Assembly: GCA_002162095.1 (NCBI GenBank)
Contig: CP021424.1
Location: 2,356,001 to 2,420,000, forward strand
Origin: Armatimonadetes bacterium Uphvl-Ar2
GTDB taxonomy: Bacteria; Armatimonadota; Fimbriimonadia; Fimbriimonadales; Fimbriimonadaceae
Reading direction: 5' to 3'
DNA length: 64,000 nt
The notes beneath the pieces were generated by a model that worked only from the letters and a program-made list of their open reading frames with translations, searched no databases and was not told where the DNA came from. Shown here piece by piece: positions 1 through 64,000 of the stretch; within the stretch, counting starts at the first letter, position 1, and each line of letters opens with the position of its first letter. The translations under genes were made by a program, and so were the position numbers.

Positions 1-828
1 GTTGCACCCCCCTTGGATGCCCAGGGCATCAATGATGCGAAGGGAAGCCGTGCGCAGCAGGTGGTATTCCACGTCGCTCAGGGTCTGGCTCGGGGCCACC
101 ACGATGCTGTCGCCGGTATGGACACCCATCGGGTCCAGGTTCTCCATGTTGCAGATGGTGATGACGTTGCCCAGGCGGTCGCGCATGACCTCATACTCGA
201 CCTCCTTCCAACCCAGCAGACTGCGTTCGATCATCAATTGGCTGCGCATGGAGAGCTTGAGGCCCTTGCGGCCAATCTCCCAGAGTTCGTCACGGGTCGT
301 GGCCACACCACCGCCGGTGCCGCCCAGGGTGTAAGCGGGCCGCACAATGCAGGGATAGGGCACGACATCGAGGATGGCCTGCAGGTCGGCTTCGCTCTCC
401 ACAATCCAGCTCTCGGGTACGGGCTCGCGGAGTTCGCGCATCAGAGAGCGGAAGAGTTCGCGGTCTTCCGCCTTCTGGATGGCCTCCAGCGGCGTGCCGA
501 GGAGCTTGACGTTGTACTTTTCTAGGATGCCCAACTGCGCAAGCTGGCTGGCGAGGTTGAGGCCGGTTTGGCCGCCCAAAGTGGGGAGGAGGCCGTCGGG
601 GCGCTCCCGGGCAATCACGCGCTCGCAGAATTCGGGGGTCAGCGGCTCGATGTAAACGCGGTCCGCCGTTTCCAGGTCCGTCATGATCGTGGCGGGGTTG
701 GAATTGATGAGAACGACTTCGTAGCCCTCTTCGCGGAGGCTTTTGCAGGCTTGCGTGCCCGCGTAGTCGAACTCGGCGGCCTGTCCGATGATGATAGGTC
801 CGCTCCCGATCACGAGGATTTTACGCAT
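1..828 (-). CDS. carB: Carbamoyl-phosphate synthase large subunit, N-terminal half (partial, runs off left edge)
   Basis: This frame stays open to the window edge, giving 276 codons from the ATG at 828. It begins [20 protein letters not shown] and continues with NPATIMTD, a GGQTGLN loop and ATP-grasp sequence ([12 protein letters not shown]), the normal N-terminus of CarB. CarB makes carbamoyl phosphate from bicarbonate, glutamine-derived ammonia and 2 ATP for pyrimidine and arginine synthesis. The N-terminal half forms carboxyphosphate. The matching C-terminal half lies at 7306-8967 on the other strand, so this organism appears to have a split carB. Alternatively this copy could be full length outside the window. 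No clear Shine-Dalgarno sequence precedes the start. Confidence 0.93.
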
Positions 829-950
829 GGGGTTCGGACCTTGTTTTACCGCCCCGGGGGCAAGCGTTCGGGTTTGACCTAGAACCGCGGAACTGGCATT
901 TTTCAAACTCGTATTGAAGTCTTCACCAGAGAGGGGGGTAACGTTTTGGT

Positions 951-1799
951 GTGAAGAACCTACTCTTACCCATCGCCATACTCAGCGGAACCGTGGTCAT
1001 GTTTGGTTGTGGGGGTAGCGGCGCATCCGGGCCCGTCGGGACGGAACTGCTATTCACGCGGGGAACCCAAGAGTTGGTGGCCCGGAATGACCTTAGCGGA
1101 GCGATCCGGCAGGTGTATCAAGTCACCGTTGGCACTTTACGCTATCCGCGTCGAAGCCCCGATGGAACCGAGATTCTCTTGGGCACCGGCACGAGTTTGA
1201 TCGTCATCAACAGCGACGGATTGGGGGCCATTACCATCCCCAATCACAAAGCCGGTGACTGGAATGCGGATGGCACCAAGATCTTTGCGATTAGCAGCAC
1301 CAACCAGCTCGTCAGCATGAACCCTGACGGCACGGGCATTTCTGCAAGCCTGTTCGACGGGTCCGGCGGAGGCGGCATGGTGGACCTCGATGTGAACGGG
1401 GCGGGCACGAAGATCGCCTTCACGTCCATTCCCAATGGGTGGATCCAAATCAAGACGATTGATCCCGATGGCTCCAATGTGAGCGCGGCGCTGACGGCGC
1501 TTTCGGGTGAAGCGAACCTTGAACCCCGCTGGAATGCCGATGGCACCAAATTGGTCTACACCCGGCAAGTGGGCGGTTTGCGCGATCTGTGGTCGATGAA
1601 CGCCGACGGCACGGGCAAAGTCCAGCTCACCAACACTACGGAAGATGAGTTCGCACCATTGTTCCGCAGTGATAACTCGATTGCTTATACGCGCATCTCA
1701 GGCAATCGCCAGGTGTGGACGATGAACGAAGACGGCACGGGACAAGCGGTGCTGGAAGCCTCGCCGGGCGAAGACTTGGCGTTCCCAGACGGACCGTAA
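951..1799 (+). CDS. TolB-like beta-propeller lipoprotein
   Basis: This 282-residue exported protein starts at a GTG preceded by a strong purine-rich ribosome site (gaggggg, 931-937). The hydrophobic N-terminus ends at MFGCGG, a plausible though not perfect lipobox with Cys20. The rest consists of TolB/PD40-type propeller repeats, seen as [38 protein letters not shown] and MNEDGTG. Such propellers usually bind partner proteins in the periplasm. No Tol-Pal genes are nearby, so a true TolB role is not supported. It is divergent from the carB half at 828 and convergent with the acyl-CoA dehydrogenase, with a hairpin between them. Confidence 0.8.
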
Positions 1800-1813
1800 T
1801 TCCAGACACAAAG

Positions 1814-1849
1814 GAAGCCCCCTCATCCCGATCGGGAAAAGGGGGCTTC
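1814..1849. terminator. Hairpin between convergent genes
   Basis: A perfect 10-bp stem pairs GAAGCCCCCT with AGGGGGCTTC around a 16-nt loop. It lies between the stops of the propeller lipoprotein (1799) and the acyl-CoA dehydrogenase (1868) and could serve both strands. The T-tract is weak. Confidence 0.7.
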
Positions 1850-1867
1850 TCCTTGCCTAAATCCAGA

Positions 1868-3058
1868 TCAGGCGAAAGGGAAGGTCGGCAGGGTGCGCGC
1901 GATCGGCTTGTCTTCGCGGTAGCCCAGCGCGTATTCGGCCTGCATGATCGTGTGAATCTCGTGCGTGCCTTCGTAGATCATTGCCCCGCGTGAGTTGCGG
2001 AAGTAGCGCTCCACCGGGAATTCATCACAGTAGCCGTACGCTCCGTGGATTTCCACCGCGTTGTTGGCGGCTTCGAAGGCAGCCTCGCAGTTCACCCACT
2101 TGGCCATGCTCACCTCGCGGGTGTGGCGCTTGCCGGTGTTCTTCATCCACCCCACTTGGTAGTAGAGGAGTCGGCCAATGTCGCGGCCCCGCGCCATCTT
2201 GGCAATCATCTGCTGCACCAGTTGCTTCTTGCCGATGACCTCACCCTGCACGCTACGCTCGTTGGCGTACTTGCAGCAAGCATCCATGCATGCGGTGATA
2301 ATGCCCACAGCACCAGCGGCAACCGTGTAGCGACCATGATCCAGTGCGCTCATCGCTACCTTAAAGCCGTCGCCTTCCTGGCCGATCATATTGCTGGCCG
2401 GGATGCGCACGTTGTCAAAGAAAATCTGACCCGTGTTGCCAGCGCGCACGCCGAGCTTGCCCTTGATGGCACGGCTGCTGAAGCCCGGGCGGTCGCGCTC
2501 CACAATGAAGGCGGCGTAGGGGGCCTTGGCATCAGTCTCAGCCAGGCGGGCAATCACTAAGAACTGGTCGGCGTAGTCGGCCAGGCTAATCCAGGTCTTC
2601 TCACCGTTCAGCACGTATTCGTCACCTTCGCGGCGGGCCGTGGTCTTCATGCTAGCGGCGTCGCTGCCGGCATTGGGCTCGGTGAGGCCAAAGGCGCCAA
2701 TCTTCTTACCCGTGGCCAGGTCAGGGAGCCACTTCGCGCACTGTTCTTCGGTGCCCCATTGCATCATGGTCATGCAGTGCAGGCCCACGTGGACGCTCAT
2801 CACCACGCGCGCCGTGGAATCCGCGCGCTCTAGCTCCTCACAGGCAACGCCGACCGAGATGTAGTCCGTGTCCGTGCCGCCCCACTTGGCGGGGATGCCC
2901 AGTCCGAGCAAGCCGGCTTCGCCCAGCTTCTTCAGGGTCTCGGGATCGCTGGTGTGCTGGCGGTCCAGCTCGCCCACAGAGGGGACAATCACGTTCTGTC
3001 CGAACTTGTAGGCAGCTTCACGGATCTGTTCATGCTCGGCGGTGAGCGCAAATTCCAT
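1868..3058 (-). CDS. Acyl-CoA dehydrogenase
   Basis: This 396-residue protein has the family's full length. N-terminal helices are followed by the FAD-contacting segment (GAFGLTEPNAGSDA) and the C-terminal helical domain. The motif IYEGTHEIH near the end holds the glutamate at the position of the catalytic base of short/medium-chain and glutaryl-CoA dehydrogenases. It oxidises an acyl-CoA to the enoyl-CoA, passing electrons to ETF. The EGTHEIH...GYR ending recalls glutaryl-CoA dehydrogenase-like members, but the substrate cannot be read from sequence. The hexamer TAGAAT lies 7 nt before the ATG with no ribosome site, so the mRNA is probably leaderless. A FadN-like protein at 10400 could take the next beta-oxidation steps. 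Confidence 0.93.
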   Translation of the reverse strand: MEFALTAEHEQIREAAYKFGQNVIVPSVGELDRQHTSDPETLKKLGEAGLLGLGIPAKWGGTDTDYISVGVACEELERADSTARVVMSVHVGLHCMTMMQWGTEEQCAKWLPDLATGKKIGAFGLTEPNAGSDAASMKTTARREGDEYVLNGEKTWISLADYADQFLVIARLAETDAKAPYAAFIVERDRPGFSSRAIKGKLGVRAGNTGQIFFDNVRIPASNMIGQEGDGFKVAMSALDHGRYTVAAGAVGIITACMDACCKYANERSVQGEVIGKKQLVQQMIAKMARGRDIGRLLYYQVGWMKNTGKRHTREVSMAKWVNCEAAFEAANNAVEIHGAYGYCDEFPVERYFRNSRGAMIYEGTHEIHTIMQAEYALGYREDKPIARTLPTFPFA

Positions 3059-3065
3059 GAAAAAG

Positions 3066-3071
3066 ATTCTA
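3066..3071 (-). promoter_or_regulatory. -10 element TAGAAT of a leaderless promoter (acyl-CoA dehydrogenase)
   Basis: On the minus strand TAGAAT is followed by 7 nt and then the ATG at 3058. A start point about 7 nt below the hexamer would fall on the start codon. No Shine-Dalgarno sequence is present. Confidence 0.5.
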
Positions 3072-3117
3072 ACCGACCGGGGCTAGGGGTGGAACTTCGG
3101 GCGGGGATTATGCCGTA

Positions 3118-5666
3118 ATGGGGACGATGTTACGCGGACGTTGTGTTGGTGTTCTGTTCGCCCTTGCCTTAGTCGCGCCCGCATTTGCGCAAAACCAGTC
3201 GGTTGAGCAGATGCTTTCGGTATTGCCGCCCCGAGAATTGGGCCCCGGCACCATGGGCGGCCGCATTATGGATATCGCGGTTTACGAGAAGGAGCCGCGC
3301 ATTTTCTACGTCGGGGCTCCTCGGGAGGTGCTTGGCGCACCGATAACGGTGGGATGACCTTCCGCCCGGTGTGGCACCAAGAGGGCTCGGGCTCGGTGGG
3401 CTCGATTGCCATCAGCCAAAAGAACCCGGATGTGATCTGGATTGGCAGCGGGGAACCGGCCAGCCGCAACTCCACGCTGGTGGGCGACGGCGTCTATAAG
3501 AGTTTGGATGGAGGCAAGACGTGGGAGCACGTTGGCCTCAAAAATTCGCGCCAGATCGGCCGCGTGATCATGCACCCGACCGATGAAAACACGGTGTGGG
3601 TGGCCGCCCTGGGCAACCTGTGGGGCCCCAACGACGAGCGCGGCGTCTATAAGACGACCGACGGCGGCAAGACCTGGACGCGCACGCTCTTTGTGAACGA
3701 CAGCACGGGGGCCGTGGACCTGGACATTGATCCCAAGAACCCGAACGTGCTGTACGCCAGCATGTGGGAACGCCGACGCTGGCCGTGGGATGTGATGACC
3801 CGCGGGGCCGGTAGTGGCTTCTACAAGAGTACCGACGGCGGCAAGACCTGGAAGAAGGTGACGCGCGGCCTGCCGGGCGGTGATTTGGGCCGCATTGGGG
3901 TGGACGTGAACCACAGCGACCCCAAGCACCTGGTGGCCGTTGTGGATGCCGTGCAGGGCGGGGTGTATCAATCCGATGACGCCGGGGAATCTTGGCGCCG
4001 CACCGCAAATCTCAACCCACGCCCGTTCTATTTCTCCGAGATCAAGCAAGACCCAAGCGATAAGAACCGCATTTACGTGTTAGGGGTGAGCCTGCACATC
4101 AGCACGGATGGGGGCAAGACCTTCCGTGAGAGCAGCGACAACGTTCACTCCGACTGGCATTCGATGTGGATCGACCCGACCGACTCGAACCACATCCTCG
4201 TAGGGACGGACGGTGGACCCTATCAAACTCGCGACCGCGCCCAAACCTGGGAGCTGTTTACGCAGATCTCGATGGGCCACTTCTATGCCGTCCACGCCGA
4301 CATGCGACGTCCGTACTGGGTGTACGGAGGCTTGCAGGACAACGGCGGCTGGGCGGGCCCGACGCAGACCCGGCGCGGCTTTGTTGGCCCTGAGAACTGG
4401 ATTTCGCTGAGCGGTGGCGACGGCTTCACCGTCTTGGCCGACCCGAACGACTGGACGACGGTGTACACCGAAAGCCAAGGCGGGGCGGTGCAGCGCGTGG
4501 ACCAACTGCGAGGCGGCGGACGCTCGATCCGCCCGCGTGGAACTGGTCTCCGCTGGAACTGGCATACGCCCATTGCGCTAAGCCCGTTCAACTCGCGCAC
4601 GGTGTATGTAGGCTCGCAGTTCCTGCATCGCAGCATGGACCGCGGCGACAACTGGGAAACCATTAGCCCGGACCTGACCACGAACGACAAGTCCAAGCAG
4701 GTGGTGCCGCAGGGCGACATCCAAAGCACGGCTGAGAACCACACGACGATCGTTTCGATCGCCGAATCGCCGCGCACGCCCGGCGTGATCTGGGTGGGCA
4801 CCGACGACGGCAACGTGCAGGTGACCCAGGATAACGGAAAGACGTGGACCAACACCACCCCGAACATTCCGGAAGCCCCGCCGTTCACCTACGTCAGCAG
4901 CGTTTCGCCCAGCCGATTTGAAACTGGACGATGCTTTGTCACGCTGGATGGCCACCGCAACAACGACTACGAAACCTGGGCGTTTGTGACGGACGACTTC
5001 GGCAAGACGTGGAAGCGAGTGGGTGGCGACCTGAAGGATGCCGGAGCGGCTTATGTGATTCGAGAAGGGGTCCTCAACCCGGACTATCTCATCCTCGGCA
5101 CCGAAAATTTCCTCTATGTCTCGTTGGATCGAGGCGCCACTTGGGGCCGATACAAGACCGGTAACTGGCCGACCGTGCGCATGAACGATGTGTTCATTCA
5201 CCCGCGCGACCATGACGCTCTCGTCGGCACCCATGGCCGGAGCATCTGGCAACTGCCGTTCCGTGTGTTTGAGTTCCTGACGGAAGCCAACCTGGCTAAG
5301 CCGCTCTATGTGGCTCCGGCTTCGGATGTGCTCTATCTGGGCCGCACGCCGCGCGGATGGTTCGGTGGTGACCGGGGTTGGGCGGCGCCCAACAGCCAAC
5401 CGGGCACGCTGATCACCTACCACGTGAACGGGGAAGGTGCCGAGCGCGCGAACATCGAGATCCTGCGGGCCGACGGCACGCGAGTGGCGCAACTGGCCGG
5501 ACCGGGCACCAAGGGCCTGCAAGCTGTGTCGTGGCGACCGAACTCGGCCCAGGTTCCGGCGGGCGACTATAGCGTTCGTGTCACGGTGGGAGAAGAGACC
5601 TCTCAGAACAGCGTCAAGATCATAGACCTGACGGACACGCTCAACCACGAGGTCGGACTGGAGTAA
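3118..5666 (+). CDS. Secreted BNR/sortilin-like beta-propeller protein, interrupted by a frameshift
   Basis: Two reading frames form one gene. The first (3118-3357) encodes a signal peptide ending near APAFAQ and a segment ending IFYVGA. The second (ATG at 3354, 770 residues) continues with repeated Asp-box motifs (YKSLDGGKTW, YKTTDGGKTW, YKSTDGGKTW, ISTDGGKTF) and a C-terminal beta domain. In the second frame the missing link reads SSGGAWRTDNGG directly after IFYVGA, so one base is lost after 3317. Such proteins are multi-bladed exported propellers, often annotated as BNR or VPS10/sortilin-like, with no assigned reaction. It may be a pseudogene, a sequencing or assembly error, or an authentic -1 frameshift. 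Intact coding over the remaining 770 codons favours an error or a very recent mutation. Confidence 0.82.
3310..3330 (+). other. Frameshift point in the BNR propeller gene
   Basis: Codons GTC GGG (3310-3315) are followed by GC (3316-3317), and the conserved frame resumes with TCC at 3318. One base is missing, equivalent to a -1 shift. No classical XXXYYYZ slippery heptamer is present. Confidence 0.8.
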
Positions 5667-5738
5667 CTAGGGTCCATTGGTCGTTGTCGGTCCTTTAAAG
5701 GATCGATAAGACAGCGCCGGAATGAGCAAAATGGAGAC

Positions 5739-7232
5739 ATGGCTCGTTCCGGCGTTTCTCGTCGCGATGTCTTGCGGTTTGGTGCCGCCCTTCCGCTTCT
5801 CTCCGGGTTGCCGAATCTCGGCCTCGGGGCCTCGGGTCGTCACCCGGGCCACACCGCCAAGAACATCATCGTTTGCATCTCCGACGGTATGAGTGCCGGC
5901 GTGCCGGCGATGCTGGACCAGTATCTGCACCGCGTGCACGGCAAGCGTTCGACCTGGGGCAAGCTTCAGGAGCGTGCGGATGTGGAGCACGGGGCTCTGG
6001 TCACCAAGTCGCTCAGTAGTGTGGTGACGGACAGCGCCGCCGCGAGCAGTGCATGGGGCAGTGGTTGCCTGGTGTGGAACGGCCAACTCAACACCTATCC
6101 GGACAGCACCGAGCTGCGTCCGCTTTACAGCCTGCTGAAGGAAGCGGGCATGCGCACGGGCCTCGTCAGCACGGCCACGATTACCCATGCCACCCCGGCG
6201 GGCTTTGCGATCAGCGAAATGAGTCGGGACAGCGAGCAGAGCATCGCCGCCAAGTATCTGGACGCCAAGGTGGACGTGATCATGGGCGGGGGGCGACGGT
6301 TCTTTGCGGGTGAGGCTCGCACCGACAAGCGCGACCTGATTGCGGAGTTCCAGGCGGCGGAGTATGGCTACGCGAGTGACCGCGCCAGCCTCAAGGCGCA
6401 AAAGGGAGAGCGGATTCTTGGTCTCTTCAGCGAGTCGCATGTACCGTACGAGGTGGACCGACTGAACGACGCCGAGTTCAAAGATTTGCCTAGCCTGCGC
6501 GAGATGGCCGAAGCCGCCATCAACGCGCTCAAGGGCTCCTCGGGCGGATTCATCCTGCAGATTGAAGGCGCCCGCATTGACCATGCGGCGCACGGGAACG
6601 ACATCGCCGGGACTCTGTTCGACCAGTTGGCCTTTGAAGAAGCCTTGGCCGCCGCGCTGGAGTTCGCCGAGAATGATGGCGAGACCCTGCTGATCGTCAC
6701 CAGTGACCACGCCAACAGCAATCCGGGCATCTTGGGGGCGGGATCGGAGTACTTCGATTCCACCGCCGGCCTGGAAACTCTCACCGGAATGACCAAGAGC
6801 TACGAACGCACGTTGCCGGGCCTCGTGCTGGCCAAGGACAATCCCGCCAAGATCAAGGAAACGGTGGAAGCGGCCTTGGGCATCGCGATGGATGACGATG
6901 AACTTGCCCTCTTCCAAGCCGGCCTAAAGGGCGAAGGCAGCCTCAGCAAGGTCTATCAGTACCAAATTGCGGCCTGCCACCTTAGCTTAGCCATCAGCAA
7001 CCACACCCATGTGGCGTGGAGCGGGCGGCAGCACACCAACGACTACACCATTGTTTCGGCGTTCGGACCGGGGGCAGAAGCCTTCCGAGGGCTGACGCAC
7101 AACAAGGCGTGGTTTGGCGAGATCCTGGCCCACCGCGACATCACCTACCGCAACAAGCAGATGGACTTCGAAACGGCGCAAGCGGCTCATGCCCGGGCGT
7201 CGCTCTCCATCGAGCCCGCCCACTGGGCGTAG
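5739..7232 (+). CDS. Alkaline phosphatase, Tat-exported
   Basis: This 497-residue protein starts with a twin-arginine signal (SRRDVLRF, residues 7-14), so it is exported folded. The mature part is a PhoA-type alkaline phosphatase. Asp49 lies in CISDGMS, and the nucleophile Ser99 sits in VTDSAAASSAWGSG, like Asp101-Ser102-Ala of E. coli PhoA. Further metal-site motifs are THATPAGF, EGARIDHAAHGND, TSDHAN and HVAWSGRQHT. It hydrolyses phosphomonoesters outside the cytoplasm. It stands alone between the BNR gene and carB; no pho-regulator genes are visible. A 12-bp palindrome TCCTTTAAAGGA lies 36 bp upstream, but its role is unknown. CAAAAT-N6-ATG or a close-set GGAG could serve initiation. Confidence 0.93.
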   Translation: MARSGVSRRDVLRFGAALPLLSGLPNLGLGASGRHPGHTAKNIIVCISDGMSAGVPAMLDQYLHRVHGKRSTWGKLQERADVEHGALVTKSLSSVVTDSAAASSAWGSGCLVWNGQLNTYPDSTELRPLYSLLKEAGMRTGLVSTATITHATPAGFAISEMSRDSEQSIAAKYLDAKVDVIMGGGRRFFAGEARTDKRDLIAEFQAAEYGYASDRASLKAQKGERILGLFSESHVPYEVDRLNDAEFKDLPSLREMAEAAINALKGSSGGFILQIEGARIDHAAHGNDIAGTLFDQLAFEEALAAALEFAENDGETLLIVTSDHANSNPGILGAGSEYFDSTAGLETLTGMTKSYERTLPGLVLAKDNPAKIKETVEAALGIAMDDDELALFQAGLKGEGSLSKVYQYQIAACHLSLAISNHTHVAWSGRQHTNDYTIVSAFGPGAEAFRGLTHNKAWFGEILAHRDITYRNKQMDFETAQAAHARASLSIEPAHWA

Positions 7233-7263
7233 GTCAACCCAACCAGGGGAGACTGCCAAAAGG

Positions 7264-7305
7264 TTGGTCTCCTCTTATGGTTTCCGTTAGACTGGTTCGC
7301 GAACC
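7264..7305 (+). promoter_or_regulatory. Promoter and 12-bp palindrome before the C-terminal carB half
   Basis: TTGGTC (7264-7269), an 18-bp spacer and TAGACT (7288-7293) form a plausible promoter. The perfect palindrome GGTTCGCGAACC (7294-7305) fills the whole space between the -10 and the ATG at 7306. It would cover the transcription start, as an operator might. No Shine-Dalgarno sequence is present. Confidence 0.55.
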
Positions 7306-8967
7306 ATGGCGAAGACGGTTTTGGTCTTGGGGTCCGGCCCCATCCGCATCGGGCAAGGGATTGAGTTCGATTACTCGTGCGTTCACTGCGTTTGGGCCCT
7401 GCGCGAAGCCGGCCACCGCGCCCTGATCATTAACAATAACCCGGAAACCGTCAGCACTGACTTCGACACCGGCGACGGACTTTACTTTGAGCCGGTCACT
7501 TTCGACGACGTGGCTCGGATCGTGCGGCACGAGAAGGTGGACGGCATCGTAGTTCAGTTCGGCGGCCAGACCGCCATCAACCTGGCCGAGCGCCTGGAAG
7601 CCGAGGGCTTCCCGATCTACGGCACTAGTGCCAAGGCCATCGCCCTGGCCGAAGACCGTGACCAGTTCGAACGTCTCCTCCTGGAACTTGATTTGCCCAA
7701 GCCGCCGGGGCGGGCGGTGCGCTCACTCGCCGAAGCCCGCAAAGTCATCGAAGAGATTGGCTACCCCGTTCTGGTGCGCCCGAGTTTTGTGCTCGGTGGC
7801 CGCGCGATGGAGATCGTCAGCGAGCCCGAGGCTCTGGAACAGTTCTACGGAGAAGCCGAAGCCGCCAACCCCGGCCAGCCCGTGCTGGTAGACAAGTATT
7901 TCACGGGTACCGAAGCCGAAGTGGACGTGATTAGTGATGGCGTGGACACCGTGGTGCCCGGCATCATGGAGCATGTGGAGCGTGCGGGGGTCCATAGTGG
8001 CGACTCGATGGCCGCTTACCCGCCGCCGCGCCTCAGCCCCGAAACGCAGGGCAAGATGGTCCGCGCTGCCTGTGCGCTGGCCCGCAAGCTCGAAATCAAG
8101 GGCCTGATGAACATCCAATTCGTGGTGGTGGATGGCGAGCCATACATCCTGGAAGTGAACCCGCGCGCCAGCCGAACCGTGCCCTACATCAGCAAGGTCA
8201 CCGGCATCCCGATGGTGGCACTGGCCACCCACTGCCTGCTGGGTGGTAAATTGGCCGATTGGGGCTACACCAGCGGCCTGTGGGTGCTGGACCCCGACGC
8301 CCCGGCCTGGCCGCACACGGGCAACCTCGCGCCGCAGACGGGCGGCTTCATCGCCCCTGAAGCCCAAGACCCGCCGGCTAACCGCCGGCCGCTCTGGGCG
8401 GTCAAGGCACCCGTATTCAGCTTCCAAAAATTGCGCTTGGTAGACCCGGCGCTTGGGCCTGAGATGAAATCTACCGGGGAAGTGCTCGGGCTGGACGTAA
8501 CTTACGAAGCCGCGCTCTATAAGGCGCTGGTGGCCAGCGGAGTGACGTTCCGCGCGGCGGGACAGGTCATTCTCACCGTGCGGGACGAGGACAAGCCCGA
8601 AGCCGTCGCCATTGGGCGGGAACTGGTGGATCGCGGGTACTCGCTGGGAGCGACCGAAGGCACTTTCAATGCCCTTACCGCCGCCGGGGTGCCGTGTGAG
8701 AAGCTGGAGAAGGTCTCCCACGGCGAACCCAACTTGCTGCAACGTATCTACACAGGCGAAGTCAGCCTGATGGTCAACACTCCCACCCCCGGTGCCAATT
8801 CCGCCGACTCGCTCCGCATTCGCCGGGCCTGCATCGAAACGGGCGTGGCGTGTCTCACCAGCATTGACACCGCCGGGGCGTTGGTGAAGGCGCTGGGCCA
8901 CTTTGCCGACCCGATGGCGGCGGAGTGCCGGTCCATCGCCGAGTACGTTCAAGGGAAGGTAAATTAG
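7306..8967 (+). CDS. carB: Carbamoyl-phosphate synthase large subunit, C-terminal half
   Basis: This 553-residue protein corresponds to the second half of CarB, which phosphorylates carbamate. It starts with its own methionine at the inter-domain boundary (MAKTVLVLGSGPIRIGQGIE). It contains the second ATP-grasp (RPSFVLGGRAM, EVNPRASRTVPYISKVTG) and ends in the MGS-like allosteric domain (NTPTPGANSADSLRIRRA). About 35 extra residues (roughly 320-355, rich in Pro and Ala) sit between the ATP-grasp and VKAPVFSFQKL. The N-terminal half is at 1-828 on the opposite strand, so the two halves cannot be one transcript. The nuclease gene follows after 5 bp, probably as an operon. Confidence 0.95.
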   Translation: MAKTVLVLGSGPIRIGQGIEFDYSCVHCVWALREAGHRALIINNNPETVSTDFDTGDGLYFEPVTFDDVARIVRHEKVDGIVVQFGGQTAINLAERLEAEGFPIYGTSAKAIALAEDRDQFERLLLELDLPKPPGRAVRSLAEARKVIEEIGYPVLVRPSFVLGGRAMEIVSEPEALEQFYGEAEAANPGQPVLVDKYFTGTEAEVDVISDGVDTVVPGIMEHVERAGVHSGDSMAAYPPPRLSPETQGKMVRAACALARKLEIKGLMNIQFVVVDGEPYILEVNPRASRTVPYISKVTGIPMVALATHCLLGGKLADWGYTSGLWVLDPDAPAWPHTGNLAPQTGGFIAPEAQDPPANRRPLWAVKAPVFSFQKLRLVDPALGPEMKSTGEVLGLDVTYEAALYKALVASGVTFRAAGQVILTVRDEDKPEAVAIGRELVDRGYSLGATEGTFNALTAAGVPCEKLEKVSHGEPNLLQRIYTGEVSLMVNTPTPGANSADSLRIRRACIETGVACLTSIDTAGALVKALGHFADPMAAECRSIAEYVQGKVN

Positions 8968-8972
8968 AACCT

Positions 8973-9488
8973 ATGGCGGATGAGCGGTTCGACGAGCCCG
9001 ATGATCAAAATGAAGGTCAAGAAGAGGTTCCGTCCGCATTCTTTCCGTACCTCTCCGGCCAAGAAGAGGCACTGGGCGAAGACTTCAATCGTGAGCCCGT
9101 AGCCGTTCAGGTGGAGAACGTCTTTGCCGCCAAAACCAGTGAAAACGTTCAGCGTTTTGTGATGCTCAGCGACGGCGTACGCAAGCTGCCCATCCTCATT
9201 GGCCCATTCGAAGCCGCCGCGATCAGCTTCGCCCTCAACGATGAGCAGCCTGACCGGCCGTTAACCCACGACTTGCTGCGCAACATGGTGGAACGGCTGG
9301 GCGGGGAAGTCACCCAGGTGCTGATCGACGACATGTGGAGCGGCACGTTCTACGCCAAAGTTTTTGTGCGCCACCAACGCGAAGACATCATGTTCGACGC
9401 CCGCCCGAGCGACGCCATTGCGCTGGCCGTGCGCACCGGCGCCCCCGTGTTTGTGGCCGAAGGCATCCTCGAGCACCACGGCCGCTAA
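8973..9488 (+). CDS. Bifunctional nuclease family protein (DUF151)
   Basis: This 171-residue protein has an acidic N-terminal tail of about 40 residues and then a complete DUF151 domain. Recognisable motifs are FVMLSDGVRKLPILIGPFEA, DDMWSGTFYAKV and the signature FDARPSDAIALAVR. Family members include the DNase/RNase BFN proteins and a Mycobacterium protein of the same fold, probably metal dependent. The physiological substrate is generally unclear. The ATG at 8973 is chosen over an in-frame upstream start because it has the ribosome site aagggaagg and lies 5 bp after the carB stop, as in an operon. A triple-hairpin region follows. Confidence 0.9.
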   Translation: MADERFDEPDDQNEGQEEVPSAFFPYLSGQEEALGEDFNREPVAVQVENVFAAKTSENVQRFVMLSDGVRKLPILIGPFEAAAISFALNDEQPDRPLTHDLLRNMVERLGGEVTQVLIDDMWSGTFYAKVFVRHQREDIMFDARPSDAIALAVRTGAPVFVAEGILEHHGR

Positions 9489-9511
9489 AGCGACAAGTCT
9501 CAAAAAGAAAT

Positions 9512-9599
9512 CCCCGCAAAGGAAGTGCGGGGAATGGGGGAATATTTCACTCCGAAGGAAGTTCGGAGCCTCTTTATAAGTCCGAAGCCAATCGGCTTC
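9512..9599. terminator. Three consecutive hairpins between convergent genes
   Basis: Within 90 bp there are three perfect stems: CCCCGC/GCGGGG (9512-9532), CTCCGAA/TTCGGAG (9550-9568, followed by CCTCTTTAT) and GAAGCC/GGCTTC (9584-9599). The first two share the loop-side word GGAAG. At least one probably terminates the carB-nuclease transcript. The remaining stems could serve the convergent HAD/FadN-like operon ending at 9618. Confidence 0.65.
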
Positions 9600-9617
9600 A
9601 TCGCTTTATTCTAGCAA

Positions 9618-10397
9618 TTACGGGGCCAATTGTGTATGGATTCCCAAAAGTTCGCGTAACTCATCGAGGTGCCCAATGGTGGCATCGGGTACGGGCCCGT
9701 CCTCGGGGCGCGTTTCCACCTTGCCGGTGCGGCTGGTGGGGGGCACGTCGCTATCACGGCGAATCCAGCAGGTGCGCCAGCCGGCATCCATGGCCGGGAT
9801 GATGTCGTGGCGGTAGCTATTGCCCACCATCAGGATCTCGTGCGGGGCACATCCCGCCGCCTGGGTGGCGCGCGCCATCACGCGCGGCTCAGGTTTACCT
9901 TCGCCCATTTCCCCTTCGATGAAGAAGTGATCGAAAACGCCTTCGATACCCAGATCACGAAGTTCTTCGCGCTGGATGTCAGCAGGGCCGTTGGTGATTA
10001 CGCCCAGCACATAGTTCGGCTTGAGTTCATCCAGGAGTTCGCGGGCGCCCTCAAACAAGCTGAGGTACTGCGCGCGGCGGTGACCGTATTCATCCGATAG
10101 TTGCCAGGCCAGGTGGGCATCATCAATGTCCAGCCGGAGCAAGGCTTCCCGCATCAGTTGGGTGCGCGTGACGCTGCCCTGAGAAAGATAGATCTCGTAC
10201 CAGTGGCTGGTTTTGAGCGTATCGGCAAAGATCCGGAACGCTTCCACCCAGGCTTCGTGCAACTGCTCCGGCGTAAAGCCCGGCACCGGCACCACCTCCC
10301 ACGTCTCGGCCAATGCGCGCTTTGCGGCATCCCAATAGCCGCAAAGCGTGTCGTCCAGATCGAAGTAGATCGCCTTGACTTCGGAGAACATGGCCAT
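9618..10397 (-). CDS. HAD-superfamily hydrolase (phosphatase)
   Basis: This 259-residue protein shows all four HAD motifs: I, FDLDDTL, with the nucleophile aspartate and the +2 aspartate; II, VITNG; III, the lysine in GEGKPEPRV; IV, VGNSYRHDI followed by an Asp-containing loop. The helical cap between motifs I and II fits HAD subfamily IA, which includes YjjG-like and N-acylneuraminate-9-phosphatase-like enzymes. It probably removes phosphate from a small metabolite; the substrate is unknown. It starts 2 bp after the FadN-like gene and is likely co-transcribed with it. An internal ATG two codons later is equally possible as the start. Confidence 0.9.
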   Translation of the reverse strand: MAMFSEVKAIYFDLDDTLCGYWDAAKRALAETWEVVPVPGFTPEQLHEAWVEAFRIFADTLKTSHWYEIYLSQGSVTRTQLMREALLRLDIDDAHLAWQLSDEYGHRRAQYLSLFEGARELLDELKPNYVLGVITNGPADIQREELRDLGIEGVFDHFFIEGEMGEGKPEPRVMARATQAAGCAPHEILMVGNSYRHDIIPAMDAGWRTCWIRRDSDVPPTSRTGKVETRPEDGPVPDATIGHLDELRELLGIHTQLAP

Positions 10398-10399
10398 GA

Positions 10400-12565
10400 C
10401 TAGTTTCGTAGGGGCTTGCCGGTATCCAGCATGTGACGAATACGGGCTTGGGTCAATCCATCTTGGATCAGGGCGACGAACTCTTGTCGTTCGCGGGTGA
10501 GCGCTTCGTCAAGGCTATTCGGCTTGGAGAACACATGACCAGCGGCGTCGGCGATCTTGCGATCGTGGCGCGTGGCTCCGGCCTTCTCCCATTCGTCGAA
10601 GGCGCGGTCCATCATCCCGGCCAGCGGGCCGACCACGGTCGTCCACTCCGGCCAGGGGCGCGGCGCCACCGTGAGGGCTGCTTGCTTGGCATCGTGCAGC
10701 CAACGATCGGGGTGGAAGGAAATCACATCGGTACGGCGCAGGACGCCTTGTCGCTGAGCCAGAACGGCATTGGTGGCCATCTCGCCCTTCGCCAGCACCT
10801 TGGCCGCTTCGACAAGGGACTTGGCGTTCTCTTGGTGGAACAGGCGCATCCGCACCGTGCCCGCCCCGCCGGGGATCAAGCCAACTTTGGCTTCGGGGTA
10901 GCCCAACTGGGCTTCGGCCGAGGCCACCACCACCGGGCAACCGAGCGCAAGTTCTAACCCGCCCCCAATGCCGTAACCGTGGATGGCCGCGACGCAGGGG
11001 TGCTGGCTTAGGCGATGGCAAGTCGCCTGGAACTTGGCCAGCGCCGCACCCACGCCCGCCCAGTCTTCCTCGTCAATCCGCGAACGGAAGAAGCTGAGGT
11101 CAAAACCGAAGGAGAAGACCTTGGCTTCGCTGGTCAGCACAAAGCGCTGGTCCGGGTGGCCGTCCAGGTAGGCGTTCAGGTCGTCCAGCAACTGGGGATT
11201 CACGGTGCCCATCTTGGTTCGCGTGCTGACTGCGTGCACGCCGTCGCCCAGGTCGCGGACATAAAGCGTGTCAAACGTCTGCAGGATGGGGAAGTCGGCG
11301 ATGGCCTGGTAGTTGGGTTCGGCTGGCTGCGGTACCCAGGTGCCCGCAAACGTCTTGACCGTCTTTTCTTTGTAGAACGGACCTTCAGGGATGCCAAGGC
11401 GCTCGGGTCCGATGGCGTCGATCATGGCGAACGGGCCTTGCTCCCATCCGAAGCCCCATTGCATCACACGGTCAAAATCGAGATAGCTGTAGCTGATTTC
11501 CGGGGCCAACTGGACTGCATAACGCAGGGCGGGCACCAGGTATTCGCGCAGGAACTCGCCGGCCGGATCCTTCAGTTCCAGACCCGCCGCGATGCGCTCA
11601 CCCAGCGGCTGGCGGGCGAGGGCATCCAGCGCCCCAAACTCGGGCTCGCGGCGCATGCGATAGGCGTGGGTTTGCAGGTCAAAGCTGAGGAACTCTTGTC
11701 CTTCTTTGCGGTAGTAGCCTTGGCCGGCCTTGTTGCCGATCCAACCCTTTTCCATGAGCACGGCCAGCGACTGCGGGACCGTCATGCTCTGGGCCATCAC
11801 ATCGTGGGGGCATCGCTCGCGCAGGTTATTGGCGATGTCCATCATGATGTCGAGGCCGACCAGGTCGTTCAGACGGAATGCCGCGCTACGCGGGCGACCC
11901 AGGAACGGGCCGCAAATGGCGTCGGCCTCTTCAATCGTCATGCCCAGGCGTTCCGTGACCTGAATCGTGGAGAACATGCTCCACATGCCGTAGCGGTTGG
12001 CGATGAATCCAGGGGTGTCCTTGGCGCGCACCACGCGGCGGGCGGCGTGGTCCTCCAAAAACTCAGTGATGCGCTCGACCACGGTGGGGTCGGTGTCGGA
12101 GGTCGGGATGAGTTCCAGCAGTTTGAGGTAGCGCGGGGGGTTGAAGAAGTGGGTGCCGAGGAACGAGCGGCGGAAGCGCTCGCTGCGCCCTTCTCGCAGC
12201 AGTTCGATCTCAAGGCCGCTGGTGTTGGTGGTGATGATGGTGGTTTCGCCAAGCGCTTGGTCAAGCTGTTCAAAGAGGGCGCGCTTGACGTCCAGCTTCT
12301 CCACCACGGCTTCGCACACCCAGTCGGCTTCCTGCGCCCAGTGCAAGTGCGTGTAGATGCCGCCCAGGCGCACATTCTCGGCGGTTTCCGGCACCATAAA
12401 GTGGGGCGGGCGGGCCTTAGTGGCGCGTTCCCAAGCGGCGCGGGCCGTCTGTTCGGTGGCGTCCAGAACGGTGACCTGAAACCCGAGATTGGCCATGTGG
12501 GCGGCGATACCGCTGCCCATGGTTCCCGCTCCGATAACACAGACATGAGCGCGTCGATTCCACAT
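10400..12565 (-). CDS. 3-hydroxyacyl-CoA dehydrogenase / enoyl-CoA hydratase fusion (FadN-type)
   Basis: This 721-residue protein begins with a Rossmann NAD site (VCVIGAGTMGSGIAAHMANLG), then the 3HCDH catalytic region (GTHFFNPPRYLKLLELIP) and two C-terminal 3HCDH domains. It ends with a crotonase domain (GYGIGGGLELALGCPVVVAS, LGYPEAKVGLIPGGAGT). The dehydrogenase-first order is that of FadN rather than E. coli FadB. It hydrates enoyl-CoA and oxidises the 3-hydroxyacyl-CoA in beta-oxidation. The ATG at 12565 is chosen because it stands directly before the Rossmann strand; the 69 codons upstream overlap the infC promoter and look non-coding. No thiolase is in the window. Confidence 0.92.
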   Translation of the reverse strand: MWNRRAHVCVIGAGTMGSGIAAHMANLGFQVTVLDATEQTARAAWERATKARPPHFMVPETAENVRLGGIYTHLHWAQEADWVCEAVVEKLDVKRALFEQLDQALGETTIITTNTSGLEIELLREGRSERFRRSFLGTHFFNPPRYLKLLELIPTSDTDPTVVERITEFLEDHAARRVVRAKDTPGFIANRYGMWSMFSTIQVTERLGMTIEEADAICGPFLGRPRSAAFRLNDLVGLDIMMDIANNLRERCPHDVMAQSMTVPQSLAVLMEKGWIGNKAGQGYYRKEGQEFLSFDLQTHAYRMRREPEFGALDALARQPLGERIAAGLELKDPAGEFLREYLVPALRYAVQLAPEISYSYLDFDRVMQWGFGWEQGPFAMIDAIGPERLGIPEGPFYKEKTVKTFAGTWVPQPAEPNYQAIADFPILQTFDTLYVRDLGDGVHAVSTRTKMGTVNPQLLDDLNAYLDGHPDQRFVLTSEAKVFSFGFDLSFFRSRIDEEDWAGVGAALAKFQATCHRLSQHPCVAAIHGYGIGGGLELALGCPVVVASAEAQLGYPEAKVGLIPGGAGTVRMRLFHQENAKSLVEAAKVLAKGEMATNAVLAQRQGVLRRTDVISFHPDRWLHDAKQAALTVAPRPWPEWTTVVGPLAGMMDRAFDEWEKAGATRHDRKIADAAGHVFSKPNSLDEALTRERQEFVALIQDGLTQARIRHMLDTGKPLRN

Positions 12566-12611
12566 GTGACTAGGGAGGTTACCGCCCTCCTTTCCTTTCT
12601 TGGTGTTGCCG

Positions 12612-12621
12612 ATAGTAGAAT
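12612..12621. promoter_or_regulatory. Back-to-back -10 elements between the FadN-like gene and infC
   Basis: TAGAAT (12616-12621) reads toward infC and TACTAT (plus-strand positions 12612-12617) reads toward the FadN-like gene, overlapping by two bases. The -35 elements are not obvious, so this rests on the hexamers alone. Confidence 0.4.
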
Positions 12622-12673
12622 GGAACCGAATGACGCATACCATTTCTTGCAGTGAGGTACGTCCATAGGCCGC

Positions 12674-13297
12674 ATGGGCCGACGTCCGGTCCGGCGCGAG
12701 CCGCTCCCGGATATCAACGAGAGGCTCTTTCGGTTGAAAGAGGTGCGGGTCATCGGGTCCGATGGCGCGCAACTAGGAGTCCTGGACACCCGCGACGCGG
12801 TGAACCGGGCCCAAGGTGAGGGACTTGACCTCGTTTTGGTGGCTCCCAATGCCGATCCGCCGGTGTGTCGCATCGTGGATTACGGCAAGTACAAGTACGA
12901 GCTCGCCAAGCGGACAAAGGACAACAAGCCTAAGAAGCAAGAAGTCAAGGGTATAAAAATAAGCCCGGTGATTGCGGACCACGACCTGATGGTGGCGGTT
13001 CGCTCGACGATCAAGTTCCTTGAAGAAGGCCACAAGGTGCGCGTGGTTTGCCGCTTCCGCAAGAAGCAGCTCACGCACCCCGAGGTTGGAAAGGCGCGCT
13101 TATTGAAGCTCATTGAGCGCGTGGAGGAAGTTGGGAAGCCAGACCGGGAACCCGTGATGAGCGGAATGGAAATGGTCGTGGTGATTAATCCCAAGATCAT
13201 AGGAAGCAAGAAGAATGCCCAAGGCAAAACTGAAGACAAGCAAGACAGCAGCGAAGCGGTTCAAGATCTCGGGGACGGGCAAGATCATTCGGCGTAA
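12674..13297 (+). CDS. infC: Translation initiation factor IF-3
   Basis: This 207-residue protein has both IF-3 domains: an N-terminal part with EVRVIGSDGAQLGVLDTRDAV and CRIVDYGKYKYE, a lysine-rich linker, and a C-terminal domain with KISPVIADHDL and VRVVCRFRKKQL. IF-3 binds the 30S subunit and checks the start codon, which is notable here given the many apparently leaderless genes. It heads the conserved infC-rpmI-rplT operon. The C-terminal domain normally ends near MVVVINPK. Here about 28 further residues overlap rpmI in another frame for 83 nt, an odd tail that may reflect a lost stop codon. A stop is present in the neighbouring frame at about 13201. Confidence 0.96.
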   Translation: MGRRPVRREPLPDINERLFRLKEVRVIGSDGAQLGVLDTRDAVNRAQGEGLDLVLVAPNADPPVCRIVDYGKYKYELAKRTKDNKPKKQEVKGIKISPVIADHDLMVAVRSTIKFLEEGHKVRVVCRFRKKQLTHPEVGKARLLKLIERVEEVGKPDREPVMSGMEMVVVINPKIIGSKKNAQGKTEDKQDSSEAVQDLGDGQDHSA

Positions 13298-13415
13298 GTC
13301 GTACAACAACCACATGTTCTTTAACAAGAGCGGTGCGCAAAAGCGACGACTGGACCAAGATGCCGAACTGAGCAAGACCGAACGCCGCCGCGTTCGCCGA
13401 CTGCTCGGGCTCTGA
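13215..13415 (+). CDS. rpmI: Ribosomal protein bL35
   Basis: This 66-residue, strongly basic protein starts MPKAKLKTSKTAAKRFK, the standard bL35 opening, and continues KIIRRKSYNNH. It belongs to the large ribosomal subunit. Its ribosome site (ggaag) and first 83 nt lie inside the 3' end of infC, so translation is probably coupled to IF-3. Length and position in the infC-rpmI-rplT operon are canonical. Confidence 0.97.
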   Translation: MPKAKLKTSKTAAKRFKISGTGKIIRRKSYNNHMFFNKSGAQKRRLDQDAELSKTERRRVRRLLGL

Positions 13416-13502
13416 GCCCGAGCCTCTACCACTACCGCCCGATGAGGGCTGGGAACTGGTTCGACCCCTGCTAAGGCAGGAACCTAAAGGAGACAACAAA
13501 AC

Positions 13503-13850
13503 ATGGCACGAGTCAAACGCGGGATCATGCGCCAAAAGCGCCACCGCAAGATTTTGAAGAAGGCGAAGGGGTACTTCGGGCGCAAGAGTGGCGCCTTTAA
13601 GAATGCCCACGAGCAGGTAATGAAGTCGGGGCAGTACGCCTTCCGCGACCGCCGCGCGAAAAAGCGCGATTTTCGGCGGCAGTGGATTGTGCGTATCAGC
13701 GCCGCTTGCCACGAATGCGACACCAAGTACAGCGACTTGATCCACGCGATGTCCGAAAAGGGCATGCAAGTGAACCGCAAGATGCTGTCCGAACTCGCTA
13801 TTGCCGACATGGACGCGTTCCGCGCGGTCGTGAAGGAAGCCTTGGCCTAA
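13503..13850 (+). CDS. rplT: Ribosomal protein bL20
   Basis: This 115-residue protein reads MARVKRGIMRQKRHRKILKK, then GYFGRKSGAFK, and is full length for bL20, a 23S rRNA-binding protein essential for early 50S assembly. It follows rpmI after 87 bp and has a strong ribosome site (aaaggagac). In several bacteria L20 represses its own operon. No clear L20-binding leader structure could be recognised in the short region before infC. A strong terminator follows. Confidence 0.97.
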   Translation: MARVKRGIMRQKRHRKILKKAKGYFGRKSGAFKNAHEQVMKSGQYAFRDRRAKKRDFRRQWIVRISAACHECDTKYSDLIHAMSEKGMQVNRKMLSELAIADMDAFRAVVKEALA

Positions 13851-13875
13851 CTTCTTCTTCCATTCCAAAAAGCGA

Positions 13876-13917
13876 AACGCCCCTTGAGCCCGGATCCGGG
13901 CCGCGAGGGGCGTTCTT
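13876..13917 (+). terminator. Terminator of the infC-rpmI-rplT operon
   Basis: AACGCCCCT pairs with AGGGGCGTT (13876-13884 with 13906-13914), with an inner GCCCGGATCCGGGC stem, followed by CTTGTA. It lies between the convergent rplT and the ArsR-cobalamin gene. Confidence 0.8.
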
Positions 13918-13935
13918 GTATATGCCTAAGGTCAC

Positions 13936-14898
13936 TTAGAAGACGCCGTTGGGGAAGGCGCCGCCGCGCTCGTATTCCGGCAACACCATGTGGCGGATGG
14001 CCTTGAGGTGGGTGGCGACAAAGTCCGCGCCGGCTTGGAGGCACGGTTGGGGATTCTCGGTGACGGCCCGGCCGCCCACGCCAATCGCAAACTGCTTTTC
14101 GGCTCCCCGGCTGTCATCCAGCCGCGCCACTAGTTCAATGCAATCGGGAAGAGACTCGGCGGTGGCACAGCTCACCATCACCATCTCCGGGGAGTGCTCC
14201 AGCGCGGCCTTCACAAAGGCCTCGGTGGGCACGTTTGCGCCCAGGTACATCACGCGCCAGCCGGCCATGCGCATCACGTCGGCCACCATGCGCGCGCCAA
14301 TGGAGTGCCAGTTGCCCGCACAGCAGCCCACCAGGGCGGTATTGGGGCTGGACGGAGCCGGGACAGCGGAGAAGTGCGAGACGCGCGCCATCAAGCGCTC
14401 GACGATGGCACTGGCCAGGTGCTCTTGGCCTTCGTCAATAGCTTCTACCATCCACCACTCGCCGACCATACCCATGGACTCGGCGAAAAGCTGTTCGTAA
14501 ATCGTTTCGGGTTCTTCTTGCACCCGCAGGAGGGAATCGACAATCTGGGTGCACTCAGCCTCGTTGGCAGCGCAGGCCGCGCGGGCAAATTTCTTCACCA
14601 GGTTGCGGTCTAGCACCACTTCCGGCTCGTCCGCCAGCTCTTGGGGGCTCAGAAGGTTAGTGAGTGCCGTTTCCACGTCCGGCCCGGCCAGGCTGTAATA
14701 CACCTGCCGCCCGACCTTATGCGAACGAATGATGCCCTTCGAGCGGAGCTTGGCCAAGTGGTTGCTCACATTGGGCTGCTTGAGGCCACTGGCTTGCACG
14801 AGTTCGGTGACGTTGCGAGGGCCACTTTTGAGTTCGGCCAGGATCACGCGCTTGGAGACCTCGCTGATCTCGCGCAACAAAAGCATGACGATGTCCAT
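13936..14898 (-). CDS. ArsR-type transcription factor fused to a CarH-like cobalamin-binding module
   Basis: This 320-residue protein combines an ArsR winged helix (about 8-75; recognition helix QPNVSNHLAKLRSKG) with a B12 cap domain (about 95-175) and a cobalamin-binding Rossmann domain (about 183-305). The cap carries W149-x9-E159-H160, the Wx9EH signature of CarH photoreceptors, where these residues shield the adenosyl group. The Rossmann domain has NWHSIG with His198 where CarH has ExHxxG, the lower cobalt ligand. Known CarH/LitR proteins use a MerR DNA-binding domain, so an ArsR head is unusual. By inference it represses DNA in the dark with adenosylcobalamin and releases it in light, or senses B12. 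A 12-bp palindrome sits in its own promoter. Confidence 0.9.
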   Translation of the reverse strand: MDIVMLLLREISEVSKRVILAELKSGPRNVTELVQASGLKQPNVSNHLAKLRSKGIIRSHKVGRQVYYSLAGPDVETALTNLLSPQELADEPEVVLDRNLVKKFARAACAANEAECTQIVDSLLRVQEEPETIYEQLFAESMGMVGEWWMVEAIDEGQEHLASAIVERLMARVSHFSAVPAPSSPNTALVGCCAGNWHSIGARMVADVMRMAGWRVMYLGANVPTEAFVKAALEHSPEMVMVSCATAESLPDCIELVARLDDSRGAEKQFAIGVGGRAVTENPQPCLQAGADFVATHLKAIRHMVLPEYERGGAFPNGVF

Positions 14899-14915
14899 GA
14901 CGTGACCTGAGTGAT

Positions 14916-14933
14916 ATTTTACTGATATATCAG
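14916..14933 (-). promoter_or_regulatory. Promoter and palindromic operator candidate of the ArsR-cobalamin gene
   Basis: On the minus strand the perfect 12-bp palindrome CTGATATATCAG (14922-14933) is directly followed by the -10-like TAAAAT (14916-14921), and the gene starts 17 nt later. ArsR-family operators are AT-rich inverted repeats overlapping promoters, so this is a good autoregulation candidate. Confidence 0.6.
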
Positions 14934-14974
14934 CCCAAAAGGTTGTCTCACCCGGGGGGCTTGACGAAACAAAG

Positions 14975-15006
14975 CGCCCGGAGGTTCATCAAGGAACCGC
15001 CGGGCG
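14975..15006 (-). terminator. Terminator of the PEP-CTERM gene
   Basis: CGCCCGGAGGTTC (14975-14987) pairs with GAACCGCCGGGCG (14994-15006) with a single mismatch. Read on the minus strand it is followed by a T-rich run (ctttgtttcg) and lies 25 bp beyond the stop of the PEP-CTERM gene. Confidence 0.8.
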
Positions 15007-15030
15007 TGGGAAAAGGCTTCTAACGCGAAC

Positions 15031-15660
15031 TTACGCGCGTCGTCGGCGTCGAGCGAGGGCGAGCAGGCCGGCACCCAGGGCGATCATGCTGGCCGGTTCC
15101 GGCACCGCCATGAAGTTTTGGTTGCTCTTGCCAAGTGGGCCATGGCTCCTGGCCTCGTACCAAACTGCCGCAGAACTGGTTTGGCTTACGGACTGCTGGA
15201 GGTACGTGTTCGCGGCTGCCAGGGTATCCGAGGGCACGCTTTGGGTCCGGAAGCGGCCCTCGGCGAAGCCGTCACCGTTGTCGTAGATCACGTCCCACAC
15301 AGCCAGTTGCAGAGCGGCACCCTGGGCCTTGCTGGTCACGGTCGAAGAGAACGTGTTGAGCAGGTAAGCAGCGCGCGTGGCGTTGGGGCCTTGTTGACCG
15401 ATCGGCTTGACGTTGACTTCGTAACTCAGACCGTTGGTGTTCCAGTGGTCGAGGTCCACGCAGAGACCGAAGTGGTCCGGAGCCCCGTTCAGGGAGAGTC
15501 GGGCCAGGCCCGCGCTCACCGTCAGATTGGCACCGTCGTACTTGATGGTGACGTCTTGGCTCTTGTTGGCATCCAGACCCTTAAAGGTCAACGTGTCCGC
15601 TTGGGCAAACGCCGCCGCGCCCACGAGAATGCTCGCACCAATGAATCGATTGAATTTCAT
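15031..15660 (-). CDS. Secreted PEP-CTERM protein
   Basis: This 209-residue protein has a signal peptide ending near AFAQA, a mostly beta-type central domain with few recognisable motifs (DHFGLCVDLDHWN, LQLAVWDVIYDNGDGF), and the sorting tail AVPEPASMIALGAG followed by a hydrophobic stretch and RRRRR. The tail is expected to be handled by an exosortase-type system, none of which lies in the window. The phrases FGLCVDLDH and LQLAVWDV recall the fold seen in other PEP-CTERM surface proteins; no enzyme function is evident. The start at 15660 is preferred because GGGAG precedes it at good spacing, whereas the in-frame ATG 7 codons upstream lacks one. Confidence 0.82.
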   Translation of the reverse strand: MKFNRFIGASILVGAAAFAQADTLTFKGLDANKSQDVTIKYDGANLTVSAGLARLSLNGAPDHFGLCVDLDHWNTNGLSYEVNVKPIGQQGPNATRAAYLLNTFSSTVTSKAQGAALQLAVWDVIYDNGDGFAEGRFRTQSVPSDTLAAANTYLQQSVSQTSSAAVWYEARSHGPLGKSNQNFMAVPEPASMIALGAGLLALARRRRRA

Positions 15661-15799
15661 AATAACTGCTCCCGGTTTCACAATCAGAGATGCACAAAGT
15701 ATGCCAATTGAAAGTGCCGGAAGAGGGTGGAAGTGAGGCTGGAAACTCGAAAACCGGTAATTCTGCTGAGCAAACCCAGTAAGTTCGCGTGGTGAAAAT

Positions 15800-16822
15800 C
15801 TACGCTAAGCGAGGGGGAAGATATCCGGCCACGATGATCGCTTGGGTTGGCTTATGAATGAGATAAGCAAACGTACCAGGGCCGGTGCCGGCCTTCCAGT
15901 TTCCTACGACCACACTCTTTAATCCATCCACCGTGCTATGGCGATTCAACTCTTGATTGATTCCCCGGAAATCATTGTCTTCTAACAGATAACCCCAACC
16001 GATAGTGTTGGCGTTGGAGGCAAGGTCAAAGTCCAACGTTTGCGTGGGGGGCCAGGGCACGGCGTACGTTTGGTCCTGGGCTTCAAGCGTGGGGAGCGGA
16101 CCCGAGAGCGGCTGGCGAGAGAACACCCACTGGAGATCCGTGCCGCCATCGGCTACGCCAAACTCCGTATCCTTGGTAGAATGCGCGTCTCCGACAGTCA
16201 CTTGGGCGAGAGCGGCGGCAATGATGGCATCTTGGGCTCCCAGGCTGGCAAACGGGCTGGGGAAGGCGGTGTCTCGGGTCTGCGCCCACCGTTCCAGTTC
16301 CCTTCGCGCACCCACTCGCGCACTGCCCAGCCGGTACACATCCACCTCCAGGTACTTGGCCATCTCGTTGACGTAGCCACTCACGGGGGTGACGGGCCAC
16401 ACCATCCAGATGCCGGCTCCGTGCTGGTAGTCCGGAATCTGGTTGAGGTCCGCGAGGCGACGCCGGAGAACCACGTGGTACGTCAGATCGTCTTCGGCCG
16501 GGATTTGGAGCGTCTCGGAGAGACGCTTGTACGTTTCCCCATCGGAAGCTCGAAGCAAGGCTCCCAACACCCGTAGGAGCGAGTCGTGGGCCAAGAAAAT
16601 CGGCTTAGGCTCTTTCTGCGCTTTCACGAGCGTGGCCAAGGTTTCCTGGGCCAACCGGTTTTGGGCGTTGACAAAGGTGCGTTCGGCCTCCCGGGCCACC
16701 TTGATTTCAGCCTCCGAGAAGGCACTTTCCGTAAGGCGAGGCGCGGTGTTGATGGGCGATGTGCAGGCCGCGGCCAACCCCAACGCCACCAATCCCAGCG
16801 GAATCAGCCTAAGCCGGTTCAC
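15800..16822 (-). CDS. Serpin-like lipoprotein
   Basis: This 340-residue protein, starting at GTG 16822, has a lipoprotein signal peptide (lipobox LAAAC). The body resembles a shortened, divergent serpin: a helix with LAHDSLLRVLGALLRASDGE (serpins have a related helix before the repeating GA region), a middle region GAGIWMVWPVTPV...YLEVDVYRL, and the closing strand FAYLIHKPTQAIIVAGYLPP, like the serpin ending FLFLI..TGAILFMGR. Whether a reactive loop exists is unclear; if active it would inhibit proteases at the cell surface. It overlaps livG by 14 bp, has GAGG at good spacing, and is the last gene of the liv operon, in the position often held by livF. Confidence 0.55.
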   Translation of the reverse strand: MNRLRLIPLGLVALGLAAACTSPINTAPRLTESAFSEAEIKVAREAERTFVNAQNRLAQETLATLVKAQKEPKPIFLAHDSLLRVLGALLRASDGETYKRLSETLQIPAEDDLTYHVVLRRRLADLNQIPDYQHGAGIWMVWPVTPVSGYVNEMAKYLEVDVYRLGSARVGARRELERWAQTRDTAFPSPFASLGAQDAIIAAALAQVTVGDAHSTKDTEFGVADGGTDLQWVFSRQPLSGPLPTLEAQDQTYAVPWPPTQTLDFDLASNANTIGWGYLLEDNDFRGINQELNRHSTVDGLKSVVVGNWKAGTGPGTFAYLIHKPTQAIIVAGYLPPRLA

Positions 16823-17585
16823 CCAAATACGCCTCAATGACCTTTGGGTTGTTACGAATGGCATCGGGCGGTCCTTGGGCGATCTCTTCGCCGTGGTCCA
16901 GCACCACAATTCGCTCGCAAAGCCCCATAACAAAGCGCATGTCGTGTTCAATCACCAGCACCGTCTTGTTGAGTTCGTCTCGGATCCGGCGCACGGTGTA
17001 GAGCAGTTCTTCCTTTTCTTGCGGGTTCATCCCGGCGGCGGGTTCGTCCAACAGGATGAGCTCCGGGTCGGTGGCGAGGGCGCGGGCGATCTCGAGCCGG
17101 CGCTGCTTGCCGTAGCTCATGTCGGCACTACGATGGTTGGCGTAGTCCGCCAGGTTCACCAACTCAAGCAAGTGCATGGAGCGCTCCTGCAGAGCCTTCG
17201 TTTCGGCGACGGAGTTCGGGGCGAGCAACAGGGCTCCCACCAGCGGCACGCGATGGCGCAGGTGCGCCCCTATCATCACGTTCTCGACACTGCTCAGCGC
17301 GCTGAAGAGGCGGATGTTCTGGAAGGTACGGCAGATCCCACGCGTGGCGATCTTGTTCGGGGCCAGGCCGCCAATGGGCTGACCTTGGAAGTAGATCTCC
17401 CCGCTGGTCGGCTTGTAGACCCCGGTAATGAGGTTAAAGCACGTGGTCTTCCCGGCGCCGTTGGGGCCGATGAGGCCGAAGATGTCGCCGCGATTGAGTT
17501 CAAAGGAGACCTTGTTAACAGCAGTGAGGCCGCCGAACTTGATCGTCGCTTCGTCGAGCCGCAGGATCGGTTGCGCTTCGCTCAC
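16809..17585 (-). CDS. livG: Branched-chain amino-acid ABC transporter, ATP-binding protein
   Basis: This 258-residue ATPase has Walker A (GPNGAGKT), the Q-loop (TFQNIRLF), an ABC signature variant (MSYGKQRRLEIARAL), Walker B with glutamate (LILLDEPAAGMNPQE) and the switch histidine (VIEHDM). The length and the YKPTSGEIYFQGQPI region fit LivG. It energises uptake of branched-chain amino acids or related substrates. The start is placed at GTG 17585 because it has a strong AGGAGGT site and overlaps the livM stop as GTGA. The signature reads MSYGKQ instead of the usual LSYGQQ. No LivF follows, so LivG may act as a homodimer or use a LivF encoded elsewhere. Confidence 0.95.
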   Translation of the reverse strand: MSEAQPILRLDEATIKFGGLTAVNKVSFELNRGDIFGLIGPNGAGKTTCFNLITGVYKPTSGEIYFQGQPIGGLAPNKIATRGICRTFQNIRLFSALSSVENVMIGAHLRHRVPLVGALLLAPNSVAETKALQERSMHLLELVNLADYANHRSADMSYGKQRRLEIARALATDPELILLDEPAAGMNPQEKEELLYTVRRIRDELNKTVLVIEHDMRFVMGLCERIVVLDHGEEIAQGPPDAIRNNPKVIEAYLGEPA

Positions 17586-18784
17586 GCGGCACCTCCTTCC
17601 GTGGCCGGGACTGGGCGCTTGCGGAACCAATGCCAACCAATCTCGTGGTGGCCAAAGATGCCCTGGGGCCGTAGCAGCATCAATGCGATGAGCACCACCG
17701 CAAAGACGGCGTAACGCAGGATGTCGATGCCGAAGGCCAGCGTCTTAAGCGTGGGCGAAAGGTGCAAGATGGTCTGGAACAAGAAGCCCAGCGGGATCAC
17801 TGCCAACCACGCGCCGGCGTAGAAGCCCAGCTTCTTGCCCTTCTCGTGCACGTTGGTCTGAATCCACTTGCTGGCCGCCACGGCGATCATGATGGCGACG
17901 AGGATGCCCATAAAGAGGCCCGCGTTCATTTCGTACGCCTTGCCTTGCGCGTCGGTGAGCGTGCGTAGGTATTCGGGAATAGCGAACAGCACCACCGCCG
18001 CGAGCGCCGAACCCGTAATGGAGCCCGTGCCCCCAAGCACTACCATGGTGAGAATGATGAAGCTCATTTCCATGGGGAAGGTGCGCGGGCTGATGAACGC
18101 TTCGGTGTGCGCGAGGACGGCTCCGGCGGCCCCGGCAAAGGCCGCCCCAATGACAAAGGCGACCACCTTGGTCATGGTGACGTTGACGCCCATGGCGAGC
18201 CCCGCCACCTCATCTTCACGCACGGCGAGGAAGGTGAGCCCGTGGGTCGTCTTGAGCAGGTTGCGGCAAAGGGCGATGCATGCCACCATCAGCAGCAAGG
18301 ACCACCACAGGAACTGAACCTTGGGTGCCACCGGCATGCCGTAAGAGCCGCCGAGGGATTCGGTGGCATTGGTGACAATACGGATGATTTCGCCGAAACC
18401 GAGCGTGACAATGGCCAGATAGTCACCCCGTAAGCGTAGGGAAGGCAAGCCGACGATGAACCCAAAGGTGGCCGCCACCAGAGCACCCAGAAGGGTCATC
18501 ACGGCCAAGAGCTGCGGATGCGGCATCGAGGCAAAGGCGGGGTTCTTGCTGAGGGTGCCGGCCGTGTAGGCGCCGATCATCGCAAAGGCCGCGTGGCCGA
18601 TGGAGAACTGACCGGTAATCCCGTTGATGAGGTTAAGGCTCACCGCGAGGATCACGAAGAGGGAAGCCAGGATGAGCAGGCGATATTGCGCGGGTGCCGC
18701 GGCTAGCACAGCGCGATCCAGCGCGAAGCATAACGCCACCACCCCGACAATGGAGGCCAAACGAACGGGCCAGAAGGATTTCAT
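17582..18784 (-). CDS. livM: Branched-chain amino-acid ABC transporter, permease LivM
   Basis: This 400-residue membrane protein has about 9-10 hydrophobic segments and LivM landmarks: LNLINGITGQFSIGHAAFAM, GLPSLRLRGDYLAIVTLGFG and LTFLAVREDEVAGLAMGVNV, the last being the EAA-like loop that docks the ATPase. It forms the channel with LivH. It directly abuts livH (the stop codon of livH ends at the base before its ATG) and overlaps livG. The extra C-terminal part beyond the last permease segment (about residue 320 on, with two further hydrophobic stretches) is longer than in many LivM proteins. Confidence 0.94.
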   Translation of the reverse strand: MKSFWPVRLASIVGVVALCFALDRAVLAAAPAQYRLLILASLFVILAVSLNLINGITGQFSIGHAAFAMIGAYTAGTLSKNPAFASMPHPQLLAVMTLLGALVAATFGFIVGLPSLRLRGDYLAIVTLGFGEIIRIVTNATESLGGSYGMPVAPKVQFLWWSLLLMVACIALCRNLLKTTHGLTFLAVREDEVAGLAMGVNVTMTKVVAFVIGAAFAGAAGAVLAHTEAFISPRTFPMEMSFIILTMVVLGGTGSITGSALAAVVLFAIPEYLRTLTDAQGKAYEMNAGLFMGILVAIMIAVAASKWIQTNVHEKGKKLGFYAGAWLAVIPLGFLFQTILHLSPTLKTLAFGIDILRYAVFAVVLIALMLLRPQGIFGHHEIGWHWFRKRPVPATEGGAA

Positions 18785-19966
18785 TTAGACCTTTTCCACC
18801 GCCGCCGAACCCATGATTCCGCCCGGGCGGAATAACAAAACGAGAATGAGGATGACGAAGGCCACCGCGTCGCGGTAGGAGCCGTATCCCAGCCACACCA
18901 CCAGGGTTTCGGCCATGCCCATCAGCAGGCCGCCCAGCACTGCGCCCGGAATGCTGCCAATGCCGCCCAGAACGGCGGCGACGAACGCCTTGACGCCGGG
19001 CTGCACCCCGGAGAAGGTGGTCATCGGCGTGCCGAGGAACGTGGTGTTCATCATCGCACCCGCACCGGCAAGGGCCGAGCCGATGAAGAACGTAAGAGTA
19101 ACGACCTTATTGACGTTGATCCCCATAAGGGAGGCGGTGTCAAAGTCGTGGCTGGCGGCCCGCATGGCACGCCCCATCTTGGTGAAATTGACCAACAAGT
19201 TCAGGCCGAGCATGAGCAGGATGGAGGTGATGAACATCACCACCTGGCCGCGCGGCAAAACAATTTCGGAGCGCTGGGCGTTCACCACGGTCTGCGCCTT
19301 GTTGAACTCCTGATCGGCGCGGTTCTTCTCGTCGCGGATGGCCACTCCGGCCGGGCTCAGGTCGAACTTGCTGCGCTCCTGCTTGATCTGTTCATCGAAT
19401 TCGCGGGTGCGCTGGTCCAGCGTGGCTTTGGCGGCCGCGAGAGCGGCCACGGATTCGCCACTCGGCTGGCTGAGAGTGATTCGCCACTCGCCTCGGTAGG
19501 GGTTCACCTTTTCGGAGATCGAGGGTGGCGGGGAATTCGGGAGGAAAAGCGCCCCGGCGTATTGCAGGAGCAAGGAGACGCCGATGGCGGTAATGAGGGC
19601 CGCGATGCGGGGTTGGGACCGCATCGGGCGATAAGCAAGAAACTCGATGAGCAGGCCGATAAAGCCGCAGATCAGCATGCTGGCAATCAGCATGAGACCG
19701 AGGAGAAGCAAAGACCCTTCTCGGGTGGAGTTCTGCATCAACGCGTCTTGCGTAAAGCCGAACTGCCACGAGATGAACAGGGCGACGTAGCCACCCAGCA
19801 TATAGACTTCACCGTGGGCGAAGTTGATCAGCCGGAGTACCCCATAAACCATGGTGTAGCCCAGCGCGATGAGGGCGTAAATTGCCCCGAGGAGGAGTCC
19901 GTTCACTAGCTGCTGGGGCAGAACCGAGAAACTCAGATCTGCCCACAGCGGGAGGCCGCTCATCAT
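18785..19966 (-). CDS. livH: Branched-chain amino-acid ABC transporter, permease LivH with coiled-coil insertion
   Basis: This 393-residue protein carries standard LivH segments (GAIYALIALGYTMVYGVLRL, INFAHGEVYMLGGY, and near the C-terminus VQPGVKAFVAAVLGGIGSIP). About 70 residues, roughly 165-232, are inserted between the fourth and fifth hydrophobic segments. The insert is charged and alanine-rich, with heptad-like stretches (ALAAAKATLDQRTREFDEQ), predicted as a helical hairpin. It makes the protein about 100 residues longer than usual. The location suggests the outer face, where it could contact the binding protein. The gene lies between livJ and livM. Confidence 0.94.
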   Translation of the reverse strand: MMSGLPLWADLSFSVLPQQLVNGLLLGAIYALIALGYTMVYGVLRLINFAHGEVYMLGGYVALFISWQFGFTQDALMQNSTREGSLLLLGLMLIASMLICGFIGLLIEFLAYRPMRSQPRIAALITAIGVSLLLQYAGALFLPNSPPPSISEKVNPYRGEWRITLSQPSGESVAALAAAKATLDQRTREFDEQIKQERSKFDLSPAGVAIRDEKNRADQEFNKAQTVVNAQRSEIVLPRGQVVMFITSILLMLGLNLLVNFTKMGRAMRAASHDFDTASLMGINVNKVVTLTFFIGSALAGAGAMMNTTFLGTPMTTFSGVQPGVKAFVAAVLGGIGSIPGAVLGGLLMGMAETLVVWLGYGSYRDAVAFVILILVLLFRPGGIMGSAAVEKV

Positions 19967-19973
19967 TCGGCGA

Positions 19974-21299
19974 TTACTTGGCCATCACGGCGTCGGCTTC
20001 GAACGCCTTAGCGAACTTCTGGCCTTCCTTCGTGACTTCAACCACCAGCGCGCGCTTGGCGGGGTCGCCGTTGCGGCCCTTGAGCGTGATCGCGCCGCTG
20101 ACGCCGGGGAAGTTCTCCGTGTTCTCCAGAGCGTTGATCACCATCAACGAATCCACCGGCTTGTTGGCCGCCTTGGCTTCCATGATCGCGCGCTTCACCG
20201 CGTCCACCATCAGCTTGGTCGAGTCGTAGCCCAGGGCGCCCATGGTGGTACCCGGGTTGGCGTTGTACTTCTTCTTCCAAGCGTCGAGGAACGTCTTGAC
20301 TTCCGGTCGGTCTTCCAGGCTGTTGTAGTGGTTGCAGAAGTAACCACCCACGATGGCGTCGCCGCCGCTCGTCAGCAGTTGGTCGCTATCCCAGCCGTCG
20401 CCACCCAGCAGGGGCTGCGTGGTCATGCCGGCTTCGCGGATCTGGCGGGCCAGGGGGCCAACTTCGTTGAAGTAGCCGCTCAGGAAGATGCCGTCCGGGT
20501 TCTTGGCCTTGGTGTTGGCAATCGGACCGGCAAATTGCGTGTCCTTGGTTTGGTAGAACTGCTCGTCCACGATTTCGCCGCCCAGTTCCTTGAACTTCGC
20601 GGAGAAGCTTTCGCTAAGACCCGTGGAGTACGGCTGCGCCTTGTCGGTGAACATGGCCATCTTGCGCAGGCCGAGGTCTTCGTAGGCGAACTTCGCCATC
20701 ACGGGGCCTTGCAGGGCGTCGGTGTAGCACACGCGGAAGAAGTGGCTGCCCTTGGCGCTCAGGTCGGTGCGGGTGGCACCCACGGCAACCAGCGGGAGGC
20801 TGTTGCTGAAGGCGACGTCGGAGATGGTGGCGGTGATGCCGCTGGCAACTTCACCGATCAGGCCGATGACGCCCTGGTTCACCAGTTGCTCGGCCGCGTT
20901 CTTGCCTTGCACCGGGTCGCTGTTGCTGTCTTGCACCACGAGTTGAATCTCGTGACCTTCGATGATCAGCTTGTTCGGATCACCGTCGGCGGTGTCGGCG
21001 GCCAGTTCGGCCATGGCCAGGGCCGCGCCGTTGCTGCTGTCTTCGCCCCAGGGTCGGAGTTCGCCCTGGCGGCTGGCAACGAGGCCGATGCGAATGACTT
21101 CGCCTTCCTTCACGGTGAACGGAGCCTTGGTGGGGGCCGGTCGGGCCGAAGTCGTCGTGCCGCCTTTGGTGGTACCGCCACCGGAGGGAGTCGTGCCGCC
21201 ATCGGTGGGGGCCGGAGTGCTCGAGTTGCAAGCAGACAGGGCCACAGCGGCGAAAGCCGCCACAAACCCGAGGGACCATTTTTGCGTTGTATGCGTCAT
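19974..21299 (-). CDS. livJ: Branched-chain amino-acid ABC transporter, substrate-binding lipoprotein
   Basis: This 441-residue lipoprotein has lipobox ALSAC (Cys about 24), then a Ser/Thr/Gly/Pro-rich spacer of some 35 residues, and a periplasmic binding domain of the Leu/Ile/Val family (RIGLVASRQGELRPWGED, NAAEQLVNQGVIGLIGEVAS, GLSESFSAKFKELGG). It delivers amino acids or related compounds to LivHM. The start at 21299 is chosen at the signal peptide; the frame is open far upstream but overlaps the aspartic protease gene on the other strand. Transcription probably begins at TTGCCA-N17-TATACT (21354-21382), about 50 nt upstream. It is the first gene of livJHMG. Confidence 0.95.
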   Translation of the reverse strand: MTHTTQKWSLGFVAAFAAVALSACNSSTPAPTDGGTTPSGGGTTKGGTTTSARPAPTKAPFTVKEGEVIRIGLVASRQGELRPWGEDSSNGAALAMAELAADTADGDPNKLIIEGHEIQLVVQDSNSDPVQGKNAAEQLVNQGVIGLIGEVASGITATISDVAFSNSLPLVAVGATRTDLSAKGSHFFRVCYTDALQGPVMAKFAYEDLGLRKMAMFTDKAQPYSTGLSESFSAKFKELGGEIVDEQFYQTKDTQFAGPIANTKAKNPDGIFLSGYFNEVGPLARQIREAGMTTQPLLGGDGWDSDQLLTSGGDAIVGGYFCNHYNSLEDRPEVKTFLDAWKKKYNANPGTTMGALGYDSTKLMVDAVKRAIMEAKAANKPVDSLMVINALENTENFPGVSGAITLKGRNGDPAKRALVVEVTKEGQKFAKAFEADAVMAK

Positions 21300-21353
21300 G
21301 ACAATGCCCAACCTTACGTTGCGAGCTAAGGAAACCCTCAGCTGTGCCGATGG

Positions 21354-21382
21354 AGTATACAGAAAGCAGGCGTCCCTGGCAA
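21354..21382 (-). promoter_or_regulatory. Promoter of the liv operon
   Basis: On the minus strand TTGCCA (21377-21382) and TATACT (21354-21359) are separated by exactly 17 bp, close to a textbook housekeeping promoter. They lie about 50 nt upstream of the livJ ATG. Confidence 0.7.
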
Positions 21383-21413
21383 CCGTAAGGGGACCCCGCT
21401 CGTCTAAACCACC

Positions 21414-22607
21414 ATGCTCTCCCTCGGAATTCTTCTCGCCTCGGCCGGATCTGCGTCCAGCCCCTCGGGCATCAACGCGCAGACCGCTCCCATCCGGGTT
21501 CCTTTCCGTACTGCCGACAGCGCCATTATCGTGGACGCCAAAGTCAACGGCCGTCCGGTCGCTCTTATGTTCGACTCCGGCTTCTCCGGGCATATCAAGC
21601 TCGGCGAGCACGTGAACGTCGGCCCGGCGAGCGGCACGATGACGCTCCGCGACTTTGTGGGGCAGTTCCAGGCCAAGACCGTGAAACTGAACTTGCTGGA
21701 ACTGGGCGCGGAGAAGCTCAGCCCGCCCGACGGTGAGATCGTGCAGATGGGCGGGGACTACACCGAATCGTACGGCATGCGCTGCGACGGCATCTTGGGC
21801 TTGGCGCCGTTCACCCAAGGGCCGATGGAGATCAACTTCGAGCGCAAGGAGTTTGTGTTCTATCCCAAGTCCTTCGATATCCGCACCAAGACGCCGGACA
21901 ATAAGAAGACCTTTTTGGTGAAGATGTTGCCTGCGGGCAACGACTCGATTGAACTGCGCGTGGAGACGGGCAATGGGGAGCGCATGAACCTGGCCCTCGA
22001 TACCGGCAACGCGTTCTATGCCACCACGCACAAGGACGTTTTGGAGCGCATCAAGCTCTGGCAACCCGGCACAACGCCCTCGTTCCAGCGGTTTAGCTTC
22101 GTGGCCAGTGGCCCCGTGGCCAGCTGGGACATCATGATGAAGGACCTGACGATCTTCGGCGTGCCGGTGGAGCAAAGCGTGTGGAACATCATCGACCTGC
22201 CCAGCAGCTCCGCCGAAAGCGACGGCACGGTGGGCTACGGGTTCCTTAAGAACTTCAACGTGATTGTGGACATCCCGCGCCGCCACGTGTGGTTGGAGAA
22301 CTTCAGCGGCAAGACGGCGGATGAGCAGGAAGGTGACGTGGGGATGATGTCGTACTACGACCGCAACGCCAAGCGGATCGTGATTTGGAACGTGATTCCG
22401 AATTCGCCGGCCGAGCGCATGGGCGTCAAACGAGGCGACCAAGTGATTGGCATCAACGGCCGCGATGTTTCCACCCTGGGCTGGCGACAGATCAACGACC
22501 TGCTCCGAGGGGAACCGGGAAGCGAGGTCTTGGTGGACCTCTCCCGGGGCGGTTCGCTCCAGCGTTTGACCTTCAAGCGCGAACTGTTGGTCAACCAGAC
22601 GCTCTAG
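21414..22607 (+). CDS. Two-lobed aspartic protease-like protein with C-terminal PDZ domain
   Basis: This 397-residue exported protein carries two aspartic protease motifs: ALMFDSGFSGH (Asp54, DSG) and NLALDTGNAFYAT (Asp196, DTG). Each is followed by a hydrophobic-Gly element (DGILGLAPF; DGTVGYGFLKNF). A PDZ domain (about 310-390, NSPAERMGVKRGDQVIGING) closes the protein. Most bacterial members are single-lobe retropepsin-like proteins that dimerise, so two active-site loops in one chain resemble pepsin architecture. It could be a cell-envelope protease whose PDZ selects substrates. Activity is not proven. It shares a CTAG stop palindrome with the convergent glycosylase gene. Confidence 0.8.
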   Translation: MLSLGILLASAGSASSPSGINAQTAPIRVPFRTADSAIIVDAKVNGRPVALMFDSGFSGHIKLGEHVNVGPASGTMTLRDFVGQFQAKTVKLNLLELGAEKLSPPDGEIVQMGGDYTESYGMRCDGILGLAPFTQGPMEINFERKEFVFYPKSFDIRTKTPDNKKTFLVKMLPAGNDSIELRVETGNGERMNLALDTGNAFYATTHKDVLERIKLWQPGTTPSFQRFSFVASGPVASWDIMMKDLTIFGVPVEQSVWNIIDLPSSSAESDGTVGYGFLKNFNVIVDIPRRHVWLENFSGKTADEQEGDVGMMSYYDRNAKRIVIWNVIPNSPAERMGVKRGDQVIGINGRDVSTLGWRQINDLLRGEPGSEVLVDLSRGGSLQRLTFKRELLVNQTL

Positions 22608-23278
22608 TCGGCTCGGCTCACCAGGCGGGCAAACTCCTGCATCACCTCATCGAGCATCGGCTCGGTGAGGGTGCCGGTTTGCGTGTTCTGCTGGCTGGGG
22701 TGATAGCTGGCCAGCACGGTGAGCTCGCCGTGCGGGGCGTGGGCGCCGTGCCCAAACTTGACCGGCGGGCGCGCGCCCAGGGTGCGCCAGGTGCTCTCCC
22801 AGGCCAGAGAACCCAGGCACAGGATGGCGTGCCACGGCCGCAAGGCCAGCGATTGAAGCATAAAGGGGTGGCAGGTGCGCATCTCCTCGGGCGTGGGCTT
22901 GTTGCCGGGCGGCGCGCAGTGGTTCATGGCCGTAATCATCACGCCGTGGAGCCGGAGCCCATCCTCACGGTGGGTGGATTCGGGTTGCGAGGCCAAGCCG
23001 GCCCGGTGCATCGCTCGGTAGAGCCAGTCGCCGCTGCGGTCGCCGGTAAACATCCGTCCGGTTCGGTTCGCACCGTGGGCCGCCGGAGCCAGGCCGACAA
23101 TCAGGCCGGTCGCGGCGGGATCACCGAAGTTGGGCACGGGCCGCCCCCAATAGGTTTCGTCCTTGTAGGCCCGCCGCTTCACCTGGGCCACGGTTTCTCG
23201 CCACTCCACCAAGCGTGGGCAGGCCCGACACGCCACAATATCAGCGTTCAATGCGTCAAATGAGTGGAGGTCCTTCAT
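22604..23278 (-). CDS. Uracil-DNA glycosylase, family 5 (UDGb-like)
   Basis: This 224-residue protein has cysteines for a 4Fe-4S cluster (CRACP near residue 17, NHCAPPGNKP, RTCHPF), the family motif GLAPAAHGANRTGRMFTGD and the second motif HPSQQNTQTG. The Gly-Leu-Ala-Pro-Ala motif, with Ala where other families have Asp or Asn, is typical of UDGb. It removes uracil, and often hypoxanthine or other deaminated bases, from DNA. Its start codon overlaps the fmdB-like start within CATG, and its stop shares CTAG with the protease gene. No ribosome site is visible. Confidence 0.92.
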   Translation of the reverse strand: MKDLHSFDALNADIVACRACPRLVEWRETVAQVKRRAYKDETYWGRPVPNFGDPAATGLIVGLAPAAHGANRTGRMFTGDRSGDWLYRAMHRAGLASQPESTHREDGLRLHGVMITAMNHCAPPGNKPTPEEMRTCHPFMLQSLALRPWHAILCLGSLAWESTWRTLGARPPVKFGHGAHAPHGELTVLASYHPSQQNTQTGTLTEPMLDEVMQEFARLVSRAD

Positions 23279-23609
23279 GCCGATTTACGAGTACGAACTG
23301 ATAGACGACGAGTGCCCGATGTGCCCGTCGCCCTTTGGCGTGCTTCAAAGTGTAAACGAAGAGGCACTCACCGAATGCCCCTTTTGCCACAAGCCGTGCA
23401 AGCGGGTGGTGAGCCAGGTGCAGATCAAAATGGCCAAAGACGCCAGCGCCGACAAGGCCGCCAAGCACGGGCTGAGCACGTTCCGGCGGGCGCAATCCGG
23501 AACTTGGGAAAAAGTGGCTGGTCCGGGCGTGGACGTGATCCAGGGCAATCCGGACGACGTGAAGGACGAGAAGAAGAAGGTCGTTGACCTCGACAAGGGC
23601 TCGTCATAG
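23277..23609 (+). CDS. FmdB-type zinc-ribbon regulatory protein
   Basis: This 110-residue protein opens MPIYEYELIDDECPMC and has a second pair CPFC before KRVVSQ, the layout of FmdB zinc ribbons, although the first knuckle is longer than usual. The rest is lysine-rich and probably disordered. FmdB proteins are small putative regulators, first noted beside formamidase and amide-uptake genes, with no firmly known function. It starts divergently to the glycosylase within a shared CATG and has a GGAGG ribosome site 6 nt upstream, which itself lies in the glycosylase coding region. Confidence 0.88.
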   Translation: MPIYEYELIDDECPMCPSPFGVLQSVNEEALTECPFCHKPCKRVVSQVQIKMAKDASADKAAKHGLSTFRRAQSGTWEKVAGPGVDVIQGNPDDVKDEKKKVVDLDKGSS

Positions 23610-23632
23610 CCTCGGCGATTCGGGCAGGCTGT

Positions 23633-23638
23633 AATAAT
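23633..23638 (+). promoter_or_regulatory. -10 element AATAAT, leaderless start of the YCII protein
   Basis: AATAAT, extended by a preceding T, is followed by 6 nt and the GTG at 23645. No ribosome site precedes this GTG, which supports a leaderless transcript. Confidence 0.5.
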
Positions 23639-23644
23639 CACTAT

Positions 23645-24367
23645 GTGATCGCGTCTTTCATCCTGGCGGGAATCTCCGCGCTGGCTATGTCCGTGCCGAA
23701 CAGGGTGTCCGCACAAGAACCTGAGTTCAAGATGCGCAACTACATCCTGTGCGTCCTGGAAACGGCCCCCAAGGCGCCGTTGGTGGAATCGGTGGTGCTA
23801 AACGAACTCCAAGCGGACCACCTGGAGTTCTTGGAAGGGCTGAGAAAGCAAAAGCGAGCCCTCGCCATTGGGCCGCTGGAGGAAGCGGGGACCATGCGCG
23901 GCCTGGTGTTCTTCGACGCGGAGAAGGTGGACAGGCCCAAGGAATGGATGGCGAGCGAACCGATGATCAAGCGGGGCTTGCTGAAGCCGCGCTTCGTTAC
24001 GTGGTACGCCAGCGACAAAACCTTCCGCCCGGGGGGTGAGTTCCTGGATTTGGAAGCGCTGTGGTTCGCCAAACTGGATCGCCCGGAGGGCCTGCCTGCC
24101 CTCGATGCCGCGACCTCTCAAGCTCTGGGTGAGGCGCACATGACCAACATCAACCTCATGGCAAAGGAGGAGATTCTGCTTGCCGCCGGCCCCATGGGTG
24201 AGGATGCGGGCAATTGGCGCGGGATTTACATCTTTGCCGACCGAGAAAGAGCGGAGATTGAAGCGGCCGTGATGCGGGATGCGATGTTTAAGCAAGGGCG
24301 ACTCAAGCTCGGGCTGTACCGTTGGTACACCAGCCGGGGCACGTTTGGCCCCGTGGAAGGTAGCTAG
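23645..24367 (+). CDS. Exported protein with two YCII-like domains
   Basis: This 240-residue protein begins at GTG with a signal peptide ending about SAQEP. Two similar alpha/beta units follow: the first (about 30-125) with HLEFLEGLRKQKRALAIGPL, the second (about 135-235) with TNINLMAKEEILLAAGPMGE. The conserved histidine, the gain-of-glycine turn (GPL/GPM) and a C-terminal ...RFVTWYAS / ...GLYRWYTS strand match YCII-related domains, small ferredoxin-like folds related to a chlorohydroquinone dehalogenase, most of unknown function. Export of a YCII pair is unusual. It ends in a CTAG shared with the convergent AcuC-like gene. Confidence 0.75.
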   Translation: MIASFILAGISALAMSVPNRVSAQEPEFKMRNYILCVLETAPKAPLVESVVLNELQADHLEFLEGLRKQKRALAIGPLEEAGTMRGLVFFDAEKVDRPKEWMASEPMIKRGLLKPRFVTWYASDKTFRPGGEFLDLEALWFAKLDRPEGLPALDAATSQALGEAHMTNINLMAKEEILLAAGPMGEDAGNWRGIYIFADRERAEIEAAVMRDAMFKQGRLKLGLYRWYTSRGTFGPVEGS

Positions 24368-25443
24368 GCCCCGATCCCCTGAGTTTGGATCCGCTGGATG
24401 AGGTGGATCACGGTCTCTTGCACCTCGCTGGCGTTTTGCCCGAGGGGCGGCTCGAGGTCGTCAAAACGGTCCAGTTGCCACTCCGGTGGTAGGCCGAGCA
24501 TCATGTCGTCTTCCAGCTGCCGCTCCAGCAGGGTCATGATGGCTGCCACCCACATCCGGGGCACGGTTTGCAGGCTGTAGCCGCCGCCCCCGCTGGCCAC
24601 AATAGGCAGACCAAGGTTCTTCACCGCTTGCACCGCGCCCCGCCAGTGCTGGGCGCTGACATTGAGGTGGGCCAGGGGGTCGAGTCCGTGGGCGTCGGTG
24701 CCCATCTGCAGCACCACGGCCTCCGGGCGGTAGGCGGTGGTGGCGGCGTCCAGAACCCGCCGGAACCCTTCCAGCCACACATCCCCGGTAGTGCCGGCCG
24801 GCATCGGCAAGTTGAGAGCGGTGCCGAAGTCGTCTGTTTCGGACCACTCGCCGGTGCCCGGCCAAAGCGTGCGAGGGTTCTCGTGGATCGAGAAGGTCAG
24901 GACGCGCGGATCATTCCAAAACAGGGCCTGCACGCCATCACCGTGGTGCACGTCGATGTCCACGTAGAGGACGCGCTCGAAACGGGCTTTCAGCATCTGG
25001 GCAATGAGCGCCACGTCGTTGAAAATGCAGAACCCGGCCGCCTTGCCGCGCATGGCGTGGTGCAGCCCTCCCGCGATGTTGAAGGCCAGCGGCTGGTGGT
25101 CCAGCACCGCCCGGGCGGCCTGTACGGCCCCGCCGCAATAGGCAAAGCTGGCTTCGGCCATGCCGGAGAACGGAGGGTTATCGCTGCTGGAGAAACCCGC
25201 TTGATGGCGCTTGTGATCGTCGATGTCGTCGCCTCGGGAAAGCGCCTCGACGACCTCGATATAGTCGCGGCTATGCACTTGGGCGATTTCATCGGCGGTG
25301 GCCAAGCCGGGGTCGCGGATGGGGAGATCGGGGGCGCACAGTTCCAACAAAGCCATCGTCCGTCGCAGACGCTCGGGCTTGAGAGGATGCTGCGGCCCGA
25401 AGGTGTACGTCAACATCCGCGGATGGAAGAAAAAGGGCGCCAT
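24364..25443 (-). CDS. AcuC / histone-deacetylase family protein
   Basis: This 359-residue protein follows the arginase-like deacetylase fold. HPLKPERLRR is at the N-terminus, His128-His129 lie in GGLHHAM, the zinc ligands Asp164 and His166 in VDIDVHHGDG, and a third ligand lies in MGTDAHGLDPL. The loop GGGGYSL follows. In bacteria such enzymes remove acetyl or related acyl groups from lysines or small amines; AcuC acts on acetyl-CoA synthetase. No acs gene is in the window. Its stop overlaps that of the YCII gene by 4 bp. Upstream, TAGGAT lies 12 nt before the ATG. Confidence 0.92.
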   Translation of the reverse strand: MAPFFFHPRMLTYTFGPQHPLKPERLRRTMALLELCAPDLPIRDPGLATADEIAQVHSRDYIEVVEALSRGDDIDDHKRHQAGFSSSDNPPFSGMAEASFAYCGGAVQAARAVLDHQPLAFNIAGGLHHAMRGKAAGFCIFNDVALIAQMLKARFERVLYVDIDVHHGDGVQALFWNDPRVLTFSIHENPRTLWPGTGEWSETDDFGTALNLPMPAGTTGDVWLEGFRRVLDAATTAYRPEAVVLQMGTDAHGLDPLAHLNVSAQHWRGAVQAVKNLGLPIVASGGGGYSLQTVPRMWVAAIMTLLERQLEDDMMLGLPPEWQLDRFDDLEPPLGQNASEVQETVIHLIQRIQTQGIGA

Positions 25444-25482
25444 GGCCGAGCCGGAATCCTACCCCTCTCGCCCGGGCGGGCG

Positions 25483-25488
25483 TAGACT
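25483..25488 (+). promoter_or_regulatory. -10 element TAGACT, leaderless start of the 25495 operon
   Basis: GCG-TAGACT is followed by exactly 6 nt and the ATG at 25495. The same GCGTAG(A/G)CT-N6-start arrangement occurs before 42630 and 52737. Confidence 0.6.
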
Positions 25489-25494
25489 GATGCT

Positions 25495-26154
25495 ATGCCC
25501 ATGCGCCGCATGCCGCAGCCCCTGGGGCGGACGAACGAGACTTACCCGCCCGTGTGGCTGAGGCTGGAGATGCCCGCTTTACCGGAACAGGATTCGGTGG
25601 CGGAGATGGTGGGAGCGGCGGTGGCCAGCGGATGCCCGCTGGACGTGAGCGTGGGGACTTCGATTTGGGGGCCGCACCTGGTGGCGCACCAGCCGGTGTT
25701 GCTGGCGCGCAGCACCTTTGAGATTGAGCACGCGCAGGATCGGAACCATGCGTTTGACCTCGTGAGTGCGCACCTCATCATGACTCTGTCCTCGCTCACG
25801 CGGCCGATGCTGGATTTCTATTGCCTGCGCATTCGCCGGGCGGTCGAGGAGTTCCAACTCGATGGGGCGCTGGAAGCCCTGGAAACCGCCCGCCAGGATG
25901 GGCTGGTGCGTATGGTGGGCTTTGCCCCGCAGGGGTCTTCGTTGGCCGCCATGAGCCTGTGGCAGTTTCATGATGCCTTTGACATCGTGTTGGTGCCTTC
26001 GTCGGACGCCATGATGGCCGAGACCCTGGTTCCGCTGGCGCAGTCGCGCCGGGTCGGCGTCGTTTGGGATGGTGGGGAACCGCTTGCTGACCAGGCAACG
26101 CTGGTGACGGTGCGGTCGGCGGCGGACGTAGCGCGGTACACGGAGGGCGTATGA
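25495..26154 (+). CDS. Aldo/keto reductase-like protein, shortened
   Basis: This 219-residue protein appears to be a reduced aldo/keto-reductase barrel. DSVAEMVGAAVASGCPLDVS and GALEALETARQDGLVRMVGF match the barrel elements before and after the nucleotide-binding half, and the end resembles the later strands. The canonical catalytic Asp-Tyr-Lys-His set is not evident, so it may be a non-catalytic or divergent member. It is first in a tightly coupled operon: its TGA overlaps the ATG of the amine-oxidase gene. The start is fixed by the -10 element 6 nt upstream. Confidence 0.6.
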   Translation: MPMRRMPQPLGRTNETYPPVWLRLEMPALPEQDSVAEMVGAAVASGCPLDVSVGTSIWGPHLVAHQPVLLARSTFEIEHAQDRNHAFDLVSAHLIMTLSSLTRPMLDFYCLRIRRAVEEFQLDGALEALETARQDGLVRMVGFAPQGSSLAAMSLWQFHDAFDIVLVPSSDAMMAETLVPLAQSRRVGVVWDGGEPLADQATLVTVRSAADVARYTEGV

Positions 26155-27437
26155 AAGTTGCCGTGATTGGGGCCGGGATATCCGGCTTGGCGACGGCCAT
26201 GCACCTGGAGCGGGCGGGCGTGGACGTCACGATCTATGAGGCCCGCGAACGCGTAGGTGGCAACCTGCATACGGTGGCCCTTGAAGACGATTTTTATGAA
26301 GCCGGGGGTGAGTGGATTGACGCCGAGCACCACCGATGCCTGGCTTTGCTGGAGTCCTTCGGCACGCCGGCTTCGCCGGCGGATGAGCGGCCTTCGCGGT
26401 TGCTCTCGGGCGGGGAGTTTAGGGATGACGACGACATCTGGGAGGACGCCATGGCCGACCTCTCCCACGTTCACGAGGAGGCCAAACGGATTGCCGGCCA
26501 ACTGCCAGAGCAGGTGTGGGATTCGGTGGAATGGCGCGGCTGGGACGAGCGCACGGTGGCCGACTTTGTGGCGGACTTTGCCATCTCCCCGCACGGCAAG
26601 TGGTTGGCGCGGGCGATGCTTCGCAGCGACGAAGGCCAGGATATCGAGTCAGTCGGCTTGCTGGGTTGGCTGGATGCTTATCGCAACTATATGCAACGCG
26701 GGGCCAACCAGGATGGTATGAGTTCATACCGTTTCCCAGAAGGCGCCCAGCGGCTCTGCGAACGGATGCGAGGCACCCTCAAGGGGGATGTTCACCTGCT
26801 CACACCCGTGCGCAAGCTCACCCACGATGAAAACAGTGTTACGGTCCACACCGGCGACGGGGAAGAGCGCTACGACCACGTGGTGATGACCCTGCCGCCG
26901 CAACTCTTGAAGGACTTTGTCTTCGATCCGGCCCCCGGGGGCACCCTGCCGAACGCCTGGCGCGCGGCCCCGCGGGCTCCCACCAACAAGGTGGCGCTGG
27001 AGTTCGATGAGCCATTTTGGGAGACGGAAGACTGGGGCGGCGCTCTGCTGTGCGACCTCCCGATCCAGCAGGTGTGGAGCGGGGCCCGGGGGCTACGATC
27101 GGTGCTGCTGTGCTACATCTGTGGGGCCGAGGCCGAGTTCATTTCGGGCTTGCCGCCGGACCAAGTGGTGGCGCGCACGCTCAGGGCGCTCGACGAAACC
27201 CACCCCGGGGCCAAGCGCCACTTTGTGCGGGGGCAATTCCATGATTGGGTGAGCGATCCGTGGAGCCAGGGGGGATTCACTTATTCCGCGCCGGGGTTTG
27301 CCACCCGGGCTTTGCCGTATCTGGCCCGTCCTATGGGCCGCATTCACTTTGCCGGGGAGGCCACCGCCGCCTGGTTCGGATTTATCGAAGGCGCGCTGGA
27401 AAGTGCCGAGCGCGTCGCCAAGGAACTCACAACATGA
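26151..27437 (+). CDS. FAD-dependent amine oxidase-like oxidoreductase
   Basis: This 428-residue flavoprotein has the dinucleotide motif VAVIGAGISGLATAMHLE, then the ERVGG GNLHT glycine-rich loop and a C-terminal flavin motif GRIHFAGEATAAWFGFIEGA typical of monoamine oxidases and protoporphyrinogen oxidase relatives. It probably oxidises a C-N bond using oxygen or another acceptor. The substrate is unknown. It overlaps the genes on either side by ATGA, so the aldo/keto-like protein, this oxidase and the amidohydrolase are made together and may act on one amine or amide compound. Confidence 0.9.
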   Translation: MKVAVIGAGISGLATAMHLERAGVDVTIYEARERVGGNLHTVALEDDFYEAGGEWIDAEHHRCLALLESFGTPASPADERPSRLLSGGEFRDDDDIWEDAMADLSHVHEEAKRIAGQLPEQVWDSVEWRGWDERTVADFVADFAISPHGKWLARAMLRSDEGQDIESVGLLGWLDAYRNYMQRGANQDGMSSYRFPEGAQRLCERMRGTLKGDVHLLTPVRKLTHDENSVTVHTGDGEERYDHVVMTLPPQLLKDFVFDPAPGGTLPNAWRAAPRAPTNKVALEFDEPFWETEDWGGALLCDLPIQQVWSGARGLRSVLLCYICGAEAEFISGLPPDQVVARTLRALDETHPGAKRHFVRGQFHDWVSDPWSQGGFTYSAPGFATRALPYLARPMGRIHFAGEATAAWFGFIEGALESAERVAKELTT

Positions 27438-28945
27438 TCTTTCTCAACGGTTTACTCAACGGACAAAAGTGCGACTTCGAGGTGGCGAATGGCCGAATCG
27501 CCTCGATCCTCCCGGCGGGAAGCCTGGCCGGCCGCGGCACGCCCACTCACGATTTGCAGGGCCTCACAGTTCTCCCGGGATTCATTGACGCCCACTGCCA
27601 CATCTTGCCCACGGGCCTAGATTTGCAGAAGCTCAACCTGACCGATTGCCAAAGCCGCCAGGATGTGCTGGACGCAGTCGCGACGGTCCTTGCGCAGGGC
27701 GGGGAAGGCTGGCTCCACGCGGTGCAGTACGACCAGAACAAGTACGGCGCCCACCTCACCCGGCACGACCTGGATACCGTGGCCCCCGACCGGCCGGTGC
27801 TGCTCCGGCACAGCAACGGCCACGCCAGCGTGGCGAACTCGGCGGCGCTGCGAGCGGCAGGCGTGCGCGAGGATGAACCAGACCCGGCGGGGGGCGAGTT
27901 CCAACGCGATGCCACGGGTGCCTTGACCGGGGTGCTTTTTGAGCGGGCGCACGAGAATGTGACTTCAGCCGCCCCGGCCCCGGACCTCGAGGAAATGGTC
28001 GCCGCCATTCTGCGGGCGGGCGAACAGATGGCCTCGCTGGGCATCACGTGCGCCTCGGACATGATGACCGGGCGCTGGGATTTGGAGCTAGAACTCCAGG
28101 CGTACCACCTGGCCGCCCAGCGCGGCATGGCTACGCGCACCCGGCTCTACATTCAGTGGGCCACCCTGTTTAGCCGCCGGGCGCTGGATGCGGCCCGCCG
28201 GGATGAACTCATCGCGGCGATGGACCCCGACCTGTGTGCGGTGAAAGGGGCGAAGATCTTTGCCGATGGCGCGATCGGTAGCGCCACGGCGGCGGTGTAC
28301 CGGCCCTACAAGACCACGGGCGGCACCGGGCAACTGATCTACAACCCCGAACGCCTGCACGAGATGGTGATCGTGGCGGCGGAAGCAGGCTGGTCGGTGG
28401 CCGTGCATGCCATTGGCGACTACGCCACGGACCTGGTTCTGGATGCCTTTGCGGCCACGCCCGACCCCGCTAAGCACCGGCTGGAGCACGCGATGATCGT
28501 GAGCGACGCCCAGATTGAACGGACGGTGGGCATGGGGGTGCACGTGACGGTGCAGCCTGAGTTCTTGCACCGGTTTGGGCGTTCCTACAAGGCGCAACTG
28601 GCGGATGACATCTTCCCCGAACTCAAGCCGCTGGCCCGCTGGGTGCGGGCAGGGGCGCGCCTGAGCCTGAACACCGACCGGCCAATTGTGCCCGGCGACC
28701 TCTGGATTGGGATCGATACGGCCGCGAACCGGCCGGAGGGCTTCAACCCGGCCGAGAACATTGACCGGGCCACCGCCTTTGCAATGGCCACCACCGGCGG
28801 GGCGGACGCGAACAATGACCCGGGCGAAGGCGTGCTGGCCGAAGGGAAGTGGGCAGACTTCGTGGCCTACGAGGGCGAGCCGAGCAGTGCCACCAAGCAC
28901 ATGACCGTGATGGGCGGGCGCGTGACTTGGGAGCAACCCGGCTAG
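27434..28945 (+). CDS. Amidohydrolase family 3 (YtcJ-like)
   Basis: This 503-residue metal-dependent hydrolase contains FIDAHCHILPTGLDL with the first His-x-His metal site, VKGAKIFADGAIGS (the lysine region), WSVAVHAIGDYA, HRLEHAMIV and SLNTDRP with the final aspartate. This order matches amidohydrolase family 3, whose members include N-acyl-D-amino-acid deacylases and YtcJ. It likely cleaves an amide or related bond. The ATG at 27434 overlaps the amine-oxidase stop (ATGA), which fixes the start; the 63 codons upstream are in the shadow of the preceding gene. Confidence 0.93.
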   Translation: MIFLNGLLNGQKCDFEVANGRIASILPAGSLAGRGTPTHDLQGLTVLPGFIDAHCHILPTGLDLQKLNLTDCQSRQDVLDAVATVLAQGGEGWLHAVQYDQNKYGAHLTRHDLDTVAPDRPVLLRHSNGHASVANSAALRAAGVREDEPDPAGGEFQRDATGALTGVLFERAHENVTSAAPAPDLEEMVAAILRAGEQMASLGITCASDMMTGRWDLELELQAYHLAAQRGMATRTRLYIQWATLFSRRALDAARRDELIAAMDPDLCAVKGAKIFADGAIGSATAAVYRPYKTTGGTGQLIYNPERLHEMVIVAAEAGWSVAVHAIGDYATDLVLDAFAATPDPAKHRLEHAMIVSDAQIERTVGMGVHVTVQPEFLHRFGRSYKAQLADDIFPELKPLARWVRAGARLSLNTDRPIVPGDLWIGIDTAANRPEGFNPAENIDRATAFAMATTGGADANNDPGEGVLAEGKWADFVAYEGEPSSATKHMTVMGGRVTWEQPG

Positions 28946-29002
28946 GGTTGGTGGCGGCGTTCCAACGTCTGGGCAAAAGTCTAGCTCAGGAGTTGCTACT
29001 TG

Positions 29003-29764
29003 TTAGGAGTCAAATGCGACCCAGAGTCCAGGAGGATTCAGCAATCGCATGCGCTCTTTCCTCCACCTTCCAATATAGAAAACCCAATCGGGATAAAAGA
29101 TATAGGTGCCAAAGTGTACGTATCGATCTGCACCCGAAGTCACCTTAATCGCATTCGTGGATAGAGGCATCTTTGTTGGGTAACGATGAGATTGACAAGC
29201 TAGCCATTGTTCATCACTTAGCACGCACAATGATCGAATGTAACCAGCCAGGCCGCGCACCCCCGCAGCGCCAACGGGAGGTAGCTCGCTCACAGGAGGC
29301 AATGAAACGGCCATTTCATCAAAATCATCCGGGAGCCAGGTTGATTGCGCCTCAAGTTGAGCAGGTCCGGCTGGACCTCTTAGGGCGATCTCAAGCTCGT
29401 GCTGGAAGGGAACCCGACCACCAATGTACCTCGCATAAGCAGCGGCCTCGGCGTGGGTCAATCCTACGATTGGCGCGTCATCCGAATACGATGGCATTGA
29501 AAGAACAAACTTCCAGTGCTCGCGGTCAGTTCGCCTAACTTTGAGTGATTTTCTCGCCCGTGAGAACCAGAAATCTGCAAACTCCTTCTTAGTGACGGGA
29601 TACGTGCTTAGGGCAAAGGGTCGAACAGTGGCCAAGAAGGATGGGCAATCGGCTTGCATTGCCTTGGCCTCTTGCGGCTCCAAGATGGGAATGCTTGCTT
29701 GCGCATCTTGATCGGAAACGCCCAGCTGATATTGTCCGGTGAATGAAACGTGAATCCTATCCAA
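29003..29764 (-). CDS. Degenerate formylglycine-generating-enzyme-like protein
   Basis: This 253-residue ORF has FGE-sulfatase fold features: STYPVTKKEFADFW, PIVGLTHAEAAAYARYIGG and RVPFQHELEIALRG, corresponding to the VT..qY..F, PV..vsw.dA..yc.w and RLPTEAEWEyAaRG blocks of the family. The usual GNVWEW and paired active-site cysteines are absent, so oxidation of sulfatase cysteines is unlikely; a ligand-binding or decayed role is more plausible. The ORF and flanks are clearly lower in GC than both neighbours and use different codons. The start is not certain, and it could be a remnant of a larger gene. Confidence 0.5.
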   Translation of the reverse strand: MDRIHVSFTGQYQLGVSDQDAQASIPILEPQEAKAMQADCPSFLATVRPFALSTYPVTKKEFADFWFSRARKSLKVRRTDREHWKFVLSMPSYSDDAPIVGLTHAEAAAYARYIGGRVPFQHELEIALRGPAGPAQLEAQSTWLPDDFDEMAVSLPPVSELPPVGAAGVRGLAGYIRSLCVLSDEQWLACQSHRYPTKMPLSTNAIKVTSGADRYVHFGTYIFYPDWVFYIGRWRKERMRLLNPPGLWVAFDS

Positions 29765-29815
29765 ATTGAGTTAGGACAAATATACCTGGGCTACTTACCT
29801 GATATTTCAGCTCAC

Positions 29816-30457
29816 TTAGAGGCCGCTCAAAGGCTCGCGGAAACGCAGCCGTACACGGTAACGAATCGGGTTCTCTTGGAACACCGGGCGGCAATCCAGC
29901 ACCCAGGCGGGCACGGGTTCCACCAAGTCATCCCAGCGCACTTGCACGGGCTGACCGGCCTTGATCTGGGTGGGCAGAATCACCTGCGCCCCACTGGCGC
30001 TGATATCGAGGAATAGCCCCGTCGCGTTGTCCACGGTCACGCCGTGGCCCTTCACATGGGTCAGGCGCTCTTCAATCCGGCGGTTGGCCTGCCGCACGTG
30101 GGTCGGCATAGAGAGCACGAGGTCGCCGGTTTCGATCTCGCGTCGCAAAATGGTGGAGCGGAAGCTGAGCAGCAAGCCGCCATCTGGCACCTGGGCAAAC
30201 ACCACATCGCCAGGTTCAAAGGGGCGACCCGGCTGCAAGCCTACCGGCGGCGAAAGGTAGATTTCGTCGTCATTCTCTGAGACCACCAGGCTGATAAAGA
30301 CCCCGCTCGGCGAAATCAGGCGGATCTTGGCCCCGACGCCGAGGCTCACGCGCTTGAGGGCCGGGCGCTTGCGCACGGTGCGCATGACAAGGGCAGTGAG
30401 GACGACCGACGCCACAAAGACGCCTCCCATCCACAGGATTGTTGCCACCACTTGCAT
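29816..30457 (-). CDS. Membrane-anchored PilZ-domain protein
   Basis: This 213-residue protein has one N-terminal transmembrane helix, a YcgR-like N-terminal beta domain (about 35-110) and a C-terminal PilZ domain (about 125-210). The c-di-GMP motif RxxxR is present in RRIEERLTH, and D-x-S-x-x-G in LDISASGAQV, so binding is likely. Such proteins relay cyclic di-GMP to motility or polysaccharide export. A diguanylate cyclase is at 56397. It is the last gene of an operon with the two TPR genes upstream, 12 bp from the nearer one. Confidence 0.88.
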   Translation of the reverse strand: MQVVATILWMGGVFVASVVLTALVMRTVRKRPALKRVSLGVGAKIRLISPSGVFISLVVSENDDEIYLSPPVGLQPGRPFEPGDVVFAQVPDGGLLLSFRSTILRREIETGDLVLSMPTHVRQANRRIEERLTHVKGHGVTVDNATGLFLDISASGAQVILPTQIKAGQPVQVRWDDLVEPVPAWVLDCRPVFQENPIRYRVRLRFREPLSGL

Positions 30458-30469
30458 GCGAACGACTCT

Positions 30470-32068
30470 TTAGGGAGCCGGTTGCCAACGCTCTCCGCGC
30501 TCCACCGCAAAGTTTTCGCGGACGGAGTTCATGAGGCGCAGGCCTTCTCCCAAACTCATCGCGGCGTCATCGCCGAGACTTCTATCTGAAGTATCGGCAA
30601 ATGCCAGCGATTCCTGGGCGCTTTTCGCGAGCAAGATCATGGCCAAAAGACGACCTTCGTGGGAAATCCGGTGTTTCGCGGGGACCGGCACCGCGCGAAG
30701 GAACGCCACCACACCGTCGAGCTCCTGCCCGGTGCGGATGAGGTCACGGCGTTCGGTGGGGGTCATGCCTTGGCGGATGCGGACGGGAGCCTCGCGCAGG
30801 CGCAGCACCCACATCGCCATCTGCCGCTCGATCACGTGGATAGCAAAGGTGTACCGCTCCAGGGTGGTGAGTTCGTCGCCTTTGTAATTCTGGAGGGAAG
30901 GTGCGACGAGTTCGGCGGGGGCCCCGCGCAGGGCCAGCACCAGCCCGCGCGTGAGGATGCTGCCTTCGTCGCTGATGTCATTCATCGCTGTGATGGCCGC
31001 ATCCAGGTCGCCATCGTACAGCGCAATGTCCGCTCGGAGGCGGTGTAAATCCGCTCCCTCCAAGCCTCGGGCGGTGGCTTGGTGCAGATATTCGCGGGCG
31101 GCAGGAATCTGCTGGGCGTCCAGCGCCATGCGGCAGGCCAGCGCCCACAGGGAAGGGTCGCGGCCACTCATCCGGGCGGCACGGGCAGCTTCCGTCGCCC
31201 CCAGGGCCATTTGCCCGTGCTCCGCCAGCACCTTGGCCAGCCAGAGGCGCGTGGCAATATCGCTGGGCTCACGGTCCACGGCGTCCCGCAGGATGGTGAT
31301 CGCCTTCTCCGTTTCGTCGGCGGCCAGGGCGTCCTTGACATTCTCCTGCCAGTCTCCGGTGGCATCCGGCACCAGCTTGTATTGAGGCTGAAGGAAAACC
31401 GGGTCGAGCGTCGAGTCAATCCGGGGGCGAGCGGGGAGGTCGCGCAGCGGGTCCGAGCCGATGATAAGGGCGAGGGTGCGTTCAATCGAAGCGGCGGTGG
31501 ACTGCCAATCCGGCAAGCCATTGACCAGGGCGACAAAGAACGATTGCGCCCCGGGCTGGTTGGCGTACTTCTGTTGAAGTTCGCGGGTGGCCTCGCGGTC
31601 TAGCCGACCATTGCGGATGACCTTGATCCCCGGGCCGTCGAACTCCGGAGCGGAAAGGAACTGCCAAATCTCGCGGCCGTTGCGAGTGAGGCGAGCACCC
31701 ACCGAAACCTGGCCATCGGACCGAACCGCTTCCACCTCCAGCACGTACGTCGCGTCCAATTGGCGGCGGACGGCTTCGCGTAGTTCTGGCGTCGGTGCGG
31801 GCACGTAGCTTTGCCGCAGAGCCTCTAGGGCGTCTTTCAGCAAGGGATCGGTTTGGGTCCAGGCGATGGGGAGAACCCGTCCTTCCTGGTCCAGGGTTTC
31901 CGCAATGCCCGCGGCCACCATCAGGTTGTTTTCAAATCCGCCGTTGCTTTGGGCGAGGTTTTGAATGACAAGGAGGCGCGGAGTTTCTGCCCCCCGCGCC
32001 TCTGTTGCTCCCCCCGCCAGGGCGAGGAGTGCTACGAGCCCTGCAAGATTCGGATGGCCTGTCGGCAT
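30470..32068 (-). CDS. Exported TPR-repeat protein
   Basis: This 532-residue protein has a signal peptide ending near EARGAE. An N-terminal alpha/beta region (about 30-180) may resemble an FlgO- or CsgG-like sensor of the form LLVIQNLAQ..., and is followed by helical repeats from about residue 240 on (EKAITILRDAVDREPSDIAT, RLWLAKVLAEHGQMALGATE). Its start lies 37 bp inside the upstream TPR gene, suggesting coupling. Function is unknown; TPR proteins act as scaffolds, and the operon context points to envelope or motility-related work with the PilZ protein. Confidence 0.75.
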   Translation of the reverse strand: MPTGHPNLAGLVALLALAGGATEARGAETPRLLVIQNLAQSNGGFENNLMVAAGIAETLDQEGRVLPIAWTQTDPLLKDALEALRQSYVPAPTPELREAVRRQLDATYVLEVEAVRSDGQVSVGARLTRNGREIWQFLSAPEFDGPGIKVIRNGRLDREATRELQQKYANQPGAQSFFVALVNGLPDWQSTAASIERTLALIIGSDPLRDLPARPRIDSTLDPVFLQPQYKLVPDATGDWQENVKDALAADETEKAITILRDAVDREPSDIATRLWLAKVLAEHGQMALGATEAARAARMSGRDPSLWALACRMALDAQQIPAAREYLHQATARGLEGADLHRLRADIALYDGDLDAAITAMNDISDEGSILTRGLVLALRGAPAELVAPSLQNYKGDELTTLERYTFAIHVIERQMAMWVLRLREAPVRIRQGMTPTERRDLIRTGQELDGVVAFLRAVPVPAKHRISHEGRLLAMILLAKSAQESLAFADTSDRSLGDDAAMSLGEGLRLMNSVRENFAVERGERWQPAP

Positions 32069-33162
32069 TCTTCAATGTTTCGACGTCTGAGTTCGGGGTT
32101 CGACGTCTGCGATTGCTCATAAAGAGCGACCGCGCGCTCGTACGCCTTGATGGCATCCGCGCGGCGACCCAAGTTTTGGTAGCACTTGGCCAACCGATGG
32201 TAGGTGCCGCCATTGACGTACCCGGCCCGGATGGCCTGATTGAACAGGTCGGCGGCGCGGGCATTGTCACCCAGGGTGTAGCTTTCGCGGGCGGCCTGGT
32301 AAAGGGCCTCGCCGCGCATGCGGTCCTCTTGGCTGACGCCTTCGGAGTTGCCCACCCCGCTGGAGCCGTTGCTGCTGGTGATTTCCACCACGCCCGGATC
32401 ATTCTTCGGGGGATCCTTTTTCTCCGGGATCGGGTCCGGGTCACCCAGCGGCTGGGCTTCGGCGATGTTCGTCGGGCCGGTCGGCTGGTTGGGAGAAATC
32501 GTGACGTTGGGCGAGAGCGGGCTGAAGCCGTTATCGGGTTGGATTTGGCCCAGGCCGGATTGCTGGTTGGTGCTGCCCGGGATGCGGACCGGTTGGCTCA
32601 GCGGGCTGGTGGGGTTCGTCACCACCACGTCGTCCGGCTGATTCGTGCGGGTCGCATTGTTAGGCACCTGCATCGGCTGCGAGTTCGAGACCGGCGGCGG
32701 CGGGTTAAAGGGTCGGCTTTCCAGCACTTGCTCACCGGCAGGGGCCATCGCGACGGTGGTGTTGTCGGCGCCTCGGGCCAGCACGATCGCGGAGATCACA
32801 CAGGCCATCAGCACGCTCCCGGCGGCCAGGGCGGGCACATTCATCCGGCGACGGCGCACGGGCTCGGCCACATCAAAATCGGTGTTCTCTAGCTTGCGGC
32901 GAAGCTGAACAAGGCGAATGCGGTCCAGTTGGCTTTCCGGATTGATGGTGACGGCACGCTCATAGGCGGCGACCGCTTCTTCGGTGCGGCCCAGCTCGTC
33001 CATCACGTCGCCCAAAAAGGCGTGGACTTCCGCATCGTCCGGCAGGCTTGCCACCAGTTCCGCGGCGACCATTTGGGCGTCATCCAGCCGACGCTCGGCC
33101 ATCAATCGCCGACCGTCGTTGAGCGCCTTCATTCGCGCCGCTTCATCCATGGGTCCCAACAT
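32032..33162 (-). CDS. TPR-membrane-TPR protein with proline-rich linker
   Basis: This 376-residue protein has an N-terminal TPR (about 10-90; YERAVTINPESQL), a single transmembrane helix (about 108-130), a long Pro/Asn/Thr-rich linker (about 135-270) and a C-terminal TPR pair (about 285-370; YKRA-like YERAVALYEQ). It thus places repeats on both sides of the membrane. The ATG at 33162 has AAGG at good spacing and is preferred over an in-frame upstream ATG. It is the first gene of the three-gene operon ending with PilZ. The bridging layout suggests it assembles partners across the inner membrane; no exact family is recognised. Confidence 0.7.
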   Translation of the reverse strand: MLGPMDEAARMKALNDGRRLMAERRLDDAQMVAAELVASLPDDAEVHAFLGDVMDELGRTEEAVAAYERAVTINPESQLDRIRLVQLRRKLENTDFDVAEPVRRRRMNVPALAAGSVLMACVISAIVLARGADNTTVAMAPAGEQVLESRPFNPPPPVSNSQPMQVPNNATRTNQPDDVVVTNPTSPLSQPVRIPGSTNQQSGLGQIQPDNGFSPLSPNVTISPNQPTGPTNIAEAQPLGDPDPIPEKKDPPKNDPGVVEITSSNGSSGVGNSEGVSQEDRMRGEALYQAARESYTLGDNARAADLFNQAIRAGYVNGGTYHRLAKCYQNLGRRADAIKAYERAVALYEQSQTSNPELRRRNIEECRQAIRILQGS

Positions 33163-33324
33163 TTTCGTGCCTTGATCCTGTTTGCGCCTGTCCCTGGGGG
33201 TCAGCCGCATACGCACCCGACCCTATGTTACCGCGCGAATCTATGGGCAAAGACGAGGAAAAGGGGCATAACCGTTCACATCCCCGTACGAATTACGGGA
33301 AAAGGCCCGTTCGGCGACCCACAT

Positions 33325-33333
33325 TGATATAAT
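33325..33333 (+). promoter_or_regulatory. Extended -10 promoter of leaderless gcvT
   Basis: TGATATAAT (extended -10) ends 6 nt before the GTG at 33340. No ribosome site is present and no good -35 was found, which fits an extended -10 promoter starting at the first codon. Confidence 0.7.
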
Positions 33334-33339
33334 TTTAGC

Positions 33340-34422
33340 GTGTCCGAAGCCGCCCGCACTCCCTTATATGACGCCCACGTGGCCATGGGGGGCCGCATCG
33401 TCACCTTTGCCGGCTATGACCTGCCGGTGCAATACACGGGGGTGATCGCCGAGTCGCTGGCCGTCCGCAATGGGGCCGGCATGTTCGATGTGAGCCACAT
33501 GGCGCGCCTGACTCTGAGCGGCGAGAACGTGCAGGCCTACCTGGAGCACATCACGGTGGGTGACATCGCCGCCCTGACCGATGGCCGGGGCCACTATTCG
33601 CTGTTGCCCAACGCCGATGGCGGCCTGGTGGACGACATCATCGTTTACAAGGTGCGGGATGGCCTCTTCCGCATGGTCGTCAATGCCGCCAATCACCAGA
33701 AGGATCTGGCCCACATGGCAGCCCAAAACACCTTCGGCGTGGCCATTGAAGACAACACCGAAACCACCGCAATGATTGCCGTGCAAGGCCCCGCTGCCCT
33801 GGACATCATGGCCGGGATGACGCCCGATGGCGACAAGCTGCGCGCCCTGCCAATGTTCGGCACCGCCGACGTGACGATGGCGGGCGTGCCCGTTTTTGCC
33901 GCGCGCAGTGGTTACACCGGCGAAGATGGCCTGGAGCTGATCTGCTCGGCTGCGCAATCCACCGCGCTGTGGAATGCCCTGCATGCCGCCGGTGTGACCC
34001 CCTGCGGCCTGGGCAGCCGCGACACCTTGCGCGTGGAAGCCGGCTTGCCGCTCTACGGCCATGAACTCAAGGACGACCTCTCGCCGCTGTGCGCGGGTCT
34101 GGGCTGGGTGATGCGCAAGACGGACGTGCCGTTCTTGGGCCGCGACAAGATCGAAGCGGGCAAGGCGGCGGGGTTGCCGCTTAAGCTGCATGGCATCCGG
34201 CTGGATTCCAAGCGGGTGGCGCCGATTGACGCCACCGTGCGGGTGGATGGGGAAGCCGTGGGCTTTGTGAGCAGTGGCGCTTACAGTCCCTTGCTTGAGG
34301 CGGGCGTGGCCTTTGCGTTCTTGCAGCCGCACATCAAGGCGGAAACGGCCTGCACCGTGGAGATTCGCGGGCAAGAAGTGCCGGGCCAAGTGGTGAACAA
34401 GCGCTTCTTCAAGCGCGCCTAA
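33340..34422 (+). CDS. gcvT: Glycine cleavage system T protein (aminomethyltransferase)
   Basis: This 360-residue enzyme transfers the aminomethyl group from lipoylated H-protein to tetrahydrofolate. N-terminal features are TPLYDAHVAMGGRIVTFAGY and MFDVSHM with the catalytic aspartate. Later parts include GRGHYSLLPNADGGLVDD, RSGYTGEDGLELI and the C-terminal OB-like domain. GTG at 33340 is the start; the -10 hexamer lies 6 nt upstream, which rules out the usual ribosome-site initiation. No gcvH or gcvP is adjacent, so gcvT is uncoupled from its partners here. Confidence 0.95.
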   Translation: MSEAARTPLYDAHVAMGGRIVTFAGYDLPVQYTGVIAESLAVRNGAGMFDVSHMARLTLSGENVQAYLEHITVGDIAALTDGRGHYSLLPNADGGLVDDIIVYKVRDGLFRMVVNAANHQKDLAHMAAQNTFGVAIEDNTETTAMIAVQGPAALDIMAGMTPDGDKLRALPMFGTADVTMAGVPVFAARSGYTGEDGLELICSAAQSTALWNALHAAGVTPCGLGSRDTLRVEAGLPLYGHELKDDLSPLCAGLGWVMRKTDVPFLGRDKIEAGKAAGLPLKLHGIRLDSKRVAPIDATVRVDGEAVGFVSSGAYSPLLEAGVAFAFLQPHIKAETACTVEIRGQEVPGQVVNKRFFKRA

Positions 34423-34472
34423 TGCCCACGAAGTGGGCGCGGATTCTCTGCGCTCCCATCGCTGCGGAAACG

Positions 34473-35015
34473 CTACTTCAGGTTGGCTAACCAAGCCTCG
34501 CGAGTCAAGGTCATGATCACCTCGTCGAGGTACCTTCCGTCCCGGAAGTAGCGTTCTGGAAATCGGCCCGTTTCGACGGCTCCGATCCGCTCCTGCATTC
34601 GTCGACTTCGCTCGTTGTCGCCGAGGTACGCCGAGTACACGCGGTGCATGTTCAAGGTCTCAAAGAGGTACTTTGCACGGACTCGAGCGGCGTCGGTGCC
34701 GAGGCCCTTTCCCTGAAACTCGGGGTCGCCAATGAAGCTTCCGGTGATGCAGTGTCGATGGCGAAAGTCGATCTTGTGGACTCCGCTCGACCCGATATGG
34801 TGCCCGTCGAGGGTCTCAATCGCCCAAATGATCTCGTCACGGTTGTTCCGTTGCTTGTCGAAAAACTCCTGCTCCATCAACCGGTTCATCGGGTACTCAA
34901 CGAGCAAGTGACGGGTGACGGCATCGTCGTTGAGCCAGATCAGATAGTTCTCAAAGTGTTTGACATGATCCAAGGGGACAAGCCGCACGAAATCGCCTTC
35001 CAATCCGTAAGCCAT
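34473..35015 (-). CDS. GNAT acetyltransferase (RimJ/RimL type)
   Basis: This 180-residue protein shows the GNAT acetyl-CoA motif FQGKGLGTDAARVRAKYLF (pattern Q/R-x-x-G-x-G) and an opening VRLVPLDHVKHFENYLIWLN typical of RimJ/RimL-like ribosomal or small-molecule N-acetyltransferases. The motif HHIGSSGVHKIDFRHRHCI is the substrate-side sheet. The substrate is unknown. TAAGCT lies 5 nt before the ATG on the minus strand, and no ribosome site is visible, so this gene too is probably leaderless. It converges with gcvT; a GCCCAC/GTGGGC hairpin (34424-34438) lies between them. Confidence 0.88.
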   Translation of the reverse strand: MAYGLEGDFVRLVPLDHVKHFENYLIWLNDDAVTRHLLVEYPMNRLMEQEFFDKQRNNRDEIIWAIETLDGHHIGSSGVHKIDFRHRHCITGSFIGDPEFQGKGLGTDAARVRAKYLFETLNMHRVYSAYLGDNERSRRMQERIGAVETGRFPERYFRDGRYLDEVIMTLTREAWLANLK

Positions 35016-35214
35016 GCCTTAGCTTACACTGGGGCAGAGAGGAGCGATGCGTGGCCGGCGCCCACCGGCAACCATGCCCGCGCGGTTCGCGCCATCCTCG
35101 AAGGCTGCGAGCGACACCCGGGGCACTGGCGACGACTCCGCCGGCTCCTAACGGAGAATTCGTCATTCTCCCCCTAAAAGTGCGGGGCCAGAATGCCAAT
35201 AGGAAATCGTAGCG

Positions 35215-35523
35215 ATGAACAACACGATTTCCTGTCCGATCTTGGGTTTGGAAAGCACCATCCCCGACGTCCTTTACGTGCTGCACCACCAGCCGAGCGG
35301 GAAATACGGTTGCTATTGCCATCGCGGCGTGAACGGCCTGGCCGTCTTCACGGAAGAAGTGGGCGCGGTGCGCTTTGCCGAGTGGATTGACCTCGTCGGC
35401 ATGACCATCGACCAGGTGAGCTTTGACGAAGCCCGCGAGATCGCCAAGGGGCGTCCGTTGCCGATTGTGGCGATGATGCTGCTGGACGACATGGAAGAGC
35501 CCGAAATCCACTACGTCCGCTGA
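35215..35523 (+). CDS. Small acidic hypothetical protein
   Basis: This 102-residue protein (MNNTISCPILGLESTIPDVL...) has a mixed alpha/beta pattern, with repeated short strands (GCYCHRGVNGLAVFTEE, PLPIVAMMLLDD) and one helix rich in Glu and Ala. It has no signal peptide or membrane helix and is not recognised. It vaguely recalls SseB-like or DUF3110-like small folds, which is not a firm match. It stands alone, followed by a strong terminator. The 199 bp upstream contain a GGAGAAT/ATTCTCC hairpin (35153-35171) and nothing else recognisable. Confidence 0.65.
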   Translation: MNNTISCPILGLESTIPDVLYVLHHQPSGKYGCYCHRGVNGLAVFTEEVGAVRFAEWIDLVGMTIDQVSFDEAREIAKGRPLPIVAMMLLDDMEEPEIHYVR

Positions 35524-35544
35524 TTCCTGCGAGAACCAAAAGAG

Positions 35545-35582
35545 AAGAGACGACCTCCACGTTGGGAGATCGTCTCTTTTTT
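35545..35582 (+). terminator. Rho-independent terminator
   Basis: AAGAGACGA pairs with TCGTCTCTT, with a second inner stem CTCC/GGAG, followed by TTTTTT. It ends the small hypothetical gene and may also serve the convergent lipoprotein gene. Confidence 0.88.
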
Positions 35583-35605
35583 CGTTGCCCACGGGGCTTG
35601 AAGGC

Positions 35606-36343
35606 TTACGGGACGACGTTGATGGTGGCCACGGCGGGCTCCACCGAACCGTCGGCTTCGTAGAGCCGCACCTGCACGCTGCCTTGGCGCACCGGCGTAA
35701 ACACGCCGTCCGTGGTGATGGTGCCAGCATCACCGCCGACCACTTCCCAGCGCAGGGCGCGCGGGGGCAGGGCGAGGTTGCGATTGAAGCGGTCCAGGCC
35801 CGTACCGATAAGCGAGCGTGCACCGCCCGCCAGCGTGACCGTGAACGGCCCGTCCACGCGGAGCGACACGATCTCGGCAGCGGTGTAAGAACTCACGTTG
35901 AGCGAGTGGTTCCAGTTGAATTCGCGGTAGCGGAACGTGTAGGGCGCGGTGGCCACCACGGTGCCACTGCCACCAGTGCCGGTATAGAAAATCACTTCGA
36001 TGTAGTGATCGAAGAACGGATAGTCCTCATCGTAGCGGCGGATGAGGTTGTCGAAGCGGATCTCATCTTCATAGGCGCTGCTGCGGTTGCGGTTGACGAT
36101 CTGCGCGCGGTCGCCGTAGCCGTTGCCCCCGTAGCCGAAGCCTCCGCCCGGATCCTGCAGGATGATGCGCGCGCTGCGGGCGTAGCTGGGGATGCCGCGC
36201 GTTTCCTCCGGCCAGTCAATGTTCACCATCAAGGCTCCGTAACGGTCATCACGGAGGGCATTGCAGCCCGAAGCACCCATCAACGCCACCCCGGCCAAGA
36301 GCACGGAGACCATCACAGTTCGCCCCATCACGGCGGATTTCAT
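35606..36343 (-). CDS. Lipoprotein with C-terminal Ig-like (BIG2-type) domain
   Basis: This 245-residue protein has a lipoprotein signal peptide (LMGASGC, Cys27). The C-terminal 50 residues (WEVVGGDAGTITTDGVFTPV...) look like a bacterial Ig-like BIG2 domain, a surface adhesion fold. The middle (about 50-190) has a Gly-rich stretch (PGGGFGYGGNGYGD) and otherwise beta-type sequence without a known family. The start at 36343 is chosen at the signal peptide; 64 in-frame codons upstream lie in the AT-rich intergenic region. It probably sits on the outer face of a membrane. Confidence 0.75.
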   Translation of the reverse strand: MKSAVMGRTVMVSVLLAGVALMGASGCNALRDDRYGALMVNIDWPEETRGIPSYARSARIILQDPGGGFGYGGNGYGDRAQIVNRNRSSAYEDEIRFDNLIRRYDEDYPFFDHYIEVIFYTGTGGSGTVVATAPYTFRYREFNWNHSLNVSSYTAAEIVSLRVDGPFTVTLAGGARSLIGTGLDRFNRNLALPPRALRWEVVGGDAGTITTDGVFTPVRQGSVQVRLYEADGSVEPAVATINVVP

Positions 36344-36499
36344 AGTGACTATTTTGACGGACGATGCGCGGCGGGGTTTCGCGGTCCGTACTTTCGCGAG
36401 GGTCCGGCGCTTGAGTTGAAGAAGGTGACCGTTGAGGGCAAAATCGTTGTCAAGGCAACTAAATTGCAAGTTTTTCATAAAAATTTGTTTGAAGGTTGC

Positions 36500-36513
36500 T
36501 TTTTTTTTTTTTT
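36500..36513 (+). repeat. Run of 14 T
   Basis: Fourteen consecutive T (A on the other strand) lie 34 bp before the GTG at 36548, in an AT-rich segment (about 36440-36530). In this GC-rich window such a run is exceptional. It could alter promoter spacing by slippage. Confidence 0.9.
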
Positions 36514-36547
36514 CGGTATGGTATCCCCTCTCCATAGGAGGTCAGAA

Positions 36548-36997
36548 GTGATTCGACTGTGGCATGGCATCGTCCTCGCAAGCATGGCCACCGTATGCGT
36601 CGCCATGGCGGTGCGTCCGAATGCGCAGGCCGACAAAGCGAAGCCCGCAGTTTGTCCTTCCTATCTCATTGAGCGCCGAAATTTAGAGGTCGGGGATCAT
36701 TGGCCTCAAGACTTGGCTGCGCCCGTTTCAAATTGGGTGCTCCTCATTCCAGATTGTAAGGGTTGCGGTAGTGACGTGCGCTTGATGGAAGCCGCGTCGA
36801 AGGTAATAGGGAAGAAGGACGTCACCGTCCTCGTCTCGGAGCGGAACCAAACGAAGTTTGACGCTCAAGGGTGGGCATCCTTCGCCCGCTATTCAGGACC
36901 GAAGGATTTTCGTCCAGCTCTCATTCGGGTCCAAGATGGCCGGATCGTGGAGTTGTACCGTGATCCCAAAGTGTTCCCTGGGGGTGGCTCTTTATGA
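36548..36997 (+). CDS. Exported thioredoxin-like protein (CxxC variant)
   Basis: This 149-residue protein begins at a GTG with a near-perfect AGGAGGT site, has an N-terminal hydrophobic segment (about 5-22) and continues with a region resembling a thioredoxin fold. WVLLIPDCKGCGSDVRLM places the pair C-K-G-C at the end of the first strand, as in redox-active thioredoxins. It stops with ATGA shared with the pseudopilin gene. The pair with a Cys-rich secreted protein suggests it makes or reduces disulfides of that protein (inference). It is the first gene of a lower-GC operon. Confidence 0.65.
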   Translation: MIRLWHGIVLASMATVCVAMAVRPNAQADKAKPAVCPSYLIERRNLEVGDHWPQDLAAPVSNWVLLIPDCKGCGSDVRLMEAASKVIGKKDVTVLVSERNQTKFDAQGWASFARYSGPKDFRPALIRVQDGRIVELYRDPKVFPGGGSL

Positions 36998-37563
36998 AAA
37001 GAAGTAAGGCGACTGGGATTACGTTGGTCGAAGTCCTCGTCGTGCTGGCCATCATTGCGATTGTGGCGGGCTTAACCTATCCGAGCGTGCGGCGCGCCTC
37101 CGAAGGGGCGAAGGTGAGTGCGTCATTGTTGCGCGGCAAGCAAATTCACATGGCCCTCATGCTGTATCGAGAAGATAGCGGCGGCGAGACGGGCACCTAT
37201 GGTGAGCCGAGTACCATGAACCTACCGTCAAATAGCTATCTGCTGTTTTGGAACAACATGTACGGCTTGAGTGAGGAAATGCTTAACTCACCTTGTGGCA
37301 AGTTGATAGCCCCTGAAATGTTCGCAGGAATATACCCGGCGGCAATTGACGATACAATATTTTCTGGGTTCGCCATTAAGTATCGGGACTCTGTTCCCGT
37401 TGCCCTCGATTTTCATTGCAATAGCGCCAACCGCTACATCGCTGCTCCACGAGTGACAAAGCGTGGAGTAATCATAAACCTCTCTGGTACTGCCTATGTC
37501 CGGCGCTCAAGAGGAACATTTTTCGACTGGAAAAACTGGGTTCGTGACGGAAGCGAACCTTAG
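36994..37563 (+). CDS. Type IV pilin-like / pseudopilin protein
   Basis: This 189-residue protein has the prepilin signature KATGITLVEVLVVLAIIAIV: a Gly cleavage site, Glu at +5 and a hydrophobic helix. After the N-terminal helix the body has two cysteines and a C-terminal beta-rich part. It would be cleaved by a prepilin peptidase and assembled into a pilus or type II secretion pseudopilus. It lies between the thioredoxin-like and Cys-rich genes. No assembly ATPase or secretin is near, so it must use machinery elsewhere. Confidence 0.82.
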   Translation: MKRSKATGITLVEVLVVLAIIAIVAGLTYPSVRRASEGAKVSASLLRGKQIHMALMLYREDSGGETGTYGEPSTMNLPSNSYLLFWNNMYGLSEEMLNSPCGKLIAPEMFAGIYPAAIDDTIFSGFAIKYRDSVPVALDFHCNSANRYIAAPRVTKRGVIINLSGTAYVRRSRGTFFDWKNWVRDGSEP

Positions 37564-37575
37564 AAGGAGACACAT

Positions 37576-37932
37576 ATGAAAACATCCAAAATGGCCAAAT
37601 TGGCTCTAGTTGCAACGCTCTCAGGAGTTTCAATTGGCTTCGTCCTTGCTCAGCCTGGTACTGGCAACGTCTGGCAAATATGCCTAGATGAGTGTACGCC
37701 ATACTTCGGCTGTCCTATGGGGTACGGTCAACTGGCAGCGCTCAGAGAACCTTGCTACACCGCTGACCTGACGGGCACGGAGTCGACTCAGTGCCGTGAA
37801 GGCCGATGGAACTTGTACTATTGCGAACGGAACTTGGAAAATCAAGGAGTCGGCAACAAGTACGTTACTTACGACTGGCAGGGATCCTATTGCATACCAT
37901 ATGAAGGTGGCAATTGCAACGGTGGTGGATAA
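37576..37932 (+). CDS. Secreted eight-cysteine small protein
   Basis: This 118-residue protein has a signal peptide (to about residue 25, FVLAQ) and then about 93 residues with eight cysteines (in QICLDEC, FGCPM, REPCY, STQC, YYCERN, GSYC and GGNC), enough for four disulfides, and no recognised domain. The ribosome site AAGGAGA lies 6 nt before the ATG. It sits directly after the pseudopilin. Possible roles include an extracellular toxin, binding protein or structural coat; none can be shown from sequence. Confidence 0.72.
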   Translation: MKTSKMAKLALVATLSGVSIGFVLAQPGTGNVWQICLDECTPYFGCPMGYGQLAALREPCYTADLTGTESTQCREGRWNLYYCERNLENQGVGNKYVTYDWQGSYCIPYEGGNCNGGG

Positions 37933-38563
37933 GTCTCGTTCTTTGCCCGGATGGGTGGTTGTATTGTTGGCGGCACTCGGTGCAAGTGGATGCAACAAAG
38001 CTGTGACATCTCAGGATGTTTCTAGACAGCTGCAACAGGTAATCGAAGCATCTGATTCAGAAGCTATGGCAGGATTTGTCTCACAAGAAGAGCTTCGACG
38101 GCAAGGAGTTTCCAGGCGTCAGCTTGGAGAATTCTTCAAGCGAGAGCTTTTTGGAAACTGGAAAGCGACTGGCGAACCATCTCGTGAGCAGGACTCCTTT
38201 GAGACTGTCACACTTATCATGCCGCTGGAAAGCAAAAGTGGTGATCAGGTTTTGAACATGGCGCTGGTTTGCTTGCCCGGAGATCATGGTGTGGAAGTGC
38301 CTCAACTGATGAAGCTTGTTATCTGGCACAACGCAATGGCCATTGCAAGAAAGGAAGGGCGTCCAACGGACCCCGCTAGTCGACACAGGCACGTAGCCTC
38401 CTACCTGAAAGTCCATAGTGCCCGGCTTGAGAAGGCTTACGGCGTGAAGGGTCTGTATTATGACGACGAAGGTAGCGTTGTGAACTGGGAAAACGTCCAA
38501 AAGCGATACATTGAATGGGCAGATCGGTTTGACGCTCGAGCAAAGGCCGCGGGTGCCCGGTAA
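37925..38563 (+). CDS. Lipoprotein of unknown function
   Basis: This 212-residue protein, starting at GTG 37925, has signal peptide and lipobox LGASGC, then a helical region (VSRQLQQVIEASDSEAMAGF, EELRRQGVSRRQL) and a charged C-terminal part (NVQKRYIEWADRFDARAKAA). It matches no known family. The exact start is uncertain: GTG 37922 and ATG 37901 are in frame, and AAGGTGG lies about 11-14 nt before the GTGs. It overlaps the end of the Cys-rich gene, so all four genes from 36548 are probably co-transcribed. Codon use is AT-richer than that of neighbours. Confidence 0.65.
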   Translation: MDKSRSLPGWVVVLLAALGASGCNKAVTSQDVSRQLQQVIEASDSEAMAGFVSQEELRRQGVSRRQLGEFFKRELFGNWKATGEPSREQDSFETVTLIMPLESKSGDQVLNMALVCLPGDHGVEVPQLMKLVIWHNAMAIARKEGRPTDPASRHRHVASYLKVHSARLEKAYGVKGLYYDDEGSVVNWENVQKRYIEWADRFDARAKAAGAR

Positions 38564-38590
38564 GGCTTGCAGGCTGGACTGCATAGTCTC

Positions 38591-38623
38591 GGGGTCCCAG
38601 CGCGTCTATCGCGCCAGGACCCC
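38591..38623 (+). terminator. Terminator of the 36548-38563 operon
   Basis: GGGGTCC and GCGCG pair with CGCGC and GGACCCC in one long stem. The following TT belongs also to the first CIRCE element. Confidence 0.75.
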
Positions 38624-38650
38624 TTAGCACTCTAGTCCTATCTTTGCTAA
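38624..38650 (+). promoter_or_regulatory. Imperfect CIRCE element 1 (HrcA operator)
   Basis: TTAGCACTC (9/9 to consensus) is followed by a 9-bp spacer and CTTTGCTAA (6/9). The CIRCE consensus is TTAGCACTC-N9-GAGTGCTAA, bound by the heat-shock repressor HrcA. Confidence 0.7.
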
Positions 38651-38680
38651 TCCGGGGCGCAAAGCGGCCGCCCGGGGCGT

Positions 38681-38712
38681 TAGAATTAGCAGACAGCCCG
38701 CGCGAGTGCTAA
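38681..38712 (+). promoter_or_regulatory. groES promoter -10 and imperfect CIRCE element 2
   Basis: TAGAAT (38681-38686) serves as -10. CIRCE 2 (38686-38712) reads TTAGCAGAC (7/9), a 9-bp spacer, then a perfect GAGTGCTAA. HrcA bound here would cover the transcription start. Confidence 0.8.
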
Positions 38713-38752
38713 CCCCGTTTTCGGGAGCTCGCCGGGGGAGATCGAGAAAGAT

Positions 38753-40676
<1,924 letters not shown>

Positions 40677-40706
40677 AGTCCGGTCATTCACGGGTAAGCA
40701 AAACGA

Positions 40707-40744
40707 AGAGAACCCCCTGGGCAGTGGCCTGGGGGGCTCTTTCT
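40707..40744 (+). terminator. groESL terminator
   Basis: AGAG..CCCCC pairs with GGGGG.CTCT around 40707-40740, followed by TTTCTTGTTT. It lies between groEL and the convergent anti-sigma gene. Confidence 0.85.
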
Positions 40745-40757
40745 TGTTTACCGGGGG

Positions 40758-41021
40758 TTACTCGGGTGGTGTTTCGGCGCGGCGGATGGTCTGCTCGATC
40801 GCTTCCCAGCGGTGGCCGTCCAGGGTTTCCGGTTCAGGGGCCGTGCGCGCTTCTTGAACCAGGTTGAGCAGGCTCACGATGGCATCAAAGGCTTGCTGGC
40901 AGCGCGGGCATCCCTTGAGGTGTTGGCGGGCGTAGGCCAGCCAGAGACCGTGCTTCTCGCCCCGCGCCATGCGGTTGAGGGCGGCGCTCATGTTCGAGCA
41001 GGGCTTGATGACCTTTTCCAT
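40758..41021 (-). CDS. Zinc-binding anti-sigma factor
   Basis: This 87-residue protein has the ZAS motif in ARQHLKGCPRCQQAF (His-x3-Cys-x2-Cys) but no transmembrane helix, so it is a cytoplasmic, redox- or zinc-type anti-sigma factor. It would bind and hold the ECF sigma factor encoded just upstream. Its ATG overlaps the sigma stop (TGATG), so the two are translated together. Confidence 0.85.
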   Translation of the reverse strand: MEKVIKPCSNMSAALNRMARGEKHGLWLAYARQHLKGCPRCQQAFDAIVSLLNLVQEARTAPEPETLDGHRWEAIEQTIRRAETPPE

Positions 41022-41569
41022 CAGAACTTCACATCCATTTCGGGTCGTAGGCGCAGTAGGGCGTTGGCCAGGGCCACCCGGGCGCGGCTGAGGCGGCTCC
41101 GCACGGTGCCCGTGGGCAGGTTCAGCACGGCGGCGGCCTCTTGGTAGCTCATTTCTTCCAGGTCAACCAGCGCAATGATGGCACAGTGGTCTTCGCTGAT
41201 TTCGTTCATCCCTTGGCGCAGCCACTCCATGCGGTCCAGGTGCTCCAACCGCTGCTGGGGTTGCTGCATGGGGTCGTGGTCGGCGGGTTCATGGTGCTCA
41301 GCCAGTTCGTCCGTCTTGCGTTTGCTTTCTCGTCGTCGCCAGTTGAGAAAGGCGTGGGCGGTGGCTTGCCGCAGCCAACTTTCCGTGCCCGGCCCGATCT
41401 CCAGGCGTCCGGCTTTCACCATTTCCCACCCCTTTAGCACGGCTTCTTGCACAAGGTCTTGGGCGATTTCCCGTTGGCCGGCCATGCGCTGGGCCATGCG
41501 GAGCAGCCGGGGTTCAGCCTGGCGGACCAATTGTAGGAACTGATCAGGAGCGGCGGGCGAGGGCTTCAT
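41021..41569 (-). CDS. ECF sigma factor
   Basis: This 182-residue protein has sigma-70 region 2 (QREIAQDLVQEAVLKGWEMV) and region 4 (LEEMSYQEAAAVLNLPTGTV, SRLSRARVALANAL) without region 3, as in ECF sigma factors. The ATG at 41569 is chosen because it has GAGAG upstream and begins just before region 2; the earlier in-frame start lacks one. It is coupled to the anti-sigma gene. A GGAACT-N16-ACTT element about 80 nt upstream is a likely autoregulated promoter, and its partner faces the PEP-CTERM gene. Confidence 0.94.
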   Translation of the reverse strand: MKPSPAAPDQFLQLVRQAEPRLLRMAQRMAGQREIAQDLVQEAVLKGWEMVKAGRLEIGPGTESWLRQATAHAFLNWRRRESKRKTDELAEHHEPADHDPMQQPQQRLEHLDRMEWLRQGMNEISEDHCAIIALVDLEEMSYQEAAAVLNLPTGTVRSRLSRARVALANALLRLRPEMDVKF

Positions 41570-41649
41570 CGAGTCTCTCGGCGCGGCCAGGCACGGCTGT
41601 CCGGACATCCGCATAAGCGGCGGTAGCGGGGCGTCAGCATCCACACAGC

Positions 41650-41678
41650 ATAAAGTCTCCGGACGAGTCGAGAGTTCC
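41650..41678 (-). promoter_or_regulatory. Putative ECF promoter toward the sigma/anti-sigma operon
   Basis: On the minus strand GGAACT (41673-41678), 16 bp and ACTTTAT (41650-41656). GGAAC-type -35 elements are typical of ECF sigma factors. Confidence 0.55.
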
Positions 41679-41735
41679 GCTCAGTCCCGCCTTTTTGGAA
41701 GATCGCGACCTCGGACCGATCGTTTTGAACCCAAG

Positions 41736-41764
41736 GGAACCGCCGAAAAGCCCCGTGACTTGTT
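41736..41764 (+). promoter_or_regulatory. Putative ECF promoter toward the spondin-like PEP-CTERM gene
   Basis: On the plus strand GGAACC (41736-41741), exactly 16 bp and ACTTGTT (41758-41764). It shows the same pattern and spacing as the divergent element at 41650-41678. Confidence 0.55.
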
Positions 41765-41801
41765 CCGGTGAGTCGGCTTTGCCCCGGCTCGGAGTTCTTC
41801 C

Positions 41802-42569
41802 ATGAAACGATACACCCTTCTCGCAATGGCGGTCTTTGCCACTCATCTGGCCATGGCTCAACAGCAAGTTGAAGTCCGCATCACCAACCTGTCCCCCTCG
41901 GGCGGCACCTTCCTCACGCCGATGTGGTTTGGCTTCCACAACGGTAACTTTGATATGTTTAGCGAGGGCGGCGCGGCCTCGGCGGGCGTCGAGCGCATCG
42001 CCGAAGATGGCAGTGCAGTGGCCTTGGGCACGGAGTTCGCCGCGAGCGGCCAAGGAAGCGTCGCCGGCTTGCTGAATGGCATCGGCCCGATTGCCCCGGG
42101 CGCGACCACGTCCCGAGTGGTGACCTTGCCCAACGATCCGAGTTCGCTCTACTTCTCGTTTATGAGCATGGTCATCCCCAGCAACGACGCCTTCATTGGC
42201 AACGATGACGCCCGGGCGCATCGCCTGCGCAACGAACTGGGCAACTGGATCGGTGCGGATTTTGTGGTGCTGGGCACGGGCGTGCTGGATGCGGGCACCG
42301 AGGTGAACGACGAAATCCCGATAAACACGGCGTTCCTCGGCCAGATGAGCCCCAACACGGGCACGCCGGAGAACGGGGTGGTGCACCGACACCCGGGCTT
42401 CATTGCCGGGGGCAACATCCTGACGAACACGCAGTTCAGGAACGCGGACTTCACGCAGCCGAACTACCAAGTGGCGCGCATCACGGTGACGGCGGTACCG
42501 GAACCGGCTTCGATGATCGCTCTGGGTGGCGCGGCTTTGGCGCTCATCTCTCGCCGCCGCCGCAAGTAA
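41802..42569 (+). CDS. Spondin-domain PEP-CTERM protein
   Basis: This 255-residue exported protein has a signal peptide ending near LAMAQ, a spondin-like domain (about 22-190; VEVRITNLSPSGGTFLTPMW, EGGAASAGVERIAEDG, NDDARAHRLRNE) and the tail AVPEPASMIALGGAALALIS RRRRK. Spondin domains in bacteria are found in surface or exported proteins with a metal-binding beta sandwich; the catalytic meaning is unknown. It is divergent from an ECF sigma operon, and both have GGAACY-N16-ACTT promoters, so it is likely part of that sigma factor's regulon. Confidence 0.85.
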   Translation: MKRYTLLAMAVFATHLAMAQQQVEVRITNLSPSGGTFLTPMWFGFHNGNFDMFSEGGAASAGVERIAEDGSAVALGTEFAASGQGSVAGLLNGIGPIAPGATTSRVVTLPNDPSSLYFSFMSMVIPSNDAFIGNDDARAHRLRNELGNWIGADFVVLGTGVLDAGTEVNDEIPINTAFLGQMSPNTGTPENGVVHRHPGFIAGGNILTNTQFRNADFTQPNYQVARITVTAVPEPASMIALGGAALALISRRRRK

Positions 42570-42617
42570 GCGCGGCCAAGACCTAAGCATCTCGGGAGGG
42601 GTGGGCATTGTTTGGCG

Positions 42618-42623
42618 TAGGCT
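42618..42623 (+). promoter_or_regulatory. -10 element TAGGCT, leaderless mutM
   Basis: GCG-TAGGCT is followed by exactly 6 nt and the ATG at 42630. No ribosome site precedes this start. Confidence 0.6.
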
Positions 42624-42629
42624 GAACAT

Positions 42630-43469
42630 ATGCCCGAACTCCCCGAGGTCGAAGCCGCCCGCCGGATGATTGACAGTGCCCTCACCGGGCGGGTGCTGAC
42701 GGAAGCGGTGGCCCGACCGGATGACATTGTCTTTGAGGGCGTGCCGCCCGAGGCCACAATGGCGCGGCTGACGGGCCAGACCGTGCGCGGCACCGGCCGC
42801 CGGGGCAAGTTCATGTGGCTAGAGCTGGATGAGGGCGTGCTGTTTTTGCACCTGGGGATGACCGGGGCGATTCTGGATTTGACCCCCGGGCGAGAGCGCA
42901 ATGTGAATTACTACCGAGTGCGCGCCGAGGCGGTGCCGGGTGAAGAGCCGCGCTTCTTGAAGCTAGAACTGCGCGCGGATGACCGGCGCATTGCCTTTGT
43001 GGATGGGCGGCGTTTGGGCCGGATTTGGAGCGCAGAAACGCCGGAAGCATGCCATCGTTTCTCTGCGCTTGGCCCGGATGCGCACCTGGATTTGCCGGAT
43101 GCCGCGACCTGGGCGGGGATGCTGGGGCGGCGCAAGGCGCCGATCAAGGCGCTGCTGCTGGACCAAAAATTCTTGGCCGGCATCGGCAACTACCTGGCCG
43201 ACGAGGTGCTGCTGGTGGCGCGGGTGCGCCCGGATCGGGCGGCGGCGAGCCTGAGCGCGGCGGAAGCCGAAGCCCTGCGGGTGGCCATCCGTGACGTGGT
43301 GGGGCACGCCGTGGCGGTGGATGCGGATTACGAGAAGTTCCCGCCGGAGTGGCTGTTCCATGTGCGGTGGGGCGGCGGCAAGGGCGCCGATTTGTGGCAA
43401 GGGCACGAGCTGCGGCGCGATACAGTGGGCGGGCGCACCACGGCCTGGGTTCCGGATCTGCAGAAGTAG
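42630..43469 (+). CDS. mutM: Formamidopyrimidine-DNA glycosylase without zinc cysteines
   Basis: This 279-residue DNA repair enzyme begins MPELPEVEAARRMID, with Pro2-Glu3 as the Schiff-base and catalytic residues, and has the conserved Lys in GRRGKFMWLEL and the helix-two-turn-helix GIGNYLADEVLLVARVRP. It excises 8-oxoguanine and formamidopyrimidines. The C-terminal finger is preserved in outline (HELRRDTVGGRTTAWVP), but the four zinc cysteines are absent, as in zincless-finger relatives. The Arg of the finger (in GGRTT) is retained and may still contact DNA. Confidence 0.93.
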   Translation: MPELPEVEAARRMIDSALTGRVLTEAVARPDDIVFEGVPPEATMARLTGQTVRGTGRRGKFMWLELDEGVLFLHLGMTGAILDLTPGRERNVNYYRVRAEAVPGEEPRFLKLELRADDRRIAFVDGRRLGRIWSAETPEACHRFSALGPDAHLDLPDAATWAGMLGRRKAPIKALLLDQKFLAGIGNYLADEVLLVARVRPDRAAASLSAAEAEALRVAIRDVVGHAVAVDADYEKFPPEWLFHVRWGGGKGADLWQGHELRRDTVGGRTTAWVPDLQK

Positions 43470-43472
43470 GGG

Positions 43473-43940
43473 CTAGGCTTCGGTTAGCTTGTAGACCGGC
43501 CGCATCTTGAAATACACCGGCACTAGCAAGACGAAAAAGAGGAAATAGCAGAAGCCCAAACCGAACCATATTTGCGGCCCACGTCCGGTAACTACCCCAA
43601 TGATGGAGTTGGATAAGCAGGCACCGCCGATGAGGACGAAACAATAAAGAAATTGTCGAAAACCTGGGGGTTTGGAAATTTCTTCAAAATCACGCCTCCA
43701 TCGCACTAAGGGCCTCGCGTAGACGGAAGCGACCAATCCAGAGGCGATAAACGCGGCGATTTGGAGTGGGTGTGGCTCAGTGGGGCCCTCTTGGAGTGCT
43801 TTGGCGCCGGATACGGCGATAATGAGGGGATAGACCCCAAAGCCGACCAAGAGAGCGTTGGCAAGCATCCATCGATCCGTTGAATTGGGAGCGGACTCAG
43901 CTGAGGGCTCGGGAGTCTTGCTTTGATCTGGATCGTTCAT
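43473..43940 (-). CDS. Small membrane protein, paralogue A of a tandem trio
   Basis: This 155-residue protein has four predicted transmembrane segments after an N-terminal polar tail (MNDPDQSKTPEPS...). The last third carries IIGVVTGRGPQIWFGLGF and ends KMRPVYKLTEA, a signature shared with the two genes upstream. The start at 43940 has an ATGA overlap with the preceding gene; the frame runs further but that region is the neighbour's coding sequence. It is lower in GC than the surroundings. No database family is recognised. Confidence 0.7.
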   Translation of the reverse strand: MNDPDQSKTPEPSAESAPNSTDRWMLANALLVGFGVYPLIIAVSGAKALQEGPTEPHPLQIAAFIASGLVASVYARPLVRWRRDFEEISKPPGFRQFLYCFVLIGGACLSNSIIGVVTGRGPQIWFGLGFCYFLFFVLLVPVYFKMRPVYKLTEA

Positions 43941-44428
43941 GGTTGAGTTGATTGGGGGGTTGCTGTTGCTGTCTGGTAGAGGGGGCGCATTTTGAAATAC
44001 ACCGGCACCATGACGGTGAGGAGCAGGACGCAACACAAACCCATGCCGAAGTAGACCTGCGGTCCCTTGCCGGTGAAGATGCCGATCAGGGCATTGGCCG
44101 CCGCGCAAACCCCGATGATGGTGAATTGCGTCACGAAGGATTCAAAGGGAAGGAGAACACGCTGTTCGGCCTCGTTGAACTTGGGCGTCAAGAGTTGTCG
44201 GCTTACGACAATGGCTCCGAGAGTCGAGGCCACGGCGATCGCAATCTGGAGCGGTTCAGGCTGCATCGGACCGGGCAGCCTGGCGTTCCGACCTTCAAAC
44301 GCGAAGACCAGCGCCGGGAACAGAAAGAACTGGATGAGCATGACCGTGGCCGTCAGCCAAGTCTTGCTGCCATGGATTCCCAAGACTTCGCTTAGGATTT
44401 CCCGACGCTTGGCTCGAGGGTCTTTCAA
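43937..44428 (-). CDS. Small membrane protein, paralogue B of a tandem trio
   Basis: This 163-residue protein has four transmembrane segments and the shared block ALIGIFTGKGPQVYFGMGL...VPVYFKMRPLY. It starts MKDPRAKRREILSEVLGIHG with a basic N-terminus and overlaps paralogue A by ATGA. It follows paralogue C after 9 bp. The family is unknown; the trio lies directly downstream of a TIM-barrel isomerase gene and may be co-transcribed with it. Confidence 0.7.
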   Translation of the reverse strand: MKDPRAKRREILSEVLGIHGSKTWLTATVMLIQFFLFPALVFAFEGRNARLPGPMQPEPLQIAIAVASTLGAIVVSRQLLTPKFNEAEQRVLLPFESFVTQFTIIGVCAAANALIGIFTGKGPQVYFGMGLCCVLLLTVMVPVYFKMRPLYQTATATPQSTQP

Positions 44429-44437
44429 AGCAATGCC

Positions 44438-44887
44438 TCAGTTGGAATCAGCTTCGGTCAACTTGTAGATCGGGCGCATCTTGATGAGCGTTGGAACCAC
44501 GAAAGCGGTCAGCAGGAATACGGTGGCACCAATGCCAATGTAGACTTGATACCCGCGTCCAACGAAAATGCCGATCAGAGTGTTGATTTCGGCCAATGAA
44601 CACATGATGAGCACTTTCGACTGGAAGTCCGGGAATCGCGGCAAGACCCTTTGTCCATCCTGGTTCAATTTTGGCTTCGTTACAAAATAGGCCACTCCGG
44701 GCACGGCGATGAAAGATACCGCCAGGATTGCAAGCTGAAGCACATTCAATCCTTGCGGTTCCATCTTCAAGACTTGTTGTGCAACAAAGATATAGAGCAA
44801 GACAATCAGGCCATAGTGCGCCCCGACAATGATGTAGAGGTTAAGCCACGACGCGCGTGAACTCACGGAGTACGGATTCGGTTGCAT
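44438..44887 (-). CDS. Small membrane protein, paralogue C of a tandem trio
   Basis: This 149-residue protein has four transmembrane segments and the shared LIGIFVGRGYQVYIGIGA...IKMRPIYKLTEADSN ending. GC is lower than in the conserved genes on both sides. It starts 4 bp after the stop of the isomerase gene (purine-rich site gggggtgg). The order C-B-A on the minus strand and declining similarity suggest duplication in place. Confidence 0.7.
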   Translation of the reverse strand: MQPNPYSVSSRASWLNLYIIVGAHYGLIVLLYIFVAQQVLKMEPQGLNVLQLAILAVSFIAVPGVAYFVTKPKLNQDGQRVLPRFPDFQSKVLIMCSLAEINTLIGIFVGRGYQVYIGIGATVFLLTAFVVPTLIKMRPIYKLTEADSN

Positions 44888-44891
44888 AGAC

Positions 44892-45638
44892 TTACCACCC
44901 CCACTCGCGGAGCTGCACGAGGCACAGGCGGCAACATTCCAGCGGGGTGCGGTCGCCGTATTGCTCTTGTTCCACCACGTAGGTTTCCACCCCGGCGGCG
45001 GCCGCCGCCTCTCGCACCTCCATCCACGGCACCTGGCCCTCGCCGATCACGCGCCCATCAAAGGGATACTCCTTAAGGTGCAGCGCCCGGCACCGCGCCC
45101 CCAGCTTGCGGATGCCCTCCACCGGGTCGGCACCCGCATGGCAGGCGTTGGCGGTGTCCCACTGCATCACAAAGGCTTCGGGGGTGTTGGCGGCAAAGAT
45201 GTCCCACGCACTCTGGCCGCCCGCCAAGGGCTTCACGTCGGCGTCGTGCACATGGAACCCGGTGCGGAGCCCATGCGCATGCAGAGCCGACTGAATCCGG
45301 GTGAACCCAGCGGCCGTGGCCAACGCTGCCTCCGCCGAGTTGCGCGCGTCCTCGGGCACCCAGGGGATGAGGGCGAGGTCGGTGCCCAGCGTCCGGTGCA
45401 TGTCCACGGTGGCGGCTAGGTTCTCCTCGGCAAAGGCATCCATCATGGTGTGGGTGCCACTGCAGGTCAAGCCCACTTCGTCCATGCGTTGTCGCACGGC
45501 CTCGGGGTCGTGCCCGTGCAGGCCGGCAAACTCCACCGCTGCATAGCCCATGTCGGCCACTCGCGCCAGCGTATCCATCAGGTCGGATTTGGCGTCATCA
45601 CGAAGGGAATAGAGCTGGAGAGAAAAGGCCGTTGACAT
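44892..45638 (-). CDS. Sugar phosphate isomerase/epimerase-like TIM barrel
   Basis: This 248-residue protein follows the xylose-isomerase-like barrel: MSTAFSLQLYSLRDDAKSDL at the N-terminus, DMGYAAVEFAGLHG, then metal-binding positions in HVHDADVKPL, QWDTANACHAGADP and LHLKEYPFDG, and a final Glu in YVVEQEQYGD. Such enzymes epimerise or isomerise sugars and polyols or act as hydroxypyruvate isomerases; the substrate is unknown. It is upstream of the three membrane paralogues, 4 bp from the first, and divergent from the PH-domain pair. Confidence 0.88.
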   Translation of the reverse strand: MSTAFSLQLYSLRDDAKSDLMDTLARVADMGYAAVEFAGLHGHDPEAVRQRMDEVGLTCSGTHTMMDAFAEENLAATVDMHRTLGTDLALIPWVPEDARNSAEAALATAAGFTRIQSALHAHGLRTGFHVHDADVKPLAGGQSAWDIFAANTPEAFVMQWDTANACHAGADPVEGIRKLGARCRALHLKEYPFDGRVIGEGQVPWMEVREAAAAAGVETYVVEQEQYGDRTPLECCRLCLVQLREWGW

Positions 45639-45740
45639 GCCGACGGTGTTTACCCGCCCGGAGTCCTGGATTTGTGCGCCGAATGGACGGGACTTGCAAC
45701 ATCAAAGGGGCCGAATCCGAATACCATGAGGACAATATCC

Positions 45741-46274
45741 ATGCTGGAAATGCCGCAACAGAGTCCCGGGGCGGCCCCCTGGACCAAGCTTGATGAAAAG
45801 GTCAAGCGAGTTTGGCGCTGGGGAGCCTTCATTGGCCCCCTCTTTTTCCTCGTACCCGGGCTCGGCATAGCCTTTGCGATTGAGCGTAAGCGTGACTTGC
45901 CCGTGCCCTTAACTTTTCTCGTGGTGGGGGCTTACGTACTGATTGCGATCATTTCGTTCGTCTTGGTGGATAAGAAGTTCGACGCCTGGCGCTACCGCAT
46001 CACGGAGGAAGACATCGCCACCCGCAGCGGCATCTTTTGGCGGAACAAGCGCTACGTCGGGCGTCACCGGGTGCAGCACGTGGACGTAACGGCCGGCCCC
46101 ATCCAGCGCGCCCTGGGCCTCGCGGAGATCAAGGTTTACGTGGCCGGCGGGGAAGCCGCCAGCATTCCCGGCCTGACCGAACACGAAGCCGAGCGCATCC
46201 GCCAAACGCTCCTCCGGCAAGATAAGGTGCCGCCCGTGGCCCCGGCCCCGCCGCTCCCGCCGCAAGGTCTATGA
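45741..46274 (+). CDS. Bacterial PH-domain membrane protein (YdbS-like)
   Basis: This 177-residue protein has two transmembrane helices (about 30-75) and then a bPH2/DUF304 domain (about 85-155; WRYRITEEDIATRSGIFWRN, HRVQHVDVTAGPIQRALGLA). It resembles YdbS of Bacillus, whose gene also lies with a larger paralogue. The ATG at 45741 is chosen because GAGGA precedes it at good spacing. It overlaps the next gene by ATGA. The pair is thought to act at the membrane, and the role in B. subtilis is in stress or antibiotic-type tolerance (family knowledge, not shown here). Confidence 0.85.
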   Translation: MLEMPQQSPGAAPWTKLDEKVKRVWRWGAFIGPLFFLVPGLGIAFAIERKRDLPVPLTFLVVGAYVLIAIISFVLVDKKFDAWRYRITEEDIATRSGIFWRNKRYVGRHRVQHVDVTAGPIQRALGLAEIKVYVAGGEAASIPGLTEHEAERIRQTLLRQDKVPPVAPAPPLPPQGL

Positions 46275-47743
46275 TCGAAGGCGAATTTCTGAGAGTGCAC
46301 CCCAGCACGGTGCTCATCGCGCTGGTGGAACAGATCCGGCGCATGCTGGGGGTCATCATCATCTTGGTCATCTCCACATTCACCGCGCGGGAGGGTGACC
46401 CCAACGAGATTCTGTTCGGCGCGCTGGGATTCATCGCGGTGATCTTTGCCGCCGTTCAGTACTTCTCGTTTGGCTACCGCGTGGTGGGCGACCACCTCGA
46501 AACGCGGTCCGGCATTCTGGGTCGGCATGTGCGCATCGTGCCGCTGGCGCGCATCCAGAACGTGAACATCACTCGTACCTGGGTGCACCGGATTCTGGGC
46601 CTGGTTGAACTGCAGATCGAAACGGCCAGCGGTGCCGGCGCCGAGGTCAAAATCGGGGCGCTGCAAGAGCCGGATGCCCATCGCCTGAAGGAGCAACTGA
46701 CCGGCATCTCCGCCCCGAGTGAGGTCTTTGCGGCTCCAGTCCAAGCCGTGCACTACCGAGCCAGCGTACGCGATCTGATCTTTGCGGGGATGACCGAAAA
46801 CCGGGCATTCGTCATCGTGGCGTCCGCGTTTGGTCTCATAGCCTTCACTCCCGGTGGCGATGACGCCATCATCGATGCCCTGGTGGACTGGGTGAAGGGC
46901 CACGGCTACGACGCCATGCCGTGGTGGGTGTACGCCCTGGGCTTGCTGGCCTTCTTCCTGCTCGGCTGGATTTTGTCCATCATCTTCACGCTCGTCCAGT
47001 TTTGGGGGTTTGAACTCAGCGAGCACGACGGCAAACTGCGCCGCCAGTACGGGCTCATTAACACGTTTGAGAACGTGGTGCCCCGAGGGCGGATTCAGAT
47101 TGTCCGCTCCACGCAGAGCTTTGTGCAGAGTTGGTTTGGCTATTCCAAGCTCCATGCGGAAACGGCGGGCTCGTTTGTGCTCAATGAGCAAGGCGGCAAG
47201 ACTCTGCTCGCGCCGCTTGTGTTGGGCAAGGACCAAGCTGATCTCAAGCAATTGGCGCTCTCTGGTCGAGACATTCGGCACTTGGATTGGCACGCCATCC
47301 CTCGCCGCGCCTTTTGGGTGCACTGGCGCTGGTCGGCCCTGGTGGGTTTGGCCATCGGCGCGGGCGTGGGTTACCGGTGGGAGTGGCTTTGGGGTGCGGG
47401 GGTGGCGGCGGTCTGGTTGCTGCTCTCCGCCTGGGGGCAGGCGATGGCCGTGCGCCGCTCGGCCTTTGCCGTCAACGATGAACTGGTGGCGGGCCGCAAG
47501 GGTTGGCTATTGCACCAGGTGGAATACCTGCCGCTGGCGCGCATCCAGGCGGTGAACATCGATTCCTCACCGTTCCAGCGTCGTTTGCGGCTGGCCACAG
47601 TCACTCTCACGTCGGCGGCCGTCTCGCCCAGTGGCCGGACGGTTGTGATTCAAGATGTGGAAGAGCAGGACGCTGAGGAACTGGCGGATCGCGTATTCCG
47701 TCTTAGTCAAGAGCAGGCCCGGGATGAGAAAAGTGAAGTCTAA
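46271..47743 (+). CDS. Multi-PH-domain membrane protein (YdbT-like)
   Basis: This 490-residue protein has three bPH2-type domains separated by pairs of transmembrane helices. Typical strands are FGYRVVGDHLETRSGILGRH, VRIVPLARIQNVNITRTWVH, GFELSEHDGKLRRQYGLIN, PRGRIQIVRS, and FAVNDELVAGRKGWLLHQVE. The repeated phrase 'R(I/V)Q.V' is the domain hallmark. It is the usual partner of the YdbS-like protein upstream, with which it overlaps by 4 bp. A lipoprotein gene starts 20 bp before its stop. Confidence 0.88.
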   Translation: MIEGEFLRVHPSTVLIALVEQIRRMLGVIIILVISTFTAREGDPNEILFGALGFIAVIFAAVQYFSFGYRVVGDHLETRSGILGRHVRIVPLARIQNVNITRTWVHRILGLVELQIETASGAGAEVKIGALQEPDAHRLKEQLTGISAPSEVFAAPVQAVHYRASVRDLIFAGMTENRAFVIVASAFGLIAFTPGGDDAIIDALVDWVKGHGYDAMPWWVYALGLLAFFLLGWILSIIFTLVQFWGFELSEHDGKLRRQYGLINTFENVVPRGRIQIVRSTQSFVQSWFGYSKLHAETAGSFVLNEQGGKTLLAPLVLGKDQADLKQLALSGRDIRHLDWHAIPRRAFWVHWRWSALVGLAIGAGVGYRWEWLWGAGVAAVWLLLSAWGQAMAVRRSAFAVNDELVAGRKGWLLHQVEYLPLARIQAVNIDSSPFQRRLRLATVTLTSAAVSPSGRTVVIQDVEEQDAEELADRVFRLSQEQARDEKSEV

Positions 47744-48158
47744 ACGTTCAAAGTCTCGAAAGTGGCGAGTACGGGCTCCATTCGTCGGTGCTTGGATCGG
47801 AATGATGCTGGTCTATGTTTTCGCTGGCACTTGTATTGGCTGTGGACCAGCTTCCACCAAGGGCAAGTGGGTGATGGCGAACCAGGCCATCGGGAGCGCG
47901 GCCGATGCCCCGCCCGAAATCATCTCTGGCATGGAGCTGGAACTGCTGAACAACGGCCGCTTCAAGATGACCGGCTTCCCGCCGCTGGAGGGCACCTACA
48001 CCGACAGCAACGGCACGCTCACCCTCAAGCCCACCGAGAAGCGTGCGCCCACCTACAAGTTGGTGTGGGAGAAGGACCGCTACCGGCAGGAAGAGCCCAA
48101 GCTGAACGCCCCCACCTTTTGGGTCCGCCCGCCGGAGCCCGCCCCGACCAAGAAGTAG
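47724..48158 (+). CDS. Small lipocalin-like lipoprotein
   Basis: This 144-residue protein has a basic N-terminus, a hydrophobic segment and lipobox-like GTCIGC, then strands such as GKWVMANQAIG, ELELLNNGRFKMTGFPP, GTYTDSNGTLTLKP and YKLVWEKDRY, the layout of a small beta-barrel domain of the lipocalin-like 5 type. A second protein of similar layout is at 57821. It overlaps the PH protein by 20 nt and ends before a hairpin region. Function unknown. Confidence 0.7.
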   Translation: MRKVKSKRSKSRKWRVRAPFVGAWIGMMLVYVFAGTCIGCGPASTKGKWVMANQAIGSAADAPPEIISGMELELLNNGRFKMTGFPPLEGTYTDSNGTLTLKPTEKRAPTYKLVWEKDRYRQEEPKLNAPTFWVRPPEPAPTKK

Positions 48159-48176
48159 GCCCCAGGGGGCGGTCTA

Positions 48177-48214
48177 GGCCCGATTTGGGACCTTTTGGGA
48201 GGCAAAACGGGCCT
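48177..48214 (+). terminator. Hairpin after the lipocalin-like gene
   Basis: GGCCCG (48177-48182) pairs with CGGGCC (about 48208-48213) around a loop of about 25 nt, followed by TTCTCT. A direct repeat CTAGGCCC..ATTTGGGA (near 48174 and 48219) lies around it. Termination is plausible but not certain. Confidence 0.5.
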
Positions 48215-48281
48215 TCTCTAGGCCCCCATTTGGGATTTCGCAAATCGTTCGATTTATTGCAACACGAGGAGGAAACAAATC

Positions 48282-48797
48282 GTGTTTACCATCGGCGATA
48301 TCCTTGCCACTGTTGCCATTGCTATTGGCTCTGGTCTTGTCATCTGGGCTCTCGGGCTTACTATGACCCTGCTGTTCCCGGAAACAGCGCGGCGGGCGGC
48401 CCAACACATTGAGCGTCGCCCCGGCAAGTCGTTCCTGTGGGGTGTGATGGCCCTGGTGCCGTTGCTGGTGCTCATCATTGTGCTGGCGGCCATTCCGTCC
48501 CCGATCACGCGCGCTTTGGCGGCAGTGGTGGCGTGCGGCGGTTTGGTCTTCGCGACTCTGGGCCTGGGGGGCCTGGGGTGGCTGGTGGGCGACCGCATGC
48601 ACTCGGCGGCTCCGGAACTCGGTTGGCTGCAAGCGCGCAGCAAGGGCCTGGCGGTGGTGACCATCGTCGGCATGGCCCCGGTGGTGGGGTGGTTCTTTAC
48701 CGCGCCCATCATGCTGATCCTCTCCCTAGGGGCCGCCACGCGTGCCCTGAGCCGTGCGGATCGTGAGGAGGCCACGTGGCCGACCGCACAGGTGTAA
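48282..48797 (+). CDS. Small membrane protein of unknown function
   Basis: This 171-residue protein starts at GTG with a strong AGGAGG site and has about four to five hydrophobic segments (LATVAIAIGSGLVIWALGL, VMALVPLLVLIIVLAAIP, ...). Charged loops (PETARRAAQHIERRPGK) separate them. It ends with AATRALSRADREEA, overlapping the DUF1800 gene by 22 nt. No family could be recognised. Its position before two Tat-exported proteins suggests co-transcription but not function. Confidence 0.72.
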   Translation: MFTIGDILATVAIAIGSGLVIWALGLTMTLLFPETARRAAQHIERRPGKSFLWGVMALVPLLVLIIVLAAIPSPITRALAAVVACGGLVFATLGLGGLGWLVGDRMHSAAPELGWLQARSKGLAVVTIVGMAPVVGWFFTAPIMLILSLGAATRALSRADREEATWPTAQV

Positions 48798-50233
48798 CCC
48801 GACGCGAAGCGCTCACCCTGGGGTCCTTGACCCTGGGGGGAGCGGCCCTCTTGGCCACGGGTTGCCAAGGTGTTGGGCAGTGGATTGCGGGCGAAGCCGC
48901 GGTCTCCGCTCGCACCGTCAAAGATGAACCCGGGGCTCGGTTGCTAAACCGATTCGGATACGGACCTCGTCCCGGAGACCTCGAGCGTGTTGCCAAAGAC
49001 GGTGAAGAGGCTTGGATTAAAGAGCAACTTCAACCGGGCGAAGAAGACCTGGCCACCCGCACCCGGATTGAAACGATGGCGATTTATCGCCTCTCGCCTT
49101 ATGATCTTCGAGATTGGCCGGAAAACCGCGTAGTGGACATGCTGCAAGATGCGGTTATCATCCGCGCCGTGAACTCGCCGTGGACGCTCCGCGAGCGCAT
49201 GGTGGGGTTCTGGATGGACCACCTCAACGTGTACGCCCGCAAGGGCATCGCGGCCTACCGGCTGCCGCACTACGAGCGGGATGTCATCCGAGCGCACGCC
49301 ATGGGGAGCTTCCACGACCTCATCCGGGCCAGTGCCCACCACAGTGCGATGCTGGTGTATCTGGACCAGCAGAACAGCACGGCCGCTCAGCCGAACGAGA
49401 ACTACGCTCGGGAGCTGATGGAACTCCACACTTTGGGGGTCTACGGGGGCTACACGCAAACGGACGTTATGGAAGTGGCGCGCTGCTTCACCGGCTGGGT
49501 GGAAGAACGCGACATGCTGCGCCCCAAGGGCAAGGTCAAGTTCGTGGAGAGTCTGCACGACGACGGCGAAAAGCGCGTACTGGGTGTCACGATTCCGGCG
49601 GGGGGCAAGCAGAAGGATGGTGAGCGAGTGCTCGACATCGTTCTGGAACACCCGGCGACGGCGCGTCACATCGCGGGCAAGCTGGCGTACTTGTTCACCG
49701 GCGAGGAGAAGGATAGCCTGGTGGCCAAGCTGGAGAGCCAATACAAGGCCACAAAAGGCGACATCCCGACGATGATCAAGACGATCTACGACGAAGGCAG
49801 CTGGCGCACCGCGCCGCCGCTGGGCAAGCGGCCCTTTGATTACGTGGTCTCTTCGCTCCGCGCTTTGGATGTGGATTGCGACGGTGGTGCCCCCCTGCGG
49901 AATGCGCTCCGCCGGATGGGCCAACCCACGTGGGAATGGCCGATGCCGGACGGCTACCCGACGGAAACCGAGGCGTGGCAAGGCTCATTGCTAGCGCGCT
50001 GGAACTTTGCATACGAACTGGCCGGCGGCATGAAGGGCGCGGGCAAGCCCGTGGACCAGCTCAAGCGATGGGACGGCGATGTGGCCGAGCAAGCCGTGCA
50101 AGCCGTGTTCCATCGCACCAGTCAGTCGCTGGGCGCTGATGACTTGATGAGTGTCCTGCGGGGCATCCCTGACCTTGACCCGCGTCGGGCGCTTGCGCTC
50201 GCGCTGGCCTCACCGGAGTACCAGTGGAAATGA
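48776..50233 (+). CDS. DUF1800 protein, Tat lipoprotein
   Basis: This 485-residue protein starts at GTG with a twin-arginine signal (TRREALTLGS...LATGCQG) that also ends in a lipobox-like Cys. The DUF1800 body has LLNRFGYGPRPGDLERVAKD near its start, followed by RERMVGFWMDHLNVYARKG and ENYARELMELHTLGVYGGYT, family hallmarks. These proteins occur in bacteria with surface or exosortase systems, together with a DUF1501 protein; function is unknown. It overlaps the preceding gene by 22 nt and the next by ATGA. Confidence 0.9.
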   Translation: MADRTGVTRREALTLGSLTLGGAALLATGCQGVGQWIAGEAAVSARTVKDEPGARLLNRFGYGPRPGDLERVAKDGEEAWIKEQLQPGEEDLATRTRIETMAIYRLSPYDLRDWPENRVVDMLQDAVIIRAVNSPWTLRERMVGFWMDHLNVYARKGIAAYRLPHYERDVIRAHAMGSFHDLIRASAHHSAMLVYLDQQNSTAAQPNENYARELMELHTLGVYGGYTQTDVMEVARCFTGWVEERDMLRPKGKVKFVESLHDDGEKRVLGVTIPAGGKQKDGERVLDIVLEHPATARHIAGKLAYLFTGEEKDSLVAKLESQYKATKGDIPTMIKTIYDEGSWRTAPPLGKRPFDYVVSSLRALDVDCDGGAPLRNALRRMGQPTWEWPMPDGYPTETEAWQGSLLARWNFAYELAGGMKGAGKPVDQLKRWDGDVAEQAVQAVFHRTSQSLGADDLMSVLRGIPDLDPRRALALALASPEYQWK

Positions 50234-51504
50234 ATCAAGACCTTTGCTACTGCGATGGTCGGGGCGGCCTCGATCGCAAGGCCCCGAGTGTTTCGCGGCG
50301 CGGCTTTTTGGCCGGGGCGATCGGCGCGCTGGGTCTCAGCTCGGCGCTGGGCGAAATCGTGGTGGATCCGAACCGGAGCCGCAACGATGTGCTGGTGGTG
50401 GTGTTCTTGCGCGGCGGTGCTGACGGGCTGAGTCTGGTGGCGCCCTATGCGGAAGACAACTACTACCGCGCCCGCCCCACCCTGGCGGTGCGGAAGCCGG
50501 GGCGAGAAGCCAACACGCTCCTCGACCTCAACGGCTTCTTTGGGTTGAACCCAGCCCTGAGTGCCCTCATGCCGTACTACGAGGACAAGTCCATGGCCAT
50601 CGTGCACGCCACGGGGTCGTTGGATGAGTCGCGGTCGCACTTCGAGGCGATGTCGGCGATGGAACGGGGTCGCGCCCGGGCCACTGACGGCGAGGGTGGG
50701 GGCTGGCTAGCCCGGCACCTGGCGGTCACGCCCGGCGCTTCGTCGCCGTTCCGCGCGGTGGCGTTTGACGCGATGTTGCCGGAGTCATTGACGGGGGCCT
50801 CCTCGGCGATGGCGATTGAGAACATCGACTCGTTCCGGCTGCAGAACGATGACGACCAAGCCTATCGCAAGGCGTTGGCGGCCCTGTACGCTGAGGGCGG
50901 CGACCCGTTTGCGAAGTCCGGGCGGGAGACGCTCCGCTTGCTGGATGTACTGCGCGAGAAAGGGGCCAGCACCCCGGAAACCCGAACCGGCGTGACCTAC
51001 GCTGAGAACGGGTTCGCCCAGGCGCTGCGGCAAGTCTCGTTCCTCATCAAGCAGGACATCGGTCTTGAGATCGCTTGCGTGAGCAGCTACGGCTGGGACA
51101 CGCATGTGGCCCAGGGCACCAACGAGGGTTGGCTGCCCACGCTGCTCCGTGACCTTGGCAATGGGCTCGACGCCTTCATGAAGGACCTCGGGCCGGAAAC
51201 CAAGCGCGTGACGGTGGTGGTGCAAACGGAGTTCGGCCGCCGAGTGGATGAGAACAGTGGCTTCGGGACCGACCACGGTCGGGGCGGGGCGCTGTTTGCA
51301 CTCGGCGCGGGCGTGCAAGGCGGCAAGGTCTTCGGCGAATGGCCGGGACTGAGCAAGGAGATCCTGGAAGGTCCGGGTGACCTGCCGGTGACCACTGACT
51401 ACCGCAACGTGCTGGCCGAAGTGCTGGAGCGGCGCCTGGGGAACCAGCAGACGGCGCAGGTGTTCCCGAACCACCGGCTCCAGCCGATTGGGATCATCGC
51501 TTAA
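50230..51504 (+). CDS. DUF1501 protein, Tat-exported
   Basis: This 424-residue protein has a twin-arginine signal (SRRGFLAGAIGALGLSS, about 25-40) and a DUF1501 body of the alkaline-phosphatase-like fold (VVVFLRGGADGLSLVAPYAE, SSYGWDTHVAQGTN, VVVQTEFGRR, GTDHGRGG). It is the expected partner of the DUF1800 protein upstream, and the overlap suggests coupled expression. ATG 50230 is preferred over GTG 50224, which is only 4 nt from GGAG. Function is unknown; the pair is often near PEP-CTERM or cytochrome genes. Its stop shares TTAA with the convergent methylase gene. Confidence 0.92.
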   Translation: MNQDLCYCDGRGGLDRKAPSVSRRGFLAGAIGALGLSSALGEIVVDPNRSRNDVLVVVFLRGGADGLSLVAPYAEDNYYRARPTLAVRKPGREANTLLDLNGFFGLNPALSALMPYYEDKSMAIVHATGSLDESRSHFEAMSAMERGRARATDGEGGGWLARHLAVTPGASSPFRAVAFDAMLPESLTGASSAMAIENIDSFRLQNDDDQAYRKALAALYAEGGDPFAKSGRETLRLLDVLREKGASTPETRTGVTYAENGFAQALRQVSFLIKQDIGLEIACVSSYGWDTHVAQGTNEGWLPTLLRDLGNGLDAFMKDLGPETKRVTVVVQTEFGRRVDENSGFGTDHGRGGALFALGAGVQGGKVFGEWPGLSKEILEGPGDLPVTTDYRNVLAEVLERRLGNQQTAQVFPNHRLQPIGIIA

Positions 51505-52049
51505 GTTGCGCGCGGGCCGTAAAGGGCGTGGAACGCCACCACGGCCCCGCTGACATGGACATTGAGGCTCCGGCCTTTGCCCCCCATGGGGATGTACACC
51601 GCCGCGTCGCACTGGCGCAGCACCCGGTCGTACATCCCCTTTTCTTCGTTGCCCAGCACCAAGCAGGTGCGGGCGGGGAAGTCGTACTGCGTGTAAGGGA
51701 CGGCCCCTTCGGCGATCTCCACGGCCACTAAGGTCCAGCCTTCGGCCTTGAGTTGGGCGATGGCCTCGTCGTGTCGTTCTTGCTGTTCCCAGTCCACCCG
51801 GCGGTGGTTTCCCATGCTGGTTACATGGATCTGCGGGTGCGGCGGGGCGGGGGTTTTGCCCGTAAGCACCATGCGAACGGCCCCGCAGGCATCGGCCACG
51901 CGGAACATACCCCCTACGTTGTAGGGGTCATCCCAATCCTGCAGGAGAAAGGCGAGTTCGACCTGCGGCTGGTGGGCGGCTTCCGCTTCGCGCATCAGCT
52001 TGCGCACTTCCATCTTGCCCCGCAGGGTTCTCAGTTCACCGTCGGCCAA
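51501..52049 (-). CDS. SpoU/TrmH-family RNA methyltransferase
   Basis: This 182-residue protein shows the three SpoU motifs: DDPYNVGGMFRVADACG, LVLGNEEKGM, and IPMGGKGRSLNVHVSGAVVA. These form the knotted SAM site of 2'-O-ribose methylases acting on tRNA or rRNA. The short N-terminal arm without an L30e-like domain resembles TrmH or the YibK/TrmL group. Target unknown. Its stop overlaps that of DUF1501 by 4 bp, and its 5' end overlaps the GH4-like gene by 14 bp. Confidence 0.92.
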   Translation of the reverse strand: MADGELRTLRGKMEVRKLMREAEAAHQPQVELAFLLQDWDDPYNVGGMFRVADACGAVRMVLTGKTPAPPHPQIHVTSMGNHRRVDWEQQERHDEAIAQLKAEGWTLVAVEIAEGAVPYTQYDFPARTCLVLGNEEKGMYDRVLRQCDAAVYIPMGGKGRSLNVHVSGAVVAFHALYGPRAT

Positions 52050-52737
52050 TGTGCTCCTTCAGCCAGGCTTGCAGGGGATTGTCGTGGGCTTGCCTTAGCA
52101 GGTCATCCATGGGTTCAGTCTTCATGGCCCAGCGCATCACTTGGTGGGGCATGCCCTGTTCTTGGAGGGGCGTAAGGGCGGGGGGCCAAGGGAGCGAGGC
52201 CAGACTCAAGTCGGGCACCTCAGTTCCCAGCCACAACCACTGCATTTCGTTGGTGTTGAGGCTACGGAGTCGAACGGTGGCCTCGGCAATCAGTTGGGGG
52301 CCGGGGGTTTCTTGGTCAATGGGGACTTCGAGCAGAGTTCGCGTGCGGGGGCTCAGTTGGTCCGGCGGCGTGGGTTGGTTGGGGTCTCCGCGACGGAGTT
52401 CGAAAACCGAACGGGGCATGTCCGATTCCAAGTCATGTTCCAGAGGGCGGGTGCCCTTCATCCGGCGGGCGGTGCCTTCATCCACCATTAGCAGGCCAAT
52501 TTCCGCATCTTCCAGCATCTCGGCGGGATCATTCGATGATCGAATCCGGTGTCGGCTGCCCGCTGCACCATCGTTCAGCGTGCGGGCCAGGAGATCGGCG
52601 AGGTCGAGGCGCTCCTCGTGGGCATCAAAGAGGCGCAACTCCCATTCCTGGTCTTCGAATGTGATGAGGGTGGCCAAGGCTGGCGCACTTACCAACACGT
52701 TCCCCGCGCCCAGCAGGCTCACCACCGTTCTTGCCAC
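52036..52737 (-). CDS. GH4-like Rossmann protein, shortened
   Basis: This 233-residue protein starts at GTG with VVSLLGAGNVLVSAPALATL and LRLFDAHEERLDLADLLART, the nucleotide-binding beginning of family-4 glycosidases (LplD/AglA-like). The catalytic region with its metal-binding Cys/His is not evident, and the protein is about half the family's usual length, so it is probably not a glycosidase. TAGACT lies 6 nt before the GTG, supporting this start and a leaderless mRNA. It overlaps the methylase gene by 14 bp. Confidence 0.6.
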   Translation of the reverse strand: MARTVVSLLGAGNVLVSAPALATLITFEDQEWELRLFDAHEERLDLADLLARTLNDGAAGSRHRIRSSNDPAEMLEDAEIGLLMVDEGTARRMKGTRPLEHDLESDMPRSVFELRRGDPNQPTPPDQLSPRTRTLLEVPIDQETPGPQLIAEATVRLRSLNTNEMQWLWLGTEVPDLSLASLPWPPALTPLQEQGMPHQVMRWAMKTEPMDDLLRQAHDNPLQAWLKEHIGRR

Positions 52738-52743
52738 GCCCCT

Positions 52744-52749
52744 AGTCTA
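52744..52749 (-). promoter_or_regulatory. -10 element TAGACT, leaderless start of the 52737 operon
   Basis: On the minus strand TGCG-TAGACT is followed by 6 nt and the GTG at 52737. This matches the arrangement before 25495 and 42630. Confidence 0.6.
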
Positions 52750-52797
52750 CGCAAGGCAAGCCGCTCTTGTGACTGGTATCCTCACAAGGACTCGCCC

Positions 52798-55380
52798 ATG
52801 GACATTTTTGAAGAAGGCGCCGCCTCGCTAGAAGGTGGGCTTCTCTCGCTCGAATTCACGCAGGCTGGGCGGATCAGCAAACTTTGGGCGTACGATCCGG
52901 CGCTCCCCGACGAAGGGGAAGACTTCCAGTTCTGCTTGCCCACCGTCACCTTTGGTGAGGAAACTTCGGATAGCTACCTGCCCGGCACCATTCTCATTGG
53001 GGCGCGCACCGGGCCGGACCAGCCGTGGATTGTCAGCCGGAACTCCGAGGCGCAAAACACCTTCAACCTCGAAGATGCGGTATCGGGCGAAGACCAGCGC
53101 ATCCGGTTTGATTACTCCTTCCCGTTTCTCGATGATATTGAGGCGAGCGGCACCTTCTACGAGGTCTTGCAACCGTATCCCCAGATTATCTGGGATGTTG
53201 AGATCCGCAACACGGGCCGGCAAACTCTGGAGATCGGGGAAGTCGGATTTCCTCTGGCGTTCAATACGCTGTACGACGGCTTTGGGTGGAGCGACGAGCA
53301 GCTCGAAAAGCTGTGGGCGAGCCGGGTTTACGTGCACAAGTTCATCGGCGGGGCGAGCAGTTGGCTGTTCGCCCAGCGCATGACGGCGCAACCGCCGGGC
53401 CTGCTCGTGTACCCAGGGGACGACACCTCGTGGGAGTTCTTCGCCAGTGTGCCGGGTTCGCTTTCGACGCCGTTCCAATGGGAGGGCATCCCCGTGGTGT
53501 ACGCCCACAGCCGCGCCACCATCGAGCGGGAACAGTGGCCGGAGTGGATGAACGGGCACACCTCGTTGATCCTGGAACCGGGGGATAAGCGCACCTTCCA
53601 AATGCGCCTCACCAGTATTGAAAGCGACCGAGTGGATGGCATCAGCCAGACCCTGGCCAGCGTGGGGAGGCCCGTGCAACGTTTGCTGCCCGGGGCCGTG
53701 GTACCGACGGGCGTGGGCATTGGGGTGGAAATCAACCGCACGCCGACGCGCATTGTGGCGGACCGACCGGTGCAGGTGGATACGGACATTGATGAAGAAA
53801 CGGGGTTCCTGCTGGTGCGAAGCGACCAGCCGGGTCCGGTGCGCCTGAGCATCGACACCTCCGCTGGTACCAGCTATTGCCATTTATTCTTCACCCCGCC
53901 GATGGAAAAGCTCATCAACGTCCGGGCGGATTACATCGTCAAGAACCAGATCATCCGGGCACCCGAATCTCCGCTTGACCACGCCATCGTGATGGCCAAC
54001 GTGATGGACATCAAGCCCGTGGCCGAGCCGGAGGAGTATTTCGAATCCAGCGGCCTGGAAGGGAGCATTGCGGATGCTTTGTTCTTGGCCGAGAAGAACT
54101 CGATCTATCCGGACCGCAAGCAAATTGCCCTGTTGGATGACTACATCGAGAAGTTCTTGCTGGTGAGGGTGCAGAACCCGGCCACCGGGGCGGTGGCGAG
54201 TGCCCTGGATGAAGTGGCGGCGATGGGCGAGCAGTTTGGGCGCCCGCTGGGTTACCCCCACGTGATGAACCTGTACCGAGCGATGTACCGCATTGCCGGA
54301 TCGTACGGGGAGACGCTGCACAGCCCGCTGGTCTATCTCAAGCGCGCCTACCTCACGGCGATGGCCCTGTTCCGGTTCGGGTGGCGGCACTATGTCCGCA
54401 CCGTCGGGCTGCTGGGCTATCCGCGCATTTACGAACTGCTGGATGAACTCCGCGCGGCTGGATTGCTCGACGAAGCGGCGGCGCTGGAACTGCATGTGCA
54501 GGCCAAAGCCGAAGAACTGACCGAGATGCGCGCACCTTACGCCGGTGAATCGGTGATGGACACCAGTGGACTGGAGGAAGTTTTTGCGGCCGCGAAGTTC
54601 TTGGCGGACGATGCCCACCTGGAACGCACCGTGAAGTGTGCCTTTGCGGCTCGCTCCCTCGCTCCGAGTTGGTGGTGGTACGGCAGCGACAAGCGACACT
54701 GGGACGGCGCAGATTCTGCCCCGCTCAAGGCGCTGCTGGACCGTGCGGAAGCGTGTCTGGGCCAAACCACCATTCCGAACTCCCTGATTTTCTTTGGGCT
54801 GATGGACCGGGATTATCTGGCCATCCCGGATGCCTACATGCGCATGGCGTTCGGCGGCTTATTGGGGCCGTGGGCGCTGGTGGGCGAGGAAGGGCAGGCC
54901 AGCATGTGCTTTGTTCCTGACCTCGCCAGCAAGTCGCCAGGGGCGAACGCCTTTACCGGTGCCTCTGGTCTTGGCTACGCACACTATTTGGGCGGGATGA
55001 CCTCGCTTGTGTTGCCGGGGCGCGGAGAGGCCACCGCGACCGTGGGTTGCCATTTTGAAGCCGACAACGAGAGCTACCGGGTGAAGCCGTGGGATGGCGT
55101 GGGCCGCCGCATTGTGCTCCGCCAAATCGGGGTGAGCATGTCCATCTCGTTCGGTATATGCCGCGAGTTCATCCTGGCGCGGGACAAGCGCACCTTCATT
55201 GCTCGCATCGAGAATCCCAGTGACAAGGACGTGATGGTGGAGATTGCCCTCGATGGTCTTTGGGGCTCCCAGGTTCGAATTGGCGAGCAGACCGTGAAAT
55301 GCGAAGATGGCGTGGCCCGCCACACCTTCCTTTGCCCCGCCCAAGCGATCACCGACGTGACAGGTAATGTAGTGGCATGA
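52798..55380 (+). CDS. Large DUF5695-like protein
   Basis: This 860-residue protein has an N-terminal beta-rich part (about 10-370; PYPQIIWDVEIRNTGRQTLE) and an alpha-helical part (about 400-680; MYRIAGSYGETLHSPLVYLK, RFGWRHYVRTVGLLGYPRIY) like an (alpha/alpha)6 barrel, then a C-terminal beta domain. This layout resembles DUF5695 proteins, related in fold to glycoside hydrolases or lyases. No signal peptide is visible, so it may be cytoplasmic. AAGGA precedes the ATG at 52798. A small coiled-coil membrane protein starts in ATGA at its end. Confidence 0.6.
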   Translation: MDIFEEGAASLEGGLLSLEFTQAGRISKLWAYDPALPDEGEDFQFCLPTVTFGEETSDSYLPGTILIGARTGPDQPWIVSRNSEAQNTFNLEDAVSGEDQRIRFDYSFPFLDDIEASGTFYEVLQPYPQIIWDVEIRNTGRQTLEIGEVGFPLAFNTLYDGFGWSDEQLEKLWASRVYVHKFIGGASSWLFAQRMTAQPPGLLVYPGDDTSWEFFASVPGSLSTPFQWEGIPVVYAHSRATIEREQWPEWMNGHTSLILEPGDKRTFQMRLTSIESDRVDGISQTLASVGRPVQRLLPGAVVPTGVGIGVEINRTPTRIVADRPVQVDTDIDEETGFLLVRSDQPGPVRLSIDTSAGTSYCHLFFTPPMEKLINVRADYIVKNQIIRAPESPLDHAIVMANVMDIKPVAEPEEYFESSGLEGSIADALFLAEKNSIYPDRKQIALLDDYIEKFLLVRVQNPATGAVASALDEVAAMGEQFGRPLGYPHVMNLYRAMYRIAGSYGETLHSPLVYLKRAYLTAMALFRFGWRHYVRTVGLLGYPRIYELLDELRAAGLLDEAAALELHVQAKAEELTEMRAPYAGESVMDTSGLEEVFAAAKFLADDAHLERTVKCAFAARSLAPSWWWYGSDKRHWDGADSAPLKALLDRAEACLGQTTIPNSLIFFGLMDRDYLAIPDAYMRMAFGGLLGPWALVGEEGQASMCFVPDLASKSPGANAFTGASGLGYAHYLGGMTSLVLPGRGEATATVGCHFEADNESYRVKPWDGVGRRIVLRQIGVSMSISFGICREFILARDKRTFIARIENPSDKDVMVEIALDGLWGSQVRIGEQTVKCEDGVARHTFLCPAQAITDVTGNVVA

Positions 55381-55757
55381 CTGTTCCAACTTGGGTGACC
55401 ACATCGGTTGGAATCTATGCCTTGCTCGGCAGCATCTTTATGCTGGTGGGCATTGTCGTGGCGGGCGTAACCATCCGGCTGCTTCTCGATGTCCGCACCG
55501 AACTGCAGGGTCTCAGCCGCCGCGTCGAGGTCTTGACCAACCGCGTGGACACCATCACCAAGGAAGTGCAATTGGTGACCCAAGAGGTCGGCGTGCGCGC
55601 CACGGGCATTTTGCGGTTGGTGGATGACGCCGCCGGTGGTGCCGTGGGGGCGGTCCAGCGGTTTGGCCCGACCCTGCTGGTCATTGGTGCCCTGGCCCGG
55701 GTGATCCTGGCCGCCCGGGGTCGCAAGCGGCAGATCTCGGCCCTTAAAAGTCACTAA
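55377..55757 (+). CDS. Small membrane-anchored coiled-coil protein
   Basis: This 126-residue protein has one N-terminal transmembrane helix (about 9-35), then an amphipathic helix of about 60 residues with heptad character (ELQGLSRRVEVLTNRVDTIT, KEVQLVTQEVG), as in DUF948-like or apolipophorin-like membrane proteins, and a short hydrophobic second segment before a basic C-terminus. It overlaps the DUF5695-like gene by ATGA. Role unknown, possibly structural. Confidence 0.72.
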   Translation: MTVPTWVTTSVGIYALLGSIFMLVGIVVAGVTIRLLLDVRTELQGLSRRVEVLTNRVDTITKEVQLVTQEVGVRATGILRLVDDAAGGAVGAVQRFGPTLLVIGALARVILAARGRKRQISALKSH

Positions 55758-55817
55758 AGGAACCTCGCGCACCTCCCGAAAACTTACTTGGGAGAGTTTT
55801 ACGTGGGGAAGGTGTAT

Positions 55818-56363
55818 ATGGGAATCGGAGTCATTGCCCTCTACGCTGGCGTTTTGGTGCTGGCAGGGCAAGTGGAAATGACAAAGCCAAAGGCTTATGA
55901 GCCGTTGGCGATGGCGTCTCCAGGAACCCAGGGCTCGCCCCCACCCGAGTTGAAAGCAAAGTTGAGTGTGGGCACCACGTGGTTGCACTTCTATCGGCAG
56001 GAATGTCCGTGTTCACGGGCCGCAACGGGACACGTGGCGGCGCTGAAGCGACGCTACCCCGACCTGCATTGGATCGGGATCAATGTGGGCGAGCAGCCTG
56101 GACCAACGCAGGATCCGTTCGTGGGGGTGATGCTGGAAGGCGAACACCTGTTCGACGAAACCGGAGAGATTGCCGCAACCTACAGTATCCGCAGCACACC
56201 TGCGGCGGTGCTGGTGGATTCGGCGGGCAAAGCCACCTGGCAGGGCAGCTACCGTAAGTTAGGCATGCACCCCGGCTATACCGCCGAGGATGCCCTTGCT
56301 GATCTCGCGAGTGGCGAACCGCTCCAGCCGGGACAACTTGGCGACGGGTGCGTGATTCCTTGA
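55818..56363 (+). CDS. Membrane-anchored thioredoxin-like protein (CPC motif)
   Basis: This 181-residue protein has an N-terminal transmembrane segment (about 1-18) and a thioredoxin-like domain: TTWLHFYRQECPCSRAATGH with a Cys-Pro-Cys, followed by DLHWIGINVG and the cis-proline equivalent STPAAVLVDSAG. ECPC is an unusual variant of the CxxC site. The ATG at 55818 has GGGGAAGG at good spacing; upstream GTG and TTG codons are also in frame. A cysteine near the C-terminus (DGCVIP) could also take part. Role unknown. Confidence 0.75.
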   Translation: MGIGVIALYAGVLVLAGQVEMTKPKAYEPLAMASPGTQGSPPPELKAKLSVGTTWLHFYRQECPCSRAATGHVAALKRRYPDLHWIGINVGEQPGPTQDPFVGVMLEGEHLFDETGEIAATYSIRSTPAAVLVDSAGKATWQGSYRKLGMHPGYTAEDALADLASGEPLQPGQLGDGCVIP

Positions 56364-56396
56364 CAGGCACCTTCGAAAGTGAAGGGATGATAACTC

Positions 56397-57620
56397 TTGA
56401 GTTTGGGATGGATTGAAGAAGATCGGCTAAGGCCGGTTTATGAGCGAGGCAACGCGATTGTCTCGATTGTGATTGGCGTGCACTGTGTCTTAAGTGTGTG
56501 GCTGGCCAGCGTTTACTATACGTGGGCGGTGACCACGGCGGTGGCGATTCCAGCGACGTTCCTGTTCTTCGGGATGAAGCAATGGCGCCCTTACGGCATC
56601 GAAACCCGCATGGCGGCGTGTTTGAGCTTGATGACGTTTTGCATGCTGCACATCTATCAGATGTACGGCCTGCCAGAGATGCACTTCTTCTTCTTTACCT
56701 CCTTGGTGGCCATGCTGGCTTACCGGGATCATCGAGCCCTTTATCCGGGCGTCTTTCTCATCATTGCCCAGCATGTGCTGATGACTTTCGATGTCGCTCA
56801 GATTTTTGCCCCGCACTTTTGGGGCACCCGAGAAGTGACGCCCACCGTACTGGCGTTCCACTTTGGCATCGCCTTGGCGGCTACCGCCCTCGCGGTTTAT
56901 AACATGCAGGTGGGGCGCCGAGAGTACTTGGAGACCGTCCAACTGGCGAGCGAATTCAAAGAGCAGGCCGAAGAGCTGGCCGATGCAAAAGCGAAGCTGG
57001 AAGCGGACCTGAAGCAACGGGTGCGACTCGAGGATCTGCTGCAAGAACAGATGGCCGAATTGCAAACCAAAGCAGCCTCCCTGGAGTTCACCAACTTTAG
57101 CATGATGGGCGAACTGGAGCGCCTCGAGGACATGGCCACCACAGACGCTCTCACGGGCCTGCCGAACATCGCCAGCATCCGCCAGGTCCTCGACCACTCG
57201 CTTTTGCTGGATGCCAAGGTCTCCGTCATCATGATGGACATTGACCATTTCAAGTCGCACAACGACGAGCACGGTCACCAACACGGCGATGAAGTCTTGA
57301 AGACGGTGGCCCAAGTTATGAAAGGCCAACTGCGAACGGACGAAGCCATTGGCCGTTACGGCGGGGAGGAGTTCATCATCGTGTTGCCGAACTGTCCGTC
57401 GGACGTCGCGATCCGAATCGCCGAGCGCTTACGGCGTAGCCTGGAAGAATTTGAATGGCCGGTGAAGGCCGTGACGGCCTCCTTCGGGATTTCCACCCGT
57501 GCGGTAGAGTTTAAGGTGGCGGATGAACTGATCGCCGAGGCTGATGAAGCGCTCTACGCTAGCAAGCGCAATGGCCGAAATCGTGTGACTTTGGGCGGTT
57601 TGAACTCGGAGGCGGCCTAG
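56397..57620 (+). CDS. Diguanylate cyclase, membrane-bound
   Basis: This 407-residue protein starts at TTG (GAAGGG upstream). It has about six transmembrane segments (1-180), a coiled coil (about 185-245) and a GGDEF domain (about 250-405). The catalytic loop reads RYGGEEF, with the metal-binding aspartate in MMDIDHFKSHND, so it should make cyclic di-GMP from GTP. Where many cyclases have the inhibitory RxxD, this has RTDE (RxxE), so feedback inhibition is probably weak or absent. The PilZ protein at 29816 is a candidate receptor. Confidence 0.92.
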   Translation: MSLGWIEEDRLRPVYERGNAIVSIVIGVHCVLSVWLASVYYTWAVTTAVAIPATFLFFGMKQWRPYGIETRMAACLSLMTFCMLHIYQMYGLPEMHFFFFTSLVAMLAYRDHRALYPGVFLIIAQHVLMTFDVAQIFAPHFWGTREVTPTVLAFHFGIALAATALAVYNMQVGRREYLETVQLASEFKEQAEELADAKAKLEADLKQRVRLEDLLQEQMAELQTKAASLEFTNFSMMGELERLEDMATTDALTGLPNIASIRQVLDHSLLLDAKVSVIMMDIDHFKSHNDEHGHQHGDEVLKTVAQVMKGQLRTDEAIGRYGGEEFIIVLPNCPSDVAIRIAERLRRSLEEFEWPVKAVTASFGISTRAVEFKVADELIAEADEALYASKRNGRNRVTLGGLNSEAA

Positions 57621-57667
57621 GCCCCCGGGCCTCAGCGCGCCCCAAACAGGTATTGTTTCAACTCGGA

Positions 57668-57744
<77 letters not shown>

Positions 57745-57750
57745 GATTTT

Positions 57751-57786
57751 CGCCACGCTTAGCACTGCTAAGGGTGGCGTTCTTGG
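57751..57786 (+). terminator. Terminator after tRNA-fMet
   Basis: CGCCAC pairs with GTGGCG with inner CTTAGC/GCTAAG, and TTCTTGGTTT follows. The inner TTAGCACTGCTAA resembles CIRCE halves but has no N9 spacer. Confidence 0.85.
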
Positions 57787-57820
57787 TTTGGGTTTGCCGT
57801 ACCGAAATTGAAGAGGAAAG

Positions 57821-58228
57821 ATGAAGGCCAGAACTGCTGCACCCCGTTCCCGCATCTGTTCCTGTGTGCGGGGTTCGGTATCTTGGGGATTGAGCTTGGT
57901 GGTGCTCGGCACGTTCGCCGCTGGTTGTGGAGGAGAGGGCACCAGCGCACCCTTCACCGAGACCATCCTGGGCACCTGGCGCCTGCAAGATACGCCTGCC
58001 GATGGGCGTAGCCTGACCTTCTTTGAAGACGGCACCTACCGCTACATCAACGGAACGGTGGATCACCGCGCGAACTACACCATCAACGGCCGGATTCTTC
58101 ACATCGAGAACAACATCATCATCACGCCGGATACGTTTCAGCACTGGTTCCCGGTGAAAGGCGTGATGAAATGGTGGGTGGACTACGGGGATAGCCAGAG
58201 CGCGTTGAACTGGGAACGGGTCCCCTGA
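57821..58228 (+). CDS. Small lipocalin-like lipoprotein
   Basis: This 135-residue protein has a signal peptide with lipobox FAAGCGG and a beta-barrel-like body (LGTWRLQDTPADGRSLTFFE, DGTYRYINGTVDHRANYTIN, GRILHIENNIIITPDTFQH), akin to lipocalin-like 5 domains that bind small ligands or act as inhibitors. GAGGAAAG precedes the ATG. It is the second such protein, with 47724, though the two are not closely alike. It follows the tRNA terminator and ends 31 bp before the esterase gene. Confidence 0.7.
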   Translation: MKARTAAPRSRICSCVRGSVSWGLSLVVLGTFAAGCGGEGTSAPFTETILGTWRLQDTPADGRSLTFFEDGTYRYINGTVDHRANYTINGRILHIENNIIITPDTFQHWFPVKGVMKWWVDYGDSQSALNWERVP

Positions 58229-58259
58229 ACAATCCCGCCTCGCTTGCGTCTGGACTTCC

Positions 58260-59003
58260 ATGATCGCCGCGATCTTGGCCTCGACTCTTTTGCAAGCGCC
58301 GACCATGGAAACATGGACCCTCACGGTAGGGGAGGCAAAGCGCACCGCGCAGGTTTATAAACCCACCAAGAAGTCGGAAGGCGCGCCTCCGCTAGTGTTG
58401 GCATTCCACGGGCACGGGGGCAATGGCCGCAACGCGGCTCGATCCTTCAATCTGCACGAAGCCATGCCCGAGGCGGTGGTGATCTATCCTGATGGGCTCC
58501 CGACCCGGACGATGCGCGATGCCGCCGGGGCGAGGCCGGGGTGGAGCTACCTGGAAGGTCCGGGGCCGAACAAGGATTTTGGCTTTGTGGATGCCTTGAT
58601 TGCCAAGGCAGGGACCGAGTTCAAGACCGTGCCGAGTCGCACCTTTGCGATGGGGCATAGCAACGGTGGGGGTTTTTGCTACGCCCTGTGGCGTTTCCGA
58701 TCGGACGCCTTCGCCGGATTTGCCCCCACGGCCGCCAAGGGTTCGCGTTACGCGGGGCCCGCCAAGCCGTTCTACATCGTCGCCAGCCGCAACGACACGA
58801 TCGTGCCTTATGCCGAGCAAGAAGCAAGTTTCAAGGACCTGATCGCCCGGATGAAGATGGAAGAGAAGGGCAAGCAGGGAAGCATCACCAAGTACGCCAA
58901 CCCCGATGGGGTGCGGATGGAAATCTATATCGACGGGGGTACGCACGCCTTTGCCAAAGAATCCGTGCCCGGCATGGTGGCGTTCTTCCGGTCTTTAATC
59001 TAA
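58260..59003 (+). CDS. Poly(3-hydroxybutyrate) depolymerase / feruloyl esterase-like hydrolase
   Basis: This 247-residue alpha/beta-hydrolase belongs to the LpqC/PHB-depolymerase group. The oxyanion region LVLAFHGHGGNGRN, the nucleophile elbow GHSNGGG, an aspartate in ASRNDTIVPY and the histidine in GGTHAF complete the triad. The N-terminus (ILASTLLQAP) looks like a weak signal peptide. It probably cleaves short esters or polyester and phenolic esters outside the cytoplasm. It is close to the lipocalin-like gene upstream. Confidence 0.88.
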   Translation: MIAAILASTLLQAPTMETWTLTVGEAKRTAQVYKPTKKSEGAPPLVLAFHGHGGNGRNAARSFNLHEAMPEAVVIYPDGLPTRTMRDAAGARPGWSYLEGPGPNKDFGFVDALIAKAGTEFKTVPSRTFAMGHSNGGGFCYALWRFRSDAFAGFAPTAAKGSRYAGPAKPFYIVASRNDTIVPYAEQEASFKDLIARMKMEEKGKQGSITKYANPDGVRMEIYIDGGTHAFAKESVPGMVAFFRSLI

Positions 59004-59015
59004 AGGACGCGAGGC

Positions 59016-59975
59016 TTAACCGAAAGCCGGGGCGAGGCTGGCCACATCGGCGTTGCCCCCGCTGAGAATGACGCCCATGCGCTTACCCCCGGTCGGGATC
59101 TGGTGGGAGGAGATGGCCGTGGCCGCCAGGGCCCCGGTGGGCTCTAGCACCACCTTCATCCGCTGCCAAATCCAGGCCATCGTGGCCAGCAGATCGTCGT
59201 CCTCCACCCGGATGATGTCCGTCACGTCGCGGCGGATGATCTCCCAATTCAATTTGCCGATGTAAGGGGTGCGCGCGCCGTCGGCAATGGTCTGGGGGTT
59301 CATGCAAGTTTGTATGGTGCCCTCACGAAATGTGCGGTAGGCATCGTCGGCACCCGCTGGCTCGGCGCCGATGACTTGGCAGTCGGGGCACAGGGCTTTG
59401 GCACTCAGGGCCGACCCCGAGAGTAACCCTCCGCCCCCCACGCAGACGATTAGGTAATCCAAGGATCCAACTTCTTCTATGAGTTCCTTAGCCGCCGTGC
59501 CTTGCCCGGCGATGATATCGAAATGATCGTAGGGCGGAATGATCTCAAGTTGGTCGCGCTCGGCCAATTCGGCGCCCAGGGCCTCCCGCGAGGTTTCGCA
59601 CTTGTCGTATAAAACCACCTGGGCACCATAGGATTCGGTAGCCCGGCGTTTGGGCTCGGGCGCGTCATTAGGCATCACCACCGTTACGGGCACACCGAGA
59701 ATCTGGCCCGCGCGGGCCATGGCCTGTGCATGGTTTCCGCTGCTAAAGGTGAGTACTCCGCCGCCGGTTTGCCCCCGTTCCTGCCGGGCTCGCATGGCAT
59801 TCATGGCCCCTCGAAACTTGAAGGAGCCGCTCACCTGGAAGGGCTCGGCCTTGAAGAACGTCTGCCCCCCGTACATCTCGTCCCACAGCCGCGAAGTCAG
59901 CACGGGCGTTCGATGGGCATATCCCTCCAGGCGCGCCGCCGCCGCCTCCACATCATTGTAGGTAGGCAAGATCAT
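59016..59975 (-). CDS. Threonine dehydratase / serine racemase-like PLP enzyme
   Basis: This 319-residue enzyme has the PLP lysine motif GSFKFRGA, the phosphate loop VGGGGLL, and SSGNHAQAMARAGQILGV, the family hallmark. At this length it lacks the C-terminal regulatory domain of biosynthetic IlvA, so it is catabolic threonine dehydratase, serine racemase or threo-3-hydroxyaspartate dehydratase-like. It deaminates hydroxy amino acids. AATAAT lies 7 nt before its ATG, so it is probably leaderless. It converges with the esterase gene, 12 bp apart. Confidence 0.93.
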   Translation of the reverse strand: MILPTYNDVEAAAARLEGYAHRTPVLTSRLWDEMYGGQTFFKAEPFQVSGSFKFRGAMNAMRARQERGQTGGGVLTFSSGNHAQAMARAGQILGVPVTVVMPNDAPEPKRRATESYGAQVVLYDKCETSREALGAELAERDQLEIIPPYDHFDIIAGQGTAAKELIEEVGSLDYLIVCVGGGGLLSGSALSAKALCPDCQVIGAEPAGADDAYRTFREGTIQTCMNPQTIADGARTPYIGKLNWEIIRRDVTDIIRVEDDDLLATMAWIWQRMKVVLEPTGALAATAISSHQIPTGGKRMGVILSGGNADVASLAPAFG

Positions 59976-60016
59976 TCGAACTATTATTCCGCAACCAAAC
60001 CGGCCCGGTGAGCGTG

Positions 60017-60022
60017 TAAGAT
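60017..60022 (+). promoter_or_regulatory. -10 element TAAGAT, leaderless SPFH gene
   Basis: TGTAAGAT is followed by exactly 6 nt and the ATG at 60029, with no ribosome site. Confidence 0.55.
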
Positions 60023-60028
60023 CACGGA

Positions 60029-61153
60029 ATGGGCATCTGGGACAAGCTGAAAGGCGAACTCATAGATATCATTGAATGGCTTGATGAGAGCACCGACACA
60101 ATGGTGTATCGCTTCGAGCGTTATAACAACGAGATCAAGAACGGCGCACAGCTCATCGTGCGTGAGTCTCAGACGGCCGTTTTTGTGAATGAGGGGCAAA
60201 TCGCCGACGTCTTCGGACCCGGCCGCTACGAACTGACGACGGCCAACCTGCCGATCCTCGCCACCCTGCAGGGCTGGAAGTACGGCTTCAATAGCCCCTT
60301 CAAGTGCGAGGTCTACTTCGTCAACACCAAGCGGTTTACGGACCTCAAGTGGGGCACCATGAACCCGATCCCGCTACGGGACAACGACTTTGGCATCGTG
60401 CGGGTGCGCGCCTTTGGTACGTACGGGATGCGCATTGCCGATCCGGGCACCTTCCTGAAGGAAGTGAGCGGCACCAACTGGGAGTTCACCACCGACCAGA
60501 TCACCAACCAGCTGCGCAACTTCATCGTCAGCGCCTTTACGGAGACGGTGGCCGAGCAGAAGATTCCGGTACTGGACCTCGCCGCGCAGTACTCCGAGAT
60601 GGGGGGCTTCCTCACCACGCACATCCAGCCCAAGTTTGCCGAGCACGGCCTGGAACTGCTGAACCTGCTCATTGAAAATGTGAGCGTGCCGCCCGAAGTG
60701 GAGGCCGCCATCGACAAGCGCAGCAGCATGGGCGCCCTGGGCAACCTGGACAACTACATGAAGTACCAAGTCGCCGAAGCCATGACCAAGGGGGCGGAAA
60801 ACCCCGGCGGTGTGGGTGGACTCGGGGCGCAAATGGCCGCCGGCATGGCCATGGCCGACATGATGAAGAACAGCATGCAGCCGCCGCAGGCCGCCACGCC
60901 CACCGCGCCGCCGACGGCGCCCGGCATGACGCCGCCCCCGGTGCCCGCGCTCGCTTTCTACATTGCGCCCAACAACGCCCAGCAGGGTCCGTTCACGCTG
61001 GATGCGCTGCGCCAAAAGGTGGCGAGTGGAGAACTCACGCCCGACACACTGGCCTGGCGCGAAGGTCTGGCCGCGTGGGCGCCTGCCAGCCAAGTGCCTG
61101 AGCTGAGCGGCCTGTTCGCCGCTGTGCCGCCGCCGCTACCGCCGCAACAATGA
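60029..61153 (+). CDS. SPFH-domain protein with C-terminal GYF_2 domain (YdjI-like)
   Basis: This 374-residue protein has an SPFH-like domain (about 30-255; NGAQLIVRESQTAVFVNEGQ, GNLDNYMKYQVAEAM), a Gly/Met/Pro-rich linker, and a C-terminal GYF_2 domain (about 310-360; QQGPFTLDALRQKVASGELT). It resembles YdjI of Bacillus, which assembles with PspA and zinc-ribbon anchors at the membrane. No PspA is in this window. It overlaps the zinc-ribbon gene by ATGA, so the pair is co-expressed. Likely role: membrane stress or scaffold. Confidence 0.88.
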   Translation: MGIWDKLKGELIDIIEWLDESTDTMVYRFERYNNEIKNGAQLIVRESQTAVFVNEGQIADVFGPGRYELTTANLPILATLQGWKYGFNSPFKCEVYFVNTKRFTDLKWGTMNPIPLRDNDFGIVRVRAFGTYGMRIADPGTFLKEVSGTNWEFTTDQITNQLRNFIVSAFTETVAEQKIPVLDLAAQYSEMGGFLTTHIQPKFAEHGLELLNLLIENVSVPPEVEAAIDKRSSMGALGNLDNYMKYQVAEAMTKGAENPGGVGGLGAQMAAGMAMADMMKNSMQPPQAATPTAPPTAPGMTPPPVPALAFYIAPNNAQQGPFTLDALRQKVASGELTPDTLAWREGLAAWAPASQVPELSGLFAAVPPPLPPQQ

Positions 61154-62226
61154 CGGATATCCAGCGATTCCCGTGCGTGCAGTGCGGGGCCGTCCTGGAA
61201 TTCGCCGCGGGATCGCATGCCCTGAAGTGCCCCTATTGCGGGGCGCAACAGGGCATTGCTCCGCCCATCCGGGAGATTGAAGAGCGTGACCTGTTGGCCA
61301 CGCTGGCCAACCATGCGCCGCCGGCCATGGAACCAGACAACGTCGTTCACTGCAATTCGTGCGCGGCGGAGTTTGTGTTGCCGCCGCACATCGAGTCGTC
61401 ATCGTGCCCGTTCTGCGGGTCGAACGTGGTGGTGCCGGCCAAACCCGAGTCGCGCATTTTGCCCGATGGGGTGATGCCCTTTGTGGTGGATGAGCGGGGG
61501 ATGCGGGAGCGATACAGGGATTGGATTGGATCTCGGTTTTGGGCGCCCAATAACCTCAAATCTCGCGCGCTGCAAAAGAATGAGGTGAAGGGGATCTACG
61601 TGCCGTACTGGACGTACGACGCCTTCACCACGACGGCGTACACGGGACAGCGAGGCGAGGATTACATCGAACAAGAATCCTATACCGATAGTCAGGGTAA
61701 CCGACAGACCCGCAGTGTGACCAAGACGCGGTGGTATCCGGCTTCGGGGACGGTGCAGGTGCCGTTCGATGATGTGCTAGTGCTAGGCAGCACCCACGTG
61801 CCCACCAAGTACGCGGACGCCATGAACACCTGGCAGCTGCAGCACTGCGTGAGCTACGAACCGGCGTATTTGAGCGGGTTTTCGGCGATGCGGTACGACG
61901 TGGACCTGACCGAGGGGTTCGAGGCGGCCAAGCGAAAGATGGTGCCGCCGATTGAGCAAGCCATTCGATACGACATCGGTGGCGACCGGCAGATGATTTC
62001 GTGGATGGAGACGGAGTACTCCAACCTGACCTTTAAGCATCTGCTCTTGCCGATCTGGAGCGGCGCGTATCGCTATAACAACCGGATTTGGAACTTCTTG
62101 GTGAATGGCCAGACCGGCGAAGTACGCGGCGAAGCGCCCGTGAGCCCTTGGAAGGTGGCGATTGCTGTGATTCTCGGTCTCATCATCATCGGCACGTTCT
62201 TGTACTTGATGGACAAGTCTGGCTAG
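61150..62226 (+). CDS. Zinc-ribbon membrane protein partnered with the SPFH protein
   Basis: This 358-residue protein has two zinc ribbons (Cys pairs CVQC and CPYC; then CNSC and CPFC, about 8-98), a long beta-rich body with KGIYVPYWTYDAFTTTAYTG, and a C-terminal transmembrane helix (about 330-350). The arrangement resembles YdjG-like proteins encoded with SPFH partners: ribbons inside the cell, anchored by the C-terminal helix. The shared ATGA suggests stoichiometric expression with the SPFH protein. Confidence 0.82.
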   Translation: MTDIQRFPCVQCGAVLEFAAGSHALKCPYCGAQQGIAPPIREIEERDLLATLANHAPPAMEPDNVVHCNSCAAEFVLPPHIESSSCPFCGSNVVVPAKPESRILPDGVMPFVVDERGMRERYRDWIGSRFWAPNNLKSRALQKNEVKGIYVPYWTYDAFTTTAYTGQRGEDYIEQESYTDSQGNRQTRSVTKTRWYPASGTVQVPFDDVLVLGSTHVPTKYADAMNTWQLQHCVSYEPAYLSGFSAMRYDVDLTEGFEAAKRKMVPPIEQAIRYDIGGDRQMISWMETEYSNLTFKHLLLPIWSGAYRYNNRIWNFLVNGQTGEVRGEAPVSPWKVAIAVILGLIIIGTFLYLMDKSG

Positions 62227-62236
62227 GGTGAGCAAA

Positions 62237-62274
62237 GAGAATCCCACGCTGCGCTGAGCAAGCGGGGGATTCTC
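62237..62274. terminator. Terminator after the SPFH/zinc-ribbon pair
   Basis: GAGAATCCC (62237-62245) pairs perfectly with GGGATTCTC (62266-62274), followed by GTGTTGTG on the plus strand. On the minus strand it would follow the PEP-CTERM remnant, to which it may originally have belonged. Confidence 0.65.
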
Positions 62275-62287
62275 GTGTTGTGAGCGG

Positions 62288-62377
62288 TTAAGCGCGGCGG
62301 CGGCGAGCCAAGGCCAGCATGCCCGCACCAGCAGCTACCGTGCCGTAGGGCACTTCCAGAAGAGTGTACGATAGCAC
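62288..62377 (-). pseudogene. Remnant PEP-CTERM tail
   Basis: This 29-codon minus-strand frame ends with EVPYGTVAAGAGMLALA followed by RRRRA and a stop. The two full PEP-CTERM proteins in the window end with VPEPASMIALGAG... and a poly-Arg tail. The order and spacing of Val-Pro, Gly-Ala-Gly, hydrophobic stretch and poly-Arg match, with PEP degraded to PYG. A stop codon sits directly before the first codon, and the rest of the gene is missing where the aminotransferase now starts. It looks like the end of a decayed gene. Confidence 0.6.
62367..62372 (+). promoter_or_regulatory. -10 element TACGAT, leaderless aminotransferase gene
   Basis: TACGAT is followed by 7 nt and the ATG at 62380, with no ribosome site. 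It lies inside the PEP-CTERM remnant. Confidence 0.45.
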
Positions 62378-62379
62378 TC

Positions 62380-63579
62380 ATGCCTTCGATTTCGCCCCGA
62401 GGGGCCAGCCTCCCGGCCTCGCCGATCCGCAAGCTCGCCGGTGCTGCCGACCGGGCCCGCGCGGCGGGCCGCACGGTGTTCCAGCTCAACATCGGCCAGC
62501 CGGATGTGGCCAGCCCGCAGGAGTTCTGGGATGCGGTACGCGGCTACCAAGGCGACCACCTGGCGTACGCCCACTCCGCCGGGCTGATGGAGCTGCGCGA
62601 GAAGGCGGCCGAGGTCTACCAGCGCCGAGGCATTGACGTCGGGCCGCAGCACATCCAGGTCACCACCAGCGGCAGCGAAGCCCTGCAGATGATCATGGTG
62701 GGCGCCATGAACCCCGGCGACGAAATCATCGTGCCGGAGCCCATGTACGCCAACTACATCGGCTTCTCGGCGATCACCGATGTGAACGTGGTGCCGCTGA
62801 CCACGCGGATTGAAGACAACTTCCGCTTGCCGAGTTCGGAGGCCTTTGCCGAGCGCATCGGCCCGCGCACCAAGGCGATTCTCATCTGCAACCCGGGCAA
62901 CCCCACGGGCACCATCTTTGATGACCAGCAACTGGAAGAGCTGCGCGCGCTGGCCCTCAAACACGACCTCTATCTGATCGGCGACGAGGTGTACCGCGAT
63001 TTTAACTACACAGATAAGCCAGTGAAATCGGTGCTGCAACTGGAAGGCATGGAGCAGCACGCCGTGATGGTGGATAGCGCCAGCAAGCGCTATTCGCTGT
63101 GCGGGGCGCGCGTAGGCTTCCTTGTCACCAAGAACGAAGCCCTGCTGGATGCGGCCCTGCGGTATGCGCAGGCGCGGCTCTCTTCGCCCACGCTGGAGCA
63201 GATCGGCTTGATCGGCGCTCTGGGGGCTCCCGACAGCTATACCGAAGCCACCCGCGAAGAATATCGCGCCCGCCGCGATACCTTGGTGCGCCGCCTCCGG
63301 GCGATGCCCGGGGTGCTGTGCCCGGATATCGAGGGTGCGTTCTACGCCACGGTGCGGCTCCCGGTGGAGGATGCGGACGCCTTCTGCCTGTGGATTCTGG
63401 AGGAGTTCAGCCACAACAATGCGACGGTGCAAATGGCCCCGGCCAGCGGGTTCTATCGCACGCCCGGCCTGGGCCGCGATGAGGTGCGCATCGCCTACGT
63501 GCTGAACAATAACGACCTGAACCAAGCCATGGACTGCCTAGAAGCGGCCTTGCTCGCCTACCCGGGCCGTAAGGGCTAA
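62380..63579 (+). CDS. Class I/II aminotransferase (aspartate-type)
   Basis: This 399-residue PLP enzyme has LNIGQPDVASP and YAHSAGLMELREKAAEVYQ, then CNPGNPTGTIF, GDEVYRDFNY (Asp-x-x-Tyr) and the PLP lysine in DSASKRYSLCGARVGF. These features fit fold-type I aminotransferases of the aspartate or aromatic group. It transfers an amino group between an amino acid and 2-oxoglutarate or pyruvate. The exact substrate is unknown. A -10 element TACGAT 7 nt upstream suggests a leaderless transcript. Confidence 0.93.
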   Translation: MPSISPRGASLPASPIRKLAGAADRARAAGRTVFQLNIGQPDVASPQEFWDAVRGYQGDHLAYAHSAGLMELREKAAEVYQRRGIDVGPQHIQVTTSGSEALQMIMVGAMNPGDEIIVPEPMYANYIGFSAITDVNVVPLTTRIEDNFRLPSSEAFAERIGPRTKAILICNPGNPTGTIFDDQQLEELRALALKHDLYLIGDEVYRDFNYTDKPVKSVLQLEGMEQHAVMVDSASKRYSLCGARVGFLVTKNEALLDAALRYAQARLSSPTLEQIGLIGALGAPDSYTEATREEYRARRDTLVRRLRAMPGVLCPDIEGAFYATVRLPVEDADAFCLWILEEFSHNNATVQMAPASGFYRTPGLGRDEVRIAYVLNNNDLNQAMDCLEAALLAYPGRKG

Positions 63580-63603
63580 CCATCGACCCGGAGATGGCGA
63601 TGC

Positions 63604-64000
63604 CTAGCTCATCTTGGCAACTTTGGGGTCATAGATGCCGGTGTCCAGATAGTTTTGCAGTCGCCGCTCGGTGACCTCGGCGTACGCCGGAGCCATTTGG
63701 GAGAGTTCCTGACTCACGGAACCTAGCACCTCGTTGGCCAGCAACACGGCGCGGGCGGCGATCAACAGCTCCAGGGTTTCCCGGTCGATGCCCAAATCTT
63801 CGACCGCCATGCCGAATCCTTGCCAGAAGGCAGTCTCGGCTTGTTGAGCTTGCTTGCCTCGCCGGAAGTAGAACAGGGATTGGGCAGCGTCCACAGCCGG
63901 ATGACTCCACACGGAATCGTCAAAGTCAAAGACCGTGAGCGCGCCTTGATGGAGTTTCACGTTGCTGAGATGCAAGTCAAAGTGAACCAGTTGAGGCTGA
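63604..64000 (-). CDS. APH-family phosphotransferase, C-terminal part (runs off right edge)
   Basis: The frame is open to the window edge (132 codons visible). It contains the kinase catalytic loop HFDLHLSNV (His-x-Asp-x4-Asn), then DFDDSV as the metal-binding aspartate segment, and a helical C-terminal lobe. This identifies a phosphotransferase of the aminoglycoside-phosphotransferase / homoserine-kinase-type family. The nucleotide-binding N-lobe lies outside the window. The substrate is unknown. It converges with the aminotransferase. Confidence 0.82.
   Translation of the reverse strand, partial: QPQLVHFDLHLSNVKLHQGALTVFDFDDSVWSHPAVDAAQSLFYFRRGKQAQQAETAFWQGFGMAVEDLGIDRETLELLIAARAVLLANEVLGSVSQELSQMAPAYAEVTERRLQNYLDTGIYDPKVAKMS

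Follow-up and report, generated by a model that had tools for sequence, protein, structure and literature searches.

The B12-dependent photoreceptor repressors that we found described carry a MerR-type DNA-binding head and mostly control carotenoid and light-damage functions. The CarH proteins (LitR class I) are one-component regulators in which this N-terminal head is joined to a module of a B12 cap and a Rossmann domain, marked by a Wx9EH motif and a histidine that serves as the lower ligand of cobalt; their genes have carotenoid and photolyase genes as neighbours. Comparable modules are found in the photocobilins (SasPcob, AbDPcob), which contain a biliverdin-binding domain and are either stand-alone proteins or have a diguanylate cyclase output, and in CtMerR of Chloracidobacterium thermophilum, which has a MerR-type head and a light-responsive module. 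The signature of light-responsive cobalamin domains has been given as GxxW, EH, GxxH and GxxxP (SignatureFinder; PMC11796333).

Here we analyse a regulator encoded in a 64,000-nucleotide stretch of the genome of Armatimonadetes bacterium Uphvl-Ar2, referred to as the window. The regulator shares with CarH the N-terminal head, the one-component design, and the cap and Rossmann module with Wx9EH and the ligand histidine at equivalent positions. Its head, however, is of the ArsR type and its B12 module lies in a separate clade; the CarH residue H132 and the CarH pair R176/D201 are not kept, the CarH tryptophan is not conserved in the ArsR-headed family, and the ancestral neighbour of that family is an acyl-CoA dehydrogenase gene. 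The photocobilins are the nearest solved relatives of the module by both sequence and fold, and many share with it a WH before the cobalt ligand and an LGA in the next loop, but the regulator contains no biliverdin-binding domain, and it has a DNA-binding head where the photocobilins stand alone or have a diguanylate cyclase output. Like CtMerR, it has no H132 equivalent. With the ArsR/SmtB metalloregulators it has in common a winged-helix head, a promoter palindrome with AT-rich half-sites and a divergent neighbour gene, and it differs from them in having none of the known metal-site residues and in carrying a large B12 module alongside its head.

Domain structure of the regulator

The gene occupies positions 13936–14898 on the reverse strand of the window, as do all features of the protein given below, and encodes 320 amino acids from an ATG start, based on the open reading frame call, domain profiles and a structural model. 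These coordinates, strand and length agree with the preliminary description of the locus. Three Pfam families matched the protein above their gathering cut-offs: ArsR HTH_5 (PF01022) at residues 18–58 (4.8e-9), the B12-binding_2 cap (PF02607) at residues 102–172 (2.8e-9; positions 14383–14595), and B12-binding (PF02310) at residues 188–294 (7.6e-22; positions 14017–14337), the last being the Rossmann domain. Cap and Rossmann regions, for which a match to a non-B12 family had been considered, thus both fall in B12 families. The NCBIfam ArsR/SmtB profile NF033788 scored 67.2 bits (cut-off 55) on residues 7–78 (positions 14665–14880), which bears out the winged helix formerly placed at residues 8–75, and no MerR profile of Pfam or NCBIfam matched the regulator. 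An AlphaFold2 model built on the family alignment gave a pLDDT of 93 and a pTM of 0.74, with the four helices of the cap spanning residues 98–176. By profiles and model, the 320 residues hold ArsR and B12 domains only, with no biliverdin-binding (photoglobin) domain. Sequence and model show a winged-helix head of the ArsR type and a CarH/photocobilin-type module in one chain, the make-up of a one-component transcription regulator.

Within the recognition helix KQPNVSNHL (residues 40–48; positions 14755–14781), Q41, P42, N43, S45, N46, H47 and L48 were invariant in 39 of 39 sequences, and this invariance predicts a shared DNA site. In residues 1–90, cysteine is absent from the regulator and from 25 of 38 members of the family, and the alpha3 and alpha5 regions showed no Cys/His metal-site pair conserved across the family. 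Classic metal sensing is therefore unlikely.

Residues of the B12 pocket

Alignment with Thermus thermophilus CarH (locus L083) paired Trp149 (positions 14452–14454), Glu159-His160 (14419–14424) and His198 (14305–14307) with CarH Trp131, Glu141-His142 and His177, so that the cap motif W149-x9-E159-H160 and the Rossmann histidine of the preliminary description both align column by column with CarH; His198 is the predicted lower cobalt ligand. CarH H132 corresponds to Met150, and R176/D201 correspond to W197/N222. Because these positions are altered, assembly must differ in detail from that of CarH. Lack of an H132 equivalent is no strong objection to light sensing, since CtMerR and the photocobilins also lack it and still respond to light (PMC11796333).

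We compared the pocket residues of 46 ArsR-headed, 11 MerR-type, 6 photocobilin-type and 7 corrinoid/MetH modules. The EH pair was kept in 45 and the cobalt histidine in 44 of the 46 ArsR-headed modules, and both were present in all MerR-type and photocobilin-type modules. Among the corrinoid/MetH modules EH was found in none and phenylalanine stood at the tryptophan position in all 7, whereas the regulator has both W and EH. Retention of EH sets the family apart from methyl-transfer corrinoid proteins, and, judged by conservation in the alignment, the pocket motif residues of the regulator are not chance.

A different pattern was observed for the Trp149 column, which holds tyrosine in 30 of the 46 ArsR-headed modules, tryptophan in 11 (the regulator included) and phenylalanine in 2, compared to strictly tryptophan in the MerR (11/11) and photocobilin-type (6/6) modules sampled. 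The nearest relatives of the regulator also carry tryptophan. As marks of the family, then, EH and the cobalt histidine stand, but the tryptophan of Wx9EH does not. The SignatureFinder signature is complete in the regulator (G146/W149, E159/H160, G195/H198, G220/P224) and in only 10 of the 46 family members, because the tryptophan column is mostly tyrosine. When the regulator was compared to the classic B12 motif D/ExHx2G/Px41SxT/Vx22-27GG, H198, G201, the x41 spacing, S243 and G275-G276 matched; N196 in place of D/E, A245 (SxA instead of SxT/V) and a last gap of 29 residues deviated. The corresponding tryptophan of CtMerR, as seen in its crystal structure, extends across from the neighbouring monomer (PMC11796333), and CarA, which is without it, is B12-independent (PMC9304148). 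For this reason the presence of tyrosine in most relatives calls for real caution over light gating in the family, though less so for the tryptophan-bearing regulator itself.

Two ArsR-B12 relatives have altered pockets, L030:5983-6936 (EH to YR, cobalt His to Cys) and L127:736-1866 (cobalt His to Asn). By analogy with CarA and CarH, these are likely to be B12-independent derivatives.

Fold and phylogeny of the B12 module

Residues 94–316 of the model were compared to solved structures using Foldseek and VIA-align. The match to the photocobilin SasPcob had a Z-score of 26.5 (rmsd 1.9 over 210 residues), followed by AbDPcob (25.3), CtMerR (24.4), MetH 1bmt (23.0) and CarH (20.5). It is the EH residues, and not the fold by itself, that distinguish the light sensors from MetH. 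The best solved relatives by sequence were the photocobilins 8j2w/8j2x (3e-21) and next CtMerR 8jbs, CarH being weaker. Both measures, sequence and fold, place the module closest to those of the photocobilin type.

In a tree of 77 modules, 44 typical ArsR modules formed one clade with SH-aLRT support of 100 and the MerR-CarH modules formed a separate clade with support of 95. Grouping of the ArsR clade with photocobilin-type modules was weak (84). Constrained tree tests were compatible both with a single ArsR clade (p-AU 0.79) and with ArsR and MerR modules as sisters (p-AU 0.67). On this phylogeny the ArsR-headed family falls outside the sampled MerR-CarH clade. Sequence, model and conservation support the first description of the protein in that an ArsR head is combined with a B12 module of the CarH/photocobilin type; 'ArsR-headed CarH' is too narrow a name for a clade of its own outside the sampled MerR-CarH proteins.

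MerR-type proteins with B12 modules also occur in the regulator's order, and one gene in genome G046 (L060:1177-2088) encodes a B12 module with Wx9EH, a histidine after a tryptophan, and a C-terminal XRE-type (HTH_3) domain. The sensor module has therefore combined with no fewer than three DNA-binding folds (ArsR, MerR and XRE) within one phylum. Four further Armatimonadota proteins of about 400 amino acids (L123, L125, L126, L142), in which an unannotated N-terminal region precedes a B12 module of the Wx9EH type, resemble photocobilins whose bilin-type domain comes first.

Distribution of the ArsR-headed family

Relatives were identified by a short-peptide scan of 84,980 species genomes and a relative search. 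About three dozen near-complete relatives share the three-part layout, all assigned to Armatimonadota. Full-length profile matches numbered 54 in 291 Armatimonadota genomes, mainly from the regulator's own family and two other families. No full-length match at 1e-40 was found in a sample of 396 Actinomycetota genomes, and none of 72,556 plasmids carried a match covering 80% of the query. The survey of ArsR plus B12 architectures suggested in the preliminary description, run over Armatimonadota, the Actinomycetota sample and plasmids, thus recovered a conserved fusion family. No description of a regulator with an ArsR head and a B12 module was found in the open-access literature searched. The SignatureFinder survey mentions fused HTH outputs in general terms, and ArsR-B12 fusions may already be present, unnamed, in its network. 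The domain combination is real, conserved and undescribed in the literature searched, and it belongs to a known sensor class.

One locus, L024 (JADZEW010000008.1), is titled Methanoregulaceae archaeon. It is of the Fimbriimonadaceae type and the same locus as that of genome G012, and is probably a mislabelled bacterial bin.

Association with genes of fatty-acid oxidation

Counted per genome, an acyl-CoA dehydrogenase gene lies divergent from the regulator gene in 29 of 36 Fimbriimonadaceae genomes, at a distance of approximately 100–270 bp in 28 of the 29 and of 1 kb in the other. The divergent gene is absent from the eight members examined outside Fimbriimonadaceae. Uphvl-Ar2 and its sister species G001 have also lost it from the regulator locus, while the two genes still stand together in G002, a member of the same genus. 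The Uphvl-Ar2 genome has a 73% identical acyl-CoA dehydrogenase gene at 151 kb, and no ATATCA site was found in the stretch read upstream of this relocated gene. Maintenance of the pair over such divergence is good evidence for a functional link of the regulator and the acyl-CoA dehydrogenase.

On the other side of the regulator, many relatives keep genes for 3-hydroxyacyl-CoA dehydrogenase/enoyl-CoA hydratase and electron-transfer flavoprotein. The first of these (FadB/FadN-like), annotated by way of a homologue, lies in the window at positions 10400–12772 on the reverse strand, the listed start of its open reading frame being mechanical. The conserved neighbour clusters showed no photolyase or carotenoid gene.

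In many relatives the gene after that for acyl-CoA dehydrogenase encodes a conserved protein of about 320 amino acids (L014:3722-4675) that has no Pfam or NCBIfam match; in the Uphvl-Ar2 genome this gene has moved along with that of the dehydrogenase (L080). Near the regulator, positions 15800–16951 of the window encode what we take, from the translation, to be a serpin-like protein.

A candidate operator

The palindrome CTGATATATCAG, noted in the preliminary description at positions 14922–14933, is present there, closely upstream of the start codon (14898). The 2.63-Mb genome contains its 10-bp core TGATATATCA at this one place, and the core is also kept in G001. An additional TGATAT half-site lies at 14912–14917, 11 bp from the half-site at 14923–14928, in a block kept in G001. 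From its position in the regulator's own promoter region, the palindrome looks autoregulatory.

The half-site was evaluated across the family. In 35 upstream regions ATATCA/TGATAT had 21 copies, ranking first of the 60 hexamers obtained by permuting its letters (mean 3.5, next 11), and ATATCA occurred at 0.60 per 150 bp upstream of family members, compared to 0.07 for neighbouring genes and 0.13 for GC-matched upstream regions. As a shared upstream motif the ATATCA half-site is well supported by these counts. TATCA-N8-TGATA and TGATATATCA each exceeded controls, and no one arrangement fits all relatives. A direct repeat of 11 bp, matching the CarH operator in its period, exists at the regulator and in G001; it is not enriched across the family. 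No sigma-70 promoter match was found near the palindrome, and neither a terminator nor an Rfam family, the cobalamin riboswitch included, was found near the gene.

A regulon defined by the palindrome was considered and set aside; near matches to CTGATATATCAG numbered 27 versus 12 for the control, and the two best others lie in or beside an RHS-like coding sequence and in the intergenic gap at position 29799 of the window. A second TGATATATCA in G001 falls within an unrelated coding gene.

Cofactor supply

The genome encodes a PduO-type adenosyltransferase (7e-57) and NrdJ, a ribonucleotide reductase dependent on adenosylcobalamin (AdoCbl), so the cell probably contains AdoCbl. Other genes with a B12-binding domain are limited to a piece of MetH and a radical SAM protein of the B12 type. 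A phytoene synthase is also encoded; carotenoids in the cell are possible and would be in keeping with exposure to light.

Discussion

We consider it somewhat probable that the regulator is an AdoCbl-binding, light-released ArsR-type repressor of its own gene and, ancestrally, of acyl-CoA dehydrogenase and fatty-acid oxidation; here we infer the response to light and the binding of cobalamin and DNA. In the dark, the module would bind AdoCbl in the base-off state: His198 would sit beneath the cobalt, and Trp149, Glu159 and His160 would cap the adenosyl group. This would promote assembly, allowing the ArsR heads to bind ATATCA-type half-sites and repress. On the CarH model, green or blue light would cut the Co-C bond, loosen the assembly and lift repression. 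The predicted targets are the regulator's own promoter, with its single TGATATATCA palindrome, and ancestrally the divergent acyl-CoA dehydrogenase gene, an arrangement that would tie fatty-acid oxidation to light and/or AdoCbl supply. With the dehydrogenase relocated in the Uphvl-Ar2 genome, autoregulation alone would be visible there.

The next most likely reading, although rather unlikely in our judgement, is that the module serves as a gauge of coenzyme B12 in the dark, reporting AdoCbl supply with light having no physiological role, and that tyrosine marks a lost or weakened light switch. The prevalence of that tyrosine in a family whose MerR and photocobilin-type counterparts strictly have tryptophan is in keeping with such a gauge, as are the AdoCbl-using NrdJ and the PduO that the genome encodes and conserved neighbour clusters free of photolyase and carotenoid genes. 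However, the regulator and its nearest relatives keep the tryptophan, the EH located at the adenosyl group is retained, AdoCbl is chemically photolabile, and CtMerR and photocobilins respond to light with no histidine at the H132 position. We find it improbable that the protein senses methylcobalamin, another corrinoid or redox state instead of AdoCbl; the fold match to MetH is about equal to that of CarH, and several motif positions are unlike both, but the adenosyl-capping EH, nearly invariant here, is absent from the corrinoid/MetH set.

A B12-independent, CarA-like regulator, its module used for assembly or protein contacts only, is slightly more improbable again: the pocket losses in L030 and L127 fit this reading, yet these account for 2 of 46 modules, and elsewhere in the family the cobalt ligand and EH hardly vary. 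The match to the ArsR/SmtB profile would also suit an ordinary repressor that senses metals and carries its B12 domain as an accessory, but the head is without cysteine in the regulator and in most members and has no conserved alpha3/alpha5 pair, making this very improbable.

We also put forward, tentatively and as the less likely outcome, a broader proposal. The ArsR-headed proteins may be a lineage of AdoCbl photoreceptors that is distinct from CarH and has fatty-acid oxidation in Armatimonadota under its control, in which the natural Trp/Tyr polymorphism at the position capping the adenosyl group tunes or abolishes light sensitivity and some members act as dark B12 gauges. The conserved ArsR-headed family presents the B12 sensor module as a movable part compatible with another kind of DNA-binding fold. 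Through its link with acyl-CoA dehydrogenase, the family suggests that lipid oxidation is under B12 or light control, which is unexpected from the CarH literature consulted. Variation between tryptophan and tyrosine within one family provides a natural test of the role of this residue in photoswitching, and ArsR heads with a short palindrome could provide new green-light gene switches.

Photocobilin-type genes were also observed on Streptomyces plasmids (L118, L122), in a row encoding a PP2C phosphatase, the B12 protein and a STAS-domain protein. This gene order suggests a light-controlled partner switch.
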